Source of the DNA: Actinomycetota bacterium
GTDB taxonomy: Bacteria > Actinomycetota > Actinomycetes > Mycobacteriales > Pseudonocardiaceae
DNA length: 62,277 nt
Assembly (NCBI GenBank): GCA_021324675.1
Contig: JAJPIR010000296.1
Span: 1 to 62,277 of the forward strand
Direction of reading: 5' to 3'
Shown: positions 1 to 62,277 of the stretch, piece by piece
Layout: each line of letters begins with the position of its first letter
How positions within the stretch are numbered: the first letter of the stretch is position 1
Notes under the pieces: generated by a model
Told to the model about the DNA's origin: nothing
Seen by the model: the letters and a program-made list of their open reading frames with translations, nothing else
Database searches by the model: none
Translations under genes and position numbers: made by a program

Positions 1-107
1 AACCTGCCACGAGCACAGATCCACCCTAGGGCTGAGGCTGACGTCTGGCTCACTGGCGGGCCTCTTAGACTGCGCGGCGATTGCTACTCAAAGCCACAGG
101 AGTCCGG

Positions 108-980
108 GTGCCCACGAACGAGCAGCGTCGCGAGGCCGCGAAGCGCAAACTGGATCGCCAGCTCGCCCGCCGCGCGCAGCGGACCAAGGCGCGCCGCCGC
201 AACGCCGTGATCGCCGGCGGTATCACAGTGGTGCTGGTGATCGGGATCGTGGCGCTCATCAAGTTGTTGCCCAGCCATGACCGGAACGTCAACACCGCCG
301 CGAAACCGCACCCGCAGGCCACTCCGGCCAAGACGGACCCGCTGCACCCGGACAGCACACCAGCCGCTGCGCCGGTCCGGCCTCAGCCATTGCCGGCCTT
401 CGTCGACTGCCAGTACCCGGGAACCCCGCAGCCTCCGGCCAGGCCAGTGAAGCCACCAGCGGCCGGCAACACTGCGGCCACAGGCACCGTGGCCGCGACC
501 ATGCAGACTTCGGCCGGCCCCATCGCCCTGACCCTTGACCGGGCGCTGGCGCCCTGCACGGTCAACAGCTTCCTCAGCCTGGCCAAGCAGGGCTATTACA
601 ACAACAGCCCGTGCCACCGGTTGGTCACCAACGCAACGTTGCACGTTTTGCAATGCGGCGATCCGACCGGCTCAGGAACCGGAGGGCCGGGATACACCAT
701 CCCCGACGAATTCTTTCCGGAACTGACCTACGCGCGGGGTTACGTCGCGATGGCCAACACCGGCCAACCCAACAGTGGCGGCAGCCAGTTCTTCCTGATC
801 TACGGCAAAACCGAGCTGCCGCCCCAGTACACCGTGTTCGCCACGATCGCCCCGGCCGGACTCACTGTCCTCGATCAGATCGCCAAGGCGGGCGACGACG
901 GGTCATTGGAACCCTCTCCGGGCGGTGGCAAGCCGAACCAGCCGGTCACCATCACCGCTGTTGAGGTCCCGGCTACCTGA
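108..980 (+). CDS. ppiB: Membrane-anchored cyclophilin-type peptidyl-prolyl isomerase
   Basis: Predicted to catalyse cis-trans isomerisation of Xaa-Pro bonds outside the membrane. From the chosen GTG, about 30 very basic residues are followed by one hydrophobic segment (residues about 32-54), a Pro/Ala-rich linker, and a cyclophilin domain from about residue 130 to the end. The active-site region is recognisable: a CHRLV motif carrying the catalytic Arg, and the ANTGQPNSGGSQFF stretch that matches the family signature. Start GTG 108 is preferred because CAGGAG lies 5 bases upstream and the protein then starts PTNEQRR as mycobacterial homologues do; an upstream TTG at 81 is possible. It is convergent with rel, with only 4 bases between the stops. 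This neighbourhood is the same as in Mycobacterium (Rv2582 beside relA). Confidence 0.9.
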   Translation: MPTNEQRREAAKRKLDRQLARRAQRTKARRRNAVIAGGITVVLVIGIVALIKLLPSHDRNVNTAAKPHPQATPAKTDPLHPDSTPAAAPVRPQPLPAFVDCQYPGTPQPPARPVKPPAAGNTAATGTVAATMQTSAGPIALTLDRALAPCTVNSFLSLAKQGYYNNSPCHRLVTNATLHVLQCGDPTGSGTGGPGYTIPDEFFPELTYARGYVAMANTGQPNSGGSQFFLIYGKTELPPQYTVFATIAPAGLTVLDQIAKAGDDGSLEPSPGGGKPNQPVTITAVEVPAT

Positions 981-984
981 CGCT

Positions 985-3309
985 TCAGTTGGATGACGTA
1001 ACACGGTAGACGTCGTAGACGCCTTCGATGTTGCGCACCGCTCGCAGGACGTGCCCCAGGTGCTTGGGATCACCCATCTCGAAAGAGAACCGGCTCACCG
1101 CTACCCGATCGCGGGTGGTCGTGACCGAGGCAGACAGGATGTTGACCCGCCCATCCGCCAGCACCTTGGTGACATCGGACAGCAGCCGGTGCCGGTCCAG
1201 CGCCTCAACCTGGATACCGACCAGGAATACTGAGGACGATGAGGGTGCCCATTCCACCTCGACCAATCGGTCGGGCTGTGCCCGCAGCGATTCGGCATTG
1301 GTGCAGTCGGTCCGGTGCACGCTGACCCCGCTGCCACGGGTGACAAAACCGAGGATCTCGTCGCCAGGCACAGGGGTGCAGCACCGAGCAAGTTTGGCGT
1401 AGACGTCGGTGGCGCCGCGGACCCGCACGCCGGAGTCACCGGAGGGTCGGCGGCGCTGGACGGTCGACGGGGTCGCCCTCTCGGCCAGCACATCGTCGGC
1501 GCCCTCCTCACCACCGAGTAGCGCGACCAGGCGTTGCACCACATGTCGTGGGGAAGCGTGGTGCTCGCCGACCGCCGCGTAAAGGGCGCTGACGTCGGGA
1601 TAGCGCAACTCTCGGGACACCGCGACCATCGACTCAACGGACACCAGCCGCTGCACCGGTAGGCCAACCCGGCGCAATTCCTTGGCGATGGCGTTCTTGC
1701 CTGCCTCGATGGCCTCCTCGCGGCGCTCCTTGGCGAACCACTGCCGGATCTTTGCCCGAGCCCGTGGGGAGGCGACGAACGACATCCAGTCCTGGCTTGG
1801 GCCTGCGCCTTCCGCTTTCGAAGTGAAGATCTCGACGACTTCACCGTTTTGCAGTTTGCGCTCAAGCGCCACAAGTTGGCCGTTGACTCGGGCGCCGATG
1901 CACCGGTTTCCCACCTCGGTGTGCACCGCGTAAGCGAAATCCACTGGGGTGGAGCCCGTGGGCAGCGTGATGACTTCCCCTTTGGGGGTGAAAACGAAGA
2001 TTTCTCGGGTAGCCAGGTCGTAGCGCAGCGCCTCAAGGAATTCGCTGGGGTCAGCGGCTTCCCGCTGCCAGTCGAGCAACTGGCGCATCCACGCCATTTC
2101 GTCGATGTCGATGGTTCCGTTAGTCGCGCCGTTGTGTGTACCGCGGGTTTCCTTGTACCTCCAATGCGCAGCGATACCGTATTCCGCGGTGCGGTGCATG
2201 GCACGAGTGCGAATCTGCACCTCCAGCGGGTTGCCATCCGGCCCGATAACCGTGGTATGCAAGGACTGGTAGACACCGAATCGGGGTTGTGCGATGTAGT
2301 CTTTGAACCGGCCCGGCATCGGTTGCCACACTGAATGCACGACGCCGATCGCGGCGTAACAATCGCGGACCTCGTCGACCATGATCCGTACTCCGACAAG
2401 GTCATGAATGTCATCGAAATCGCGGCCGCGGACGATCATCTTCTGATAAATCGAGTAATAGTGTTTCGGTCGACCCTCGACAGTTCCGATGATTCGCGCT
2501 CCAGCCAGTTGCGCGGAGATCTCATCGATAACAGTGCGCAGGTAGGTGTCCCGGGACGGTGCGCGATTGGCCACAAGCCGCACGATCTCGTCATATTTCT
2601 TCGGATGAAGGATCGCGAAAGACAGGTCCTCCAGCTCCCGCTTGATGGTGGCCATACCCAGCCGGTGAGCCAGCGGGGCGAAAACCTCGAGAGTCTCCCG
2701 CGCCTTGCGGGCCTGCTGTTCGGGCGGCAGGAAGCGGATGGTGCGCATGTTGTGCAGCCGGTCGGCCAATTTGATCACCAGCACGCGTGGGTCTCGAGCC
2801 ATCGCGATGACCATCTTGCGGATGGTCTCCGCTTCGGCAGCGGCGCCCAGTTTGACTTTGTCCAGCTTGGTGACGCCGTCAACGAGGTGTGCGACCACCG
2901 CGCCGAAGTCTTCGGACAACCGGCCCAGCGAGTAGTCGGTGTCCTCCACGGTGTCGTGCAGTAGCGCGGCCACCAGCGTGGTGGTGTCCATCCCCAGTTC
3001 GGCGAGGATTGTCGAGACCGCTAACGGATGGGTGATGTAGGGATCGCCAGACTTGCGCTTCTGGTTGGCGTGTTTTTCTTCGGCGACGTCATAGGCACGC
3101 TGCAACAATGCGAGATCGGCTTTGGGATGGAGCGCGCGGTGCACCCCGGCGAGCGGTTCCAGAACCGGCCTGACCGACCCGGGCCGTGCCGTGATCCGCC
3201 GCGTCAACCGGGCCCGAACCCGCCGCGTTGCCGACGGCGGCCGCTGGACAACGGCGGTTGGATCCGAGCCGGCCAGCGGCGCCTCAACGCGCTGCAGGTC
3301 CTGGCTCAT
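985..3309 (-). CDS. rel: Bifunctional (p)ppGpp synthetase/hydrolase RelA/SpoT
   Basis: Makes and degrades the stringent-response alarmone (p)ppGpp. 774 residues from ATG 3309, a usual length for a long actinobacterial Rel. In order: an HD hydrolase domain (ITHPLAV and LLHDTVEDT carry the metal-binding His and HD pair), a synthetase domain with the YQSLHTTV motif, a TGS domain ([11 protein letters not shown]...[13 protein letters not shown]), a zinc-finger-like segment ([18 protein letters not shown]) and a C-terminal ACT domain. The intact HD motif suggests hydrolase activity is kept. An upstream ATG at 3390 is possible, but the start at MSQDLQ has a GGGAG-type ribosome site and matches the usual N-terminus. 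It lies downstream of apt on the same strand, 142 bases away, the conserved actinobacterial order. Confidence 0.95.
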
Positions 3310-3451
3310 ACCGCACTCTCCCGCCGGATAGTGACCATCATCAGGTCTTTGCCGCAGATCTTTAGAGTACCGCCCAGACTGTCGCATCAATTTCCCCCAG
3401 CATCACCTGGCCCTCCGCGACACCGGCCGAAGATAGGCCCGGCCCCAGCGG

Positions 3452-3973
3452 TCAGACCGTGATCAACGCATGCACCTGCCGCCCGGGCAACCGATCCCGG
3501 CCACCTAGCGAAGCGATCTCCAGCAGGACCGAGATGGCGCTGACTGTGGCTCCGGCCCGCTCGACCAGCGCGCAGGCCGCAGCTACCGTACCCCCGGTCG
3601 CCAGCACATCGTCGACCACCAGGGCCTGCTGACCAGGCCGGAGCACGCCATCGGCCAATTCCAGCGACGCCACGCCGTACTCCAAAGCATAGGTCTCCCG
3701 ATCTGCGACAACCGGCAATTTGCCAGGTTTGCGCACACCAACCACACCAGCACCTAGCGCGTAGGCTGCTGCCGCGCCGAGCAGGAAACCACGGGCCTCG
3801 ACACCGATCACGACATCAACCTGCGGGCTGGAAATGATCAATCCATCGACAACGGCGCGAAATGCCGCTGCATCGGCGAATACCGGTGCGAGATCGCGAA
3901 AGAGGACTCCCGACTGCGGGAAGTCTGCGATCTCACGAATCAGCGGCCGGAGCAAGGTTGTCAGGTCGTCCAC
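3452..3973 (-). CDS. apt: Adenine phosphoribosyltransferase
   Basis: Salvages adenine to AMP using PRPP in the cytoplasm. 173 residues, the normal size. The PRPP-binding signature VVDDVLATGGT is present, together with EARGFLLGAA and the KPGKLP loop typical of Apt. Start is GTG 3973, which falls 12 bases after the stop of the kinase-like gene, so the two are probably co-transcribed. The order secF / kinase-like gene / apt / rel mirrors the mycobacterial cluster, where a lipoprotein gene occupies the place of the kinase. Confidence 0.93.
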   Translation of the reverse strand: MDDLTTLLRPLIREIADFPQSGVLFRDLAPVFADAAAFRAVVDGLIISSPQVDVVIGVEARGFLLGAAAAYALGAGVVGVRKPGKLPVVADRETYALEYGVASLELADGVLRPGQQALVVDDVLATGGTVAAACALVERAGATVSAISVLLEIASLGGRDRLPGRQVHALITV

Positions 3974-3985
3974 AGTCGAGGTGAA

Positions 3986-5710
3986 CTACCTGGTTCTGCC
4001 CATCTTGCCCGCGCCTCTGGACCCACCGAAGCCTCTGTCAGAAAGTGTTCTCGGCGATCCGAATGACTTGCGACCAGCGTCTGATCGAGAGGTCCGCACC
4101 GTCATTTTTTTCGGTACTTGAGAATCGATTCTGGAGGGCAGGCTCCGCACGGCGCGGAAGTCTTTTTCAGGGCCGGTTCTGTTCGGAATAGCGGGAGGAT
4201 TGAGGTCGCGCACCGGCACGGGCAGCTGGATCGGGATGGGTAGTTGAACCGGCACATTGACCGGTGGCAGCGGGGCCGGGAGGGCCACGGGGATCGACAC
4301 CTCATAAGAATCAGCTGGTGATCCGGCCGAGCCTGGCGCCGGCTGTTCCGGGTGCACCGCCGTGCACGGACTGTCACCACCACCCGATTGCCCGGCGCAC
4401 CCCCGGCTGAACTGATCCGGCGTTGATCGGGTCGTAGCACGTTCCTCCTGGTCCGTGCCGTGGCGCAGCAGGTCGGATTGAGCGTAGTCGTAGGGTCCGG
4501 CCGCAACGTTCGCACGAGGAACCTCTGAGGGCCGCGGTCGCGTCGCCTCCACCGGCCCCACCGCCCGCAGCTTGGCCGCCGACGTAGAGGCGCGGTCTGC
4601 GGGGCGACCGTTGGTCACTACGCGCATCGCCAGAGGCCCATGATCGGGCTCAGGGAACGCCTGCACCGGGGGCCTTTCACCCGAACCGAAGATGTCCATA
4701 CCCGGGATGACAGCTAGTGGCGGGCTGGACAGGCCGGCGGCCAATGCCAATGCCCCACCCATCACTGCGGCCAGCCGAACGGGCCGGTGGTACGCCACCC
4801 GGCCGGCACCGCTGATTCGCCGGTTCAGGGCAGAGATCTCTGCCAGCGTCGAGCGGCGACTCAGATGTGCCCCCAGTTCGCGGCGCCCTTGCCGTTCCCA
4901 GTGAGATCCGGCTACCTGGGCAGCCACATCACCGACGGCGGCAAGCAAGGCTCGCGCGTCGAGCCGAGCGCGGGGGTCTTTGGCAAGGCCGTGCAACACC
5001 AAGTCCCGCAGACCTTCGGGAATCACCTCAATGGGAACCAGGCTGTCTTGATGCTTGGCCGCAAGCTCGGCAGGGTCGTCAGCGTAGAACGGCGGTGCGC
5101 CGGCGAGACATTCGAAGAATGTCACGGTGGCGGCATAAACGTCGCTGCTCGGGCGGCTGACCGCAGGACCACTCCACTGCTCGGGCGCAAGGTAGAACGG
5201 GGTGGATTGGGCGAGCCGCCGCCGGCCTGCGGCCGTCCAGAGCCCGAAGTCCCGCAGCCGTACCCGGCCGCCCGAGGTCCCGGCAGAAGTCAGGGACACG
5301 TGCTCGGGCTTGACGTCCCCGTGGGCCAGACCGGCCTGGTGGCAGGCCGCCAATGCCCGCAGCAGGTCCTTGAGTATGACCAGCGCGGCCTCAGCACCGA
5401 GAGCGCCTTGGGCGATCAACAGTGACCGCAGCGTGGGTCCGTTGATGTGCTCGCCGACGACGGCAGCACCGTCGTCGCAAGCTACGTAGCGGTGGACACG
5501 AGCAATTCCGGACCGGCGGACTCGGCTCACCCGGGCGCATTCGGCCTCGAACCGAGCGCGAAACTCCGCATCGGCGAGTACTTCCGGCGAGAGGTAAGTG
5601 ATCGCGAAAGTTTTCCGGGTGAGGCGGTGGCGGGCAATAACCCGCCGGCCCACCGGGTCTTCACGCACCTGCCCGAGATGCACCACGCCCGGAACGGACC
5701 ACCCCGCCAT
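3986..5710 (-). CDS. Serine/threonine protein kinase-like membrane protein, possible pseudokinase
   Basis: 574 residues. The N-terminal half has a Hanks-type kinase fold: HGDVKPEH at residues 130-137 (catalytic loop with Asp132 and Lys134), DFG at 154-156, and APEQW at 175-179. Odd features are visible: no glycine-rich loop, the VAIK lysine position reads AIT (Thr38), and the catalytic-loop Asn is His137. ATP binding may therefore be weak or absent. A hydrophobic segment near residues 325-350 would anchor it, leaving a Pro-rich extracytoplasmic tail that ends in a Gly/Arg/Lys-rich stretch. Start ATG 5710 has GGGAGG seven bases upstream. It is followed by apt after 12 bases. About 230 bases upstream separate it from secF, so it may have its own promoter (a TTGACC is visible near 5879 on the minus strand, with no convincing -10). 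Whether it is a kinase, pseudokinase or scaffold cannot be settled here. Confidence 0.82.
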   Translation of the reverse strand: MAGWSVPGVVHLGQVREDPVGRRVIARHRLTRKTFAITYLSPEVLADAEFRARFEAECARVSRVRRSGIARVHRYVACDDGAAVVGEHINGPTLRSLLIAQGALGAEAALVILKDLLRALAACHQAGLAHGDVKPEHVSLTSAGTSGGRVRLRDFGLWTAAGRRRLAQSTPFYLAPEQWSGPAVSRPSSDVYAATVTFFECLAGAPPFYADDPAELAAKHQDSLVPIEVIPEGLRDLVLHGLAKDPRARLDARALLAAVGDVAAQVAGSHWERQGRRELGAHLSRRSTLAEISALNRRISGAGRVAYHRPVRLAAVMGGALALAAGLSSPPLAVIPGMDIFGSGERPPVQAFPEPDHGPLAMRVVTNGRPADRASTSAAKLRAVGPVEATRPRPSEVPRANVAAGPYDYAQSDLLRHGTDQEERATTRSTPDQFSRGCAGQSGGGDSPCTAVHPEQPAPGSAGSPADSYEVSIPVALPAPLPPVNVPVQLPIPIQLPVPVRDLNPPAIPNRTGPEKDFRAVRSLPSRIDSQVPKKMTVRTSRSDAGRKSFGSPRTLSDRGFGGSRGAGKMGRTR

Positions 5711-5943
5711 ACCAGATCCTCCCTGGTCGCCCCCGCACGGTGCCGCCCCCATTCGTCACTCCTCGGAGCGACGCCCGGCACCTGACTACTGAGCGTTCTA
5801 CTAAACGGGGCTGGAAGCAAGGACTCGGTAGGACAACGCACCACATAGGTGATGGAAAGTGAGGAATGCCGTAGCGACCGGTCAACAGATTGTTACGCTG
5901 CGCAGTCTCTACACACGGAGCGTAGTCATGCGACTTTGTGGCG

Positions 5944-7149
5944 TTAATGACCCGAGGATCTGCCTGCCTTGCCCGACGGCCTCTTGCTCTTACCGACAGG
6001 CTGTCCCCTGCGACCAGCGGGTGCACTCCTCCCGCTCTTGGGCGGCAGGACCGGCGCGGTCGTCGGGGCGTCACCGGCCACGATGGTGGGGTCATCGCCG
6101 GAAGGTTCGCCGACACTGTCGGGCTCGGCGTTCGTCACCTTGCGGGCCAGCTTGGCGCGGCGCTGGGCGACCCGCTCAGCCTGCTGCCGGTACTCCGGTC
6201 GCCTCATCGTGAGATCGACGACCAACGGGGTCGCTAGCACGATCGAAGACATCGCCCCAGCCAAGATGCCCACCATCTGCACCAAAGCGAGGTCCTTGAG
6301 TGTCCCCACACCCAGCAGGCCAACGCCGACCACGAGCAAGCTCAGTACCGGCAAAACCGCAATCAAGGAGGTGTTGATGGAACGCATCAGGGTCTGGTTG
6401 ATCGCCAGGTTGGCCGCCTCGGCATAGGTTCGCCGAGTCAGACCCAGCAGGCCCCGGGTGTTTTCCTGCACCTTGTCGAACACCACGACGGTGTCATAGA
6501 GGGAGAAACCGAGAATCGTGAGCAGACCGATGACTGATGCGGGGGTGACCTCGAAGCCGATCAGCGAATAGACCCCCGCGGTCACCAGCACGTCGTGCCC
6601 CAGGGCGATGAGCGCCGCCATGGCCATCCGGAACTCGAAATAGATCGCCAGGAAAACGCTGACCAGGGCGAGAAACACCACCAGCGCGATCAAAGCCTGC
6701 TTGCTGATCTCGCCGCCCCACGTTGCGCTCACCGCGCTGTCGCTGATCGCCTGCTGGCTGGGCCGGCCGTCCTTACCCAGCGGGTGTAGCTGATCAAAGA
6801 GGGCTTTCTTGACCACGAAGGTCTTGTGAGTGTCCAAGGCACCAGAGCGGATCAAGATGCTGGCCGCCGACCCCGTACCGACGGTCTGGACCGACTCCGG
6901 GGGCTGGCCCGCGGCCTCGGTGAACACCCGCTCAACCTGCTGGGTAGTGATGACGCCCTGCGCACCCCGAGCCGGAAGCTGCAGCCGGGTGCCGCCTTCG
7001 AAGTCGATCCCGAGATTGAAGCCACGCAGCAGGATCGACAGCAGGCAAACCACGACGAGCAAGCCGGATATCGAATACCAGATCCGCCGCCGCCCGACGA
7101 TGTCAAACGCACCGGTTCCGGTGTACAGGCGTCCGAGCGTGCCCGCCAT
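5944..7149 (-). CDS. secF: Protein-export membrane protein SecF
   Basis: With SecD and YajC it uses the proton gradient to drive late steps of Sec-dependent export. 401 residues with the N-terminal transmembrane segment, the FEGGTRLQL motif of the periplasmic domain, and five C-terminal membrane helices carrying the SecD/SecF signature (GFSLYDTVVVFDKVQEN, with the conserved Asp in YDTVVVFD). The C-terminal 80 residues are a long hydrophilic tail rich in Pro, Lys, Arg and Ser. The ATG overlaps the secD stop as ATGA, so the pair is translationally coupled. Confidence 0.95.
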   Translation of the reverse strand: MAGTLGRLYTGTGAFDIVGRRRIWYSISGLLVVVCLLSILLRGFNLGIDFEGGTRLQLPARGAQGVITTQQVERVFTEAAGQPPESVQTVGTGSAASILIRSGALDTHKTFVVKKALFDQLHPLGKDGRPSQQAISDSAVSATWGGEISKQALIALVVFLALVSVFLAIYFEFRMAMAALIALGHDVLVTAGVYSLIGFEVTPASVIGLLTILGFSLYDTVVVFDKVQENTRGLLGLTRRTYAEAANLAINQTLMRSINTSLIAVLPVLSLLVVGVGLLGVGTLKDLALVQMVGILAGAMSSIVLATPLVVDLTMRRPEYRQQAERVAQRRAKLARKVTNAEPDSVGEPSGDDPTIVAGDAPTTAPVLPPKSGRSAPAGRRGQPVGKSKRPSGKAGRSSGH

Positions 7150-8888
7150 CAGGATCCCTTCCCAGCTGCTGCCAGCTCGGAGCGGCTGGCAGCCCCGGCC
7201 CGCTGCGCAGCCCCGAGCCCGGACAGCGCAGGCTGCGACAACACCGGGGATTGTGATGCCAGCGCCACCAGTGGGTGCGTGGCAAGGAAGACCACCACCA
7301 AGTCGAGCACCGTGGACATTCCCAGGGTAAATGCAAAACCCTTCACCTGGCCCACCGCCAGCACGTAGAGCACCGCGGCGGCCAGGAAGCTCACCGCGTC
7401 CGCGGACAGGATCGTGCGGCGGGCTCGAATCCAGGCCCGGGGAACCGCAGAGCGGAACGTCCGGCCGTCCCGGACCTCGTCTTTGAGGCGCTCGAAAAAG
7501 ATCACAAAGGAGTCCGCGGTGATGCCGATCGCCACGATGAACCCAGCGACACCGGCGAGGTCAAGGGTGAACCCGATCCATCGCCCGAGCAACACAAGCA
7601 CGGCGTAAACGATGATCCCCGACAATGCCAACGACAAGATCGTCAGCACACCCAGCACCCGGTAGTAGAACAGGCAGTAGACGAACACCACCGCCAGCCC
7701 GAGCGCGCCGGCCAGCAGACCAGCCCGCAGCGAGGACAGACCCAGGGTGGCCGAAACCGTCTCGGATTCAGAGGACTGGAACGACAGCGGCAGCGAACCG
7801 TACTTGAGCACGTCGGCGAGATTCTTGGCCTCGGTTTGGGTGAAGCTGCCGGTGACTCGGGTTTGCTCTCCAGGCGGGATGGCTGAAGTGATTTGCGGTG
7901 CAGACACAACCTCGGTGTCCAGCACAAATGCCGCCTGCTTACCGATGTTGGCCGCGGTGTATTGGCCCCAGAGATCTTCACCCTGGGGCTTGAGGTCAAG
8001 CCGCACCTCGTAGCCGGGGCCGTCCGACCTAGGCCCCCATGACGCGTTGGCGATCTGCTCGCCGGACAAGAATGCGGGGCCCAGCAGGTACTTCGCGGTG
8101 TGGTGCTGATCGCAGGCCACCAGCGGAAGGTTCGGATCGTCATTGCCGAGCAGCGGGCTGGGGGCAGCGCAGTTCAGCGTAGCCAGCGCCTGTTGCTGCA
8201 CCGCTGGATCCGTGCTCTGTAGCCGGACCCGGGCCTGCCGGATCTGCTCGGCCAACTCTGGATTGGCCGAATCCGCTGGAGCACTGCCGACCGGCGGCGT
8301 CGGCGCGCTGCTGGGAGGAGCCCCGGGCTTCGGCGTCGGAGCCGGTGTCGGGCTGGGGGTTGGCTCGCCGGGAGGCGGTTGTTGCGCCTGCTGGGGTGCC
8401 ACGGGTGCTGGTGCGCCCGGCGCGGGACTCGGTGATGGCGAACCGGACGGTGCGGCTGGACCGCTACCAGCCGGGGGGGTCGCCCCAGGAGTCGGTGCAG
8501 GCGCCGCCGCTGGCTCCTCGGACAGTACTGGGCGGAAATACAGCTTGGCGGTCTGCCCGAGGGTCCGCGCTTGGTCACCGTTCTCGCCGGGTACCGTGAT
8601 GATCAGATTGACGCCATCGAGCACGACCTCGGCCCCGCTGACACCGATCCCGTTAACTCGTTGTTCGATGATCTGCCGAGCCTGATCGAGAGACTCGCGT
8701 GAGGGTGGCCGGCCGTCGACGGTCCGGGCAGTGAGGGTCACCCGGGTGCCGCCTTGCAAATCGATGCCCAGCTTCGGGGTGGGCTGACCACCACCCGTGA
8801 GAAAGACCAGTGAGTACAGCAGCGCAACGACCCCGGCAAAGACCGCCAAGTAACGCCAGGGGCGGAAGCGCCCGGCCGGTGGTGCCAC
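7149..8888 (-). CDS. secD: Protein-export membrane protein SecD with Pro-rich insertion
   Basis: Partner of SecF in the accessory export complex. About 579 residues from GTG 8888. N-terminal helix, then the LGIDLQGGTRV motif, then the periplasmic region, then five helices with GITADSFVIFFERLKDE near the end. The periplasmic region is interrupted by about 90 residues composed almost only of Pro, Ala, Gly, Ser and Thr (roughly residues 128-215), which is not part of the folded domain and is probably a flexible linker. The GTG start gives the same N-terminal layout as mycobacterial SecD and has GAGGAG upstream; ATG 8906 in frame is an alternative but has no ribosome site. secF starts inside its stop codon. 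Confidence 0.93.
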   Translation of the reverse strand: MAPPAGRFRPWRYLAVFAGVVALLYSLVFLTGGGQPTPKLGIDLQGGTRVTLTARTVDGRPPSRESLDQARQIIEQRVNGIGVSGAEVVLDGVNLIITVPGENGDQARTLGQTAKLYFRPVLSEEPAAAPAPTPGATPPAGSGPAAPSGSPSPSPAPGAPAPVAPQQAQQPPPGEPTPSPTPAPTPKPGAPPSSAPTPPVGSAPADSANPELAEQIRQARVRLQSTDPAVQQQALATLNCAAPSPLLGNDDPNLPLVACDQHHTAKYLLGPAFLSGEQIANASWGPRSDGPGYEVRLDLKPQGEDLWGQYTAANIGKQAAFVLDTEVVSAPQITSAIPPGEQTRVTGSFTQTEAKNLADVLKYGSLPLSFQSSESETVSATLGLSSLRAGLLAGALGLAVVFVYCLFYYRVLGVLTILSLALSGIIVYAVLVLLGRWIGFTLDLAGVAGFIVAIGITADSFVIFFERLKDEVRDGRTFRSAVPRAWIRARRTILSADAVSFLAAAVLYVLAVGQVKGFAFTLGMSTVLDLVVVFLATHPLVALASQSPVLSQPALSGLGAAQRAGAASRSELAAAGKGS

Positions 8889-9034
8889 GTGGGTGACTCT
8901 CCTCATTCACTACGCTGCCCTGCGCGCTGTGCCGCATCGGCGAGGTGGTTCTACTGTGCCAGCACCGCGGGCGACGCGGTCGGTGGGGCTGGGATGTGCA
9001 GCTGCGGGAGCGTAGCGCCCTGGCGCCCAGCCAG

Positions 9035-9370
9035 TCAGGGGACGTCGGTTCTGCCGCCGTCACCAGGAGATGCCAGCGGCGCGCTGGCTCTGCCGTCACC
9101 GGCCCTGTCGTCACTGATCCTTTCCCGGATCGCGGCGCGCAGCCATCTGGTACGTACTCCTGGAGCGATCTCCAGGTCCACCGTCATGTCGTCCGTGGTG
9201 CCGACCACAGTCGCGTACACGCCAGAGGTGGTAACGACGCGGTCGCCAGTAGTTAACGAGCTCTGCAGCCGTTGTGCATCTGCTATCGCCCTCTTCTGCC
9301 GGCGAGCATTCATGATCAGCGGCACCGCGAGGACGACGATAAAAAGCAACGGCAGGAACAGGGGGTCCAT
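9035..9370 (-). CDS. yajC: Preprotein translocase subunit YajC
   Basis: Small auxiliary subunit of the SecDF complex. 111 residues: a single N-terminal membrane helix (LFLPLLFIVVLAVPLI), the basic ARRQKRA stretch just after it, and the SLTTGDRVVTTSGVY motif diagnostic of the family. Start ATG 9370 has GGAGA five bases upstream; the frame stays open further upstream but that part has no family resemblance. secD starts 146 bases downstream, in the conserved yajC-secD-secF order. Confidence 0.93.
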   Translation of the reverse strand: MDPLFLPLLFIVVLAVPLIMNARRQKRAIADAQRLQSSLTTGDRVVTTSGVYATVVGTTDDMTVDLEIAPGVRTRWLRAAIRERISDDRAGDGRASAPLASPGDGGRTDVP

Positions 9371-9781
9371 GGTTCTCCGATCACCATCAGCGTTCCTGCA
9401 CCGAGTGTGCCAGGTCACCCCACCGGCGGTGGCAACCCAACGCCATGCTGAGCACAGTGTGGGCCGAAAGGCGTAATGGCGGCCGCTGATCGGCATAGCG
9501 GCAGGTCTCTCGTCGCCCGATGACGACCTGTGGGCGCAGTGCCGCAAACCGGCACTCTCAGCTTTCTGGGAGACCGGATTCGATTCCTTAGGGTTGCGCC
9601 CGCAGTCCCGAGCGAGATGCAGCCCAATCGAAGCCCAGGCCGCCGACGAAAGGACGACGCGTTGCCGTCGCACCGCTACTCCACACCTCGTTACCGACCT
9701 AGCGCCCACGCGCTGGACACCAGCTCAACCGGCGCCCACGCTCTGGTCGCCGACCGCGCCGCCAACAGCGCAACGGCCACC
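9371..9781. other. Divergent intergenic region between yajC and the VIT-type transporter
   Basis: 411 bases without a supported gene. It should contain the promoters of the minus-strand yajC-secDF operon and of the plus-strand transporter. I see no convincing sigma-A promoter, riboswitch or terminator. The plus-strand frame of the transporter stays open back to 9530, but the encoded residues are low-complexity and unlike the family, so I treat them as noncoding. Confidence 0.5.
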
Positions 9782-10339
9782 ATGACGCGGCTGCGAGTCG
9801 TCGACACCATCTCAAGCCCGGCGCTACCACTGGACACCGGTTTTGCGCACTCCCTGCTGGGCCGCATCGAAGCCGACGAGCGCGCGTTCGTCCTGCGCTA
9901 CGTCCAGCCAGGTCTGGTCGGGCTCATCGACGGAACTCTGTCGACGTTGGCCCCGATCTTCGCGGTGGCGTTGCTGTCGTCTTCACATGCGGCATTGCTA
10001 GTCGGGCTAGCCACAGCGCTGGGAGCCGGAATCAGCATGGGTCTGTCCGAGGCACTGTCTGACGACGGTGGGCAGACCGGTCGAGGCTCGGCCATCACTC
10101 GCGGATCGATTACCGGGGTGATGACCACCGTTGGTGGTGTGTTCCATGCCTTACCGTTCCTGATTCCCGACCGCACCCTCGCACTGGTGTTGGCCGCGAT
10201 CGTGGTTGCCGTCGAACTAGGAGCAATCGCCGGCATCCGGAAGCGTTTCTTGGATGTCTCGCTGCGCAGCTCGCTCATCCAGGTTGTCTTTGGTGGCATT
10301 CTCATCGTCGGGGTAGGGCTGTGGTTGGGCGGTTTCTAG
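9782..10339 (+). CDS. VIT-family (MbfA C-terminal type) iron/manganese transporter
   Basis: About 185 residues, mostly membrane helices. The segment YVQPGLVGLIDGTLSTLAPI, then LGAGISMGLSEALSDDG and TRGSITGVMTTVGG, resembles the vacuolar-iron-transporter-like domain that in proteobacterial MbfA follows a ferritin-like (erythrin) domain. Here the ferritin-like part is absent. The family exports or sequesters Fe2+ or Mn2+; the substrate here is inferred. Start is uncertain: ATG 9782 begins a plausible N-terminus (IEADERAFVLRYVQPG follows), but there is no clear ribosome site; ATG 9617 is an alternative. It ends 25 bases before the convergent ruvB stop. Confidence 0.75.
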   Translation: MTRLRVVDTISSPALPLDTGFAHSLLGRIEADERAFVLRYVQPGLVGLIDGTLSTLAPIFAVALLSSSHAALLVGLATALGAGISMGLSEALSDDGGQTGRGSAITRGSITGVMTTVGGVFHALPFLIPDRTLALVLAAIVVAVELGAIAGIRKRFLDVSLRSSLIQVVFGGILIVGVGLWLGGF

Positions 10340-10364
10340 CCCCGGCCGCACGGCTGTGGCACTG

Positions 10365-11405
10365 CTAGGAATCGAATAACGTCGGTGCACCATCACCAGC
10401 CGCTTCGGCGGGTGGCTCGAGCCGCAGGTGCCGCCAGGCGGCAGCAGTGGCCACCCGTCCCCGCGGCGTGCGGGCCAGCATGCCCGCCCGGACAAGGAAC
10501 GGTTCGCACACCTCCTCCACCGTGGCGGGCTCCTCTCCCACCGCGACAGCGAGGGTAGATACCCCGACCGGCCCACCGCCGAAGGTGCGCACCAACGCGG
10601 TGAGAACAGCCCGGTCCAGCCGATCCAGCCCAAGTTGGTCGACGTCATAAACGGCCAGTGCAGCGCGGGCGACCTCAAGAGTGATCGCGCCGTCAGCGCG
10701 GACCTCGGCATAATCCCGGACCCGGCGAAGCAGCCGGTTGGCGATCCGGGGTGTGCCGCGGGAGCGGGCAGCGATCTCGGTAGCCCCATCCGGACGAAGA
10801 TCCACTCCGAGGATGCCGGCCGAGCGGTGCAGTACCAGTTCAAGCTCGGCAGGCTCGTAAAACTCCATGTGCGCGGTGAACCCGAAACGGTCCCGTAGCG
10901 GGCTGGTCAATGCGCCGGACCGGGTGGTGGCTCCCACCAGCGTGAACGGGGCGATCTCCAGGGGGATGGACGTGGCACCGGGACCCTTGCCCACTACGAC
11001 GTCGACCCGGAAATCCTCCATCGCAAGGTAGAGCATCTCCTCGGCGGGCCGGGCCACCCGGTGAATCTCGTCGATGAACAGCACGTCGCCTTCGGTGAGA
11101 TTGGATAGCATCGCAGCGAGGTCCCCGGCACGCTCCAACGCTGGTCCTGAGGTAATCCGGATCGCACTGCCTAGCTCGGCAGCGATGATCATGGCAAGAC
11201 TGGTCTTGCCCAATCCCGGTGGTCCGGACAGCAGCACGTGGTCTGGCGCGGCACCCCGCCGCCGGGCACCCTCGAGCACCAGCTCCAGCTGCTCGCGCAC
11301 GCGCGCCTGGCCGATGAACTCGGGCAGCCGGCGGGGCCGCAGCGTGGTCTCCAACTCCACATCTGCCGGATCCACCACGGCCGAGCCAGGTCGTGGGCTG
11401 GTCAC
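10365..11405 (-). CDS. ruvB: Holliday junction branch migration ATPase RuvB
   Basis: Hexameric AAA+ motor that drives branch migration with RuvA. 346 residues. Walker [12 protein letters not shown], Walker B LFIDEIHR, sensor I ATTRSG, arginine finger region LRDRFG and the C-terminal winged-helix with RTPRGRVAT are all present. Start GTG 11405 has GGGAGG five bases upstream and overlaps the ruvA stop as GTGA. It is the last gene of the ruvC-ruvA-ruvB operon. Confidence 0.96.
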
Positions 11406-12010
11406 CGGTTCCTCCCGAGCCGGGCCAGCGCGCTGCGGAGAACATCCGGGGTGTGCATCGGTTCGCACTCAGCGTCGGCGAGTACCGCATCCACGGCCTG
11501 CTCGGCCTGCCGGGTCGCGAATCCAAGCCCGATCAGCGCCTCGGTTACCTGAGTGCGCACCGGGCCACCACCACCAGCCCCGGTTGTCGAGGCACCCGGG
11601 GCTGGTGCGAGCACTCCGACTTTGTCCCGCAATTCCACCACCAACCGCTCGGCACCCTTGCGCCCGATACCCGGCACCCGGGTGAGCATGGCGATATCCC
11701 CCCCGGCCAGCGCTGTGCGCAAGGCTTCCGGATCGAGCACGGCCAGCATCGCCAGCGCGAGCCGGGGCCCTACCCCGGAGACGGTCTGCAGGAGCACGAA
11801 CAACTCCCGAGCTGCAGTATCGGCGAAGCCGTACAAGGTCAGCGAGTCCTCGCGCACCACCAGCGAGGTGGCCAGCCGGGCCTGCTCGCCACGTCGCAAG
11901 GTGGCCAGGGTTGCTGGAACGGCGTGTACCGCCAGCCCGACTCCACCCATTTCGACCACGGCATGATCCAGTTCCACGGAGATCACCTGTCCTCGCACTG
12001 AGGCGATCAT
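11402..12010 (-). CDS. ruvA: Holliday junction DNA-binding protein RuvA
   Basis: Binds four-way junctions as a tetramer and recruits RuvB. 202 residues. N-terminal OB-fold ([13 protein letters not shown]), two helix-hairpin-helix motifs ([17 protein letters not shown] and [19 protein letters not shown]) and a C-terminal RuvB-binding domain ending with [16 protein letters not shown]. Start ATG 12010 is preceded by AAAGGAGGGCG, an excellent ribosome site, and overlaps the ruvC stop by ATGA. Confidence 0.96.
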
Positions 12011-12582
12011 CGCCCTCCTTTCGCCTGGCGTGCCGCCGCAGCCAGCCGGGCGCGGTGCGTCCTCGCCAGCTGTGCCGAGTGAAGTTGAGCCTGCGCGAGC
12101 CGCTGGGTCATCGGTGCCCGCCACAGGTGGCACACCGCCAGCGCCAGCGCATCCGCAGCGTCCGCTGGCCGCGGTTTGGCGGGCAGTGCCAGCAATCGCG
12201 TGATCATGGTGGTCACCTGCTCCTTGCCCGCGCGGCCAGAGCCGGTGACGGCCGCCTTCACTTCACTGGGGGTGTGGAAGGCAACGGTGAGTCCCCGCTG
12301 CGCAGCGATCAGCGCAACCACCCCGCCCACCTGTGCGGTGCCCATCGCAGTGCGGACGTTGTGCTGGCTGAAAACTCGCTCTACCGCGACCACGTCGGGG
12401 CGGTGCTCGGCGATCCAGTTCTCCACCACGTCGGCGACCGTGAGCAGTCGTGCACCCAACGCCACATCAGGGGGAGTCTGCGCGACATGGACGGCCACGC
12501 AGCTCACTGCCCGCCCGGGTCCTCCGTCGACCACCCCTAACCCGCACCGGGTAAGCCCCGGATCGACCCCCAGCACACGCAC
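12007..12582 (-). CDS. ruvC: Crossover junction endodeoxyribonuclease RuvC
   Basis: Cuts Holliday junctions bound by RuvAB. 191 residues. The RNase-H-like fold is recognised by [12 protein letters not shown] (first catalytic Asp), VAVERVFS (Glu) and [12 protein letters not shown] (Asp pair). Start is set at GTG 12582 because GGGGAGG lies 5 bases upstream; an in-frame GTG at 12588 would leave no spacing. First gene of ruvCAB. Confidence 0.95.
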
Positions 12583-12647
12583 CGGCACCTCCCCGGAAGA
12601 CGAACAGGCGTTCGAACCCTACACCAGACTCCGGGGCGATCCGTGGA

Positions 12648-13400
12648 TCAACCCACTTCAGCGAGGACGTCGTCGGGGACGTCGAAGTTGGCGTAGACAT
12701 TCTGGACATCGTCGCAGTCTTCGAGAGCATCGATGAGTTTGAAGACTTTACGTGCGGTGTCGGCATCCAGAGGGGTGCTCGCCGAGGGCACGAAGCTGAC
12801 CTCGGCCGAGTCATAGTCAATACCGGCCTGCCGCAGCGCGGTGCGTACCGCGATCAGATCGCTGGCCTCAGAGATCACCTCAAACGATTCACCCAGGTTG
12901 TTGACCTCTTCTGCACCGGCATCCAGTACCGCCGCCAGCACATCGTCTTCGGACAGGTCCTGCTGCCGGGGCACGATCACCACGCCCTTGCGGCTGAACA
13001 GGAACGCCACCGACCCGGGATCGGCCATCGTGCCGCCGTTGCGGGTCATGGCGGTGCGCACCTCGGAGGCTGCCCGGTTACGGTTGTCGGTCAGGCATTC
13101 AATGAGAAGGGCCACCCCGCCGGGACCGTATCCCTCATACATGATCGTCTGATAATCAGCACCGCCGGCATCAGCACCAGAGCCGCGCTTGACGGCTCGC
13201 TCGATGTTGTCGGTGGGCACCGATGTCTTGCGAGCCTTCTGGATCGCGTCATACAGCGTCGGGTTGCCGTCTGGGTCACCACCACCGGTGCGTGCCGCCA
13301 CCTCGATGTTTTTGATCAATTTTGCGAAGAGCTTGCCGCGCTTCGCATCGACCACGGCCTTCTTGTGTTTGGTCGTCGCCCATTTCGAATGGCCGCTCAT
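12648..13400 (-). CDS. yebC: YebC/PmpR-family protein (transcription/translation factor)
   Basis: 250 residues beginning [20 protein letters not shown], the hallmark N-terminus of the family. Members were first described as transcription regulators and are now also linked to translation of difficult (for example proline-rich) stretches; the role here is not shown by sequence. The conserved YEGYGPGG and [10 protein letters not shown] motifs are intact. It sits between ruvC and pdxT as in Mycobacterium. Confidence 0.95.
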
Positions 13401-13434
13401 AGCTGCTCATGCTCCTCTTGATCGCGCGCCGGCC

Positions 13435-14097
13435 TCACCTGCATGCCCTCACCCGGGACTGCCGGACCATCTCGCAAAAGAGCTGGTGCACCCGCCGGTC
13501 GCCGGTCAGCTCCGGGTGGAACGCGGTGCCCAGCACGCACCCCTGCCGAATCGCCACGATCCTACCGGCCGCGCTGCCGGCTGTGGGCGCGTCGGGGACC
13601 CTGGCCAACACCTCGACGCGGGAACCGACCTGCTCCACCCAGGGAGCGCGGATGAACACCGCGCGGACGCTTCCGCCAGGTAAACCCGAGAACTCCAGAT
13701 CAGCTTCAAAGGAGTCGACTTGCCGGCCGAACGCATTGCGGCGCACCACCACGTCCAGCGCCGCGAGTGATCGCTGATCAGGCGTTCCATCCAGAATCTC
13801 CCGGCTTAGCAGGATCATCCCCGCGCAAGCTCCGTAAGCTGGCATGCCCTCGGCCAGCCGGGTTCGTAGGGGTTCCATGAGGTCGAAGACGACCAGCAGC
13901 CGGCTCATGGTCGTGGACTCACCACCGGGCAGGATCAGGGCGTCCACCCCGGCAAGTTCAACCGGGCGCCGTACCAGGGTGCTGCGCAGACCGCACTCGG
14001 CAATCGCCCGCTGATGCTCGCGTACATCCCCTTGCAGCGCCAACACACCTACGACCGGACCGTTCTCAGGCACAGCATCAAGGGTAGGCCGCACCAT
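13435..14097 (-). CDS. pdxT: Pyridoxal 5'-phosphate synthase glutaminase subunit PdxT
   Basis: Releases ammonia from glutamine and passes it to PdxS for PLP formation. 220 residues from ATG 14097. Class-I amidotransferase features: [14 protein letters not shown] at the N-terminus, [11 protein letters not shown], the nucleophile region [11 protein letters not shown] (Cys), and the His/Glu region [10 protein letters not shown]. Start is a choice between ATG 14097 and a GTG about ten codons later; neither has a strong ribosome site. Its partner pdxS is about 2.3 kb downstream in coordinate, separated by small genes and a PHP gene rather than adjacent. Confidence 0.93.
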
Positions 14098-14143
14098 CAC
14101 CCAGCCTGGGTTGGCACGACGTCGAACCCGGTACGCCCGTGTG

Positions 14144-14337
14144 GTGACAGACCGCACCGCCCTTCCCATTCCCGATTACGACCAGCTGCCGGAGGGCAGC
14201 CTCGCCCACCGTATTCGTTCGTTGCCCGCACCGGACTTGCAGCGACTGCTCGACTACGAACAGGGCACGGCGACAGGCTGGCTGTGGTACAGCTACTCAC
14301 ATGGCGCCTGCACGCGCTGCGATGGGTCAGCGGCTAA
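14144..14337 (+). pseudogene. Small actinobacterial protein (DUF8129-like) with a single-base frameshift
   Basis: From GTG 14144 the frame reads [36 protein letters not shown], a motif I recall from small actinobacterial proteins of the DUF8129 kind. The expected continuation (HG-x-RL-x-VVQLLTWRL-x-ALR) is present but in another frame: after GAACAG the sequence GGCACGG must lose frame for HGDRLAVVQLLTWRLHALRW to be read, ending at TAA 14335-14337. One missing base at about 14265 (GCG becoming GG) would restore a normal protein of about 65 residues. Without correction the first frame runs to 14422 with a meaningless tail. Either a recent pseudogene, a sequencing error, or frameshifting; family name is from memory. 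Confidence 0.5.
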
Positions 14338-14589
14338 CCCTGCCGCATCCCCGGCGAACAACCAACCGCTGCGCCATGGCGTTTCGGCGCAGACGCCGAA
14401 CCGGGACATTCACGCGCGATAACGGGAAATACGATCGCCGCAAAGAAGTTACCCTGAAGCAACATTCAGCGAGATTGTCCATCGCGCTCTTTGGACTGAT
14501 CTAATGACTGCACGCGGACAGCACTGTCGCACGAGCAATCTGGGAGTCAACGTGAACGTGACTCTTCCAATTCTCCCACAGCGGCAGCT

Positions 14590-14856
14590 TTAAGCAGCGT
14601 CGCCGTGGTAGGTGGCAAACACCCGTAGTGGATCGCAATCCGGCCGGTCGCCGCCCGCGCCGCATCGGCTGTCGTGCCACCACCGCTGCATGCAGCCGGG
14701 GCATTGGAGGAACAGCAGCCGGGCCTCGCTGGCCAGAAGGTACTGCCAATGCAGGTCACAGGTCTTCCGGTTAGCACAGGTGATGCAGCCGTCGTCGCCG
14801 CAGCTAGGACATCCCACCCAGGCACGGCGGCCAGGATCGGCGTCAGCGTCGAGCAT
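14590..14856 (-). CDS. Small cysteine-rich zinc-ribbon-like protein
   Basis: 88 residues, hypothetical. It contains CPSCGDDGCITC, a KTCDLHW stretch, then LLFLQCPGCMQRWWHDSRCG, giving several CxxC knuckles that should bind one or two zinc ions. No catalytic motif. The ATG lies inside the last codons of the upstream gene (14-base overlap, different frame), which suggests translational coupling. Similar short Cys-rich proteins occur in actinobacteria, but I cannot give a function. Confidence 0.65.
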   Translation of the reverse strand: MLDADADPGRRAWVGCPSCGDDGCITCANRKTCDLHWQYLLASEARLLFLQCPGCMQRWWHDSRCGAGGDRPDCDPLRVFATYHGDAA

Positions 14857-15094
14857 CGAACACCCCCTGCTCGCACAGTAGGTCGTATACAGCGCGCTGC
14901 TGGGCGTCGAGTCCGGAATACAGCAATGCATGAGCCTGTGTCTCAGCGGCGAGCACAGCGGCGGGATCCCAATCCGGCATGGCCTCAAGAACAGCACATA
15001 TCCTTCGACGCTCGTACGCGGTGAGGTCGATGACGAACCGCTTATGGTCACCGGGCGACTTTGAGTGGAGCCCGGCGGGAGTCGTGGCTTCCAT
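14843..15094 (-). CDS. Small conserved protein, DUF6400-like
   Basis: 83 residues. The core YERRRICAVLEAMPDWDPAA followed by ETQAHALLYSGLDAQQRAVY resembles the short actinobacterial family known as DUF6400 (recognised from memory). It is predicted to be soluble and helical, function unknown. The start ATG 15094 lies 5 bases after a possible -10 (CATAGT) on the minus strand, so the mRNA may be leaderless. It overlaps and probably co-expresses the zinc-ribbon gene. Confidence 0.65.
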   Translation of the reverse strand: MEATTPAGLHSKSPGDHKRFVIDLTAYERRRICAVLEAMPDWDPAAVLAAETQAHALLYSGLDAQQRAVYDLLCEQGVFDARR

Positions 15095-15195
15095 ACCCTA
15101 CTATGCACCAACGCGAGCACATCAAACACGCGCTTGTGAGCAAACTTACGGCCAGCAGGAATTGTACGAGGTTGGCCGGCCGAGCGGCCGCATGC

Positions 15196-16440
15196 CTACC
15201 GGTGAGAAGGTGAAGCTTCCAAAAACCAGGGGCTGGTGTACGCGATCGCGCCATTGTTCGCCGGATGGTTCGCCGGGCCAGGGGTGGCATTGAGTGCGTC
15301 TGGATCGGCAATCCGCAACACCACCCAGTTACCCTCATCAATGCTCATCGGCACGGTGAAGCGCGTGACCTCATCGCAGCGCACCTCGACCACGGCGACC
15401 ACGGCCGGCGCCGGTGTGTCGGGGCGCAGCACTTGCGCCTGCAAGCTGCGGCCTACCCATCCTGGGCCGCCCGCGATGTCGAGAACGAACTCAACAGGCC
15501 CATCGGTGTGCCGCAGCATCGAACCCATGCGCTGCCCACCGGCGATCGCGTCCACCCGTAGCCCCGCGACCCGGGTGGCAAAAAACCGCCGGGCCCGCAA
15601 CGCTTCGACGACTCCGGTCCGGCTGTGCTCGGTGACCCACAGCCCGGCCCGGCCGGTAGGTCCGGAGAATCCCCAATTCTCGCCGTGCTCGTCGCTGACC
15701 CCCAGCAGCCCGGTGCGCCAGCCGGCATTCAAACACGCGACTAGTGGAGAGGTGCGACCTGCCACAACCCCTTCGAAGAGGTAATCGTCGGTGCGGTTGA
15801 ACATTTCCAGGCTGACCATCTGCTCGGCGACCGCGGGGGTGTAGCGGAAACCCGCGAACCGGCCCTGCTCCCGGCCCGGGTGGTTGAAACCGGCCAATCC
15901 GGCACCGCCGCGAATACCGTTGTGCCGGGCGGTGCGGCTCAACCAGCTATACAGCCCATCCATCGCCCCATGCGTCGCGACATCGGTGAAGTCCTCGGTG
16001 AACCAGGCATTGACGTGACCTAGCTGTGGGTGTGACCACTCGAAGCCGCGGATCGCCGTGAACTCGCCTGGCCGGTCATACATATCGGCGATTGCCCCGG
16101 TACGTCGCCAACCGGCTCGATCCAGTCCAATCCACGGCGTACCACCTGTGCCCGTTCCTTCAATGCTGGCTCCCCGGATTGCGTGGTCGGTAAGCGCCGC
16201 AACGTCCAAGCCGGCCTCGCGCATGGAAGGGAACGCCGCCTCCGGGTCCCCGGCACCGTCGGACAGCAACGTGTGGTTGTGCAAGTCGGCGTGCACCAGC
16301 ACGGTGCCGCGGTTGATTCGGGACAGCCGGCCAGCCCCGCCTTCAGGACCGGGGGTACCCAGCCGCGCGCCCGGCTGCATTGTCGGGGCCGCTGAGAGCA
16401 GCAGCGCCTCAGCGTCAGCAGCACCCTGCCCAGGGATCAC
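15196..16440 (-). CDS. PHP-domain metal-dependent hydrolase (CehA/McbA-like)
   Basis: 414 residues. Metal-binding motifs of the PHP superfamily are visible: [15 protein letters not shown] near residue 50, [21 protein letters not shown], and SDEHGENWG. Such proteins hydrolyse phosphoesters or other substrates; the substrate here is unknown. The C-terminal quarter has a beta-rich region ([13 protein letters not shown]...) typical of CehA/McbA-type members. Start GTG 16440 overlaps the pdxS stop as GTGA, so it is coupled to PLP synthesis at the level of translation; an internal ATG at 16380 is an alternative. Confidence 0.85.
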
Positions 16441-17345
16441 CAGCCGCGCTGGGCCAGCCGCTGCCCGTTGGGCAGGTCACCGAGGTTGATGCCGACCATC
16501 GGTTCGCCCAACCCTCGGGATACCTTGGCTACCATCTCAGGGTCGTCATGAAATGTGGTCGCCTTGACGATCGCTTCCGCCCGTTTGGCGGGATCACCCG
16601 ATTTGAAGATGCCCGAGCCGACGAACACGCCTTGAGCGCCAAGCTGCATCATCATCGCCGCATCGGCGGGCGTGGCGATCCCGCCTGCGGTGAACAACAC
16701 CACCGGTAACGCGCCAGCCGCGGCGACCTCGCTGACCAGTTCCAGCGGGGCGCCCAGCTCCTTGGCCGCCGCCGGCAGCTCCTCGGGGGACATGGTGGTC
16801 AGGGCCCGGATCGCGGTGCGGATCGCGCGCATGTGCCGGGTGGCCTCGACGACATTGCCGGTGCCGGCTTCCCCCTTGGAGCGGATCATCGCGGCTCCTT
16901 CGGAGATCCGCCGCAGCGCTTCACCAAGGTTGGTGGCCCCACAGACAAATGGAACCGTGAAAGCGAACTTGTCGATGTGATGAGCTTCGTCGGCCGGGGT
17001 GAGCACCTCGGACTCGTCGATGTAGTCAACACCGATCGCCTGGAGAACTTGCGCCTCGACGAAATGGCCGATGCGGGTCTTGGCCATTACCGGGATGGAC
17101 ACCGCCTCCATGATCGAAGCGATCATGTCCGGATCGCTCATCCGAGCAACGCCGCCCTGGGCGCGGATATCGGCGGGAACCCGCTCTAGTGCCATCACGG
17201 CCACTGCGCCCGCGTCCTCGGCAATCCGGGCCTGTTCCGGCGTGACCACATCCATGATCACACCGCCTTTGAGCATTTCGGCCATACCACGCTTCACCCG
17301 GGCGGTGCCAATCTGGCGTTCGATGCTGCTGTTATCGGCCTGCAC
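16437..17345 (-). CDS. pdxS: Pyridoxal 5'-phosphate synthase lyase subunit PdxS
   Basis: Condenses ribose 5-phosphate, glyceraldehyde 3-phosphate and ammonia into PLP. 302 residues. Family motifs: [19 protein letters not shown], the catalytic-Lys region [55 protein letters not shown] and [17 protein letters not shown]. Start GTG 17345 is preferred because the protein then begins [13 protein letters not shown] as in relatives; GAGGAG lies about 10 bases upstream. Divergent from the EF-G-like gene. Confidence 0.95.
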
Positions 17346-17519
17346 CCTAAATTCGCTCCTCACGGCAGTGGCAGGAACCCAGCCACGGGTCACCTCACAC
17401 CCGATCGTACGTCGGGCCCGGTGCCAGCGTCGCAGGATGAATGCCGTCGGGGGGTTGCCTCGACCGGCGCACCGGTGTGAGATCGACCACACGATCCGGA
17501 CAGCTGAGGGTGGGAATTC

Positions 17520-19655
17520 ATGGGCATCAAAGGCAGCGGCGACCGTGCCGATTCAGCCTTGGCGGCACAGGACCCGTCGGTGATCCGCAATGTGGCGTTG
17601 ATCGGGCCATCCGGCGCCGGTAAGACGACGTTGGTGGAGGCATTGCTGGCCGCCAACGGGGTGATCAGCCGCGCGGGCACGGTTGCGGACGGCACCACCG
17701 TGTGCGACCACGACCCAGCCGCCGTGCGCCAGCAACGGTCGGTGACCCTGGCCGTCGCACCGCTGCAACACGACGGCATCAAGATCAACATCGTGGACAC
17801 CCCCGGCTACGCCGATTTTCTGGGCGAGCTGCGCGCCGGGCTACGGGCGGCTGATGCGGTCCTTTTCGTGATCTCCGCCGGGGAGGACGTCGATGCCTCC
17901 ACCGTCGCACTCTGGCAGGAATGCGCCGCGGTCGGGACTCCCCGCGCGGTTGTGATCAGCCGGGTGGACAACCCACGCGCGGATCTGGACAGCGTCGTCG
18001 CGGCCTGCCGGTCATCCTTCGGCGATGGCGTGCTGCCGCTGTATCTGCCGGTGCGTGACTCTTCCGGCGCGGTGACCGGTCTCGCTGGGCTGCTGTCCCA
18101 GCGACTGTTCGATTACCGCAACGGCTACCCACCGGCGGAAGGTTCGCTCGACAGCGCGGACGGTGCTGTCGACGCAGACGAGCTCGCCGTGGCGCGCAAC
18201 GAGCTTATTGAGGGGATCATCGCCGAGAGCGAGGACGAGTCCTTGATGGAACGCTACCTCGAGGGCGAGGACATCGAGGCTGACGTTCTGATCAATGATC
18301 TGGAAACTGCTGTCGCCCGCGGCACCTTCCATCCGGTGATTCCAGCGTGCGCGCACAGCGGAGTAGGGCTGGCAGAGATCCTTGAGGTGATCACTCGTGC
18401 TCTTCCTGCGCCGGCGCAACGCACGCCACCTCAGGCAGCCCGCCCAGATGGCTCACCACATCCTGCGGTGGCGGTGGACCCAGCCGCGCCGCTGGTTGCC
18501 GAAGTGGTCCGCACCACCGTGGATCCGTATCAGGGCCGGGTATCACTGGTGCGGGTGTTCTCCGGAACGTTGAACCCCGACCGTCCCGTGCACGTCTCGG
18601 GGCACGGGTTAGCTGAGCGGGGACACGCCGACCACGACGTCGACGAGCGGGTGTCTCATATCTACAGCCCGCTGGGCGGCACGCTCAACGAGGTGCCCTA
18701 TTGCATCGCCGGTGACCTCTGCGCGGTAACGAAGGTCTCTTCGGCCGAAACGGGAGACACCCTGTCTGCGCCCAACGATCCGCTGCTGGTGCAGCCTTGG
18801 ACGATGCCGGAACCCCTGCTGCCGGTGGCGGTCGTGGGCCGCAGCCGCAGTGATGAAGACGCGCTGGCCCGCGGGCTGGGCCGCTTGGTGGCCGCTGATC
18901 CCACCCTGCGGCTGGAGCGCAATCCGGAGACCAAACAGATGGTGCTCTGGACCATGGGCGAGGCGCACGCCGACGTCGTGCTGTCCCGGCTCCGCGCCGC
19001 AGGCGCCGAGGTGGACACCGAGCCAGTGGTGATTCCGTTGCGGCAGACCTTCGCTGGCCCGTCCAAGGGCCACGGTCGCCACGTCAAGCAATCCGGCGGG
19101 CACGGCCAGTACGCGGTGTGCGACATCGAGGTGGAGCCACTGCCCCGGGGAGCCGGCTTCGAGTTCGTGGACAAGGTGGTCGGTGGGGCCATCCCCAACC
19201 AGTTCATCCCGAGTGTGGAGAAGGGCGTGCGGGCCCAGATGGAGCGCGGCCTGTCCAATGATGGTTTTCCGCTGGTGGACTTGAGGGTGACGGTCGTCGA
19301 CGGCAAGGCCCATAGCGTCGACTCCTCCGATGCGGCGTTCCAGACCGCTGGATCGCTGGCTCTCAAAGACGCAGCGGAGAAGGGCAGCGTGATCACGCTC
19401 GAACCGATCGACGACGTAGAGGTACGGATGCCCGAGGAACACCTGGGCACCGTGCTGGGCGACTTGTCTGGCCGGCGAGGCCGGGTGCTGGGCACCGAGA
19501 CCGACGAGGACGGCCGGATGCTGGTCCGTGCCGAGGTGCCAGCGGCCGAGCTGCTCCGCTATGCCGTCGACCTGCGTGGGTTGACGTCGGGAACCGCGGT
19601 GTTTACCCGGCGTTTCTCGCGCTATGCCCCGGCGCCGTCCAGTTCGAGCCCGTAA
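17520..19655 (+). CDS. fusA2: Elongation factor G-like translational GTPase (EF-G2 type)
   Basis: 711 residues with the five-domain EF-G layout. G1 reads [10 protein letters not shown] instead of the canonical AHIDAGKTT, and G3 is DTPGYADF; the guanine-specificity motif reads SRVDNP where classical EF-G has NKMD. These changes are typical of the actinobacterial EF-G-like branch (Mycobacterium Rv0120c type), whose role is not firmly known; it is not the housekeeping EF-G. Domain IV motif [17 protein letters not shown] and domain [18 protein letters not shown] are present. ATG 17520 follows GGTGGG. Its 3' end overlaps the next, convergent gene by 34 bases. Confidence 0.88.
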
Positions 19656-20122
19656 GCCGGCAGCTCGGGTTCGACGATCTCGAAGTAGCTCGGCAGCGGT
19701 GCGGTGCCGGCCAGCCGCAGCCAGCGCACCATGCGGCGCGATCGCAACGCGAGGGTGTCGCGCACCGCGTCGTTGTAGACCCGCCGAGCGATCACCACGG
19801 CTTGCTCCGCATCAGCCAGCCGGTTGGCGCAGGTGGGTTCGAGCCCGCAACGGTCCAGTACCGCAAGCATCCGGCCGAGCTCGTTTTCGGCGTCCTCCCG
19901 GGCCGTCGGCCCAACCCGCTGCGCTGCACAGGCGGCGCGGCGCAGCGTGGCGGGACCCGCCAGCGAGCTGGCGGCGACAGCCCGGCGGTACAGCGCGGCG
20001 TCGAGGGCGGCCCACGCTGCATCGGTCCGCACATGCAGGCGGTCCAACCGGCTTGCGGCGCGCATCGCTCCCACCGCAGCGCCGAGGAGCCCGGCAGTCA
20101 CTGCAACCCAGCTAACGCGCAC
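19622..20122 (-). CDS. LemA-like conserved protein downstream of pimA
   Basis: 166 residues: one N-terminal hydrophobic helix (VSWVAVTAGLLGAAVGAM), then a helical region with RLHVRTDAAWAALDAALYRR and VARRVYNDAVRDTLALRSRR-like features (here IARRVYNDAVRDTLALRSRR), then a short tail with PSYFEIVEP. This resembles LemA-family proteins and an uncharacterised gene often found next to pimA in actinobacteria. Function unknown; membrane-attached by prediction. It begins 22 bases after the pimA stop and its 3' end runs 34 bases into the opposite-strand EF-G-like gene. Confidence 0.75.
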   Translation of the reverse strand: MRVSWVAVTAGLLGAAVGAMRAASRLDRLHVRTDAAWAALDAALYRRAVAASSLAGPATLRRAACAAQRVGPTAREDAENELGRMLAVLDRCGLEPTCANRLADAEQAVVIARRVYNDAVRDTLALRSRRMVRWLRLAGTAPLPSYFEIVEPELPAYGLELDGAGA

Positions 20123-20144
20123 GCGGGTGACCCTAGCCAGGCCG

Positions 20145-21308
20145 CTACCGGCCGCGTGCGCCGCCGGGTCCGGACTTCAACCGCCGCGGGTCAGCGGCCA
20201 CCGCGCTCTGGTAGACCTGCAGCACCCGCCGGGCCACCACCGGCCAATCCCACATGGCCACCCGGCGGCGACCGGCCGCCGCCAGTGCCGAGCGCTGCGC
20301 CGGATCGTCGAGCAGGCTGCCGAGCGCCGCGGAGAGCGCGTCCGGCGATCCAGCCGGGACCAGCATGCCGGCCTTCCCGTCATCAAGCACCAGACGGAAC
20401 GCGTCGAGGTCGCTGGCGACCACAGGTGTGCCGGCAGCCATGGCCTCGGTGAGCACGATGCCGAAGCTCTCCCCGCCGAGTGCCGGCACGCACAGCACGT
20501 CGACACTGGCCAGCACTGCCGCCTTACCCTCATCACTCAACGGACCCAGCACCCGGATCCGGGAGGCGAGCGCCGGGCCCGCAGCCCGCAGCAGCGCCTG
20601 AGCATCTCCGTGGCCCACCACCAGCAGCCGCAGATCCGGTCGCGTGTGGATCAGCGTTCGCAGGGCGGCTAGCAGCACCGGCATTCCCTTGCGGGGCTCC
20701 CCGAAACGCCCCACAAAACCGACCGTTCCGCCGCTGCGCGGGTACCCCGCCAGCGGGCGCGCCCCGGACAGGCGCGACACGTCGACTCCGTTGGGGATCT
20801 CCACCGCGTCCCCACCGAGGTACTCGACGTGCACCCGCCGGGCCAGCGGTGAGACCGCGATCCGCGCGGTGATCTTCTCCATGGTGGGTTGCAACAGTCC
20901 CTGGGCTGCGGCCAGCGCCCGCGACCGGGTGGTCGCGAAGTGGAAAGTTGCGACTACCGGCACCTCGGCGAGCGCCAGGGCGATGAGCGACAGGCTCGGG
21001 GCTATCGGTTCATGTAGGTGCAGCACGTCGAAGTCGTGGTCGTGCATCCAGTGCCACGCGCGGTTAGCGGCGACGGGGCCGAAGATCAGGGGGACGACCG
21101 ACCCGTTGTACGGCACCTTGACACCGCGCCCCGCTGGAGTGACGAACTCTGGCAGTGCCTGTGCCGGGTCATTGGCCACAGCCGGGGCAAGCACCTCCAC
21201 TTGGTGGCCGAGGCTGCGCAGGCCATTGGCCAGTCCCAGCACATGCGCCTGCACCCCGCCCGGGACGGCCAGGGAATAGGGGCAGACCATTCCGATCCGC
21301 AACAACAT
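20145..21308 (-). CDS. pimA: Phosphatidylinositol alpha-mannosyltransferase PimA
   Basis: Transfers mannose from GDP-mannose to the inositol ring of phosphatidylinositol, the first step of PIM synthesis on the cytoplasmic face. 387 residues, GT-B fold of family GT4. RIGMVCPYSLAVPGGVQAHV is the characteristic N-terminus; VLHLHEPIAPS follows; the sugar-nucleotide site PALGGESFGIVLTEAMAAG with the conserved Glu pair is intact. Encoded in the conserved block thrS-HIT-pgsA-patA-pimA and separated from patA by 5 bases. Confidence 0.95.
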   Translation of the reverse strand: MLLRIGMVCPYSLAVPGGVQAHVLGLANGLRSLGHQVEVLAPAVANDPAQALPEFVTPAGRGVKVPYNGSVVPLIFGPVAANRAWHWMHDHDFDVLHLHEPIAPSLSLIALALAEVPVVATFHFATTRSRALAAAQGLLQPTMEKITARIAVSPLARRVHVEYLGGDAVEIPNGVDVSRLSGARPLAGYPRSGGTVGFVGRFGEPRKGMPVLLAALRTLIHTRPDLRLLVVGHGDAQALLRAAGPALASRIRVLGPLSDEGKAAVLASVDVLCVPALGGESFGIVLTEAMAAGTPVVASDLDAFRLVLDDGKAGMLVPAGSPDALSAALGSLLDDPAQRSALAAAGRRRVAMWDWPVVARRVLQVYQSAVAADPRRLKSGPGGARGR

Positions 21309-21313
21309 CCCTG

Positions 21314-22210
21314 TTATCCCGCATCGCGACGAGACGTGACCGGCAGATCCTCAAGCCACAACGGCTGGAGCATGTGCCAGTCCTGCGGGTGCGCGGCGAT
21401 ATCGAGGGCGAAATAATCCGCCACCGCTTGGGTGGCGTGGCGCACCGCTGCCCGGTCCGGTACGGGCACCGGCGGGTGAATGCGGCCACCCCACCCTTCG
21501 GAGGTGAACCAGCAACCGATCGCCAGCAGGGTAGCTCCGGTAGCGGCAGCCAGCCGGGCCGGCCCCAGCGGCATCCGGGCGGCACCGCCAAAGAACTCCA
21601 CGATCATCCCGGTGCCAGTAAGGTCCCGATCGCCGAGCAGGCATACCACCCCGCCCGCGCGAAGGCGGCGGAGCAGCCGTGGGATCGGATTACCCGCTCC
21701 GGTCAGCGGGATGATGTCAAAGCCCAGCGAGCTGCGGTAGCGGACAAAGCGCTGGTAGACCTCTTCAGGCGCGAGCCGTTCAACCACCGTGCTGAACGTT
21801 CCGTACTGATGGACCAACCACAGTCCCGCCATGTCCCAGTTGCCGCTGTGCGGCAACACCACCACCGCTCCACGGCCAGCCCTCACGGCGTTATGCAGAT
21901 GCTCACGTCCTTGCACGGCACCATCAAACCGATCCACTACAGCGGCATGATCGGCCCATGGCAGCAGGAACACCTCTTGCCAGTACCTGGCGTAGGAGCG
22001 CAACCCGTCGCGGACCAATGCGTCAAGTTCGGTCGGATTGGCCGCAGGCACCACGCGGGTGAGATTGCGCCGCAACTGGCTGACCCCGGGACCGCCACGA
22101 TGGGCGGCCAGATCAGCGCCGGCGCGAAATGCTCGGGTGATGAGCTCGCCCGGAGCGAAGCGCAGCAACTGCCATCCGGCGGCGTAGCCCAGGTCGGCGA
22201 GCCTGCTCAT
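21314..22210 (-). CDS. patA: Phosphatidylinositol mannoside acyltransferase PatA
   Basis: Acylates the mannose of PIMs at the inner membrane, belonging to the LpxL/HtrB acyltransferase superfamily. 298 residues. The HxxxxD active-site motif is seen as PHSGNWDMAG; LLGDRDLTGTGMIVEFFGG contains the second conserved block. It lies between pgsA and pimA with 3- and 5-base gaps, as in Mycobacterium (Rv2611c). Confidence 0.93.
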   Translation of the reverse strand: MSRLADLGYAAGWQLLRFAPGELITRAFRAGADLAAHRGGPGVSQLRRNLTRVVPAANPTELDALVRDGLRSYARYWQEVFLLPWADHAAVVDRFDGAVQGREHLHNAVRAGRGAVVVLPHSGNWDMAGLWLVHQYGTFSTVVERLAPEEVYQRFVRYRSSLGFDIIPLTGAGNPIPRLLRRLRAGGVVCLLGDRDLTGTGMIVEFFGGAARMPLGPARLAAATGATLLAIGCWFTSEGWGGRIHPPVPVPDRAAVRHATQAVADYFALDIAAHPQDWHMLQPLWLEDLPVTSRRDAG

Positions 22211-22213
22211 GTC

Positions 22214-22828
22214 CTACCTGAGCTCGCGCTGCCAGGCGCTGCGCCGTACGGCCAGCATCCGCTGGAATACCGTCACGATTTGTAAGCCGGCGAGCAGCCA
22301 TAGGGCCACATCAAGCGCGAAGGGAACTCCGAGGCCGGTCAACCCGGCGCCGAGCAGTGTGATGATGTAACGCTCGGCGCGCTCGACCATCCCGCCGTCG
22401 GCGCGCAGGCCGCTGGCTTCCGCACGGGCCTTGATGTAAGAGATGACTTGGGCGCTGACCAGGCACACCAACGTCGCCGCGGCTAGCAGCCGATTGTCGG
22501 CGACCACGAAGCACCACCAGGCCAGCCCGGCGAACAACGCGCCATCAGCGATGCGGTCGCACGTGGCGTCAAGCACAGTTCCCCACGGGCTACCCGATCC
22601 TCCAGCCCTGGCAACCGCGCCGTCGACCACGTCGAGCAGCACGAACACGGTGATGACCAGAGTGCCGGTGACCAGGTAGCCGAGGGGAAACAACCACAGC
22701 GCAGCGGCCACTGTCCCGACCGTGCCGATGACCGTGATGGTGTCCGCCTGGATACCAGCCTGGACCAACCGGGCGCCCACCGGCTCCAGGAACCGGGACA
22801 CCGATGGACGGGCGAAGATGTTGAGCAT
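22214..22828 (-). CDS. pgsA: Phosphatidylinositol phosphate synthase PgsA
   Basis: CDP-alcohol phosphatidyltransferase that joins inositol phosphate to CDP-diacylglycerol. 204 residues, six predicted helices. The signature D-x2-D-G-x2-A-R-x8-G-x3-D-x3-D is present as DVVDGAVARAGG, with GTVLDATCDRIADGA following. Start ATG 22828 gives MLNIFARPSVSRF, the family N-terminus. Head of the PI/PIM sub-operon downstream of the HIT gene (31-base gap). Confidence 0.94.
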   Translation of the reverse strand: MLNIFARPSVSRFLEPVGARLVQAGIQADTITVIGTVGTVAAALWLFPLGYLVTGTLVITVFVLLDVVDGAVARAGGSGSPWGTVLDATCDRIADGALFAGLAWWCFVVADNRLLAAATLVCLVSAQVISYIKARAEASGLRADGGMVERAERYIITLLGAGLTGLGVPFALDVALWLLAGLQIVTVFQRMLAVRRSAWQRELR

Positions 22829-22859
22829 CGTGACGACCGCTACCGGGCCGCAAGGGTGA

Positions 22860-23396
22860 TCAAGACAGTTGTTTCCATGCCTCCACCAGGAGCGTATGGG
22901 TCTCAGCGAGAAGCTGGGGCAATACCTTGGTACTACCCACAACCGGCATGAAGTTCGCATCCCCGCCCCACCGCGGAACCACATGCTGATGCAGATGTGC
23001 CGCGATACCGGCCCCGGCGACGGAACCCTGATTGATCCCGATGTTGAAGCCATGCGGGGCGGCCGCGCGCCGGGCAGCGAGCATGGCCTGTTGGGTGAAG
23101 GTGGCCAGTTCGGTGGTCTCCTCGATGGTCAGGTCGGGGTAATCAGCGACGTGCCGGTACGGCACCACCATCAGGTGACCGGGGTTGTAGGGATAGAGGT
23201 TGAGTACTGCATAGACCGTGGCACCACGGGCGATCACCAGACCCTCAGCGTCGTCCATGGTGATTATCTGGCAAAACGGGCACTCGCCGGCGCTGGCCTC
23301 CGGTCCAGCCTTTCCTTCCTGCTTGATGTAGGCCATGCGGTGGGGCGTCCACAGGCGCTGCCAGGCATCCGGCATCCCGACCCCGCCCTGGGTCAC
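22860..23396 (-). CDS. HIT-family nucleotide phosphorylase/hydrolase
   Basis: 178 residues. The histidine triad reads [16 protein letters not shown] near residue 40 is part of the metal site; [18 protein letters not shown] is typical. Close to the mycobacterial Rv2613c protein, described as a diadenosine tetraphosphate phosphorylase; the exact substrate is inferred. GTG start overlaps the thrS stop as GTGA. Confidence 0.9.
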
Positions 23397-25465
23397 GACT
23401 CTCCTATCGGCAGCTCCGCTGCGCTGGGCGAGCGGTTCTCCCGCCGAGCCACCCAGCCGGTAATCGCGCTGACCGCATCTTCGACTGCTACGCCGTTGAT
23501 CTGGCTGCCATCGCGAAAACGGAAGGACACTGCACCAGCTTCGACGTCTTTATTGCCGGCGAGCAGCAGGAAGGGCACCTTCTGCGTGGTGTGGGTTCGG
23601 ATCTTTTTTTGCATCCGTTCATCTGAGGTATCCACCTCGACCCGAATTCCGCGGGCCCGCAGCGCCTTGGCGACCTGCTGCAGATGCTCGATGTGCTCAT
23701 CGGCAATGGGGATTCCAACTACCTGGACCGGCGCGAGCCAAGCCGGAAACGCGCCCGCGTAGTGCTCGGTGAGGATACCAAAAAACCGTTCGATGGATCC
23801 GAACAATGCTCGGTGGATCATGTACGGACGCTGCCGGGAGCCGTCTTTCGCGGTGTATTCCAGCTGGAAGAGCTCTGGTTCCTGGAGATCGACCTGGATG
23901 GTGGACAGCTGCCAGGTGCGCCCTAGCGCATCCTTCGCCTGCACGGAAATCTTGGGCGCGTAAAACGCCGCCCCACCAGGGTCGAGCACCAGCTCCAGCC
24001 CGCTGACTTCGGCTGCCTGGCGCAACGCGTCAGTCGCCTGCTCCCATTGCTCGTCGCTGCCGACGTATTTTTCGTCGTTCCGGGTGGACAGCTCCAGGTA
24101 GAAGTCGTCCAACCCGAAGTCGCGGAGCAAGTCAAGCACAAAAGTCAGCAGCGAGCGGATCTCACCCTGCAGCTGCTCAGGAGTACAATAAATGTGCGCA
24201 TCGTCCTGGGTGAATCCACGCGCCCGGGTCAAGCCATGGACCACACCCGATTTTTCGTACCGGTAAACCGATCCGAATTCGAATAGCCGCAGGGGCAGTT
24301 CACGGTAGGAACGCCCCCGAGAACGGTAGATCAGGTTATGGAACGGGCAGTTCATCGGTTTGAGGTAGTAGTCCTGCCCGGGCTTGCGGACTGTGCCGTC
24401 CTGCGCAAGTTCCTCGTCGAGATGCATCGGGGGGAACATGGACTCGGCGTACCAGTCCAGGTGCCCGGAAGTCTCGAAAAGCTGCGCCTTGGTGATGTGC
24501 GGGGAGTTGACGAACTCATAGCCCGCCTCCTCGTGCCTGCGGCGGGAGTAGTCCTCCATGACCCGCCGCACCGTGCCCCCGCGTGGATGGAACACCGGCA
24601 GCCCGGACCCGATCTCGTCGGGGAAGCTGAACAGGTCCAGCTCGGCGCCAAGCCTGCGGTGGTCGCGTCGCTGCGCTTCGGCGAGTAACTCCAGATGCCG
24701 CTCCAGCGCCTCGATTGATTCCCAGGCGGTGCCGTAGATCCGCTGCAGCTGGGAGTTTTGCTCGTTGCCTCGCCAGTAGGCCGCTGCCGTACGCATCAGC
24801 CGGAACGCCGGAATGTGTCGAGTGGTCGGCAGGTGCGGACCCCGGCACAGGTCACTCCATATGACGTCACCGCTGTGCGGGTGCACGTTGTCGTACATCG
24901 TCAGCTCGCCTGCGCCGACTTCCATGACCTCATCCGGATTGAGGCCGGCATTCAAACCGGGCCCTTTGATATCGATGAGCTCCAGCTTGTACGGCTCGTC
25001 GGCCAGTTCACGTTTGGCCTCGCTCACTGAACTCAGTACACGCCGCGAGAATCGTTGGCCAGACTTGATGATCCTGCGCATCGTCTTCTCGAGGTCCGCC
25101 AGGTCCTCGGGAGTAAACGGCCGTGGGACGTCGAAGTCGTAGTAGAAACCGTCGGCTACCGGCGGCCCAATGCCTAGCTTGGCGCCGGAAAAGTGTTGTT
25201 GCACGGCCTGGGCGAGCACGTGCGCACAGGAGTGCCGGATGACGCTGCGACCGTCGGGGCTACTGGCTGGGACGGCTTCGACCTCAGTATCAAGATCGGG
25301 CACCCAGGAGAGGTCTCGCAGCACTCCCTGCGGGTCGCGGGCCACCACCACGGCGTCTGGTCCGCTGGTTGGCGCTCCCTGTTCACGTAACGCCGCGCCA
25401 GCGGTGGTCCCGGCCGGCACCCTCACGCGCAGGGCGGGCTGGACCGGCGAGGACGGCGCGACCAC
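23393..25465 (-). CDS. thrS: Threonyl-tRNA synthetase
   Basis: Charges tRNA-Thr. 690 residues. N-terminal TGS domain ([16 protein letters not shown]), editing domain with [11 protein letters not shown] and CRGPHLPTT, class-II motif 2 region ([20 protein letters not shown]), Zn-binding Cys/His ([13 protein letters not shown]) and a C-terminal anticodon domain ([10 protein letters not shown]). GTG start with AAGGAG five bases upstream. No T-box leader is visible upstream. Confidence 0.96.
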
Positions 25466-25609
25466 GAGAACTCCTTGGTGACAGGGCGATAGGGATTGAC
25501 GTTGTTGATGCTGTCGATGCTATCCGGGCAGCAGACCTGCGAGGTGGTTACCCCCGCCGCCAGCAGCACCTCGAACAGGAGTGCACGATTACTCATCGGT
25601 TTAGGCGAC

Positions 25610-25939
25610 ATGCAAGTGGGTATGCGTCATAGGGCTAGCGGTGACCGATACCGCTTACAGACTGCGAGCACCACGCTCGCGGCACGAGAGCTCGAAAGTC
25701 GACAGGACATGCTGGTCGTACAAGGCACCAACCGCCACGTGGCTGCCTCGGCAAAGTCTGCTGCGCCGAGACTAGCGCAGGCAAAGATCCGCTCTGATCA
25801 GCTCAACACCAGCGAGCGCGATGTCATCGCCGATCTGTTCGCAGTGCTTGAGACCCTGGTCCTACGCAACGAACTTCCCGCCGAAGCCCAAGGAATCTAT
25901 GACCAGGCAGTGCTCATGTTGGCACGCCGCTGGGATTGA
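25610..25939 (+). CDS. Hypothetical protein
   Basis: Up to 109 residues from ATG 25610. I do not recognise it. The C-terminal half (TSERDVIADLFAVLETLVLR then ELPAEAQGIYDQAVLMLARR) looks like two amphipathic helices with typical actinobacterial codon use, which is why I list it. Start is uncertain: ATGs at 25622 and 25709 are in frame. It is divergent from thrS and convergent with the Pro-rich gene. Confidence 0.35.
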   Translation: MQVGMRHRASGDRYRLQTASTTLAARELESRQDMLVVQGTNRHVAASAKSAAPRLAQAKIRSDQLNTSERDVIADLFAVLETLVLRNELPAEAQGIYDQAVLMLARRWD

Positions 25940-25960
25940 CCGAGCAACCTGCTTTAGGCG

Positions 25961-26911
25961 TCAGCCAAGCGGCAGCAATGAGGTCAGCATGGCCATCGCC
26001 GGTTGGGTCACCGGTTGTATCGGTGCTTGCTGAGTGACCGCTTGTGTGAGCGGTTGCTTGGTAACCGGCTCAAGGACCGGATTAATGGTGTTGTCGAGCG
26101 GCGCGACAACTTTATCCAGCGGCTGCACGGGTTTATCCAGCATCTGCACAGATTTATCCAGCGTCTGCACAGGGCCCTGCGGAACTTTATTTACTGGCTT
26201 GGCGCGCCGATGAGCAGCCGACCCGTCAGTTGCCGTCACAAATTGGTCGTCCGCACGCTGTGGAGTGGGCTTTGCGGGTGTCAAAACGCCGCCCACCGGA
26301 GCGACCTCCCCTACCCCACTGGCGGCAGGGTCCAGTACCGGACTGATCGGTGCGATCGGGGTAGCCGGGGCACGACCCGACCCTGATGGAGCCTGGCGCC
26401 GGGGTTGCGGTGCAGTAGCCGGATGCTGGGGCGCTTCGGCAGGCGTCTGTACAGGTACCGGCGCGTTGCGGCGAACTCGTCCGCTCTGGGGGGTAGCCAC
26501 GGGGCTCTGCACCGCGACGGCCTGGGCACTGACTGGCTCCGGAGCTGCGTGAGCGGGCTCGCTAGACATGTCTGCCCCGGATTCCCCCGGATCCCCGACG
26601 GTAGCGCCCGGCTCAGCCGGGATGGGGTTGAGCAGAGGAGCCGTGTCGGTGGCGAGCGAGCCATCGCCGGCATGTGTTGCACCGACCAACACTGAGCCGC
26701 AAGCAAGAAGGGTCCCCGCAGCCAGGCCGCAGGCGCGGCCGACGAGGATCGCCCGCCCACCTATGGTCCGACGGGTCGGCGCGCCGCCGACCACCGAGTC
26801 CGGTGCCGTGTCGTCGCTGTCAGTAACGCCAGGCCGGACACCGCCAACCCACGCAATTAAAGCAGTGGCAGAGGGCCCAGAGCCCGACTTCCTACGACGC
26901 CGCGCCGTCAT
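25961..26911 (-). CDS. Pro-rich membrane-anchored or secreted protein with heptad repeats
   Basis: 316 residues, no recognised domain. A hydrophobic segment (ACGLAAGTLLACGSVLVGAT, residues about 60-80) is preceded by basic residues, so the rest should lie outside the cytoplasm. That part is rich in Pro, Ala, Val and Gln. Near residues 240-270 four seven-residue units follow one another: VQTLDKS, VQMLDKP, VQPLDKV, VAPLDNT, then a decaying tail of PVTQ/PLTQ units. The composition suggests an extended cell-wall spanning stalk. Function unknown. Confidence 0.7.
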   Translation of the reverse strand: MTARRRRKSGSGPSATALIAWVGGVRPGVTDSDDTAPDSVVGGAPTRRTIGGRAILVGRACGLAAGTLLACGSVLVGATHAGDGSLATDTAPLLNPIPAEPGATVGDPGESGADMSSEPAHAAPEPVSAQAVAVQSPVATPQSGRVRRNAPVPVQTPAEAPQHPATAPQPRRQAPSGSGRAPATPIAPISPVLDPAASGVGEVAPVGGVLTPAKPTPQRADDQFVTATDGSAAHRRAKPVNKVPQGPVQTLDKSVQMLDKPVQPLDKVVAPLDNTINPVLEPVTKQPLTQAVTQQAPIQPVTQPAMAMLTSLLPLG

Positions 26912-27095
26912 CGTGCGTCACCACGGATCTCCTCACGGTAGCGGGACTGGGGAAGAATACAGGCTTTCGCGGGTATGCCTAGACCCATCACTCCTCCGGC
27001 GCAGCACCCCCGCAGCACCGCGCCAGCGTGGGTATGCACCCCACCGTCACCGCAATGCGTGCCCGGCCGATTACGTATGCCTACCTTGTTTCTTT

Positions 27096-27114
27096 AGGGT
27101 AGCAAGCCTACCCT
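27096..27114. promoter_or_regulatory. Perfect inverted repeat upstream of the TIGR03118 lipoprotein, iron-box-like
   Basis: AGGGTAG and CTACCCT, separated by five bases, form a perfect inverted repeat 38 bases upstream of the ATG. With flanking bases the left half reads TTAGGGTAG, close to the half site of DtxR/IdeR iron boxes (TTAGGTTAG), and further half-site-like words (TTACCT, TTTAGGCT) follow up to 27130. The spacing is longer than in the classical 19-base box, so the regulator is a guess. Confidence 0.4.
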
Positions 27115-27151
27115 TACCTCACTTTAGGCTGGGCTTACTTTTGGAGTGCTT

Positions 27152-28498
27152 ATGCGTCTGCGCGGAAGGATTAGGCCAGCTCATCGAGGCATGGCATGCC
27201 TCGCTGCCTACCTCATGGTGGCCGCGTGCAGCAGCACGGGTACCACCACCTCCAAGGCTGCTTCATCGCCGGATAACCATTACCGGCAAGTCAATCTCGC
27301 GGCTAGCTCCGAAGCGTACAAGGCGCGCTTCACCATTCCGGACATGGTTAACGCTTGGGGTGTCGCGATTCGCCCAAAGGGCGCCGGAGGACATTTCTGG
27401 GTGGCCGCCGGCAACGCGTCTTATCAGTTCGTCGGCGACGTCACCGAGTCCGGCGACCCGAAGATGCGTGAGTTACACCAAGATCCGCTCAAGGCGGTGA
27501 CAATTCCCGGCACCGATACCAGCACCGAAGAGACATCCCTAGGTAAGGCCACTGGGGTGGCCTTCAATGGTGCCGATATCAACTCGGACAAGTTCGTCGT
27601 GACCAATCAGCCGGTGCAAGTCGACGGGCGCACGGTCATGCTGGGCGGCTCGGCGCGGTTCATCTTCGCCACCGATTCCGGACGTATCGCCGCCTGGGGC
27701 GAGCGTGGTCCCGACGGCAAGGTGGTGCGGGTGGATGGCCCCAGCCAGGAGGTGTTCAACGGAGACCCGCAAGGGATGAAGTTCTTCGGGATCGCGCTCA
27801 AGCAGGATAACTTTGACACGCTCTGGGCTGCCGACTTCGGCGCCGACCCGCAAATCCGCCAGTTCGACAAGAATTGGAAGCTGGTACCGACCCAGGGGTT
27901 CGCCAACCCATTCGCCACTGGCGAACCCATCGATCCAGCCGATGCGACCAAAGGCAAGAAGGCCAAGCCCGGTGATCCAGTTCCGTGGAACGTCACCACC
28001 ATCGGAAACCGGGTGCTCGTGAGCTACGTGATCTCCAAAGCACCCGACAAACCGGAGCCGGGTGGTCCAGCGTTCGACGCCGGCGAAGAGGACTCGCTCA
28101 ACAAGGAGCAAGAAAAGGCCACTGGAGGCCACCCGGACAAGGGCAAGCTGGCCGAGTTCACCTCCACCGGCACGCTGGTCCGCGTATTTGCTGACGACGG
28201 CAGGCTCAACGCGCCGTGGGGCGTAGCGTTAGCTCCGCCAAGCTTCGGCCCGATGGGTGGGAAGCTTCTGGTGGGCAACTTTGGCGGCTCAGGACGGATC
28301 GCGGCCTTTGACGACTCCACCGGGAAGTTCGTTGACTACCTGCGTGACCAGGAGGGCGCACCAGTCGCCATCGACGGTATTTGGAACATTCTTTTCGGCA
28401 ACGGCGAAAGCCTCGGCGACGCCGACGCACTGTACTTCGCGGCGGGTCCGGCAGAAGAGAAGGAGGCGCTTTTCGGCACCCTCCGAGTGGCTGGCTAA
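27152..28498 (+). CDS. TIGR03118-family lipoprotein
   Basis: 448 residues. N-terminal signal with lipobox (LMVAAC at about residues 22-27) predicts a lipid-anchored exported protein. The mature part resembles the TIGR03118 family, a six-bladed propeller-like group of unknown function: repeated segments such as NAWGVAIRPKG, FFGIALKQDNFDTLWAADFG, NAPWGVALAPPSFGPMGG and KLLVGNFGGSGRIAAFD occur at regular intervals. ATG 27152 is chosen because TTGGAG lies five bases upstream; GTG 27146 is also in frame. Monocistronic; the upstream inverted repeat may control it. Confidence 0.88.
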   Translation: MRLRGRIRPAHRGMACLAAYLMVAACSSTGTTTSKAASSPDNHYRQVNLAASSEAYKARFTIPDMVNAWGVAIRPKGAGGHFWVAAGNASYQFVGDVTESGDPKMRELHQDPLKAVTIPGTDTSTEETSLGKATGVAFNGADINSDKFVVTNQPVQVDGRTVMLGGSARFIFATDSGRIAAWGERGPDGKVVRVDGPSQEVFNGDPQGMKFFGIALKQDNFDTLWAADFGADPQIRQFDKNWKLVPTQGFANPFATGEPIDPADATKGKKAKPGDPVPWNVTTIGNRVLVSYVISKAPDKPEPGGPAFDAGEEDSLNKEQEKATGGHPDKGKLAEFTSTGTLVRVFADDGRLNAPWGVALAPPSFGPMGGKLLVGNFGGSGRIAAFDDSTGKFVDYLRDQEGAPVAIDGIWNILFGNGESLGDADALYFAAGPAEEKEALFGTLRVAG

Positions 28499-28685
28499 GC
28501 CGACGCCGGCGCAGCCGTGGCAACCGAAGTTCACCCAGAGCCCCGGAGCTGAGCGCAGCTTACTGGCTTAGGCTGGTTCCCGTAGCCAGCAGACCACCGG
28601 CTTGAGTGCGGCAGGAGGGAAAGAAGCCGCGCTCAGCGCCATATCGAATGCGATGGCGGTGTGCTGGGGTGAATTGCAGACGCTG

Positions 28686-29330
28686 TCACTGCCCCGACCG
28701 GCTCGCGATGAAGCTGTGGCGCTGCCAGCGCCACAGCCTGTGGGCCACCACGGCCAGGATGAGGCCGCCGACGCTGACGAGCACAAGAATCTGGTAGCGG
28801 GAAAATTGCTCGTAAATCTCACCGAGGTGGCCGCCGGCGACGTATCCGAAAGTGGTCCACACAGCGACCCAGACGGCGGCGCCCAACGCGTTGAATGCCA
28901 GAAACCGCCGCCACGGCATCCCAGCGATGCCGGCCACGACCCCGTTGAGCTGGCGCAGGCCCTCAATGAACCGCGCGACACCGACGATCTTCCCGCCATG
29001 GCGGGCGAAGAAGTCCTCAGCCTTGGCAAGACGCTTTTCGGTTATGAAGATGTAGCGGCCGAAGCGCAGCACCAGCCGCCGGCCACCGAAATGCCCGATC
29101 AGGTAACCGACATTGTCGCCGGCGACAGCAGCAAGGAAACCCAGGACCGCGATGCCGACGACGTTGAGCCTGCCGGCTCCGGCGAAGACCCCAGCGGCCA
29201 TCAGCATGGTCTGGCCGGGGACGGGCGCACCGAAGCTCTCGATGAACAAGAATCCGAAGACTGCCAGGTAACCGTACGAGTCGAGGATCGGCGCCAGCCA
29301 TGCGAGCACTCCCGGCAGCTCTGGAGCCAC
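28686..29330 (-). CDS. DedA-family membrane protein (SNARE-associated/VTT domain)
   Basis: 214 residues, four to five helices. Family features: FGFLFIESFGAPVPGQTMLM near the N-terminus, the GDNVGYLIGHFGG stretch, and the VARFIEGLRQLNGVVAGIAG motif with the conserved Arg residues. DedA proteins act in lipid flipping and membrane homeostasis. Start GTG 29330 has GGGGAGG seven bases upstream. Terminal tail is short and basic. Confidence 0.9.
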   Translation of the reverse strand: MAPELPGVLAWLAPILDSYGYLAVFGFLFIESFGAPVPGQTMLMAAGVFAGAGRLNVVGIAVLGFLAAVAGDNVGYLIGHFGGRRLVLRFGRYIFITEKRLAKAEDFFARHGGKIVGVARFIEGLRQLNGVVAGIAGMPWRRFLAFNALGAAVWVAVWTTFGYVAGGHLGEIYEQFSRYQILVLVSVGGLILAVVAHRLWRWQRHSFIASRSGQ

Positions 29331-29446
29331 CCCACCACCTCCCCAGTCACGGGGCGCCTCGACTGCGCAGTCCAGTGCCGGACCCACACATTACTCGCCG
29401 AGCACCAACCCCCGTGGACGGCTGCGGCGTCCGCGGGCACCCACTC

Positions 29447-29512
29447 CCGCAGTCTGGATGCAGACTGCGGTTTTTGGGGTCGGTTTCCCGCAGTCTGCAT
29501 CCAGACTGCGGG
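29447..29512. repeat. Two inverted hairpins, mirror copies of each other
   Basis: Hairpin 1 (29447-29470): 10-bp perfect stem CCGCAGTCTG/CAGACTGCGG with loop GATG, followed on the plus strand by TTTTT. Hairpin 2 (29487-29512): 11-bp perfect stem CCCGCAGTCTG/CAGACTGCGGG with loop CATC. The core of one is the exact reverse complement of the other, separated by 16 bases. It lies between ku (ending 29549) and the dedA start, so it could act as a transcription barrier or be a REP-type repeat pair. Confidence 0.8.
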
Positions 29513-29548
29513 AGCGAGGGCAGGCAAGCAGGGGCCAGGGCAGGAGGC

Positions 29549-30340
29549 TCAGGACGCCTTGCGTTGCGCCGAGGAGATGCTGCGCTGCAGAGTCTCGAGC
29601 AGGTCCGACATCTCGGTAGGCGCGGGTGGTTCCGCCTCGGCGACGACTTCCCCACCGCGGCGCTTGTCGTCGATGAGCCGCTCCACCCGCTCGGTGTAGG
29701 TGTCGTGGTAGTCCTGTGGCTGCCATGGCCCGCTCAGTGACTCGATCAATGTCTTGGCCATGTCGAGTTCCTTGCCGCTGGCCGGTGGCTGTTCTGGCAG
29801 GTTGTCCAGCTCGTCGGCAGGATTGCGGATCTCGTCGGCGAAGAACAAAGTATGCAGCGCCAACGCACCATCGTCGGCACGCAGCGCCGCGAGGTATTCC
29901 TTTCCGCGCATGACGAAAGTGGCGATGCCGGCGCGGTTGGTCCGCGCCATGGCTTCGCGTAGCAGAGCGTAAGGCCGGGTGTATTCCTCGCTGGTGGGGG
30001 CGAGCCAGTAGGTCTTCTGAAAGTAGACCGGATCGATCTCGTTCAGGTCGACGAAGCGGGTGATATCGAGAGTGCGCGACCGGCCAGGAGCGATGGCATC
30101 CAGCTCCTCCGGCTCCACGATGACATAGTCCCCGCCGCCGACTTCTGCGCCTTTGACAATGTCGGCGTAGTCGACTTCCTTGCCGGTCCGCTCGTTGATC
30201 CGCTGGTAACGAATGCGGTCGGCGGTGCCGCGCTGGAACTGATGAAAGTGGACGGTGTGATCTTCGGTGGCGCTGTACATAGCGATCGGGATGGAAACCA
30301 ACCCGAAGTTAATTGACCCGCTCCAGATAGCCCGTGCCAT
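29549..30340 (-). CDS. ku: Non-homologous end joining protein Ku
   Basis: Homodimeric ring that binds DNA ends and recruits LigD. 263 residues, standard for bacterial Ku. N-terminus MARAIWSGSINFGLVSIPIA, then VDYADIVKGAE and GGGDYVIVEPEELDAI, then the FQKTYWLAPTSEE and RPYALLREAM motifs, ending with a short Glu/Pro-rich tail. The only end-joining partner in this window is the polymerase domain at 53.5 kb; no ligase is present. Confidence 0.95.
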   Translation of the reverse strand: MARAIWSGSINFGLVSIPIAMYSATEDHTVHFHQFQRGTADRIRYQRINERTGKEVDYADIVKGAEVGGGDYVIVEPEELDAIAPGRSRTLDITRFVDLNEIDPVYFQKTYWLAPTSEEYTRPYALLREAMARTNRAGIATFVMRGKEYLAALRADDGALALHTLFFADEIRNPADELDNLPEQPPASGKELDMAKTLIESLSGPWQPQDYHDTYTERVERLIDDKRRGGEVVAEAEPPAPTEMSDLLETLQRSISSAQRKAS

Positions 30341-30385
30341 CGAGCTTCACCTCCTCGCAACTGAGTACCCTGTTCATTCCGTTTC

Positions 30386-31219
30386 TCACCCGTTGCCATG
30401 CTGGGCCAACTGGCGTTGGAGATCGTGTACCCGGCGCCACGCGTCCCGAGCTGCGCGGTCAGCCGATTCAAAATCTCGCCGCGCCGACAGTGCCCGGCGG
30501 CGCGTTTCGTGTTCGGTGCGCTCCGCCTCGTCAAGGCGCGCACGTAATTCCTGCACCTCCATGGCTGCGTCCTGCGCGGACTGGTCGGCGCCAGCCAGCT
30601 CACGCTGCGCCGCATCTCGGGCGACGTCGGCGTGGGTTGCCTCCTGGCGCGCGCGGTCCAAGTTCTGGCGCAGCAGCTCATTCCCACCATGCGTGCGGCC
30701 GCCGTCCTGCACGCCGGGGATAGCCGTCGCGGCTGCGGCGAACAGTTCGGTGGCGGCGTCGGCAGGATTCAACGCCGACGTCAGGCGTCCGCCGGCCAGG
30801 GCCCGCGCCGCAGCCGAGCTGTTCACCGCAGCTGTGAAGGTATCGCTCAACTCACGGCTGACCGCTTCGCTCGTTGGATGCCCAGCCGCGCGAGCCAGCC
30901 CCTGTGCCTGTTGAACAAGGCCGTGTACCAGCTGGCGACGCTGCGCCGACAGTCGCCGCAACTCGTCACCCTGCAACCGTTGCTGCGCCGCACGCAACCC
31001 ATCACCCAGCTTCACCAGAGCGCGAATCTCGTCGGGCTGCTCCCGGGCGAGCAGGTTGGCCACCCACGCCGCCGTGGATGGCCGGCGCAGCACCGCAATC
31101 TGGTCGGCCAGCTCGCGGTCACCCTGTTCGCGGGCCTGTTTGGCGGCCGCGTTGCGGGCGGCGGTAAATTCGTCGCGCGGCAGCGCATACAGCTTGTCGG
31201 CCACCGACTCGAAATCCAC
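30386..31219 (-). CDS. Conserved actinobacterial coiled-coil protein upstream of ku
   Basis: 277 residues, soluble, mostly helical. N-terminal part LYALPRDEFTAARNAAAKQA and VLRRPSTAAWVANLLAREQP is conserved among actinobacterial hypotheticals. The C-terminal 90 residues are a charged coiled coil (ELRARLDEAERTEHETRRRA). Function unknown. It ends 45 bases before ku on the same strand, so a link to DNA-end handling is possible but is inference. Confidence 0.7.
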   Translation of the reverse strand: MDFESVADKLYALPRDEFTAARNAAAKQAREQGDRELADQIAVLRRPSTAAWVANLLAREQPDEIRALVKLGDGLRAAQQRLQGDELRRLSAQRRQLVHGLVQQAQGLARAAGHPTSEAVSRELSDTFTAAVNSSAAARALAGGRLTSALNPADAATELFAAAATAIPGVQDGGRTHGGNELLRQNLDRARQEATHADVARDAAQRELAGADQSAQDAAMEVQELRARLDEAERTEHETRRRALSARRDFESADRAARDAWRRVHDLQRQLAQHGNG

Positions 31220-31359
31220 CCCAACTCACTTTCGCCGCGCAGGCCAGTCTACGGCCCCGAATTCCCTTCTCAGGATGGTGATGACTGACCTGTGATGGGT
31301 CATCACGCGCTGGGGCTGTCCCCCGGATAGTTGGCCATGATTCAGGGAAGCCTTCAGCT

Positions 31360-31818
31360 GTGCAGACCTTCCTGCCCTATCCCGATTTCGCCGCCAGCGC
31401 TGCGGTACTGGACGGCCGGCGGCTGGGCAAGCAGCGCGTCGAAGCTCTCCAGATCTTGCGGGCAGTCACCCGGCCGACGTATGGCTGGAAACACCATCCC
31501 GCGGTGCGGATGTGGATGGATTACCCGGAAGCCGTTGCGGCTTACGGCCTCGCGATGTGCGACGAGTGGCTGCGCCGCGGATGCGCCGACACCTGCGCGG
31601 TGACCATCCGGGCCGATCTCGCCGAGGTCGGTCTGCTACCACCACGCGGCCAAGCAGAGCTGGCACGGCTCGGCAAGTTGCCGGACTGGCTGGGCGACGG
31701 GCGTCTGCACCGCAGCCATCAAGCAGCATTGGTGCGCAAGGATCCGGCTTACTACCAGCCGCTGTTCCCTGATGCTGATCGCGCGCTGCCCTACTTCTGG
31801 CCCACCAACCCCTCCTGA
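31360..31818 (+). CDS. MSMEG_6728-family protein
   Basis: 152 residues beginning QTFLPYPDFAASAAVLDGRR, with LGKQRVEALQIL and GWKHHPAVRMWMDYP, and ending HQAALVRKDPAYYQ then LPYFWP. This matches a small conserved actinobacterial family named after M. smegmatis MSMEG_6728, of unknown function. Start GTG 31360 has AGGGAAG nine bases upstream. Divergent from the coiled-coil gene. Confidence 0.8.
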   Translation: MQTFLPYPDFAASAAVLDGRRLGKQRVEALQILRAVTRPTYGWKHHPAVRMWMDYPEAVAAYGLAMCDEWLRRGCADTCAVTIRADLAEVGLLPPRGQAELARLGKLPDWLGDGRLHRSHQAALVRKDPAYYQPLFPDADRALPYFWPTNPS

Positions 31819-31851
31819 ACGCTCGCGTGATCAATCCGGTTGCGTCGTAAT

Positions 31852-31938
31852 GAACCGGACCCTTACCTGCGGCAGGCCTACGAGTTCGGGGCGCTGGAGG
31901 ATTTCGACCACCTGTACCGCTGTGCGCGACCCCTATGA
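31852..31938 (+). pseudogene. Fragment resembling a ferritin-like protein
   Basis: A short open stretch reads DPYLRQAYEFGALEDFDHLY followed by RCARPL and a stop. I recall similar GALEDFDHLYR segments within longer ferritin-like proteins, so this may be the remains of a decayed gene. The surrounding 250 bases (31819-32072) hold no other supported feature. Confidence 0.3.
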
Positions 31939-32072
31939 CGGCGGCACGACCGCTCTTATCTCGAAGCTGCCTGCGCTGACACTGGTCGCTTCCGAGCAGC
32001 AGACGTTACTCATCACGAGTGGCTGATGGACCCTGGCGAGTTGTCACGACCGTCCGAGCCCTCATCTGGCGG

Positions 32073-32480
32073 CTACCCGTGTTCGCCTACTCGGTCGACC
32101 TGCGTGGCGAGAAAGGCAGCGGTGAGCGCAGAGGCTGCGGACACCACAGTGATCAGGGTGCGCCGCCATCGAGGCAGATCCGGTCCCGCCAGCCAGGTGG
32201 CTGCGGCGTCCATTGCGTCGGCGGCGCCGCCGGCGAGCACCCAGGTCCTCAACGGCGCTCCAGCGAGCGTGCAGGCCACCGTTCCTGCGCCGAGCACGAC
32301 ATCGCGTCCACCTGCGGCCCGGCCGAGCACCACGGGGGCCAGACCGCGTGCGGCGTCAGGTCCGACCCAGGCCCGCGAGGCCATGAGCGGTTTGCGCAGT
32401 GCGGTCATGCCCAGAGCGATACGCAGTGCCGCCCACAACGCGACCACTCGCCGCGAATCCCGTTGGGACGTCAGCTTCAT
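32073..32480 (-). CDS. Small membrane protein of the formate dehydrogenase operon
   Basis: 135 residues with three to four hydrophobic helices (RVVALWAALRIALGMTAL at the N-terminus; WRRTLITVVSAASALTAAFL near the C-terminus). Not recognised as a named family. The ATG overlaps the nrfD stop by ATGA, so it is translated with the enzyme and probably helps its assembly or membrane placement; that is inferred from position only. Last gene of the operon. Confidence 0.7.
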   Translation of the reverse strand: MKLTSQRDSRRVVALWAALRIALGMTALRKPLMASRAWVGPDAARGLAPVVLGRAAGGRDVVLGAGTVACTLAGAPLRTWVLAGGAADAMDAAATWLAGPDLPRWRRTLITVVSAASALTAAFLATQVDRVGEHG

Positions 32481-33517
32481 CGTCTGCCCTTGATCCGCTC
32501 GCGTTGCGGGATGATGGTGTACTTCGGATCGTTGGCCGACTGCACACCAGCGTGGAAGATGCCCCACCGGGTAGCGGCTGACGAGGCCAGCAGCGCGGCA
32601 CCGGACAGGGCCGTCACCACCCGGTTGCCCCTGCCGAGCACAGCCCCAGCCAGCCCGAACAGCGACAGGACTTTGCCGGCGCGCACGTAAGCCCCACCCC
32701 GACCCTCGGAGTAGGGCTCGGCGGTCATCCCGATGCGGCGCTTCATCCGTTCGAACGAGGCTAGCTCGGTGCCAACACCGAACACCGCCATCGCCCGCGC
32801 CGGCCCGCTCTGGGTCAACGGCACGGCGAGCAAACCCAGCCCACCGGCAGCCGCTGCCCCTGAGCCAACGAACACGAATGGCATTTCCGGGTAGCCGTCA
32901 TGCCAGGCCGGCACGGCGGTGTCACTGATCAGCGCCGCCGTGTAGGACGCCACGGCGGGGCCCAGAAGTGCCGATGCGGCCGTCGCCGCGGCCCCGACCT
33001 TCGGCGCTCGCCCGGACAGCGAGCTGGCCGCCGCAATCCCGGTCAACGGGACATATCCACTGAGCAGCCACGAGCCCACGCTCATCGGGGAAGTAACTTT
33101 GAACACCCGCAGCATGTGCAAGAACCGTGCCGGCCTTCCAAGATCGTGCACTAACCCGACCAGCGACAGCACACCAGCGGCGAAGGCGCCGGCCTTGCTG
33201 ACCCGACCTAGCGCCGGGCGTCGGGTGACCTGAGCACCCGCGCCGAGCAGCGAGGCCGCCCCGGCCAGCCCGCCGAGGAACAGGTACCCCGGGATGTCCG
33301 GCGACGACCAGACCGGACTGTTGATCACCGGCAGGTTGTAGTAAGAGGTGAATGTCACCTCAGGGACGGTCGGCGCGCCATCGCGCTGCCGGGCCCGCAA
33401 CTTGGCCCGCTTGCCGGTGGCCACGCCGGTGAGGGCGTCACGATCCGGACGCTGGCCGCGCAGCCCGTCCTTGGTGACGTCCGACGAGCTGCGCCTTGCT
33501 TGCTGAAACTCCGTCAC
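32477..33517 (-). CDS. nrfD: NrfD-type membrane subunit of formate dehydrogenase
   Basis: Quinone-reactive or electron-relay membrane anchor. 346 residues, eight to nine helices after a hydrophilic N-terminus of about 60 residues. LFLGGLAGAASLLGAG, VGLVHDLGRPARFLHMLRVF and SPMSVGSWLLSGYV are polysulfide-reductase NrfD features. GTG 33517 overlaps the fdhB stop by GTGA and has AGGAAGG eight bases upstream. Confidence 0.9.
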   Translation of the reverse strand: MTEFQQARRSSSDVTKDGLRGQRPDRDALTGVATGKRAKLRARQRDGAPTVPEVTFTSYYNLPVINSPVWSSPDIPGYLFLGGLAGAASLLGAGAQVTRRPALGRVSKAGAFAAGVLSLVGLVHDLGRPARFLHMLRVFKVTSPMSVGSWLLSGYVPLTGIAAASSLSGRAPKVGAAATAASALLGPAVASYTAALISDTAVPAWHDGYPEMPFVFVGSGAAAAGGLGLLAVPLTQSGPARAMAVFGVGTELASFERMKRRIGMTAEPYSEGRGGAYVRAGKVLSLFGLAGAVLGRGNRVVTALSGAALLASSAATRWGIFHAGVQSANDPKYTIIPQRERIKGRR

Positions 33518-34497
33518 GACACCCACCTTCCTACGGCGAACGCCGCCAGCGCACCACCGATGAGCGTCGCGGCCGCAGCGGCCACGTGCTTCGCCATGGA
33601 CGGCAGGTCGCGGGTGGTGACGACTGGATCTGGTGGCAGGCCGTAGACCTCGGGTTCGTCGAGCAGCAGGAAGAATGCCCCGTCGCCACCAACGCCGTCG
33701 TGTGGATCGCGGCCGTAGAGCCTGGCATCGATCACCCCAGCCTCATGCAACCGCGCCAGCCGGGCGTCGGCTCTCTCGCGCAACTCGTCCAGCGGCCCGA
33801 ACTGGATGGAGTTCGTGGGACAGCTCTTCGCGCAAGCCGGCTCCTGGCCCACGCTGAGCCGGTCATAGCACAGCGTGCACTTCCAGGCCCGTCCGTCGCC
33901 TTCACGCTGGTCGATGACCCCATACGGGCAGGCCGGGATGCAGTAACCACAACCGTTACAAATGTCTTCTTGCACCACCACCGTGCCGAACTCAGTCCGG
34001 AACAAAGACCCGGTGGGGCACACGTCCAGGCACGCGGCGTGCGTGCAGTGCTTGCACACGTCACTGGCCATGAGCCAGCGAAATTCCCCGGCATCACCGG
34101 GAGTGGTCGGTGTCACCGCCGCCTGGCCCGCAGCGGTGCCGGAACCCTGCCGAGCCAACGGGGTCACGTCGACGCCTTCATGGGCGACGCCGGGGTCTTG
34201 GGCGGCGATCGGTTTGCGCTGCTCGATGAAGGCCACATGCCGCCAGGTATCCGCGCCCAGGCCCTGACTGTTGTCCATCGACATGCCGGTGAACAGCAGC
34301 CCGTCTTCGGGGATGGCGTTCCACTCCTTGCATGCCACCTCGCAGGCTTTGCACCCGATGCACACGCTGGTGTCGGTGAAAAACCCCATCCGCGGCGGAT
34401 GATCCGGATAGCCACCCTGTGTAGCCGGATCGGTGTCACCAAGCAGCGCGCCGTCCAAGCTCGGGCGGCGTCCGATCGTGATGTCTACCGGAGCCAT
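33514..34497 (-). CDS. fdhB: Formate dehydrogenase iron-sulfur subunit
   Basis: Transfers electrons from the catalytic subunit to the membrane subunit. 327 residues. Four 4Fe-4S cluster motifs are seen: CIGCKACEVACKEW near residue 45, CKHCTHAACLDVCPTG, CNGCGYCIPACPYGV, and CTLCYDRL with CAKSCP. One C-terminal hydrophobic segment (VAAAAATLIGGALAAFAV) would anchor it. ATG 34497 is preceded by GGAGG and overlaps neither neighbour except for a 1-base space to the fdhG stop. Confidence 0.93.
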   Translation of the reverse strand: MAPVDITIGRRPSLDGALLGDTDPATQGGYPDHPPRMGFFTDTSVCIGCKACEVACKEWNAIPEDGLLFTGMSMDNSQGLGADTWRHVAFIEQRKPIAAQDPGVAHEGVDVTPLARQGSGTAAGQAAVTPTTPGDAGEFRWLMASDVCKHCTHAACLDVCPTGSLFRTEFGTVVVQEDICNGCGYCIPACPYGVIDQREGDGRAWKCTLCYDRLSVGQEPACAKSCPTNSIQFGPLDELRERADARLARLHEAGVIDARLYGRDPHDGVGGDGAFFLLLDEPEVYGLPPDPVVTTRDLPSMAKHVAAAAATLIGGALAAFAVGRWVS

Positions 34498-34498
34498 G

Positions 34499-37400
34499 TC
34501 ATACCTCCGTCCCGGTCCGCTCAGTGATCCCGGCGCGGCGCTGGTACTCCTCGACGAGCGCGTCACGAGCACGCCCCCGCGGTCTGCGGCCCGGTTGGAT
34601 GTCGCAGGCCAGCACCTTCACTTCCTGGATGTGCACGTTGGGATCCAGTGACAGGTGCGCTAGCTCGTTGGCCGGATCCCCGGTAGCCAGGCCGCTGTGA
34701 CCCCAGTGGTAGGGCAGCCCGACGTGATGCAACCGCTTACCGGCCACGGTCATCGGCGTCATCCGCTCGGTGACCATCACCCGCGCCTCGATCGCCGCCC
34801 GCGCTGTGATGATGGTGGCCCAGCCAGCGTGTTCGAGGCGGCGCTCGGTGGCCAGTTCCGGGGAGACCTCGCAGAAAAACTCCGGTGCCAGTTCGGCGAG
34901 ATAGGGCGAAAACCGGCTCATCCCGCCCGCCGTATGGTGTTCTGCAATCCGGTAGGTGCTGCACACGTACGGGAAAACCTCCGTGCCGGGCTCGCCGCCA
35001 CTGGGCTCGAACCGGTCGTGGGGATGCACCATTGCGGTGATCTGCCGCACTGGGTTGCGCTGCTGCCGGTAGAGCAGGTTCGGGACCGGGGATTCCTGAG
35101 GCTCGTAGTGCGCCGGAAGCGGACCGTCGGTTAGCCCAGCCGGGACGAACAGCCAGGATTTGCCGTCTGCCTGCATGACGAAGGGATCCACCCCGGCCAG
35201 CGCTGCAGCTCCGGTGGCCCCGGGGGGCGGTCGGTAATGCGGTGACTTGGTTGCGGTGAAATCCGGGATGTCATGCCCGGTCCACTTCGCCTTATCCTCG
35301 TCCCACCAAACCAGTGCCTTGCGCGCGCTCCAGGGCTTGCCGTCCGGATCGGCAGAGGCGCGGTTGTACAGGATGCGGCGGTTGGCCGGCCACGCCCAGC
35401 CCCATTCTTTGGCTATCCAGTCCTGCTGTGCGGCCGGTTTGCGCCTGGCCGCCTGGTTTATCGCGTTGGAGTAGACACCGCAGTAGATCCAGCAACCGCA
35501 CGCCGTTGAGCCGTCCTCCTTGAGCTGCTCGTAGGAGCTCAACGGTGAACCTTCGGCGTCCCAGCCGTTGATTTCGGCCAGTACCGCTTCGGCCTCAGGC
35601 TCGGCGAGCGAGCCTTTGGTGGGGTAATCCCAAGTGAGGTCGAGGATCGGCCGGTCCATCTCGTCCGTACTCGCGGCGAGCTTCTCCCGGATCTTGCGCC
35701 CGAGGTGGAACGTGAACCACAGATCGCTGCGCGCGTCACCGCACGGCTCCACGGCTTGGTGATGCCACTGCAGCATCCGCTGCGTATTGGTGAAGCTGCC
35801 GTCCTTCTCGGTGTGCGCCGCGGCCGGCAGGAAGAACACTTCGGTGCCGATGTCCTCAGGCCTCAACTCGCCTGACTCGATCTCCGGGCCGTCTTTCCAC
35901 CAAGTGGCGCTCTCGATCAGCGAGAAATCTCGGACTACCAACCATTCCAGATTGGCCATGCCCAAACGCTGCATCTTGGCGTTGGCTGACCCCACAGCGG
36001 GGTTCTCCCCCAGCAGAAAATAGCCTTTGCACTCGCCGGCGAGCTGAGCCATTACGGTCTCATAGGTGGAATGGTTACCGGTGAGCCGGGGCAGGTAGTC
36101 GAAGCAGAAATCGTTGTCCGGCGTGGCCGCCGGGCCCCACCACGATTTCAGCAAGCTGACGGTGTAAGCCCGCATCTGCGCCCAGTAGCCCTTTTTTGGT
36201 GACTCCGCCTCGATGAACGAGTCGAGGTCCTCATTGGAGTGCGCATGCGGCATCGGGATGTAGCCGGGCAGCAAGTTGTACAAGGTAGGGATATCCGTGC
36301 TGCCTTGGATGGACGCGTGCCCGCGCAAGGCCATGATCCCGCCACCTGGCCGGCCGATGTTGCCCAGCAGCTGCTGCAGCACCGCGGCGGTGCGGATGTA
36401 CTGCACCCCCACGGTGTGCTGGGTCCAGCCCACGGAATAGACGAACGAGCTGGTGCGCTCCCGCCCGGAGTTCTCCGCGAGCAACTTGCAGACTTGCAGG
36501 AAGGTGTCGACCGATACGCCGCAGATGTCCGAGACCATCTCCGGGGTGTAACGGGCATAGTGCCGTTTGAGTACCTGGAACACGCACCGCGGGTGCTGCA
36601 GTGTCGGGTCGACCTGCGGAACCCCGGTAATCGCCACTCCACCTGAGCCGTGTGCCTCACCCCGTCCGGAATGGTGCACGCTGCGGCGTGACCTTCCATT
36701 CCCGCCACCGGCCTTGTCCTGATACTCCAGGTCCCGGTGGCCCGAGGCGGCCTGGACTTCCATGCCTTCGTACTGCCAGGTGTGAAAATCGTAAGAGCGC
36801 TGGTCGACGTCGAGCCCGGAAAACACGCCGTCCAGATCCTCGGTATCGCGGTAATCCTCAATCAAAATGGTCCCGGCGTTGGTGTAGGCGACCACGTATT
36901 CTCGGAAGTACTTGTCATTCGTCAGGACGTAGTTGATGATCCCGCCGAGGAAGGCAATGTCGGTGCCGGCGCGCAATGGGACGTGAATGTCGGCCAGCGC
37001 GCTGGTCCGGGTGAAACGTGGGTCGACGTGAATAACTTTCGCCCCGCGGGCCTTGGCCTCCATCACCCACTGAAATCCCACCGGGTGGCATTCGGCCATG
37101 TTCGAACCCTCGATCACGATGCAATCCGAGTTCTGTAAATCTTGCTGGAACGTGGTGGCGCCGCCGCGGCCAAAGCTGGTCCCCAGACTGGGGACAGTGG
37201 AGGAGTGTCAAATACGAGCCTGATTCTCGATCTGCACCGCCCCCAGCGCGGTGAACAGCTTCTTGATCAGGTAGTTTTCCTCGTTATCGAGGGTGGCCCC
37301 GCCCAAGCTGGCGAACCCCGTGGTGCGGCGAGTGCGCTTGCCGTCGACCTCCCACTGCCAGCCCTCTCGCCGGGTCTTGATCATCCGATCAGCGATCATG

Positions 37401-37774
37401 TTCATCGCCTGGTCCAGCGGCAGCTGCTCCCAATCCGTACCGTGCGGGCGCCGGTAGAGGACCCTGTATTCGCGGCTCGAGCCGGTGGTCAGTTGCAGCG
37501 TGGAGGAGCCACGGGGGCAGAGTCGGCCACGGCTGACTGGAGAGTCCGGATCTCCCTCGATATGCACGACCTTGTCGTTTTTGACGTAGACATTCTGCCC
37601 GCAGCCCACCGCGCAGAACGGGCACACTGATTTGACGACCTTGTCCGCGCTTGCGGTGCGGGGGTCCAGGTGAGCGCTGTGCTTGCTCTTCGCCGCAGCA
37701 CCCCGGCCTAGCGGGTCGCCATCGGTTAGCTGCCGGACGACCGGCCATCCCTCGATCCAGGTCCTCACCCTCAC
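34499..37774 (-). CDS. fdhG: Formate dehydrogenase catalytic subunit, selenocysteine-containing (TGA at 37208-37210 read as Sec)
   Basis: Oxidises formate using Mo or W bis-molybdopterin guanine dinucleotide, passing electrons to FdhB. 1091 residues if the in-frame TGA at 37210-37208 is decoded as Sec189. Before it, VENQARI-type context (IENQARI) and after it HSSTVPSLGTSFGRGGATTF are exactly the active-site neighbourhood of FdhG proteins, so the TGA is not a true stop. A 4Fe-4S motif CPFCAVGCG (Cys51, 54, 58) with Cys86 precedes it. Start GTG 37774 has AGGAGG six bases upstream. Downstream motifs: IVIEGSNMAE, HVDPRFTRTS, and the C-terminal cofactor domain. Upstream reading frame back to 37945 is open but unlike the family. 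No selA, selB or selC is in this window, so they must lie elsewhere. Confidence 0.95.
37179..37210 (-). promoter_or_regulatory. Selenocysteine UGA and bacterial SECIS-like hairpin
   Basis: Reading the minus strand, TGA is followed 12 bases later by GTCCCC, loop AGTCT, GGGGAC: a 6-bp perfect stem whose 5-base loop starts 18 bases after the TGA. In E. coli fdhF the SelB-binding loop AGGUCU starts 17 bases after UGA, so spacing and loop sequence agree closely. The hairpin lies inside coding sequence. Confidence 0.85.
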
Positions 37775-37827
37775 CCAATGCCTCCTCGTCCCGACTACGT
37801 CGCATTCCCGGCTAACCCATTCCCCGG

Positions 37828-37873
37828 CATGGAGACATATCGGGGTGTCTGGGCACGTTGCGCTGTCTCCATG
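37828..37873. promoter_or_regulatory. Perfect 10-bp inverted repeat upstream of fdhG
   Basis: CATGGAGACA (37828-37837) and TGTCTCCATG (37864-37873), 26 bases between arms. It occupies the 106-base gap between the small HTH-like gene and fdhG. It could be an operator or an RNA hairpin that tunes fdhG expression; no run of T follows, so it is not a standard terminator. Confidence 0.6.
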
Positions 37874-37880
37874 TGGGCGG

Positions 37881-38207
37881 TCATGGGAGTTTCTGAGGCT
37901 CCTCACGTCTGTCGCGCCGCTGGGCCGCCGCCTGCATCTGCGCATCCGCCGTGACCCGGGCCTTGATCCAGTTGAGCACGGATTCCTTGGTCGTCGGGTT
38001 CTCCGCCGCCAGACCTAGCAGGTGCTGAGCACTCGGTAAGATTCCGGGACGTTGCCGCTCTGCGGGCGGGTAGGAGTCACCTCCGTCCGCCGGCATCCCG
38101 GTACCGATGAGGTAGGCCTGGCCGGCTGGCACGCCAAGCCGGCGTGCGATTTCGGGATAATCATGTCCCTGCTCCAGTAGCCGCCGTACCTGCTGTCTGG
38201 TGGGCAC
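37881..38207 (-). CDS. Small HTH-like protein at the head of the formate dehydrogenase operon
   Basis: 108 residues. The N-terminus VRRLLEQGHDYPEIARRLGV, followed by PAGQAYLIGTG, looks like a short helix-turn-helix; the remainder (ADGGDSYPPAERQRPGIL...NPTTKESVLNWIKARV) is conserved in the small genes I recall directly upstream of actinobacterial fdhG. A DNA-binding or assembly role is possible. Start GTG 38207 has AGGAGG six bases upstream. First gene of the operon 38207 to 32073. Confidence 0.78.
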   Translation of the reverse strand: MPTRQQVRRLLEQGHDYPEIARRLGVPAGQAYLIGTGMPADGGDSYPPAERQRPGILPSAQHLLGLAAENPTTKESVLNWIKARVTADAQMQAAAQRRDRREEPQKLP

Positions 38208-38229
38208 CGGCTACCTCCTACCGACACGG

Positions 38230-38256
38230 GGATCGCGCCTGGCATACCCGCGATCC
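38230..38256. promoter_or_regulatory. Perfect 8-bp inverted repeat in the fdh leader
   Basis: GGATCGCG (38230-38237) and CGCGATCC (38249-38256) with an 11-base spacer, 23 bases upstream of the HTH-like gene. Placed where an operator for autoregulation would lie; the binding protein is unknown. The region 38208-38375 is divergent between this operon and the DUF1360 gene. Confidence 0.5.
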
Positions 38257-38375
38257 GGCACCCGAAACGTTGGCGCTTGCGGACCAAGGTGTTGACCGCG
38301 CTCAGCGCGGGTACCCGGCGAGTGCCGCCATCGAACGCCCGAGCGGGCACGCTACCCTGTGAGGGGTGAATCGAC

Positions 38376-38900
38376 GTGAGCCAGCAGACAGGAGTCGGTG
38401 ACGCGTTGCACGCGCAGGCCGACGAGTACCGGCAAGGCGCGCCGCGACCTCTGAGCGGTTACGTGCTGGTCATGACGATCTTCGCCACGGTAGTGGGTAT
38501 CGCCGGCTTGATCGCCGCGGGGAGTGGACGCACTCTGCCTCGCCGGATCGCCCCGTATGACCTCGCCCTGATCACCGCGGGCACCCATAAACTGTCCCGC
38601 ACGATCAGCAAAGACGCTGTCACCAGCCCGCTTCGCGCCCCGTTCACTCAATATCGCGGTACCGGCGGTCCCGCCGAAGTGATGGAAGACACTCGCGACG
38701 CAGGCGCCGTGCGCCACGCCGTCGGAGAACTACTCAGCTGCCCGTTCTGCCTCGATATGTGGATAGCCACCGGTTTCATCGTCGGTCTGGTATTCGCACC
38801 GCGGTTCACCCGGGCAGTGGCGGCCACGTTCACCGCACTCGCCGGCGCAGATTTCCTTCAGCTGATCTACGCCCGCGCTCAGCAGGCCGCGCAGGGCTGA
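38376..38900 (+). CDS. DUF1360-domain membrane protein
   Basis: 174 residues. Three hydrophobic segments; LALITAGTHKLSRTISKD and the VGELLSCPFCLDMWIATGFI motif (with paired Cys) are the marks of DUF1360. Function unknown; B. subtilis sporulation protein YjcA-like members exist. GTG 38376; GAGGGGTG lies upstream and TACCCT at 38353 could be a -10. Its 3' end overlaps the convergent terC by 71 bases. Confidence 0.85.
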   Translation: MSQQTGVGDALHAQADEYRQGAPRPLSGYVLVMTIFATVVGIAGLIAAGSGRTLPRRIAPYDLALITAGTHKLSRTISKDAVTSPLRAPFTQYRGTGGPAEVMEDTRDAGAVRHAVGELLSCPFCLDMWIATGFIVGLVFAPRFTRAVAATFTALAGADFLQLIYARAQQAAQG

Positions 38901-39951
38901 ACACCCACGCGGAAACCGGCGGAGCCGGCGCCAACGCCGGCGTGCCCGCCGGAGGACTCGGGCGGCTCTGGCTACTGCCAGAACGCCGGCGTCTACTTGT
39001 CGTCAGGATGCTGGCCCCAGCCGTCACCAGCAACACGGCGACGATCACACCCAAAGACAGCTCGATCCCCACCGTTGGCACCCAGTCCAGCGGCTGGCCA
39101 TCGTTGAGCAACGGTATGGAGTTGTCGTTGAGGGCATCGAGGACCAGCTTGACGCCGATGAATCCCAGGATCACACCCAATCCGATGGACAGGTAGACCA
39201 GGCGGCTGAGCAACCCGCCGATGAGGAAGTACAGCTGCCGCAAGCCCATGAGCGCGAAGGCGTTAGCGGTGAAGACCAGGAACGGTTCCTGGGTCAGGCC
39301 GAAGATCGCCGGGATGGAGTCCAGCGCGAAGACCAGGTCGACGGACCCGATCGCGACCATCACCACGATCATGGGCGTGAACCACCGCTTGCCTGCCCGG
39401 ACGACCGTGAGACGGGATCCCTCGTAGTCGTCGGTCACCGGGATCAGCTTGCGCAGCGCGCGCAGCGCGGCATTCTCCTGGAACGTCGGATCGTGCTTAC
39501 GTTGCTGGATCTGACGCCAACCAAGGTAGATCAGCAGCGCGCCGAACAGGTAGAACACCCAGCTGAAGTGCGAGATCAGGGCTGCACCGGCAGCGATGAA
39601 CAACCCCCGCATGGCTAGTGCCAGCACGATGCCGATCAGTAACACCCGGTGTTGCTGGATAATCGGCACCCGGAACGCCGTCATGATGATGACAAAAATG
39701 AACAGGTTGTCCACCGACAGCGAGTACTCGGTGAGGTAACCCGCGGCGAACTCGACGGCGAACCCGCTACCGGAAAATAGCCATATCCCGAGCCCGAAGG
39801 CCACCGCGCACACCAGGTAGAAGATCACCCACCGGGTCGCCTCCGCGATGCCCACCGCATGTGGCTTGCGGTCCACAATGATCAAGTCGAGAGCGAAAAG
39901 AGCGCCCAGGCCAGCCACCGTGGCAAGCCATGCCCACGTGGGCACATCCAT
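38830..39951 (-). CDS. TerC-family metal transporter (Alx/MeeY type)
   Basis: 373 residues, nine helices. VEFAAGYLTEYSLSVDNLFIF and MVAIGSVDLVFALDSIPAIF carry the two conserved acidic clusters of TerC/Alx proteins, which export Mn2+ and help metallate exported proteins. The last 50 residues are a Pro/Arg/Ser-rich tail, antisense to the DUF1360 gene. ATG 39951 has GGAGGTTCGCTG upstream. That ribosome site can be masked by the leader described at 39958-40042. Confidence 0.92.
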   Translation of the reverse strand: MDVPTWAWLATVAGLGALFALDLIIVDRKPHAVGIAEATRWVIFYLVCAVAFGLGIWLFSGSGFAVEFAAGYLTEYSLSVDNLFIFVIIMTAFRVPIIQQHRVLLIGIVLALAMRGLFIAAGAALISHFSWVFYLFGALLIYLGWRQIQQRKHDPTFQENAALRALRKLIPVTDDYEGSRLTVVRAGKRWFTPMIVVMVAIGSVDLVFALDSIPAIFGLTQEPFLVFTANAFALMGLRQLYFLIGGLLSRLVYLSIGLGVILGFIGVKLVLDALNDNSIPLLNDGQPLDWVPTVGIELSLGVIVAVLLVTAGASILTTSRRRRSGSSQSRPSPPAGTPALAPAPPVSAWVFSPARPAERGRRSAEGNLRRRVR

Positions 39952-39957
39952 CAGCGA

Positions 39958-40042
39958 ACCTCCGGGCAGACGGCAAGCGTCGGGCTCCGGAGGTCTCTTC
40001 CACCGGCAAGCCGGTCGACGGCACCGGGCGCCCCTACCTCAT
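39958..40042 (-). promoter_or_regulatory. Candidate yybP-ykoY manganese riboswitch upstream of terC
   Basis: Reading the minus strand from 40042: GAGGT (40040-40036) can pair with ACCTC (39994-39990) to close a P1 helix. Between them lie GGCG/TGCC, then GTCG, a 5-bp stem ACCGG/CCGGT with loop CTTG, and GGAAGAG before the GACCTC, similar to the 3' half of the yybP-ykoY aptamer. The strand ACCTCCGG is the exact complement of CCGGAGGT (39965-39958), which is the ribosome site of terC. Metal binding that favours P1 would free the ribosome site. The 5' loop (AGGGGC) departs from the usual GGGGAGUAG, so the class call is moderate. Confidence 0.6.
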
Positions 40043-40213
40043 GTGGGCAAGCCGTGTTGACGACGCCGCCGCGAAGGAATACTCCCCTCCACGTATGGCC
40101 TAGTCTCCCGCATCGCCGTCGCCAGCACCACCCCGGGTCCGGGTTCCCGGACCGTGCGGAGAATCCGCAGCGGGCGCTGCGGCACCGCGGCGCGGTGACC
40201 TACCGTCGATGGC

Positions 40214-43000
40214 GTGCCCCGAATGGCCTCGCTGCACCAGTTAGCTAGAACGCGCCGGCAACTTGCGGTGCTCATCGCCATTGGCGCCCTGCTCGTGGCA
40301 ACCGCCGCAGCGTTGACCATCAGGATGGTTCCTGACCCTCCACCGCTGACCGCCGAGAACGTCGTCATCGACGTGCCGGGCGGCCCTGGTGTCGGCACTG
40401 CCGTGCACTTAGACGCCACGGTGTACCGGCCTGCGGCCATCCCGGCTCCCGCCGTGCTGCTCGCGCACGGCTTCGGTGGGTCGAAGGATTCCGTCAGCGC
40501 CGACGCCACCGCACTTGCCCGCCGGGGGTTCGTCGTGCTTGCCTGGACCGCCCGCGGATTCGGTGCCAGCAGTGGCCAGATCGGGCTCAACTCCCCGGAC
40601 TACGAGGTAGCCGATGCCCGGGCACTGGTGGATTGGCTGGCCAAGCGGTCGGATGTGGTGCAGGACGCGCCCGGTGATCCACGGGTCGGTGTCACCGGCG
40701 CTTCCTACGGCGGCGCGCTGGCCCTGCTGCTGGCCGGAACAGACCGGCGGGTCGACGCGCTGGCACCGGAGATCACCTGGAATGACCTGGCGCAGGCGCT
40801 GTTCCCGAACAACGCCAGCCAGGCGCCCGTGACCACCAACACCCCGGCCGCTGGCGCCTCCGCCCCGGACGGGGTGTTCAAACGGGAATGGGCGGGCTAC
40901 CTCTTCGGCATAGCGGCTGGTTCCGGCACTGGAGGACACGATCCGTGCGGCCGGTTCCGCCCGGAAGTCTGCGCCGCCTATGTACAGGCCGCGACCAGCG
41001 GCAGCCCCACCCCGGAGATCGTGGCGATGCTGCACCGGTCGTCGCCCGCCACGGTCGCTGGCAACATCACCGCACCGACCCTCCTTATCCAGGGGGAGCA
41101 GGACACCCTGTTCGGATTGGACCAGGCCGACGCGACCGCCCGCCAGCTCGCCGCCGCGGGTGCCCCGCTGAAAGTGATCTGGTACGCGGGTGGCCACGAC
41201 GGTGGCGCGCCCACCGTCGCGCTGCGGGATGAAGTAGGCGATTGGTTCGACTATCACCTGCGCGGGATCGGGACGGATCCGGGAACGGGGTTTGACTACC
41301 AGGTGCAGGCCCTATTCGGCACCCGCCGCGGCCTGCCCCCGCGCACTGTGCGCGCTGCGGCCTACCCCGGCCTGAGCAAAGACCCGGTGCAGTACCGGGA
41401 AGTGGTCCTGCACGGCTCGCCGCAGCAGGTGGTCCGCCCGCCTGGCGGCAGTCCGGCCGCGTTGAGCAGCTTGCCCGGCCTCAACGCTGCCCTGGCCGGC
41501 GGCGCACCCAGCGCGGCAGGCGCGGCAAGTACCGACGGGGTGGCGATGGACTTGCCCGGGCAGTCCGCGTTGTTCCTCAGCGATCCGCTGACCGACCCTG
41601 TGGACATCACGGGGTCGCCGAGGATCCGGTTGCGGGTAGCCGCCACGCCTAGCGCCGCAACCCCCACCGAGGACCGCGCGGTGCTGTTCGTCAAGCTCTA
41701 CGACGTGGGCCCGGACGGGCGCCGCACACTTCCCGGCGGCGCGGTGGCGCCGGTGCGGATCGGCCCTCTACCCCGCGGTGGTGCGCCCATCGAGGTCACC
41801 GTGACGCTGGCTGGGGTCGTGCGACCGGTGCAAGCTGGTCACCGGCTCGCAGTCGTCGTGACCACCACCGATCGCGGCTACGCCGTACCCTCGCAACCCG
41901 CCGGGTACACCGTGTCGCTGCCCGGTGATGCATCTCTTGCCCTACCGGTCGTGCCAGGCCAACAGGCAGCCACGCCGCTCCCGGTCGTCCAGCTCGCCGG
42001 GATCGGCGGGCTGGCAGCCGCGGTGACGGCGCTCGGGATGATCGCCGCGTTGCGCCGCCGGCACGGAGAGGAAGCCGATCCCGAGCTGGCTGAGGTGCCG
42101 CTGGTGGTGTCCGGCCTGACCAAGCGTTATCCGGGTGGTCTGACCGCCGTCGAGGAGCTGTCCTTCCGCGTCGAGCACGGGCAGGTGCTGGGTCTGCTGG
42201 GACCCAACGGGGCCGGTAAGACGACCGTGCTACGGATGCTGATGGGGCTGATCCAGCCCACCAGCGGGGAAATGCGCGCGTTCGGCCACCAGATCACCGC
42301 TGGCGCCCCGGCGCTGTCCAGGATTGGGTCATTCGTGGAGGGCCCGGGATTCCTCCCGCATTTGACCGGCATGGAGAACCTCCGGCTGTACTGGGCAGCC
42401 ACCGGGCGACCTGCCGCGGATGCCGGTACCGACGAGGCGTTGGCGATTGCCGGCTTGGGTCACGCGGTGCATCGCCGGGTCGGCACCTACAGCCAGGGCA
42501 TGCGGCAGCGCCTGGCAATCGCCCAGGCCATGCTCGGCAGGCCGGACCTGCTGGTTCTTGATGAGCCAACCAACGGCCTGGACCCGCCGCAGATCCACGC
42601 CATGCGCGAGGTGCTACGCGGCTACGCCGCTCGGGGGGCAACGGTGCTGGTGTCCAGCCACCTGCTCGCCGAAGTGGAACAGATCTGCAGCCATGTGGTG
42701 GTGATGAACCGGGGCCGGTTGGTGGGCGCCGGTACCGTCGCCGAGATCGTGGCTGGCAGCGGCACGGTGAGCTTCACGGTGGATGACCCGATGAAGGCCG
42801 CTGCGCTGCTGCGGGGGCTAGCTGGGGTCGACGTCATGGACGTTGGTCAGCGCGTGGTGCACGCACACCTCGACGGGTTGCCTCGCGCGGCCGCAGTGTC
42901 CGCGCTGGTCGCTGCGGGGATAGGAGTCGAAGGGGTGGCCACTCGCCAGGCGCTAGAGGACGCATTCCTGCAGCTGGTCGGTGAGGAGGTGGTCGAGTGA
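40214..43000 (+). CDS. Fusion of an exported alpha/beta hydrolase and an ABC transporter ATPase
   Basis: 928 residues. In order: an N-terminal membrane segment (residues about 17-37); an alpha/beta-hydrolase domain of the X-Pro dipeptidyl-peptidase/S15 type with nucleophile GASYGG (about 163), acid in QGEQDTLF (about 294) and His in GGHDGG (about 327); a beta-rich C-terminal lobe; a second membrane segment (about 593-612); then an ABC ATPase with Walker A GPNGAGKTT (about 660), signature YSQGMRQR, and Walker B LLVLDEPTNG. The topology puts the hydrolase outside and the ATPase inside. It overlaps the downstream permease by GTGA, so the two form one exporter. Substrate unknown. Confidence 0.9.
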   Translation: MPRMASLHQLARTRRQLAVLIAIGALLVATAAALTIRMVPDPPPLTAENVVIDVPGGPGVGTAVHLDATVYRPAAIPAPAVLLAHGFGGSKDSVSADATALARRGFVVLAWTARGFGASSGQIGLNSPDYEVADARALVDWLAKRSDVVQDAPGDPRVGVTGASYGGALALLLAGTDRRVDALAPEITWNDLAQALFPNNASQAPVTTNTPAAGASAPDGVFKREWAGYLFGIAAGSGTGGHDPCGRFRPEVCAAYVQAATSGSPTPEIVAMLHRSSPATVAGNITAPTLLIQGEQDTLFGLDQADATARQLAAAGAPLKVIWYAGGHDGGAPTVALRDEVGDWFDYHLRGIGTDPGTGFDYQVQALFGTRRGLPPRTVRAAAYPGLSKDPVQYREVVLHGSPQQVVRPPGGSPAALSSLPGLNAALAGGAPSAAGAASTDGVAMDLPGQSALFLSDPLTDPVDITGSPRIRLRVAATPSAATPTEDRAVLFVKLYDVGPDGRRTLPGGAVAPVRIGPLPRGGAPIEVTVTLAGVVRPVQAGHRLAVVVTTTDRGYAVPSQPAGYTVSLPGDASLALPVVPGQQAATPLPVVQLAGIGGLAAAVTALGMIAALRRRHGEEADPELAEVPLVVSGLTKRYPGGLTAVEELSFRVEHGQVLGLLGPNGAGKTTVLRMLMGLIQPTSGEMRAFGHQITAGAPALSRIGSFVEGPGFLPHLTGMENLRLYWAATGRPAADAGTDEALAIAGLGHAVHRRVGTYSQGMRQRLAIAQAMLGRPDLLVLDEPTNGLDPPQIHAMREVLRGYAARGATVLVSSHLLAEVEQICSHVVVMNRGRLVGAGTVAEIVAGSGTVSFTVDDPMKAAALLRGLAGVDVMDVGQRVVHAHLDGLPRAAAVSALVAAGIGVEGVATRQALEDAFLQLVGEEVVE

Positions 43001-43845
43001 ACGCGTTGGGCGCGGCTCCCGGTTACCGGGCGCCGGCTACCCTGCCGCTACGGGTGGAGCTGGTGCGCCAGCTGCGACGCCGGCGCACCGTGCTCACCTT
43101 GGGCTTCCTCGCGCTGCTGCCGTTGCTGCTGCTGATTGCCTTCACCGTCGGCCGCGACAACCGGAGCCGAGGGGGTGCCACCCTGGTCGACCTGGCTACG
43201 GCCAGCGGACTCAACTTCGTGGTATTCACCGTCTTCTCCACGGCCAACTTCTTACTGGTAGTCGTGGTGGCGCTGTTCTTCGGTGACACGGTGGCCAGCG
43301 AGGCATCGTGGTCCACCTTGCGTTACCTGCTGGCCGCTCCGGTACCTCGCGGCCGCCTGCTGCGGCAAAAAGCGGTGGTGGCCGCGCTGCTATCACTGTC
43401 CGCCCTGGTACTGCTACCTGCGGTGGCGCTGGCGGTTGGGGTTCTCGCCTACGGCTCAGGCGATCTCGTCTCCCCCACCGGCCAGTCGCTCGATTTCGCT
43501 ACGGCAGCAGGCCGGTTGGCGCTGGTTCCCGCGTATCTCGCGGTGCACCTCGCCTGGGTCGCGGGGCTGGCGCTGCTGCTGTCGGTGAGCACGGACGCAC
43601 CCCTCGGAGCCGTGGGTGGCGCGGTCATGGCGTCGATCCTGTCCCAGATCCTGGAGACCATCGAGGCTCTCGGCAACCTGCGGGATTACCTGCCCACCAG
43701 GTTCAACTCGACGTGGGCTGACCTGCTGGCCTCGCCCATAGACTGGGGGCACCTAGCTAGTGGAGCATTCTCCGGCCTCGCCTACGCCACTGTCTTCGGC
43801 CTGGCCGCCCGCCACCACTTCGCCACCAAAGACATCACATCGTGA
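42997..43845 (+). CDS. ABC transporter permease (ABC-2 type)
   Basis: 282 residues, six helices (for example VLTLGFLALLPLLLLIAFTV, FVVFTVFSTANFLLVVVVAL). Typical ABC-2 features: EASWSTLRYLLAAPVPRGRLL and KAVVAALLSLSALVLLP. Starts inside the stop of the hydrolase-ATPase gene (GTGA), so it is the membrane partner of that ATPase. Confidence 0.9.
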   Translation: MNALGAAPGYRAPATLPLRVELVRQLRRRRTVLTLGFLALLPLLLLIAFTVGRDNRSRGGATLVDLATASGLNFVVFTVFSTANFLLVVVVALFFGDTVASEASWSTLRYLLAAPVPRGRLLRQKAVVAALLSLSALVLLPAVALAVGVLAYGSGDLVSPTGQSLDFATAAGRLALVPAYLAVHLAWVAGLALLLSVSTDAPLGAVGGAVMASILSQILETIEALGNLRDYLPTRFNSTWADLLASPIDWGHLASGAFSGLAYATVFGLAARHHFATKDITS

Positions 43846-43860
43846 CCGCACTCATTTCTG

Positions 43861-44085
43861 GTGTGTCGTGCCCCTATGCCCTGTGTGTCGTGCCCCCGCG
43901 CCCCGTGTGTCGCGTTCACGTGCCCGGTGTGTTGGACACACGTGCCCAACAGGCGGGAAGCGACCCCGGCGGAGTTGGGCGAATCCCAGACTTCCAGCTT
44001 GCGCACGTAGGATCGCGACACACCGCGCGCGGGGGCACGACACGCAGGGCGCGGGGACGCGACACGCCGTCCAAGGGGCGCGACA
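43861..44085. repeat. Palindromic repeat cluster between convergent genes (GTGTGTCG family)
   Basis: A 32-base arm (43883-43914, starting GTGTGTCGTGCCCCCGCG) matches the reverse complement of 44014-44045 with only a few mismatches; about 99 bases lie between. More copies of GTGTGTCGTG or CGACACGC flank them (43861, 44060-44085), and GTGTGTTGGACACACGTG forms a small central palindrome. Located between the permease and FIST genes, which converge, so it may end transcription from both sides. Looks like an intergenic mobile/REP-like family. Confidence 0.8.
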
Positions 44086-44104
44086 CGCCGTGGTCGAGGG
44101 GTGG

Positions 44105-45289
44105 TTAGGGAGTGCCAGTGCCGAAAACCAGGATTGATGCGGTGAAGCCGTGCAGGTGGTTGCGGCCCCCGACAGGACCGATCTCGCCCGCTGCGAAAAA
44201 CCCTGCCACACCGGTGGTGTCGAGTCCGGAGCGCACCGCCAGCACATCATGATCCGCGCTCGGGAACATGACCTTGCCGCGGCCGTTGCAGGAGAACAGC
44301 AGCGCACCGCCCACTGAACCGGATTCTGCCCGGAACCGGGTAAACAGGTCCTTGAGGTCCTGGTCGGCAGCCGAGGCGTCACGCACCTGGAAGCGGACGG
44401 TGCGGCCGACCTCCACCACATCGCCGATCACGATTGCGCCTTGCTGCCGGTCGGCGCCGACTACGCCGCGGATGAGGAAGTCGCCACGCTCGTGTTCCTC
44501 GGCGTACTCATCCATCGCGACACCGATATGCAAGCCTTGCGCGACAGCTTGCCGATCCTGGATAGAAAGCTCAGCGACGATCTGCTCGAGTTTGGCCAGC
44601 GCAGGCATCCCAGCCAGCTCCCACAGCACGTTTCCCTCGGCCTTGGTAACGATCATCGAAGGACCGAAGGGCCGGCAGCCCTGGCTGACAATCGTGCGAA
44701 TCGCAACGGAACCGCTGAGCACTACTCCGACCGCGCCGCCCGCCACGCTGTGCCCATCGAGGAAAAGGCGGCTGCCTCGTGGACCACTGGCGAGGCCGCC
44801 AATCAATGGCAATACGGTGGGCTCGGCGTTGGACCGCTGCAAGAATTCAGCCGCGGGGAAGGTGAAGGGATCAGCGAGCAGTATCGCGACGGCGTCGTCA
44901 TCGCGCCGGTCCGGCATTCCGATAACCGCTGGCCCATCGGGCGTATGGACCAGTTCCAGCCGCACCGGCGTGCACCTGACTCCAGGTAAGCATGCGGCGA
45001 AGGCACTGACCGCGGGCACGTTCTCCACGCCTCGACCGGCTCCGATCACACCGCCGGCACCGCAACCGACCGTCGTTCGCGCGCCGGCTACCTCCATGGC
45101 GCGGGTACCCACTGATTCGGCCGTGACCGGATCAGCGCCGCTGACGAATACGCACAACAGGTCGGGATGCTGGCCGTGCAGCGGGGCGAGGGCCTGCGTG
45201 ATGGCGGACTCCGCGGCCTCGATGGCATCGGCTCCGGTTGCCAAGCCGTCCCCGAAGCGGCACGTGAGCAGGTCTGCTGGTGAGGACAC
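44105..45289 (-). CDS. FIST-domain sensory protein
   Basis: 394 residues. FIST N and C domains are recognised by VFVSGADPVTAESVGTRAME, GCGAGGVIGAGRGVE, PLIGGLASGP, and the C-terminal GALLFSCNGRGKVMF and GVAGFFAAGEIGPVGGRN motifs. The family is proposed to bind small ligands in signalling. No kinase or cyclase partner is adjacent. GTG 45289 has TTGGAGG five bases upstream; a longer frame to 45376 lacks a ribosome site. Confidence 0.88.
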   Translation of the reverse strand: MSSPADLLTCRFGDGLATGADAIEAAESAITQALAPLHGQHPDLLCVFVSGADPVTAESVGTRAMEVAGARTTVGCGAGGVIGAGRGVENVPAVSAFAACLPGVRCTPVRLELVHTPDGPAVIGMPDRRDDDAVAILLADPFTFPAAEFLQRSNAEPTVLPLIGGLASGPRGSRLFLDGHSVAGGAVGVVLSGSVAIRTIVSQGCRPFGPSMIVTKAEGNVLWELAGMPALAKLEQIVAELSIQDRQAVAQGLHIGVAMDEYAEEHERGDFLIRGVVGADRQQGAIVIGDVVEVGRTVRFQVRDASAADQDLKDLFTRFRAESGSVGGALLFSCNGRGKVMFPSADHDVLAVRSGLDTTGVAGFFAAGEIGPVGGRNHLHGFTASILVFGTGTP

Positions 45290-45366
45290 GGTGGCCTCCA
45301 ACCTCGCAAGTGCTGGACTTCCATTGTGCTTGCCCGGCAAGCCGCCGTCACTCAATCGGCTGGATT

Positions 45367-45468
45367 CGGTAGGCAAGGTAATCGGTAGGCAAGGTAATCA
45401 GCCGCATCGGGGAACTCGACGCCGCGAACGTGCCTGCGCACGGGATGCCGGCAGCGTCGAGTTCCCCG
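45367..45468. repeat. Tandem 16-base repeat and 15-bp inverted repeat in a divergent intergenic region
   Basis: Two copies of CGGTAGGCAAGGTAAT (45367-45398) are followed by a perfect 15-bp inverted repeat: CGGGGAACTCGACGC (45408-45422) and GCGTCGAGTTCCCCG (45454-45468), loop 31 bases. It lies between the FIST gene (minus) and the DUF2127 gene (plus). TATAGT at 45477-45482 may be a -10 for the latter. Suggests an operator or stable leader RNA. Confidence 0.65.
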
Positions 45469-45530
45469 GCCGTACCTATAGTCCCGGTACCTTGTGGCAG
45501 CAAGTCCAATTCAGACGGTGGTGAGCGCGC

Positions 45531-46397
45531 ATGGCGGAACAACAGCAAGGCCAACCGCCACCAGGAACGGTACGACCCAGGGGTGTGCGGCCCCGCTTCC
45601 ACTACGAGCTCATCGGCTGCGGGCTACGCGGCCATGAGATCGTCGGGACCGACGTGGCAAAGATCCGGCCCACCGACGACCTGCTCGTCCGTGAACCCGG
45701 GGACGGGCTTCGCTGGTACCGGTGCGTGCGTTGTGATGCGTGGGTGCCGCTACCACCCCCTGCCGCGCCGACTCGGGAATATCTACCCGAGCGCTCCGAG
45801 ATCGCCTTGCCGCTGCGCGGACGTCCGCTACGTGACCGCTACGTTTTGCGACTCATCGCCCTGGACCGGCTGGTGCATTTCGTCGTCCTGGGTGTGCTTG
45901 CGGTGGGGGTGTTCGTCTTCATCGCCGACCGGGTAGCGCTGAGCGCCACGTTCTACCGGGTCGTGGATGCAGTGCAGGGTGGCGTCGGGGGCCCGAGCGG
46001 CCCCAGTGGCAGGGGAATCCTGCACGAGCTGCAACGCGCCTTCGCCGCCAAGGAGTCCACCCTCTGGATCGCTGGCTTGGTGTTAACCGGCTACGCACTG
46101 CTGGAGGGGATCGAGGCTGTAGGGCTATGGTTCGCCCAGCGATGGGCCGAATACCTCACCTTCGTCGCCACGACATTGTTGCTGATTCCCGAGGTGTACG
46201 AGCTCACTGGCCGCATCACGCCTACCAAGATCATAACTTTGCTGATCAATGTTGCTGTCGTCGTGTACCTGCTATTCGCCAAACGCCTATTCGGCCTGCG
46301 CGGCGGTGGCCGCGCGGAAGCTGCCGAGCATGAGCATGACACTGGCTGGCAGGCACTGGAACGCACCTTCCCTGCCTCGTCGCCAGCCCGGTCTTGA
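45531..46397 (+). CDS. DUF2127-domain membrane protein
   Basis: 288 residues. The N-terminal 100 residues are soluble with a CVRCDAW metal-like motif and GCGLRGHEIVG; the rest has four helices. LRLIALDRLVHFVVLGVLAV, GYALLEGIEAVGLWFAQRWA and ITPTKIITLLINVAVVVYLL match DUF2127. Function unknown. ATG 45531 follows GGTGGTGAG. Confidence 0.82.
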   Translation: MAEQQQGQPPPGTVRPRGVRPRFHYELIGCGLRGHEIVGTDVAKIRPTDDLLVREPGDGLRWYRCVRCDAWVPLPPPAAPTREYLPERSEIALPLRGRPLRDRYVLRLIALDRLVHFVVLGVLAVGVFVFIADRVALSATFYRVVDAVQGGVGGPSGPSGRGILHELQRAFAAKESTLWIAGLVLTGYALLEGIEAVGLWFAQRWAEYLTFVATTLLLIPEVYELTGRITPTKIITLLINVAVVVYLLFAKRLFGLRGGGRAEAAEHEHDTGWQALERTFPASSPARS

Positions 46398-46536
46398 TCA
46401 TCTCTGATGCCCACTGGCGCGGCGCGCGGTAAGGCCTGGCTACGCGGTGGTGTGACGCACCGCAACTATTGTTGGCGCTGGCACGTCTACCCGCCGAGGA
46501 CCACTGCTAGCGGGTAACCACCATTAAAGGAGTGGC

Positions 46537-48288
46537 GTGGCTGGTCGGGATCGACGGCGTCGCGCGGTTCGTCCCGGATGGGATGGCACTGCGCGTAGTA
46601 GACGCGGTGATCTGACCGGGCGTTCGATGGCAACATCCGTACCCACCGGGTGGGCGCCGGCCCGCACCGCCACATCTCGCAGCCCCAGATCCCGTACCGC
46701 TGCATACGGCCACAGTCGTGATTTCCGTCCATCACGACGCCGCCTGGCCCGAACCGGTACCGGGCGGTGGCGGCGGATTGCGCGCTGGTCGGTGGCCCTG
46801 GTGTCAGTTCTGGTATTTGCCGTCACCGGGTACGGCTGGAGCCAGTACCACGATTTGTTAACCGGGGTTGGTCGGTCGGACGCTATCCGCGCCAACGCAC
46901 CAAAATCGGCTGGCGGTGACACCAACATTCTGATCATGGGATTGGACAGCCGGCTGGACGAGAACGGTAACCCGCTACCGGCGGACGTCTACCAGGCCTT
47001 GCATGCCGGTGATCAACAAGTCGGCGGGTACAACGCCAACGTTTTGATCCTGGTACACCTACCCGGTGATGGCAGCAAGGCCACCGCGATATCCATCCCC
47101 CGCGACGACTACGTCAGCCTTCCAGGCAGCCCGGACGGTGTCGCGAAAGGCAAGATCAAACAAGCCTATGGCTTGGCTTTTGATCAAGAGCACCAGAGGC
47201 TGGTGGCCGCCGGCGTCACCGACCCGGCCAGCTTGGAACAGCGCAGCCGGGATGCCGGCCGGGCCGAAGAGGTCGACACGGTCGCTCAGTTACTGGGGGG
47301 CGTGCCGATCGACCATTTCGTCGAAGTCACGCTGATGGGTTTCTACCAACTCGCGCAGGTCGTGGCACCCATCACGGTGTGCCTGAACGAAGACACCCGA
47401 GACAGCTACTCGGGCGCAGATTTCCACCGCGGCTACCAGCAGATCAACGCCGCGCAGGCGGTGGCGTTCGTCCGTCAACGCCGGGATTACGTCCATCCAC
47501 AACTGAACTTCACTGATCTGGACCGCGAACGCCGTCAGCAGGCCTTCATCGCCTCACTGGTCTACCAGCTCAAGCAGGCCGGCACTTTTCTCAACCCGGC
47601 GCGGTTGCGCGCCCTGATCAATGTGGCCAAGCAAAACATCGCCGCCGACACTGGCTTGGAGCTGCTGTCTTTCGCCGAGCGGGCGTCCACTTTGGCCGGC
47701 GGCAACATCACCTTCACCACGCTGCCGATCGTCCGTTTCGGCACCGATCCGGCCGGCGAAGATGTCAATATCGTCAACGTGCCCGAGATCCAAGCTCTGG
47801 TGCACAACATGATCGGCGGCTCTACCCCCATACCCGCCGCAGCCTCACCCAGCCCGGTCCCCAGGCGGTCGGGGACCGTAGATGTCGTCAACGCCACGAA
47901 CCGCAGTGGGCTGGCGGCCGGATTGGAACGCGCCATGGCCAGCACCGGGTTCACCCCGGGTGTCGCCAGCACTGCCACTCGCCACCGGAAAACGACGATG
48001 ATCTACTACCCCGACACCGGATCCGCTGGGATGGCGAACACCCTGTCGGCGATGCTCGGTGGCGTCCCCGCAGCACGGGACTCGACGGTGCCGGCCGGAC
48101 ACCTGCGGGTGATCCTCGGCGCTGATTTCACCATGCCCGAAGACCTTCCCACCGAGGGCACTCCTGCGGCTGGTGACTCGTCACCCAGCCCCGGTACACA
48201 GCCCGCATCAGGCGCTGGCCCCCACAGCGACGCCGTGCCCACCGAACCCGACAGCATCGCTGGCGGGGGCGTGCCCTGCGTCAAGTAG
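46537..48288 (+). CDS. LytR-CpsA-Psr (LCP) family cell-wall ligase
   Basis: Attaches glycopolymers (arabinogalactan in mycolata) to peptidoglycan outside the membrane. 583 residues: basic N-terminus of about 75 residues, one helix (WSVALVSVLVFAVTGYGW), LCP catalytic domain with NILIMGLDSR, ISIPRDDYV and RQRRDYVHPQ...DLDRERRQQAF, then a LytR_C domain (VDVVNATNRSGLAAGLERAM). A Ser/Pro tail ends the protein. GTG 46537 has AAAGGAG four bases upstream. Confidence 0.93.
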   Translation: MAGRDRRRRAVRPGWDGTARSRRGDLTGRSMATSVPTGWAPARTATSRSPRSRTAAYGHSRDFRPSRRRLARTGTGRWRRIARWSVALVSVLVFAVTGYGWSQYHDLLTGVGRSDAIRANAPKSAGGDTNILIMGLDSRLDENGNPLPADVYQALHAGDQQVGGYNANVLILVHLPGDGSKATAISIPRDDYVSLPGSPDGVAKGKIKQAYGLAFDQEHQRLVAAGVTDPASLEQRSRDAGRAEEVDTVAQLLGGVPIDHFVEVTLMGFYQLAQVVAPITVCLNEDTRDSYSGADFHRGYQQINAAQAVAFVRQRRDYVHPQLNFTDLDRERRQQAFIASLVYQLKQAGTFLNPARLRALINVAKQNIAADTGLELLSFAERASTLAGGNITFTTLPIVRFGTDPAGEDVNIVNVPEIQALVHNMIGGSTPIPAAASPSPVPRRSGTVDVVNATNRSGLAAGLERAMASTGFTPGVASTATRHRKTTMIYYPDTGSAGMANTLSAMLGGVPAARDSTVPAGHLRVILGADFTMPEDLPTEGTPAAGDSSPSPGTQPASGAGPHSDAVPTEPDSIAGGGVPCVK

Positions 48289-48348
48289 CAGCTGGACAAG
48301 ACCTGGCATCTCACCGGCATTGCATCACCGGTTGAGTTCACTGCTGTC

Positions 48349-49311
48349 ATGGCATTGGGTGGGTTCTCAGCCCCTGGCTGGTTGGGGTTGCTGGGGTTGG
48401 TCGCCGCCGTGGGCGTCGGCTACGTGTGGGCCCAGCGGAGAGCGCGCCGCCATCTTCTGCGGTTTGCCAACTTCGAGTCGCTGGAACGCATCGCCCCGCG
48501 CCGACCCGGCTGGCCACGCCACATCCCGGCCGCTTTGCTGATCTTGGCATTGCTGCTGCTGACCCTAGGATTGGCCGGGCCCACGGCCAACGCTCAGGTT
48601 CCCCGGGAGCGGGCAGTCGTGATGCTGGTCATCGACGTGTCGATGTCGATGAACTCCACAGACGTCACCCCCACCCGGATAGCCGCCGCCAAGGACGCCG
48701 CCACATCGTTTGTCCAGGGGCTACCGGCCGGCATCAACCTCGGCGTGGAATCGTTCGCCGGCACGGCCACCGTACTGGTCAGCCCTACCACTGATCGAGA
48801 CCAAGCGGTGCGGGCCATTGCAGCGCTCAAATTGGCCGAGTCCACTGCCACCGGCGACGCGCTCGCCGCGGCGCTGGAGACCATCGACACTGTCAACCGG
48901 CTCATCCCTGGCCAGGGACCACCACCAGCCCGGATCGTCTTGATGAGCGACGGCAAACAGAACGTCGGTCGCGATGAGTACGCCGTAGCCAGCGAAGCGG
49001 GGGCCAAACACATCCCGATCACCACGATCTCTTTCGGCACCCCGTACGGCACCGTGGAAATCCAAGGTGAGCAGGATCCGGTACCTGTTGACGATTACTC
49101 CTTGGAGCGGGTCGCGCGGCTATCCGGTGGCGAGTTCTACCCTGCGCAGAGTAACCAGCAGATCCACCAGGTCTACGACACTCTTGATCAGCAGATCGGC
49201 TACCAGACGATCCGGAAAGATGTCAGCAGGCCGTGGCTCATCCTGGGAACTCTGGCCTGCCTGGCCACCGCTGGCGCCGCCTTGATCACTTCACAGCGCC
49301 TCCCCGTCTGA
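48349..49311 (+). CDS. Von Willebrand factor A domain membrane protein (BatA-like)
   Basis: 320 residues. Two N-terminal helices, a VWA domain with MIDAS motif DVSMSMNS and SDGKQNVG, and a C-terminal helix (WLILGTLACLATAGAALI). Similar to Mycobacterium Rv1481 and Bat proteins, which act with MoxR-type ATPases; no MoxR gene is in this window. 60 bases after the LCP gene on the same strand. Confidence 0.88.
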   Translation: MALGGFSAPGWLGLLGLVAAVGVGYVWAQRRARRHLLRFANFESLERIAPRRPGWPRHIPAALLILALLLLTLGLAGPTANAQVPRERAVVMLVIDVSMSMNSTDVTPTRIAAAKDAATSFVQGLPAGINLGVESFAGTATVLVSPTTDRDQAVRAIAALKLAESTATGDALAAALETIDTVNRLIPGQGPPPARIVLMSDGKQNVGRDEYAVASEAGAKHIPITTISFGTPYGTVEIQGEQDPVPVDDYSLERVARLSGGEFYPAQSNQQIHQVYDTLDQQIGYQTIRKDVSRPWLILGTLACLATAGAALITSQRLPV

Positions 49312-49437
49312 CAGCTCCGAGCAGGTGCCCTCCGGGCCCTGGCCCTCCCTCTGCACTGCACTGCCTCGTGTTGGCGATACGCTCCGACGCCGTCCAGGGC
49401 CCGCAGGGATCCCGCAGATGAAGAGGAGCGCACGAGG

Positions 49438-51192
49438 ATGAGCTACTGGCTCGGGATCGATGTGGGTACTACCTATACCGCTGCAGCCATCTGCCGTATG
49501 GAAGCCGGCCGGGCACTACCGGCGGTGGTCCCGCTCGGCAGCCGGGCTAACGCGGTGAGTTCCGTCGTCTACCTGGGGGAAGACGGCCAGGTGGTGGTCG
49601 GCGAGGCCGCCGAACGCCGCGCGGTCACCAATCCAGATCGCGTCGTCCGTGGGTTCAAGCGGCGTATTGGTGACGAAATTCCCCTGATTATCGGTGGGAA
49701 ACCGTATCCAGCACCGCGGATCGCGGCGATGGTCGTCCGCTGGGTCGCTGACCGGGTCGCCGAGCGGGAAGGCGGCGCTCCGGCTGGAGTCGTGATCACT
49801 CATCCAGCCGGCTGGGGTCAGTACAAGATCCGGACCGTGGCGGATGCCGTGCGTGCTGCAGGCTTACCCGACGCCGTGTTCCGGACCGAGCCCGAGGCTG
49901 CAGCAGCGAGCTATGCAAGCCAGGAACGGGTCGACCCGGGGACCACCATCGCGGTCTACGACTTCGGCGGGGGCACCTTCGACGTGGCCGTTGTCCGCAA
50001 GAACGGGCCCTGCGCGTTCTCGGTGCTCGGCACGCCGCAGGGAATCGAACAGCTAGGTGGGATTGACTTCGACGACGCCGTGTTCGACCACGTCGTCACC
50101 GCAGTTCCCGCCCTGCACGAGCTGGATCCGGAGGACCCTGCGACGCTGGCCGCGACCGCCGCTTTGCGGCGGCAATGCACCGAGGCCAAGGAGGCATTGT
50201 CGGTCGATACGGAGGTAACGATCCCGGTCCTGGCACCGGGAGTCCAGTCCCAGGTGCGGCTGGTCCGGTCGGAGTTTGAGGACATGATTCGCCCGCAGGT
50301 GGCCGAGACCGTCGAGGCGTTGCGGCGGGCGCTGCGATCCGCCGGCGTAGCACCACCGGATCTCGATGCCGTGCTGCTTGTCGGCGGCTCCTCCCGGGTA
50401 CCGCTCGTTGCCCAACTCGTCTCCGCAGAACTCGGCCGTCCCGTCGCCGTCGACGCTGATCCTCAGGCCGCCATCGCCCTGGGGGCAGCTCTGTCAGCCC
50501 TACCCGCCGAGGCCCATCAATCCGCCGAGGTCATCGAGGCCGTTGACGCGGGCGCCGCCCGTATGGCATCAGGCCAGGTAGCTGCTGGCGACACCGCCGA
50601 CTGTGCGATGCGCCTCGCGGAGCCGACGCCGGTGCATGTTCCGCCGCGGCCATCTCCGAGCGCCATCCCGCTGGACGTCGAACCGGTCCAGTCGCCGTGG
50701 CAGCGGATCGGCTCCCGGCGGATCAGCCAGGCTGCCGGGCTGGCGGCCCTTGCCGGTGCCGGGATCGGGGTTGCTGCGCTGCTACTGATTTCTCAGCCGG
50801 GCTCCCCCGCACCGGCAGGCACCGGCACCACGACGTCCAGCACCTCCGTGACGGTCGGCCCCCCAGTGGGTACCGGCAACGCGACCTTCCCTAACGTGGA
50901 CGCTGCGAATCCCACCGGAGCGGTCCATCCCGCGTCGTCCGGCGCGCCGAAACGGCCGAGCGGACAAACGGCGCGTTCCGGAGCCGCTGCTGTCCCCCCA
51001 CCGCAGATCCCTCCAGCGCGGCCCAACGGTAGTACGACGGAACAATCCATCCCTGCTTCGTCCACGGCTCCGTCGATGACTCCAACGGCTTCGCCTTCTC
51101 CCACTACCACCGAGCCCACCACCACAACGATGCCAACTCACCCATCGACGACTCACCCATCGACGACCACGTCGGCGCATTCCCCGTCGTAG
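49438..51192 (+). CDS. Membrane-anchored Hsp70/DnaK-like ATPase with Ser/Thr-rich tail
   Basis: 584 residues. The actin-like ATPase is complete: GIDVGTTYTAAA (phosphate 1), VVITHPAGWG, YDFGGGTFDVAVV (phosphate 2), and LLVGGSSRVPLV (adenosine). Instead of a substrate-binding domain it has a linker, one helix near residue 440-455 (AALAGAGIGVAALLLI), and about 125 extracytoplasmic residues of Thr, Ser and Pro. ATP-driven sensing across the membrane is a hypothesis. 127 bases after the VWA gene. Confidence 0.88.
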   Translation: MSYWLGIDVGTTYTAAAICRMEAGRALPAVVPLGSRANAVSSVVYLGEDGQVVVGEAAERRAVTNPDRVVRGFKRRIGDEIPLIIGGKPYPAPRIAAMVVRWVADRVAEREGGAPAGVVITHPAGWGQYKIRTVADAVRAAGLPDAVFRTEPEAAAASYASQERVDPGTTIAVYDFGGGTFDVAVVRKNGPCAFSVLGTPQGIEQLGGIDFDDAVFDHVVTAVPALHELDPEDPATLAATAALRRQCTEAKEALSVDTEVTIPVLAPGVQSQVRLVRSEFEDMIRPQVAETVEALRRALRSAGVAPPDLDAVLLVGGSSRVPLVAQLVSAELGRPVAVDADPQAAIALGAALSALPAEAHQSAEVIEAVDAGAARMASGQVAAGDTADCAMRLAEPTPVHVPPRPSPSAIPLDVEPVQSPWQRIGSRRISQAAGLAALAGAGIGVAALLLISQPGSPAPAGTGTTTSSTSVTVGPPVGTGNATFPNVDAANPTGAVHPASSGAPKRPSGQTARSGAAAVPPPQIPPARPNGSTTEQSIPASSTAPSMTPTASPSPTTTEPTTTTMPTHPSTTHPSTTTSAHSPS

Positions 51193-51227
51193 ATCGCGGT
51201 CTTTGTTTTCCGGCCCAGCTGTCCTTG

Positions 51228-52478
51228 CTAGCTACCCAGCGCCACAGCGGACTTAGCCAGCCAGTCCCGCCAGGAAATAGTCCAGTCGTAGTAGTCGCCG
51301 TCCCTGGCCCCTAATTGTCGGGAGGAGCCGGTGACTTCGACGGGGTCGCCGGGCAGTACGGCGTTGTATACTGCCTCCGCATTGGCTGGGGCGAGGTTGA
51401 TGCAACCATGGGAGACATTTTCCCGGCCCTGCTGCGCTACCGACCACGGCGCCGCATGGATGAATTCACCATTGCTGGAGATCCGCACGGCTGACCGCGC
51501 TTCAATGTTTTCGTAATGATATTTCGGATTGCTCATGTAGAAGACCGGAGACTTGCTCATGACAACGTGGGTGCCGCTGTGCGTCGTCCGACCAGGATCG
51601 GAGTCCAGCCCGTAACTGGCCGGGTAGTCGGCAACCTGCACCCCATTGGCATAGGCCAGTAGCCGGTGAGTGCGGGTATCGCCCCGCAGCACATACGATC
51701 GACCGATGGTAAAAGTAGACGCGATATCTCGCCGACCGAAGGCGCCATCGCCCATGGCCAATCCGTAAAGCTTTGCGCTCACCGTGACCCGCGTATTGGG
51801 CGCGAAATAGGTCTTCGGCCGCCAATGCACCGTTGTATCATTCAGCCACGCCCACGATCCCTCGGTGGGCACCGACAGCTGCACCGACAGGGCACGTTGC
51901 ACCGCCGCTTTATCGGTGACCCGAGAACTGAATGTCAGGGCAATTGGCATAGCAATGCCGTAAGTCGCGTTGTCAGCAACGTTGAGCTGACCACTGATCA
52001 AGCGTTCCGGGACTACCGTCTGGAACGAACCGGTGATTTCCCGCGGCAAGCGATCGATCCCCGTGGCCGTGCCCGACCAGGTATAGGTCTTCGAGTATCC
52101 CAGGGGCTCGGTGACCGTCCAAGTCGACCGGTCAGCAGAGAACCGCCCGGCCACGACTTTGCCGTCGGAACTGGTCAGCGATACCTGGTCGAAGACGCCG
52201 TGGGTAACTGATACCCGCACGAGCGCGAGCGGGTTGACATTGGCGGCTCCGTTGCTCGGTTGTGTGACGATCTCCGGCGACACGATGGGCACTCCCGGCA
52301 CATCCGACTTGACCGGCTGCGCCGACCGGATTGACCGCGCCGGCACCTGACCATGGGCCATGGGGCTAAATGCCACCGTGATTCCGGCACTGACCAGCAC
52401 GATTGCCGCAAGTCCTCCACCGAGCAGACGTTGGGGCGAGCGCCGCCACCAACCACTCACCCTGGCTGTCCCTCTCAC
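51228..52478 (-). CDS. L,D-transpeptidase (LdtB/LdtMt2-like)
   Basis: Makes 3-3 cross-links in peptidoglycan. 416 residues: N-terminal signal anchor (LLGGGLAAIVLVSAGITVAF), two immunoglobulin-like domains, then the YkuD catalytic domain with FIHAAPWS and VSHGCINLAP (Cys about residue 355, His in HGC). The C-terminal domain ends with WTISWRDWLAKS. GTG 52478 has GGGAGGG six bases upstream. Convergent with the Hsp70-like gene; part of the same envelope cluster. Confidence 0.92.
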   Translation of the reverse strand: MRGTARVSGWWRRSPQRLLGGGLAAIVLVSAGITVAFSPMAHGQVPARSIRSAQPVKSDVPGVPIVSPEIVTQPSNGAANVNPLALVRVSVTHGVFDQVSLTSSDGKVVAGRFSADRSTWTVTEPLGYSKTYTWSGTATGIDRLPREITGSFQTVVPERLISGQLNVADNATYGIAMPIALTFSSRVTDKAAVQRALSVQLSVPTEGSWAWLNDTTVHWRPKTYFAPNTRVTVSAKLYGLAMGDGAFGRRDIASTFTIGRSYVLRGDTRTHRLLAYANGVQVADYPASYGLDSDPGRTTHSGTHVVMSKSPVFYMSNPKYHYENIEARSAVRISSNGEFIHAAPWSVAQQGRENVSHGCINLAPANAEAVYNAVLPGDPVEVTGSSRQLGARDGDYYDWTISWRDWLAKSAVALGS

Positions 52479-52658
52479 ACCGAACCCTCCCACCGCGTGA
52501 TCCCGAGTCAACAACGACGCGGTAGCCAAGGTGGTGTGCCTGATCATCAGGGGTCGTCATGTGAGCATGACCACTACCGTTGCCGGTAACGCATCGGAAG
52601 CTGCTGGCGTGTTGTCTCTTGATTAGCCAGGACCGCAGTTATTTTGGTGAGTTAAAAA

Positions 52659-53306
52659 TCATCGAGCGGTAATACGGCGCACCGTGGTCATGCCCTCGGT
52701 ACGCAGCCAGATCCTGTCCAGCCGCCTACGGGGGTATTGCCGTAGGCCGCAGCGAGAGACCTCCGGTGAGTAGACGTCAAACGTGTTGCCGCGCTGGCCA
52801 TAGACCAGCACAGCGTGGCAGTCGACCTCGCCCCAGCCGTTGTCGATTGAGATCCACACGAGGCAGCCGCGATCCAGGGCGTCGCTGATATCGGCGAGCG
52901 TGGGCTGCCGGTACTCAGCCCGCATCCTGTCACCAAAAATGCGCAACTCGCGCACCGCGAGACATTCGCGACGATGGCGCTCGAGCCGGTGGGTGGACCA
53001 GTACTCGTCCCACGACGCATCCCAGTCCTGACTGTAGTATCGCCGCAGGTAATCGACACCCTCACTGAGGAACCGTTCAGGTTGGTAGGCACACACCAAC
53101 TCGAGTGACAACCCCTGCTCGAGCAGCAAACGCCTGGCTCGGTCTCGCTGCGCTGCGCGGCCTGGATGGCGCCCGATTTCATGATCAACCCATCCCGTGT
53201 CTGGGATGTCGACGACCTCTAACACATAAAGAAGATTCGCAACGACGCAGGTCAAGCACGAATACTCATCTACCTGACGCAAGTCAGACGGTCGTCGCCG
53301 GGGCAT
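52659..53306 (-). CDS. Peptidase C39-like cysteine protein
   Basis: 215 residues from ATG 53306; the frame is open to 53402, so the start is uncertain. The pattern QVDEYSCLTCVVANLLYVL (Gln and Cys), DCHAVLVYGQRGNTF (His) and DVYSPEV (Asp) fits a C39-type papain-like peptidase. No signal peptide and no adjacent transporter or precursor gene, so bacteriocin processing is not supported. Target unknown. Confidence 0.65.
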   Translation of the reverse strand: MPRRRPSDLRQVDEYSCLTCVVANLLYVLEVVDIPDTGWVDHEIGRHPGRAAQRDRARRLLLEQGLSLELVCAYQPERFLSEGVDYLRRYYSQDWDASWDEYWSTHRLERHRRECLAVRELRIFGDRMRAEYRQPTLADISDALDRGCLVWISIDNGWGEVDCHAVLVYGQRGNTFDVYSPEVSRCGLRQYPRRRLDRIWLRTEGMTTVRRITAR

Positions 53307-53494
53307 GAGACCGGTCACCACACGATCACCGCGGCGACTGTACCGGGAGGAGAACCACGTCGAGCCCTGCAGTGCCCGAATGGTGCTGTGCCATCTGGCC
53401 ACCGCAACGTGAAAGTGGTAGGAGGGGCTTCGACGGTGCTTGGCAGGGACTCGGAGAACCGCGTGCAGGTCCGATCACCAAACTGGGAGGACGG

Positions 53495-53530
53495 ATGCCG
53501 CCGAGTACGCATCACTGGCGGCGCCGGTGA
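53495..53530 (+). CDS. Eleven-codon leader ORF overlapping the polymerase start
   Basis: ATG 53495 with GGGAGG four bases upstream encodes MPPSTHHWRRR and stops at TGA 53528-53530, which overlaps the GTG (53527-53529) of the polymerase gene. The polymerase GTG itself has no good ribosome site, so translation is probably passed on from this leader. A short leader that couples expression is inferred, not shown. Confidence 0.5.
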   Translation: MPPSTHHWRRR

Positions 53531-54486
53531 ACCATGCAAGCGGTACCGAGGAATCCCGCGCCGGCGTGCGGCTGACCAACCTGGACCAGCCGCTGTTCGA
53601 CGGCGCCGAGGCGAGCAAACGCGACCTGGTGGATTACCTGGACGCTGTCCGGGACCACATCCTGCCTGAGCTTCGCGACCGGCCATTGTCGGTGATCCGC
53701 GTCCGACCCGGCCAGCAGCCGTTTATGCAGAAAAATCTCCCCAAATACGCACCCGATTGGGTGCAGAGGGCGACCGTATGGGCTGAGGCGTCCAGGCGCA
53801 ACGTGACCTACGCGTTGTGCGACGACAGGCGCACGCTGCTGTGGCTGGCCAACCAGCGTGCTGTCGAGTACCACCCGACGCTGATCCGCGCCAGCACGAA
53901 CCACATGACTCACCTCGTGCTCGACCTCGACCCACCAGCTGGAGCGAGGTTTTCCCACGTCGTCCGATCGGCCCGGCTAGTGCGGCAGGCCCTGGCCGAC
54001 GCCGGCCTGGCCGGGGCAGTCAAGACCAGCGGCAGCAAGGGCCTGCACGTGTTCGTGCCGCTTGATGACCGCGTGGAGGTTGACGACGCAGCGGCCGCAA
54101 CAAGGGCATTGGCCAGGCGCGCCGAGCAACTCGACCCCGACGCCGCGACGACGGCCTTCATCCGGGAGGACCGCGACGACAAAGTGTTTCTGGACTCCAC
54201 CCGCTCTGGCGGCGCCACTGTGGTGGCCGCCTACAGCCCACGGGTCCGCCCCCATTTACCGGTGTCGTTCCCGGTGAGGTGGGACGAACTTGATCGTGTT
54301 GTCCCGGGCGACTTCACCATCCACACCGCGGTCAAGCTCCTCGCGAACAGTGACCCGTGGCAGGCCTGCATGCCCAGGCCGCAGCTCCTACCCGCCGATT
54401 TGGTCGAGGAGGGCCACGCAATCCCGGTTGCCCGGGTACAGGCGATGCACGAGGGAAAGCGACGTGCCCGCGGCCGCCGACAGTAA
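53527..54486 (+). CDS. LigD-type polymerase/primase domain protein
   Basis: Archaeo-eukaryotic primase (PolDom) that fills gaps during end joining with Ku. 319 residues from GTG 53527. Motifs: LTNLDQPLFDGAEASKRDLV, HLVLDLDPPAG (metal-binding DxD), KTSGSKGLHVFVPL and KVFLDSTRSGGATVVA. No ligase or nuclease domain follows. A stand-alone PolDom of the kind found in actinobacteria. ku is about 24 kb away. Confidence 0.9.
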   Translation: MNHASGTEESRAGVRLTNLDQPLFDGAEASKRDLVDYLDAVRDHILPELRDRPLSVIRVRPGQQPFMQKNLPKYAPDWVQRATVWAEASRRNVTYALCDDRRTLLWLANQRAVEYHPTLIRASTNHMTHLVLDLDPPAGARFSHVVRSARLVRQALADAGLAGAVKTSGSKGLHVFVPLDDRVEVDDAAAATRALARRAEQLDPDAATTAFIREDRDDKVFLDSTRSGGATVVAAYSPRVRPHLPVSFPVRWDELDRVVPGDFTIHTAVKLLANSDPWQACMPRPQLLPADLVEEGHAIPVARVQAMHEGKRRARGRRQ

Positions 54487-54500
54487 CGGCTGTATCGCCT

Positions 54501-54785
54501 CTAATACCGTCCGCGGTGCGGTGGCACAGCTGTTTCGTGTGCCACCTGAGGCCATTTCTGCTGATTGGTGCTGCTCATTGGGGTTCTGCTACCGTAAGCG
54601 AATACTGTTCCAGCTGCGTCGACTCCCAATCTTTCCTGGGAAAGCCTGCGCGTCAATTCTCGGCTCCGGATCCTGTATATGCCTGCCGTCCTCTTCACAC
54701 CTAGCCGTTGCGCCCACCACTGGTCGAGATATACCCAGTGGTCGGCCCGCGCGGCGCGGCCTGTACTCTGCTTATCGCGTTTCAT
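54501..54785 (-). CDS. Orphan hypothetical protein in an AT-rich region
   Basis: 94 residues, MKRDKQSTGRAARADHWVYL and so on, not recognised. GGGAGG lies five bases before ATG 54785, a good ribosome site, which is the main reason to list it. TCCCG-TCA-CGGGA just upstream can pair and cover the site. Codon use is more AT-rich than its neighbours. It may be a short acquired gene or a chance ORF. Confidence 0.35.
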   Translation of the reverse strand: MKRDKQSTGRAARADHWVYLDQWWAQRLGVKRTAGIYRIRSRELTRRLSQERLGVDAAGTVFAYGSRTPMSSTNQQKWPQVAHETAVPPHRGRY

Positions 54786-55499
54786 TAGGTCCTCCCGTGA
54801 CGGGACTTGCCCGTACTCCGCGATTACCGCCACATCAGCGCAGAGTCACATTGCAGCTGCACAGCTCATCGCAGACAAGATCCCCACATATCAGCAATTA
54901 ATCTATGGTGTGCTGGTAAGTCAATCAGGCTGACGATTCACCACAACATCGGCCGCGTCATCGCGATCAAAAATTCTACAAGCGCATGCCTCAGCCCCAC
55001 AACTATAGAACGTAACCCAGGTGACGATAGCCCGCAAGCACGGGCACTGGTAACGATCGTCACACACACATCATCGCACCTGTAAATCGATCATACGGCT
55101 TCTCTGCATGTGTCATCTGGCGATAAAGTTCAGCAAAAATTGATGTGAAATTCTGGCGGTCGGCCGCGAACGGCACGCCGGTGGGCGCGCTTGACGCTGC
55201 AGCCGCGTCCGCGGTCCGGCACCGCTTCACCAGGTCCGCACCAGGCGGCATGGAGAAATACCGGGGTTTTCGCTTCGAAAAACCGCCGGTATGCGTTCAT
55301 GCCCGGGGACCAGACCGGGGGGTCGGGTGCCAGCGGCATGCCTGGGTATCCGATGCACATGCGTGGGCATGGCTGGGGACGCTCACCAGCTCTCACTGGC
55401 GGGCCACCGGCTACCGCACACCGACGAAATGACGCCGTTTATCGATGGTTGCCGGACCCAACGGAACCCCTGCACCGATTCCGTCCTAGCGTGAGGACG
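54786..55499. other. AT-rich intergenic region with a structured element
   Basis: About 700 bases with no supported gene. GC falls to about 52, 48 and 40 percent in the 60-base blocks starting at 54901, 54961 and 55081, against a clearly GC-rich background. At 55021-55063 an 8-bp inverted repeat GTGACGAT/ATCGTCAC encloses a second stem GCCCG/CGGGC. Frames from 55145 on are open but have no family resemblance. Could be a remnant of acquired DNA near tRNA-Leu. Confidence 0.6.
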
Positions 55500-55865
55500 G
55501 TGAGTACTGCCTTCCTGCCGGTAGACATCATGGGGCTACAGGTGGCCGAGCACGGTGCTGACGCGCGCGTTGTCCGTGTCACCGGCGAGATTGACGTGGT
55601 GACTGCCCCGAACTTGGCCGACTGCTTGACTGCGCAGCTAACCGCGGCGAAGGTCGTGGTAGTGGATCTTGATGCGGTACGCTTCCTGGGATCTGCAGGC
55701 TTGTCTGTTCTGTTTGAGGCCAACGAATATGCCACCCGCCAAGGCTGCGACCTGCGGTTGGTGTCTCACTCCAGAGCCGCAAACCTGGCCTTGACAGTCA
55801 CCGGACTGATCCAGTGCTTCACCTTCGCCGATAGTGTGCCGGACGCTGTGAACAACGTCGTGTAA
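55500..55865 (+). CDS. STAS-domain anti-sigma factor antagonist
   Basis: 121 residues from GTG 55500 (GAGGACG just upstream; GTG 55491 and ATG 55530 are alternatives). VVRVTGEIDVVTAPNLADCL and VVVDLDAVRFLGSAGLSVLF define the STAS fold; the phosphoacceptor Ser is in FLGSAGL, where the usual Asp before it is Gly. Partner anti-sigma kinase not in the window. Confidence 0.85.
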   Translation: MSTAFLPVDIMGLQVAEHGADARVVRVTGEIDVVTAPNLADCLTAQLTAAKVVVVDLDAVRFLGSAGLSVLFEANEYATRQGCDLRLVSHSRAANLALTVTGLIQCFTFADSVPDAVNNVV

Positions 55866-55872
55866 CGCACTG

Positions 55873-55956
55873 TGCCGGGAGCGGGACTCGAACCCGCATG
55901 TCCGTCAGGACAGACGCTTTTGAGGCGTCCGCGTATGCCTATTCCGCCACCCCGGC
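55873..55956 (-). tRNA. tRNA-Leu (anticodon CAA)
   Basis: 84 bases. Acceptor stem GCCGGGG pairs with TCCCGGC, discriminator A. The anticodon stem GACGC/GCGTC encloses loop CTCAAAA, giving anticodon CAA. A long variable arm (TGTCCTGACGGACA) follows, as in class-II tRNAs, and the T arm reads GCGGGTTCGAGTCCCGC. CCA is not encoded. Confidence 0.96.
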
Positions 55957-56174
55957 AGCACACACTCACCGCGAAGCAATCCGCATGCTAGCAGCGTCGG
56001 CGCACCGGGGCGTGCGCAGCGTCGCTGCCGAGGCCGGTGCGGTCGGGCGGCGAACGTCCGAAGGTGTTGGCGAGATCACTGCCCAGGCTCGCCACAAACG
56101 GTCCCGTCCGGCTCCCGACATCGCTATCGTGCCAGGTGGGAGGGTGCAGCCGCGAGGGACGGAGGTCTCCAGGC

Positions 56175-56798
56175 GTGAATCACCAGGCCGATCCGAGTGT
56201 AGTAGCCACCGAGCCGGAACAGTCGGCGATCGACCACAGGGTGCTGGTCGCTGAGGATGAGGCGCTGATCCGGCTGGATCTCATCGAGATGCTCTCCGAG
56301 GAGGGCTATCTCGTGGTCGGCGAGGCCGCAGACGGGCAGCAGGCTGTCGAGCAGGCCGAGGCGTTACGTCCCGACCTGGTGATCATGGACGTGAAGATGC
56401 CGAAGATGGACGGCATCGACGCAGCCTCGATCATCGCAGAGCGCCGCATCGCGCCGGTGGTGATCCTCACCGCGTTCAGCCAGCGCGATCTGGTGGAGCG
56501 GGCTCGTGACGCCGGCGCGATGGCATACCTGGTGAAGCCGTTCGGCCGCAAAGATCTGATGCCTGCGGTGGAGCTTGCTGTGTCCCGCTTCCGCGAGCTG
56601 GTCGCGCTAGAAAACGAAGTGGCGGGGCTGGCCGATCGGTTGGAGACCCGCAAAACGGTCGAGCGTGCTAAAGGTCTGCTGATGGCTCGCCACGGACTCA
56701 CCGAGCCCGAAGCTTTCCGCTGGATCCAGCGCAGCGCGATGGATCGCCGGACCACGATGAAGGCGGTTGCTCAAGCCATCCTGGAAAGCCTCTCCTAG
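56175..56798 (+). CDS. pdtaR: ANTAR-domain response regulator (PdtaR-like)
   Basis: Phosphorelay regulator that binds RNA to prevent transcription termination. 207 residues. Receiver domain RVLVAEDEALIRLDLIEML, phosphoacceptor VIMDVKMPKMDG, and the K of YLVKPFG; then an ANTAR domain, LETRKTVERAKGLLMARHG and MKAVAQAIL. Mycobacterial Rv1626 is the reference. GTG 56175 has GGAGG nine bases upstream. Its partner histidine kinase is not in the window. Confidence 0.92.
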   Translation: MNHQADPSVVATEPEQSAIDHRVLVAEDEALIRLDLIEMLSEEGYLVVGEAADGQQAVEQAEALRPDLVIMDVKMPKMDGIDAASIIAERRIAPVVILTAFSQRDLVERARDAGAMAYLVKPFGRKDLMPAVELAVSRFRELVALENEVAGLADRLETRKTVERAKGLLMARHGLTEPEAFRWIQRSAMDRRTTMKAVAQAILESLS

Positions 56799-56980
56799 GC
56801 ATCGCCCTTCATCACCTCTTTCGAGCATCACATCTTCGTCACGACAGGCGCTCGGTCCTGCGCATTGGCCACCGGCAGCATTACCGTCTGACGATCACCT
56901 CGCGGGACAGTGCCGCCTGGCTGCCACCTGGCTGCAATGCGCTCCGCCCGCAACCGGTGTCTGTTCGTAAGGAGGCAGGC

Positions 56981-58291
56981 ATGGTGCAGCGCACCGTTGT
57001 CCGCGCGGCGGCCCTTCTCGGTGCCCTGGTCATGGTGGCCGGCTGCGGCGGAGGCAACACGAAAGCCCAGGCTCCGGCCACTGGTGGTCCCGCGGCGGCC
57101 AAGAAGTGCGAACCCGCGCAAGCCAAACCCAGCGGGCAACCGAGCACCGCGCCGTTGAAGATCGGCACGCTGCTTCCCGAGACCGGCAGCCTGGCATTCC
57201 TGGGTCCGCCCGAGTTCGCCGCGGTGGACGTGGCGATCAAAGAGATTAATGCGGCTGGTGGGGTACTTGGCCAACCGGTGGTCAACATCCGCGGCGATTC
57301 CGGTGACGACAAGACGGACACTGCGAACCAGACCGTTGACCGGGAACTCAACCAGGGCGCACAGGTGATCATCGGGGCCGCCGCGTCCGGCGTCACCAAG
57401 CTGGTCATCGACAAGATCACCAATGCCGGTGTTGTCGAGCTCTCGCCGGCCAACACCTCGGACGAATTTACCTGCTGGCCCGACAAGGGCCTGTACTTCC
57501 GGACCGCTCCCCCCGACAAGCTGCAAGCCCAAGCACTCGCCGCGTTGATGGCCGGTGACGGTGCCCAGCGGATCTCGATCCTGGCTCGTAACGACCCTTA
57601 CGGCAGCGGACTGGCCAGCAACACAGTAGACAACCTGCTGGCGGCCGGCATCCCGCAAAACCAGATCCAAAAGATCATCTATGATCCCAACGCGACGTCC
57701 TACAACACCGAGATCGACGACGTACGGCAGTTCAACCCGGATGCGATCGCGGTGATCGGCTTCGACGAGTCCAAAAAGATCCTCACCAGGATGAGCGAGG
57801 TGAGGATCGGCCCCGGGCAGAAACTCGTCTACGGCACCGACGGCAACATGGGCAACGCCTTGGGCCAGGGTCTGCCGCCCGGACTGCTCAACGGAATGAA
57901 GGGCACCGCCCCGATGACCAGGCTGTCGCCCAATTTCGAGCAGCGACTCAGAGCCGACGACCCCAAGCTGGTGGACACCAACTACTCCGGCGAAGCCTAC
58001 GACGCGGTCATGATCGTCGCACTGGCTGCCGAGCGGGCGAAGTCAACCAAGGGCGTGGACATCGCCTCGGAGATCAACGGGATTACCAAGGACGGTGAGA
58101 AGTGCACCACCTTCCGGCAATGCCGGGACATCATCGACAGCGGAGGTAATCCCGACTACGACGGTGTCACCGGCACTCTGGACTTCACCTCCGCCGGCGA
58201 ACGGTCCGTGGGTTCTTACGGGGTCTTGAAGTTCAATGCCCAAAACAAGATCGATGAAGCCGCCATCCAATACCGGATCGTGGGCCGCTGA
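56981..58291 (+). CDS. livJ: Branched-chain amino acid type ABC transporter substrate-binding lipoprotein
   Basis: 436 residues. Signal and lipobox VAGC near residue 22, a Pro/Ala linker, then a periplasmic-binding type I fold (IGTLLPETGSLAFLGPPEFA, GAAASGVTKLVIDKITNAGV). ATG 56981 has AAGGAGG five bases upstream. Divergent in direction from the rest of the transporter (minus strand, convergent at 58318), but clearly its binding protein. Confidence 0.92.
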   Translation: MVQRTVVRAAALLGALVMVAGCGGGNTKAQAPATGGPAAAKKCEPAQAKPSGQPSTAPLKIGTLLPETGSLAFLGPPEFAAVDVAIKEINAAGGVLGQPVVNIRGDSGDDKTDTANQTVDRELNQGAQVIIGAAASGVTKLVIDKITNAGVVELSPANTSDEFTCWPDKGLYFRTAPPDKLQAQALAALMAGDGAQRISILARNDPYGSGLASNTVDNLLAAGIPQNQIQKIIYDPNATSYNTEIDDVRQFNPDAIAVIGFDESKKILTRMSEVRIGPGQKLVYGTDGNMGNALGQGLPPGLLNGMKGTAPMTRLSPNFEQRLRADDPKLVDTNYSGEAYDAVMIVALAAERAKSTKGVDIASEINGITKDGEKCTTFRQCRDIIDSGGNPDYDGVTGTLDFTSAGERSVGSYGVLKFNAQNKIDEAAIQYRIVGR

Positions 58292-58317
58292 CAGCGGGTG
58301 GTCTCGAGTAATCTCGC

Positions 58318-59139
58318 TCAGCCCGCTGGATGCCCGCTGAGAGTGCCCAGGTATAGCTCGATGACTTTGGGATACTTGATCAGCGCTGCGCCGGTGTCGG
58401 TGTAGGCGTTGCGGCCTTGATCCAGCACGTAGCCACGGTCGCAGACCTGCAGGCAACGTCGCGCGTTCTGCTCCACCATCACGATTGACACCCCCGCTGC
58501 GTTGATCTTCTTGCAGCGCACGAAGACCTCGTCGGCGAACATCGGCGACAACCCGGCGGAAGGCTCGTCGAGCAAGAGCACCGATGGCTGCATCATCAGC
58601 GCCCGGCCCATCGCGACCATCTGTCGTTCCCCACCCGACAGGGCGCCGGCTCTGGTCTTGCGCCGCTGTCCCAGCAGTGGGAACAACGCGCAGACCGAGT
58701 GGAACCTGGCGGTGAAGGTGCGCGGCCGCAGGTACACCCCCATTTGCATGTTTTCCTCGATGGTGAGCGAGGAGAACACGTTGTTGGTTTGCGGCACGTA
58801 ACCCACGCCCAGGGTCACCAGCGTGTGCGCCTTGGCCGACGTGACATCGGCATCGCGCAACGACACGGTGCCGCCGCGTACCGGGATGAGCCCGAACATT
58901 GCCTTGAGCAGCGTTGATTTGCCGGCGCCGTTAGGACCGATGATGCCGACGATCTCGCCGGTGCGGAGGAAGAAATTGCACTTCTGCAGGATGTTGACAC
59001 CTGGCAGGTAGCCGGCCACCAGATCGTCGGCGCGCAATAACGCCCCTCGCGCCAGCTCGCGATGCCGCTGCGGGGTTGCCGCCAGCTCTGCCGGGGACAA
59101 CTTTTCAGCAGTCGGGCCAGGGCCAGCCGAGCCTGTCAC
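58318..59139 (-). CDS. livF: Branched-chain amino acid type ABC transporter ATPase LivF
   Basis: 273 residues. Walker A GPNGAGKSTLL, GYVPQTNNVFSSLTIEENMQ, signature LSGGERQMVAMGRAL, Walker B VLLLDEPSAGL, and the switch VMVEQN. GTG 59139 overlaps the livG stop by GTGA. An N-terminal extension of about 35 residues (Pro/Glu-rich) precedes the ATPase. Confidence 0.92.
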   Translation of the reverse strand: MTGSAGPGPTAEKLSPAELAATPQRHRELARGALLRADDLVAGYLPGVNILQKCNFFLRTGEIVGIIGPNGAGKSTLLKAMFGLIPVRGGTVSLRDADVTSAKAHTLVTLGVGYVPQTNNVFSSLTIEENMQMGVYLRPRTFTARFHSVCALFPLLGQRRKTRAGALSGGERQMVAMGRALMMQPSVLLLDEPSAGLSPMFADEVFVRCKKINAAGVSIVMVEQNARRCLQVCDRGYVLDQGRNAYTDTGAALIKYPKVIELYLGTLSGHPAG

Positions 59140-60065
59140 GCCGAGAGACCCTTGCCACGTTCGATGGCTACTTCCAGCTCGCTGTGGATCTCGGCGGCAA
59201 GCTTCGCCGTCGACCCCACCGGGTTGCCCTCGGCATCGAACTCCAGTGCCTGGTCGTGGTGCGCGCCGAGGTAGGCGTCGACGACGGCCTTGTTGGACGA
59301 CAGCGTGCCAGGCCGCCCTTCGGCGATTACCCGGCCCTGCGCCATGACCACCACCCAATCGCTGATATCCCGGATGACGTCCATGTCGTGCTCGACGAAC
59401 ACCACCGTCATGCCGTCCTCACGCAGCGACTTGACGTGCTGTAGCAGGCTCTCGGTGAGCGCAGGGTTCACTCCTGCCATCGGTTCGTCGAGCATCACCA
59501 CGGTAGGGTCCATCATCAGCGCCCGGGCCATCTCCAGCAGCTTGCGCTGGCCACCGGACAAGCAGCCGGCGAGATCGCCGGCCTTGGCATCCAGCCGGAA
59601 CCGGGTGAGCAACTCCATCGCCTTCTCCGTGATGGCCTGCTCCTGCCGCCCCCAGGAGCTCAGCAGAGCACCAAAAAACCGCTCACCGGTCTGTCGCGGT
59701 GCGGCCAGGCGCATGTTGTCGAGCACGGTGAGTTTGGCCAGCGCCTTGGTGAGCTGGAAAGTACGGACCACCCCGCGGCGTGCCACCTGATGCGGGGCAA
59801 GCCTGGACAGTGGCATTCCATTGAAGGTCCACTGGCCGGTGCTGGGCCGGTCGAATCCAGTGATCAGATTGAACAGCGTGGTTTTCCCCGCGCCATTCGG
59901 GCCGATCAAACCCGTGATCCAACCCCGCTGGAATTCCAGATGCTCCACGTCGACGGCCCGTAAGCCGCCGAACGAGCGAGTGACCGAATCGATCACCAGT
60001 ACTGGATCGGGCTTGGCAGCACCAGGTTGCGCGGGCACGTCGATGACCCGCTGTTCAGCGCGCAT
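59136..60065 (-). CDS. livG: Branched-chain amino acid type ABC transporter ATPase LivG
   Basis: 309 residues. Walker A GPNGAGKTTLFNLITG, the RTFQLTKALAKLTVLDNM Q-loop region, signature LSGGQRKLLEMARAL, Walker B VVMLDEPMAGVNP, switch FVEHDMD. ATG 60065 overlaps the 3' end of livM by 11 bases. C-terminal 45-residue tail continues after the ATPase fold. Confidence 0.92.
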   Translation of the reverse strand: MRAEQRVIDVPAQPGAAKPDPVLVIDSVTRSFGGLRAVDVEHLEFQRGWITGLIGPNGAGKTTLFNLITGFDRPSTGQWTFNGMPLSRLAPHQVARRGVVRTFQLTKALAKLTVLDNMRLAAPRQTGERFFGALLSSWGRQEQAITEKAMELLTRFRLDAKAGDLAGCLSGGQRKLLEMARALMMDPTVVMLDEPMAGVNPALTESLLQHVKSLREDGMTVVFVEHDMDVIRDISDWVVVMAQGRVIAEGRPGTLSSNKAVVDAYLGAHHDQALEFDAEGNPVGSTAKLAAEIHSELEVAIERGKGLSA

Positions 60066-61053
60066 CGAGCAGCACCTCACTCCGCTTGCCGAAGATGCCC
60101 TGCGGCCGGAACACCATCAGCAGCGCAAGCCCCACGCCGACCAGGATGAACCGGATAGCACCAACATCTTGATTATCGATAAATGAGATCAACGGGTTAC
60201 TACCCGCGGTGGCTTGGCGCAGGAAGTTGTCAGTGATCGACAGCACGAACCAGAAGATCATCGAACCGATCACCGGACCGAATACACGCGCGGCGCCGCC
60301 GATGATGAGTGCCGCGTAGGCGAAAAAAGTCTGCGGCGGCGAGTAGAAATCAGGAGTGAGCGACTGCGTGGTCAGCGCGAAGATGATTCCGCCAACCGCA
60401 CCGAAGACCCCACCCAGCACCAGGGCCTGCATCTTGTAGACGAAGACGTTTTTTCCCACGGCCCGGGCCGCATCTTCGTCTTCCCGGATTGCCTTGAGGA
60501 CGCGGCCCCATGGACTGCGCACCAGCAGGAACACCAGGATCAGCGACAGACCGACCACCGACCAGCCGACGCAGACCGACCACAGATCCTGACCCAAGAA
60601 TCGAACCCCGAAAAAATCGTAAAACCGGCCGTTGTCGAAGGGAGAAGGTTGGCGGAAAGCTTGTCCATAGCCGGTAAGGCCTTGGGTCCCGCCGGAGAAG
60701 TTCGTCATCGAGGTTGACCTGGTGATCAGCCGCAGGATCTCTGCTGCGGCGATCGTGACGATCGCGAGGTAGTCCGCGCGCAGCCGTAGCGTCGGGATGC
60801 CCAACAACAACGCGAGCACCACGCCGGCGACGAGCCCGACCAGCACTCCCGACCACAGCGGCAGGCCGAAGTGCACCACCGCGATGCCCATGCCGTAGGC
60901 GCCGACCAGGGCAAAACCGATCTGACCGAAGTTGAGCAGTCCCGCATAACCGAATTGGATGTTCAGCCCGATCGCCAGCAACGCAAAGAAGATCGTCGAA
61001 GGACCAACCGCCGCGGCAACACCGTTGGTGAGCAGGGTTGAGATGTCGATCAT
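60055..61053 (-). CDS. livM: Branched-chain amino acid type ABC transporter permease LivM
   Basis: 332 residues, about nine helices. GYAGLLNFGQIGFALVGAYG, LGIPTLRLRADYLAIVTIA, GRVLKAIREDEDAARAVGKN (EAA-like loop) and GPVIGSMIFWFVLS are LivM features. ATG 61053, four bases after the livH stop. Confidence 0.94.
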   Translation of the reverse strand: MIDISTLLTNGVAAAVGPSTIFFALLAIGLNIQFGYAGLLNFGQIGFALVGAYGMGIAVVHFGLPLWSGVLVGLVAGVVLALLLGIPTLRLRADYLAIVTIAAAEILRLITRSTSMTNFSGGTQGLTGYGQAFRQPSPFDNGRFYDFFGVRFLGQDLWSVCVGWSVVGLSLILVFLLVRSPWGRVLKAIREDEDAARAVGKNVFVYKMQALVLGGVFGAVGGIIFALTTQSLTPDFYSPPQTFFAYAALIIGGAARVFGPVIGSMIFWFVLSITDNFLRQATAGSNPLISFIDNQDVGAIRFILVGVGLALLMVFRPQGIFGKRSEVLLDAR

Positions 61054-61057
61054 CTAG

Positions 61058-62277
61058 TCACCCGATCCGCGCGCGGCTGCCCAGCAGGCCCTGTGGCCTG
61101 ATCACCAGGATGACGATGAGCACCGCCAGGCCGCCCAGGTACTTGAGGTCGACCGGGATGAACTGGGCCGACACCTGGACCAGAACTCCGACGACCAGGC
61201 AACCCACCAGGGCGCCATAGGCGGTGCCCAGCCCGCCCAGGATCACCCCGGCGAACATCAGCAGTAGGAGACTGAAACCCATCTCGTACTGCACAGTCCC
61301 GCCTAGCTCCGAGAGGCCGAACAGCACGCCGCCAAGCGCCGCGAGCGCACCGGCCAAAGCCCACACGAACAGCACAACCCGCTCAACGTTGATTCCAGAC
61401 GAGGCGGCCAGATCTCGATTGTCGGCCACCGCGCGCATCGCCTTGCCGATCCGGGTGCGCTGTAGTAGCAGCGCGATCCCCACCAGCACAGCCAGGCTGA
61501 TCATGATCGTGGCGAGGTCTTTGTCGGTGATGCTGATAAACCCGTAGTTGCGCTCCACCTGGTTGGTGTAGTCAGCGAATGACTCGGAACGACCGCCGAA
61601 GTAGATCAGCACCAGATAGCGCAGCGCGAGAGCCAGCCCAATAGAGATGACCAGCTGGGCGATCAGCCCAGCCCGGCGCCGCCGCATTGGCCGCCAGATG
61701 GCCAGATCAGTCGCTGCGCCGAGGGCCGCACCGACTATGACCGCCAGCACGGTGGCCCAGATCAACTGAAGCCCAGCGATGACGTTCAGCGTCCAGGCCA
61801 CCACCGCGCCGATCGTGACCAGCTCACCGTGCGCGAAGTTGGTCAACCCGGTCGTTCCGAAGATCAGCGACAGCCCTATCCCGGTGATCCCGATCACCAG
61901 CCCGAACCGGATACCGTCCACCAGCACCCGCACGGCTTCTGCGCTCGCCGTCGTCTGCAAGCCGCCACGTTGCTCCCCGAATCGGAACACGACCAGCGAC
62001 AGCGTCCCGGGAGTCACGTCGCGCACCACCTCACCCTGCAGCACGTTGACGCCCCGAGGAAGCGACCGCTGGTCGATCCGGAAGGTGTAGCGGCCCGGTC
62101 TGGGCACGACCAGTTCCCAACGGCCGCTGGTGTTCGAGGTGGTTGAGGTGACCTGCTTGCCGGTGGCGTCGAAGACCTGCACCTGCACACCGGCCAGCAA
62201 CCTTCCGTCAGCGTTACGCAGCGTCCCGCTGACCGGTAAACCCTGCTCAGGTTGCTGTGCGGCCGGTGACTGTGCGG
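61058..62277 (-). CDS. livH: Branched-chain amino acid type ABC transporter permease LivH with extracytoplasmic N-terminal domain (partial)
   Basis: The frame is open to the end of the window, so the 5' end is missing. The C-terminal 290 residues are LivH: IFGTTGLTNFAHGELVTIGA, DLAIWRPMRRRRAGLIAQLV, GKAMRAVADNRDLAASSGIN. Before the first helix lie about 100 residues (VSGTLRNADGRLLAGVQVQV, SGRWELVVPRPGRYTFRID) that look like a carboxypeptidase-regulatory or Big-type beta-sandwich. Such a fusion is unusual for LivH; the missing start should carry a signal peptide. Confidence 0.9.
   Translation of the reverse strand, partial: AQSPAAQQPEQGLPVSGTLRNADGRLLAGVQVQVFDATGKQVTSTTSNTSGRWELVVPRPGRYTFRIDQRSLPRGVNVLQGEVVRDVTPGTLSLVVFRFGEQRGGLQTTASAEAVRVLVDGIRFGLVIGITGIGLSLIFGTTGLTNFAHGELVTIGAVVAWTLNVIAGLQLIWATVLAVIVGAALGAATDLAIWRPMRRRRAGLIAQLVISIGLALALRYLVLIYFGGRSESFADYTNQVERNYGFISITDKDLATIMISLAVLVGIALLLQRTRIGKAMRAVADNRDLAASSGINVERVVLFVWALAGALAALGGVLFGLSELGGTVQYEMGFSLLLLMFAGVILGGLGTAYGALVGCLVVGVLVQVSAQFIPVDLKYLGGLAVLIVILVIRPQGLLGSRARIG

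Follow-up and report, generated by a model that had tools for sequence, protein, structure and literature searches.

Does the terC gene of this locus stand behind a manganese riboswitch and, if it does, through which pairing could the metal reach the translation start? The window (the whole analysed stretch of DNA, 62,277 nucleotides) contains a terC/alx gene of 373 aa with an ATG start on the minus strand (38830-39951). Its product belongs to the TerC/Alx family, matching TIGR03718 (R_switched_Alx) with 359.6 bits against a cut-off of 246.4, and PF03741 with 164.4 bits. The initial annotation of this region proposed a translational yybP-ykoY Mn2+ riboswitch within 39958-40042, in which one strand of the leader would pair either with GAGGU, closing the aptamer, or with the ribosome site. 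The exact eight-base complement that it reported at the ribosome site was found: ACCUCCGG (39994-39987, minus strand) is complementary to CCGGAGGU (39965-39958, minus strand), which lies 21 bases beyond ACCUCCGG and holds the GGAGG Shine-Dalgarno sequence of terC. The proposed function also appears to hold, judging by comparison with related and known leaders, but the proposed 5' anatomy does not: the closing helix, L1 and the 5' strand of L3 all lie upstream of the interval 39958-40042.

A contig search of genomes yielded 16 terC loci, 8 of them titled Pseudonocardiales, Pseudonocardiaceae or Pseudonocardia, and the other 8 from Phytoactinopolyspora, Microlunatus, Janibacter (4) and two propionibacterial assemblies. 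The motifs GGGGAGUA, UCGUCA and GAGACC occur in the same order and with the same spacing in all 16 loci. Eleven genomes of the window's genus were also searched and yielded 18 matches. Of these, L020 corresponds to the window, and L021 to L026 are letter-for-letter repeats of the leaders L004 to L008; L020 to L026 were left out of the alignment of 22 leaders (A2). The structure drawn from A2 comprises 26 pairs (P1, P1.2, P3, the first two pairs above L3, and P4). It is paired in 95.2% of cells, 12 of its pairs change on both sides, and none of 500 shuffles was as high on any of five measures. Pairing fell to 34-56% when the partner was moved by one to three bases, a control in which the structure is favoured, having been drawn from the A2 sequences themselves. 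RNAalifold, given the A2 alignment alone, predicted 22 pairs, all within the 26. Changes on both sides were seen for 23 of the 26 pairs in A3, an alignment of 92 model matches that is fitted to the model and hence biased toward its structure. A 5' anti-P1 hairpin (the P1 5' arm with UCCUUCGCG), suggested by the minimum-energy fold, was dropped: its pairing in A2 was 83.8% vs 83.7% in the shuffled alignments, and none of its pairs had two-sided changes in A2.

In the corrected anatomy, given here 5' to 3' on the minus strand, the aptamer of yybP-ykoY/alx type spans 40095-39987 (the whole covariance-model match) and the entire leader approximately 40098-39952. The switch helix P1 (UGGAGG/CCUCCG) is placed by covariation and folding; its 5' arm UGGAGG lies at 40091-40086 and its 3' arm at 39993-39988, within ACCUCCGG. 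Directly after the 5' arm comes the conserved GGAGUA (40085-40080), the 5' strand of L1, where AGGGGAGTA is invariant in 22 of 22 leaders and GGGGAGUA is also present in E. coli alx. It is followed by P1.2, formed by UUCC (40079-40076) and GGAA (40001-39998) and showing covariation, with two-sided changes at columns 19-115 in 7 of the 22 leaders. The lower helix of P3 is made by CGGCGGCG (40071-40064) and UGCCGUCG (40023-40016), with two-sided changes in 4 of 8 pairs in A2 and in 8 of 8 in the model-fitted A3. Above it, the 5' strand of L3, UCGUCAACAC (40063-40054), contains UCGUCA, invariant in 22/22; its conserved CGUCA stands opposite CGG (40026-40024), the 3' strand of L3 placed by the leader alignment. 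The invariant adenosine of UCGUCA (40058, minus strand) is a candidate metal ligand, by analogy with the adenosine described in PMC6754395. The apical part of P3 (40051-40029) is variable in length and sequence among the 22 leaders. The hairpin P4 (ACCGGC-UU-GCCGGU, 40015-40002) has two-sided changes in 5 of 6 pairs. Finally, GAGA (39997-39994) forms the 3' strand of L1. It is part of GAGACC, which is invariant in 22/22 and is also present in the X. oryzae construct of PMC6754395. L1, with GGGGAGUA on its 5' side and GAGAC on its 3' side, thus lies between P1 and a second short helix and is invariant in 22/22. Three helices meet at the junction, which has no P2 hairpin and possesses both docking legs.

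The alternative anatomy, in which GAGGU at 40040-40036 forms the 5' arm closing the aptamer, is very improbable in the light of this alignment. Five bases are indeed complementary, and a fold forced to hold the GAGGU helix reaches -55.3 kcal/mol, below the -52.6 kcal/mol of the proposed ON fold. However, GAGGU belongs to the apical portion of P3, which varies among the 22 leaders, and shows no conservation there, so the alignment contradicts such a helix, which would moreover leave the invariant AGGGGAGTA and UCGUCA outside the aptamer. The reason for dropping it was the lack of conservation; its energy is in fact slightly better than that of the ON fold. The suggestion that the 5' loop departs from the consensus and may mark a divergent subclass arose because the 5' arm had been misplaced; with UGGAGG at 40091-40086 as the better-supported partner, the core shows no divergence, its L1 and L3 being the same as in E. 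coli alx.

Membership in the known family was addressed with covariance models. RF00080 (Manganese, Rfam 15), the Rfam family meant for such RNAs, gave no match at the terC leader site at E<=10. In a search of the window's genome it likewise found nothing at this site; the three matches at other places in that genome all stayed under the cut-off, the best with E 0.19. In 15 related loci RF00080 did not match the element. Of 197 genomes of the class, none held a match that passed the cut-off and 11 held one with E<=0.1, while the cut-off was passed in 2 of 14 control genomes. This search had been set as the check by which the riboswitch proposal might fall, and there was indeed no significant score at the site; yet the silence of RF00080 is without diagnostic value, because the model also misses E. 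coli alx, the positive control (no match at E<=10). E. coli mntP was scored at 41.6 bits, under the threshold of 45. Weak matches of other Rfam families near the site (sR-tMet, snoR79, DUF3800-III, v-snoRNA-1 and PVT1_3) were far under the gathering scores and were taken as chance.

The covariance model R1, built from A2, matched E. coli alx with 30.8 bits (E 4.6e-6 in 38.7 kb), five actinobacterial sites weakly matched by RF00080 with 35.6-56.2 bits, and E. coli mntP marginally (14.8 bits, E 0.07); the window itself, which sits in the R1 training set, scored 110.3 bits. A second model, R2, was made from 14 sequences (A4) with no row from the genus search, namely the 8 of the 16 terC loci without Pseudonocardiales in their titles and 6 class-search sites from outside the window's order. 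With R2, the window scored 77.5 bits (E 1e-17), and 42.4 bits (E 8e-9) were obtained for E. coli alx; mntP was not listed at E<=10. These E-values are rough, as calibration was short and the RNAalifold structure behind R2 misplaces part of P3. Statistical homology to a reported yybP-ykoY member, E. coli alx, was therefore found with both R1 and R2.

E. coli alx, handled as a Mn-sensing yybP-ykoY member in PMC9603457, shares with the leader GGGGAGUA, a short P1.2 (ACUU/AAGU in alx), GAGACC, an L3 strand UCGUCAUUAC opposite CGG, and a TerC-family gene downstream. In alx, P3 and GAGACC are further apart and the platform before the start is longer, whereas in the window leader the P1 3' arm would itself mask the ribosome site. 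In the crystal structures of X. oryzae and L. lactis yybP-ykoY RNAs, Mn2+ lies between the docked L1 and L3, an invariable adenosine supplies N7, P1.1 is the switch helix, and the 3' strand of L1 and P1.1 reads GAGACCAGGGAU, according to PMC6754395. The Mn2+ site between L1 and L3 (predicted for the terC leader), the role of the P1.1 switch helix and (for X. oryzae) the GAGACC strand are common to these RNAs and the terC leader. The crystallized RNAs, however, have a four-way junction and act by transcription antitermination, while in the terC leader three helices meet and the platform lies at the ribosome site. Streptococcus mgtA, according to PMC9495176, has a three-way junction.

Within actinobacteria, the leader of C. 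glutamicum cg2157 (terC) is listed as RF00080 with 49.13 bits and as observed in RNA-seq (PMC3890552, Table 2), next to two more RF00080 predictions that were not observed. It is likewise an actinobacterial terC gene with a yybP-ykoY leader, of approximately 196 bases, the likeness being one of published listing. It was scored with an older Rfam release, whereas Rfam 15 passes none of the 197 genomes of the class. According to PMC3766115, yybP-ykoY is one of the motifs that occur in over 75% of the taxonomic groups surveyed there, a set that includes two actinobacterial families. The class of the terC leader site is thus already known, and an actinobacterial terC leader, that of C. glutamicum, has been in print before. 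In the open-access literature on manganese riboswitches and terC, so far as its texts were accessible, no account was found of the actinobacterial form or of direct occlusion of the ribosome site, and the phrase 'terC RNA', as the name of a published motif, was absent among the matches listed.

The pairing between the P1 3' arm and the ribosome site was examined in 106 terC leaders, after exclusion of two others that had no start codon. When paired with the ribosome region of the same leader, the arm gave a mean duplex energy of -17.4 kcal/mol, compared to -14.1 kcal/mol for swapped and -10.7 kcal/mol for shuffled regions; the own pairing beat the swapped mean in 85/106 leaders and the shuffled mean in 100/106. 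In a run test of the 16-base arm vs up to 40 bases before the start, Watson-Crick runs of at least 6 were present in 76% of the 106 leaders (7.9% of shuffled regions) and runs of at least 8 in 42% (0.5%). The leaders share ancestry, so these counts are non-independent and the p-values of the duplex test optimistic. The own pairing was no better than the swapped mean in 21/106 leaders, and the complementary run was only 4 in 16/106; in some of the poorly pairing leaders the start codon may have been misjudged. Variant arms keep the pairing, as with ACCUUCCACCA and UGGUGGAAGG in L141 or ACCUCGCA and UGCGAGGU in L146. Chance complementarity between a G+C-rich leader and a strong Shine-Dalgarno site could be invoked, since CCUCC is complementary to any GGAGG site and even swapped arms still average -14.1 kcal/mol. 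This explanation is nevertheless improbable in the extreme, given the excess of eight-base runs over shuffles just mentioned, and is contradicted by the covariation of the aptamer.

In A3, 96.7% of cells show the same P1 3' arm paired with the P1 5' arm. As one arm serves both pairings, P1 and the helix at the ribosome site are mutually exclusive, and the claim of mutually exclusive pairing stands with UGGAGG (40091-40086) as the partner. The conservation of pairing among related leaders, which had also been named as a check, is seen for the ribosome-site arm (106 leaders) and not for GAGGU (22 leaders). The duplex test and folding identify ACCUCCGG as the anti-Shine-Dalgarno arm of the OFF state and CCGGAGGU as the ribosome-site arm of the OFF hairpin. 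By nearest-neighbour energies, in a model that does not include metal and tertiary contacts, the OFF fold of the window leader has -67.8 kcal/mol vs -52.6 kcal/mol for the ON fold. This calculated preference fits a switch that needs its ligand, or folding during transcription; the gap is large, and it is no proof of either.

Taken together, the conserved covarying aptamer closed by P1, the resemblance of L1 and L3 to their counterparts in the Mn2+ class, and the conserved competition for the P1 3' arm make it very probable, from sequence comparison, that the terC leader is an alx-type yybP-ykoY Mn2+ riboswitch acting on translation as an ON-switch. The alx leader controls translation initiation. 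At high cytosolic Mn2+, the ion would bridge L1 and L3 and P1 would be kept shut, the terC ribosome site would stay free and the exporter would be made; at low Mn2+, P1 would open and its 3' arm ACCUCCGG would mask the ribosome site. The leader presents an easily testable candidate for a direct-occlusion switch. For mntP, control of translation initiation is stated in PMC9603457.

The effector and the level of control could be different from those proposed. That an aptamer of this kind responds mainly to another signal, alkaline pH or Ca2+, appears improbable. A pH of 8.5 suffices to elicit a response of the alx reporter, and this response is strongest when Mn is present as well (PMC9603457), a review reports tighter binding of Ca2+ than of Mn2+ by the Streptococcus mgtA aptamer (PMC9495176), and some sites of the element precede Na/Ca exchangers and Ion_trans channels; however, in L1 and L3 the core residues coincide with those of the Mn2+ class, and the majority of the neighbours examined are TerC or GDT1 genes. 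Action on transcription, by Rho-dependent or intrinsic termination instead of at the ribosome site, is unlikely. Joint action of Rho and the mntP riboswitch has been reported for E. coli (PMC11647493), but in the terC leaders the arm is complementary to the ribosome site itself and forms a stronger duplex with that of its own leader than with swapped sites. Furthermore, the window sequence has no U-run (T-run in the DNA) after the OFF hairpin, so intrinsic termination is unlikely in particular; Rho may still contribute to the control. Translational control by Mn2+ remains our preferred reading of the terC leader.

The transcript probably starts just before P1, as -10-like TANNNT hexamers cluster upstream of this position: among 127 distinct upstream stretches, a TANNNT starting 17-22 bases upstream of GGGAGUA occurs 62 times, compared to at most 5 at any other position, and NANNNT peaks at -18 to -21 from GGGAGUA. 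The window has only the weaker GAGACT (40107-40102, minus strand) at position -21 from GGGAGUA, a weak match to NANNNT that can tentatively be taken as a -10-like hexamer.

R1 matches at E<=0.01 were found in 115/197 genomes of the class, 100/100 of the family and 43/198 of the phylum, in surveys with strict filters that scored 20 (class), 39 (family) and 20 (phylum) candidates per genome and may let weak sites escape. The present RF00080 model thus misses an element found in 115 of the 197 sampled class genomes, as well as E. coli alx. Neighbour genes were considered for 110 of the class-search sites (in L052-L160) and were called by tblastn with seeds from the same loci; choosing the longest ORF gave wrong frames in this G+C-rich DNA and was replaced. 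At 90/110 sites a TerC gene starts an estimated 17-98 bases after the match, at one more (L107) a TerC-related gene is downstream, and at 7/110 the gene is similar to GDT1 proteins. Two of the 110 sites precede an ion channel and one a Na/Ca exchanger, and 9 had another label or none. One of these 9, L151, also has a GDT1 gene, the Pfam GDT1 family having been found in 6/6 scanned proteins, L151 included. The remaining 8 are L110 and L153 (GreA/GreB domain), L119 (PGPGW), L123 and L133 (no family), L081 (SulP-carbonic anhydrase), L087 with nothing clear downstream, and the second site of L154, too close to the end of the contig piece to judge. PMC13274385 describes both UPF0016 (TMEM165/GDT1) and TerC proteins as Mn exporters, so the element is located before Mn-exporter genes at the 90 TerC and 7 GDT1-like sites. 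Second terC copies in the genus (L030, L031, L032 and L034, the last with just 186 bases of leader on the contig) had no R1 match above 14 bits. The actinobacterial element may, as a tentative proposal with somewhat less than even chances, control a wider unrecognised Mn2+ regulon comprising TerC, GDT1 and small membrane proteins, lipoproteins, GreA/GreB-like proteins and a SulP-carbonic anhydrase. If so, those genes would encode new proteins of Mn2+ homeostasis or Mn2+ stress, and the search model points to unstudied genes possibly involved in manganese handling.

The genes behind the element outside the TerC and GDT1 families are diverse. A second element in the window's genome (L081:990-1117, plus strand, corresponding to G000:C246:28489-28616; 64.4 bits) has a CCGGAGG that precedes a 51-codon ORF (L081:1154-1309), behind which comes a 759-aa SulP transporter with a carbonic-anhydrase domain. 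One-helix small membrane proteins with a common motif like SPAQRPAILRALAELMR are encoded directly behind the element in L207 (84 residues), L208 (81 residues) and L213 (in a longer frame); the L208 protein had no Pfam or NCBIfam match. Lipoprotein-like small proteins of 131-136 residues occur downstream of an R1 match in L211, L212, L225 and L226. The L212 copy matched NF037950 ('bacteriophage spanin2 family') with 153.5 bits, a family name that is probably misleading for these lipoproteins. The GreA/GreB C-terminal domain PF01272 was identified behind the element in L110:614-1186 (plus strand, 54.6 bits) and L153:421-960 (plus strand, 48.4 bits). Ion_trans channels were found in L159 (by Pfam) and L147 (by tblastn), Na/Ca exchangers in L039 (by Pfam) and in L142, L221 and L223 (by tblastn), a PGPGW membrane protein in L119, and two related proteins without a family match in L123 and L133.

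Two other features of the window were observed. A formate dehydrogenase gene on the minus strand contains an in-frame TGA at 37208-37210 (ENQARI*HSSTVP), which we take to be the place where such enzymes carry selenocysteine; the portion downstream of the TGA (34499-37117) matches NF041513. On the plus strand, a 928-aa ORF (40214-43000), which starts divergently at approximately 115 bases from the terC leader, fuses an X-Pro dipeptidyl-peptidase-like hydrolase (S15) to an ABC-transporter ATPase.
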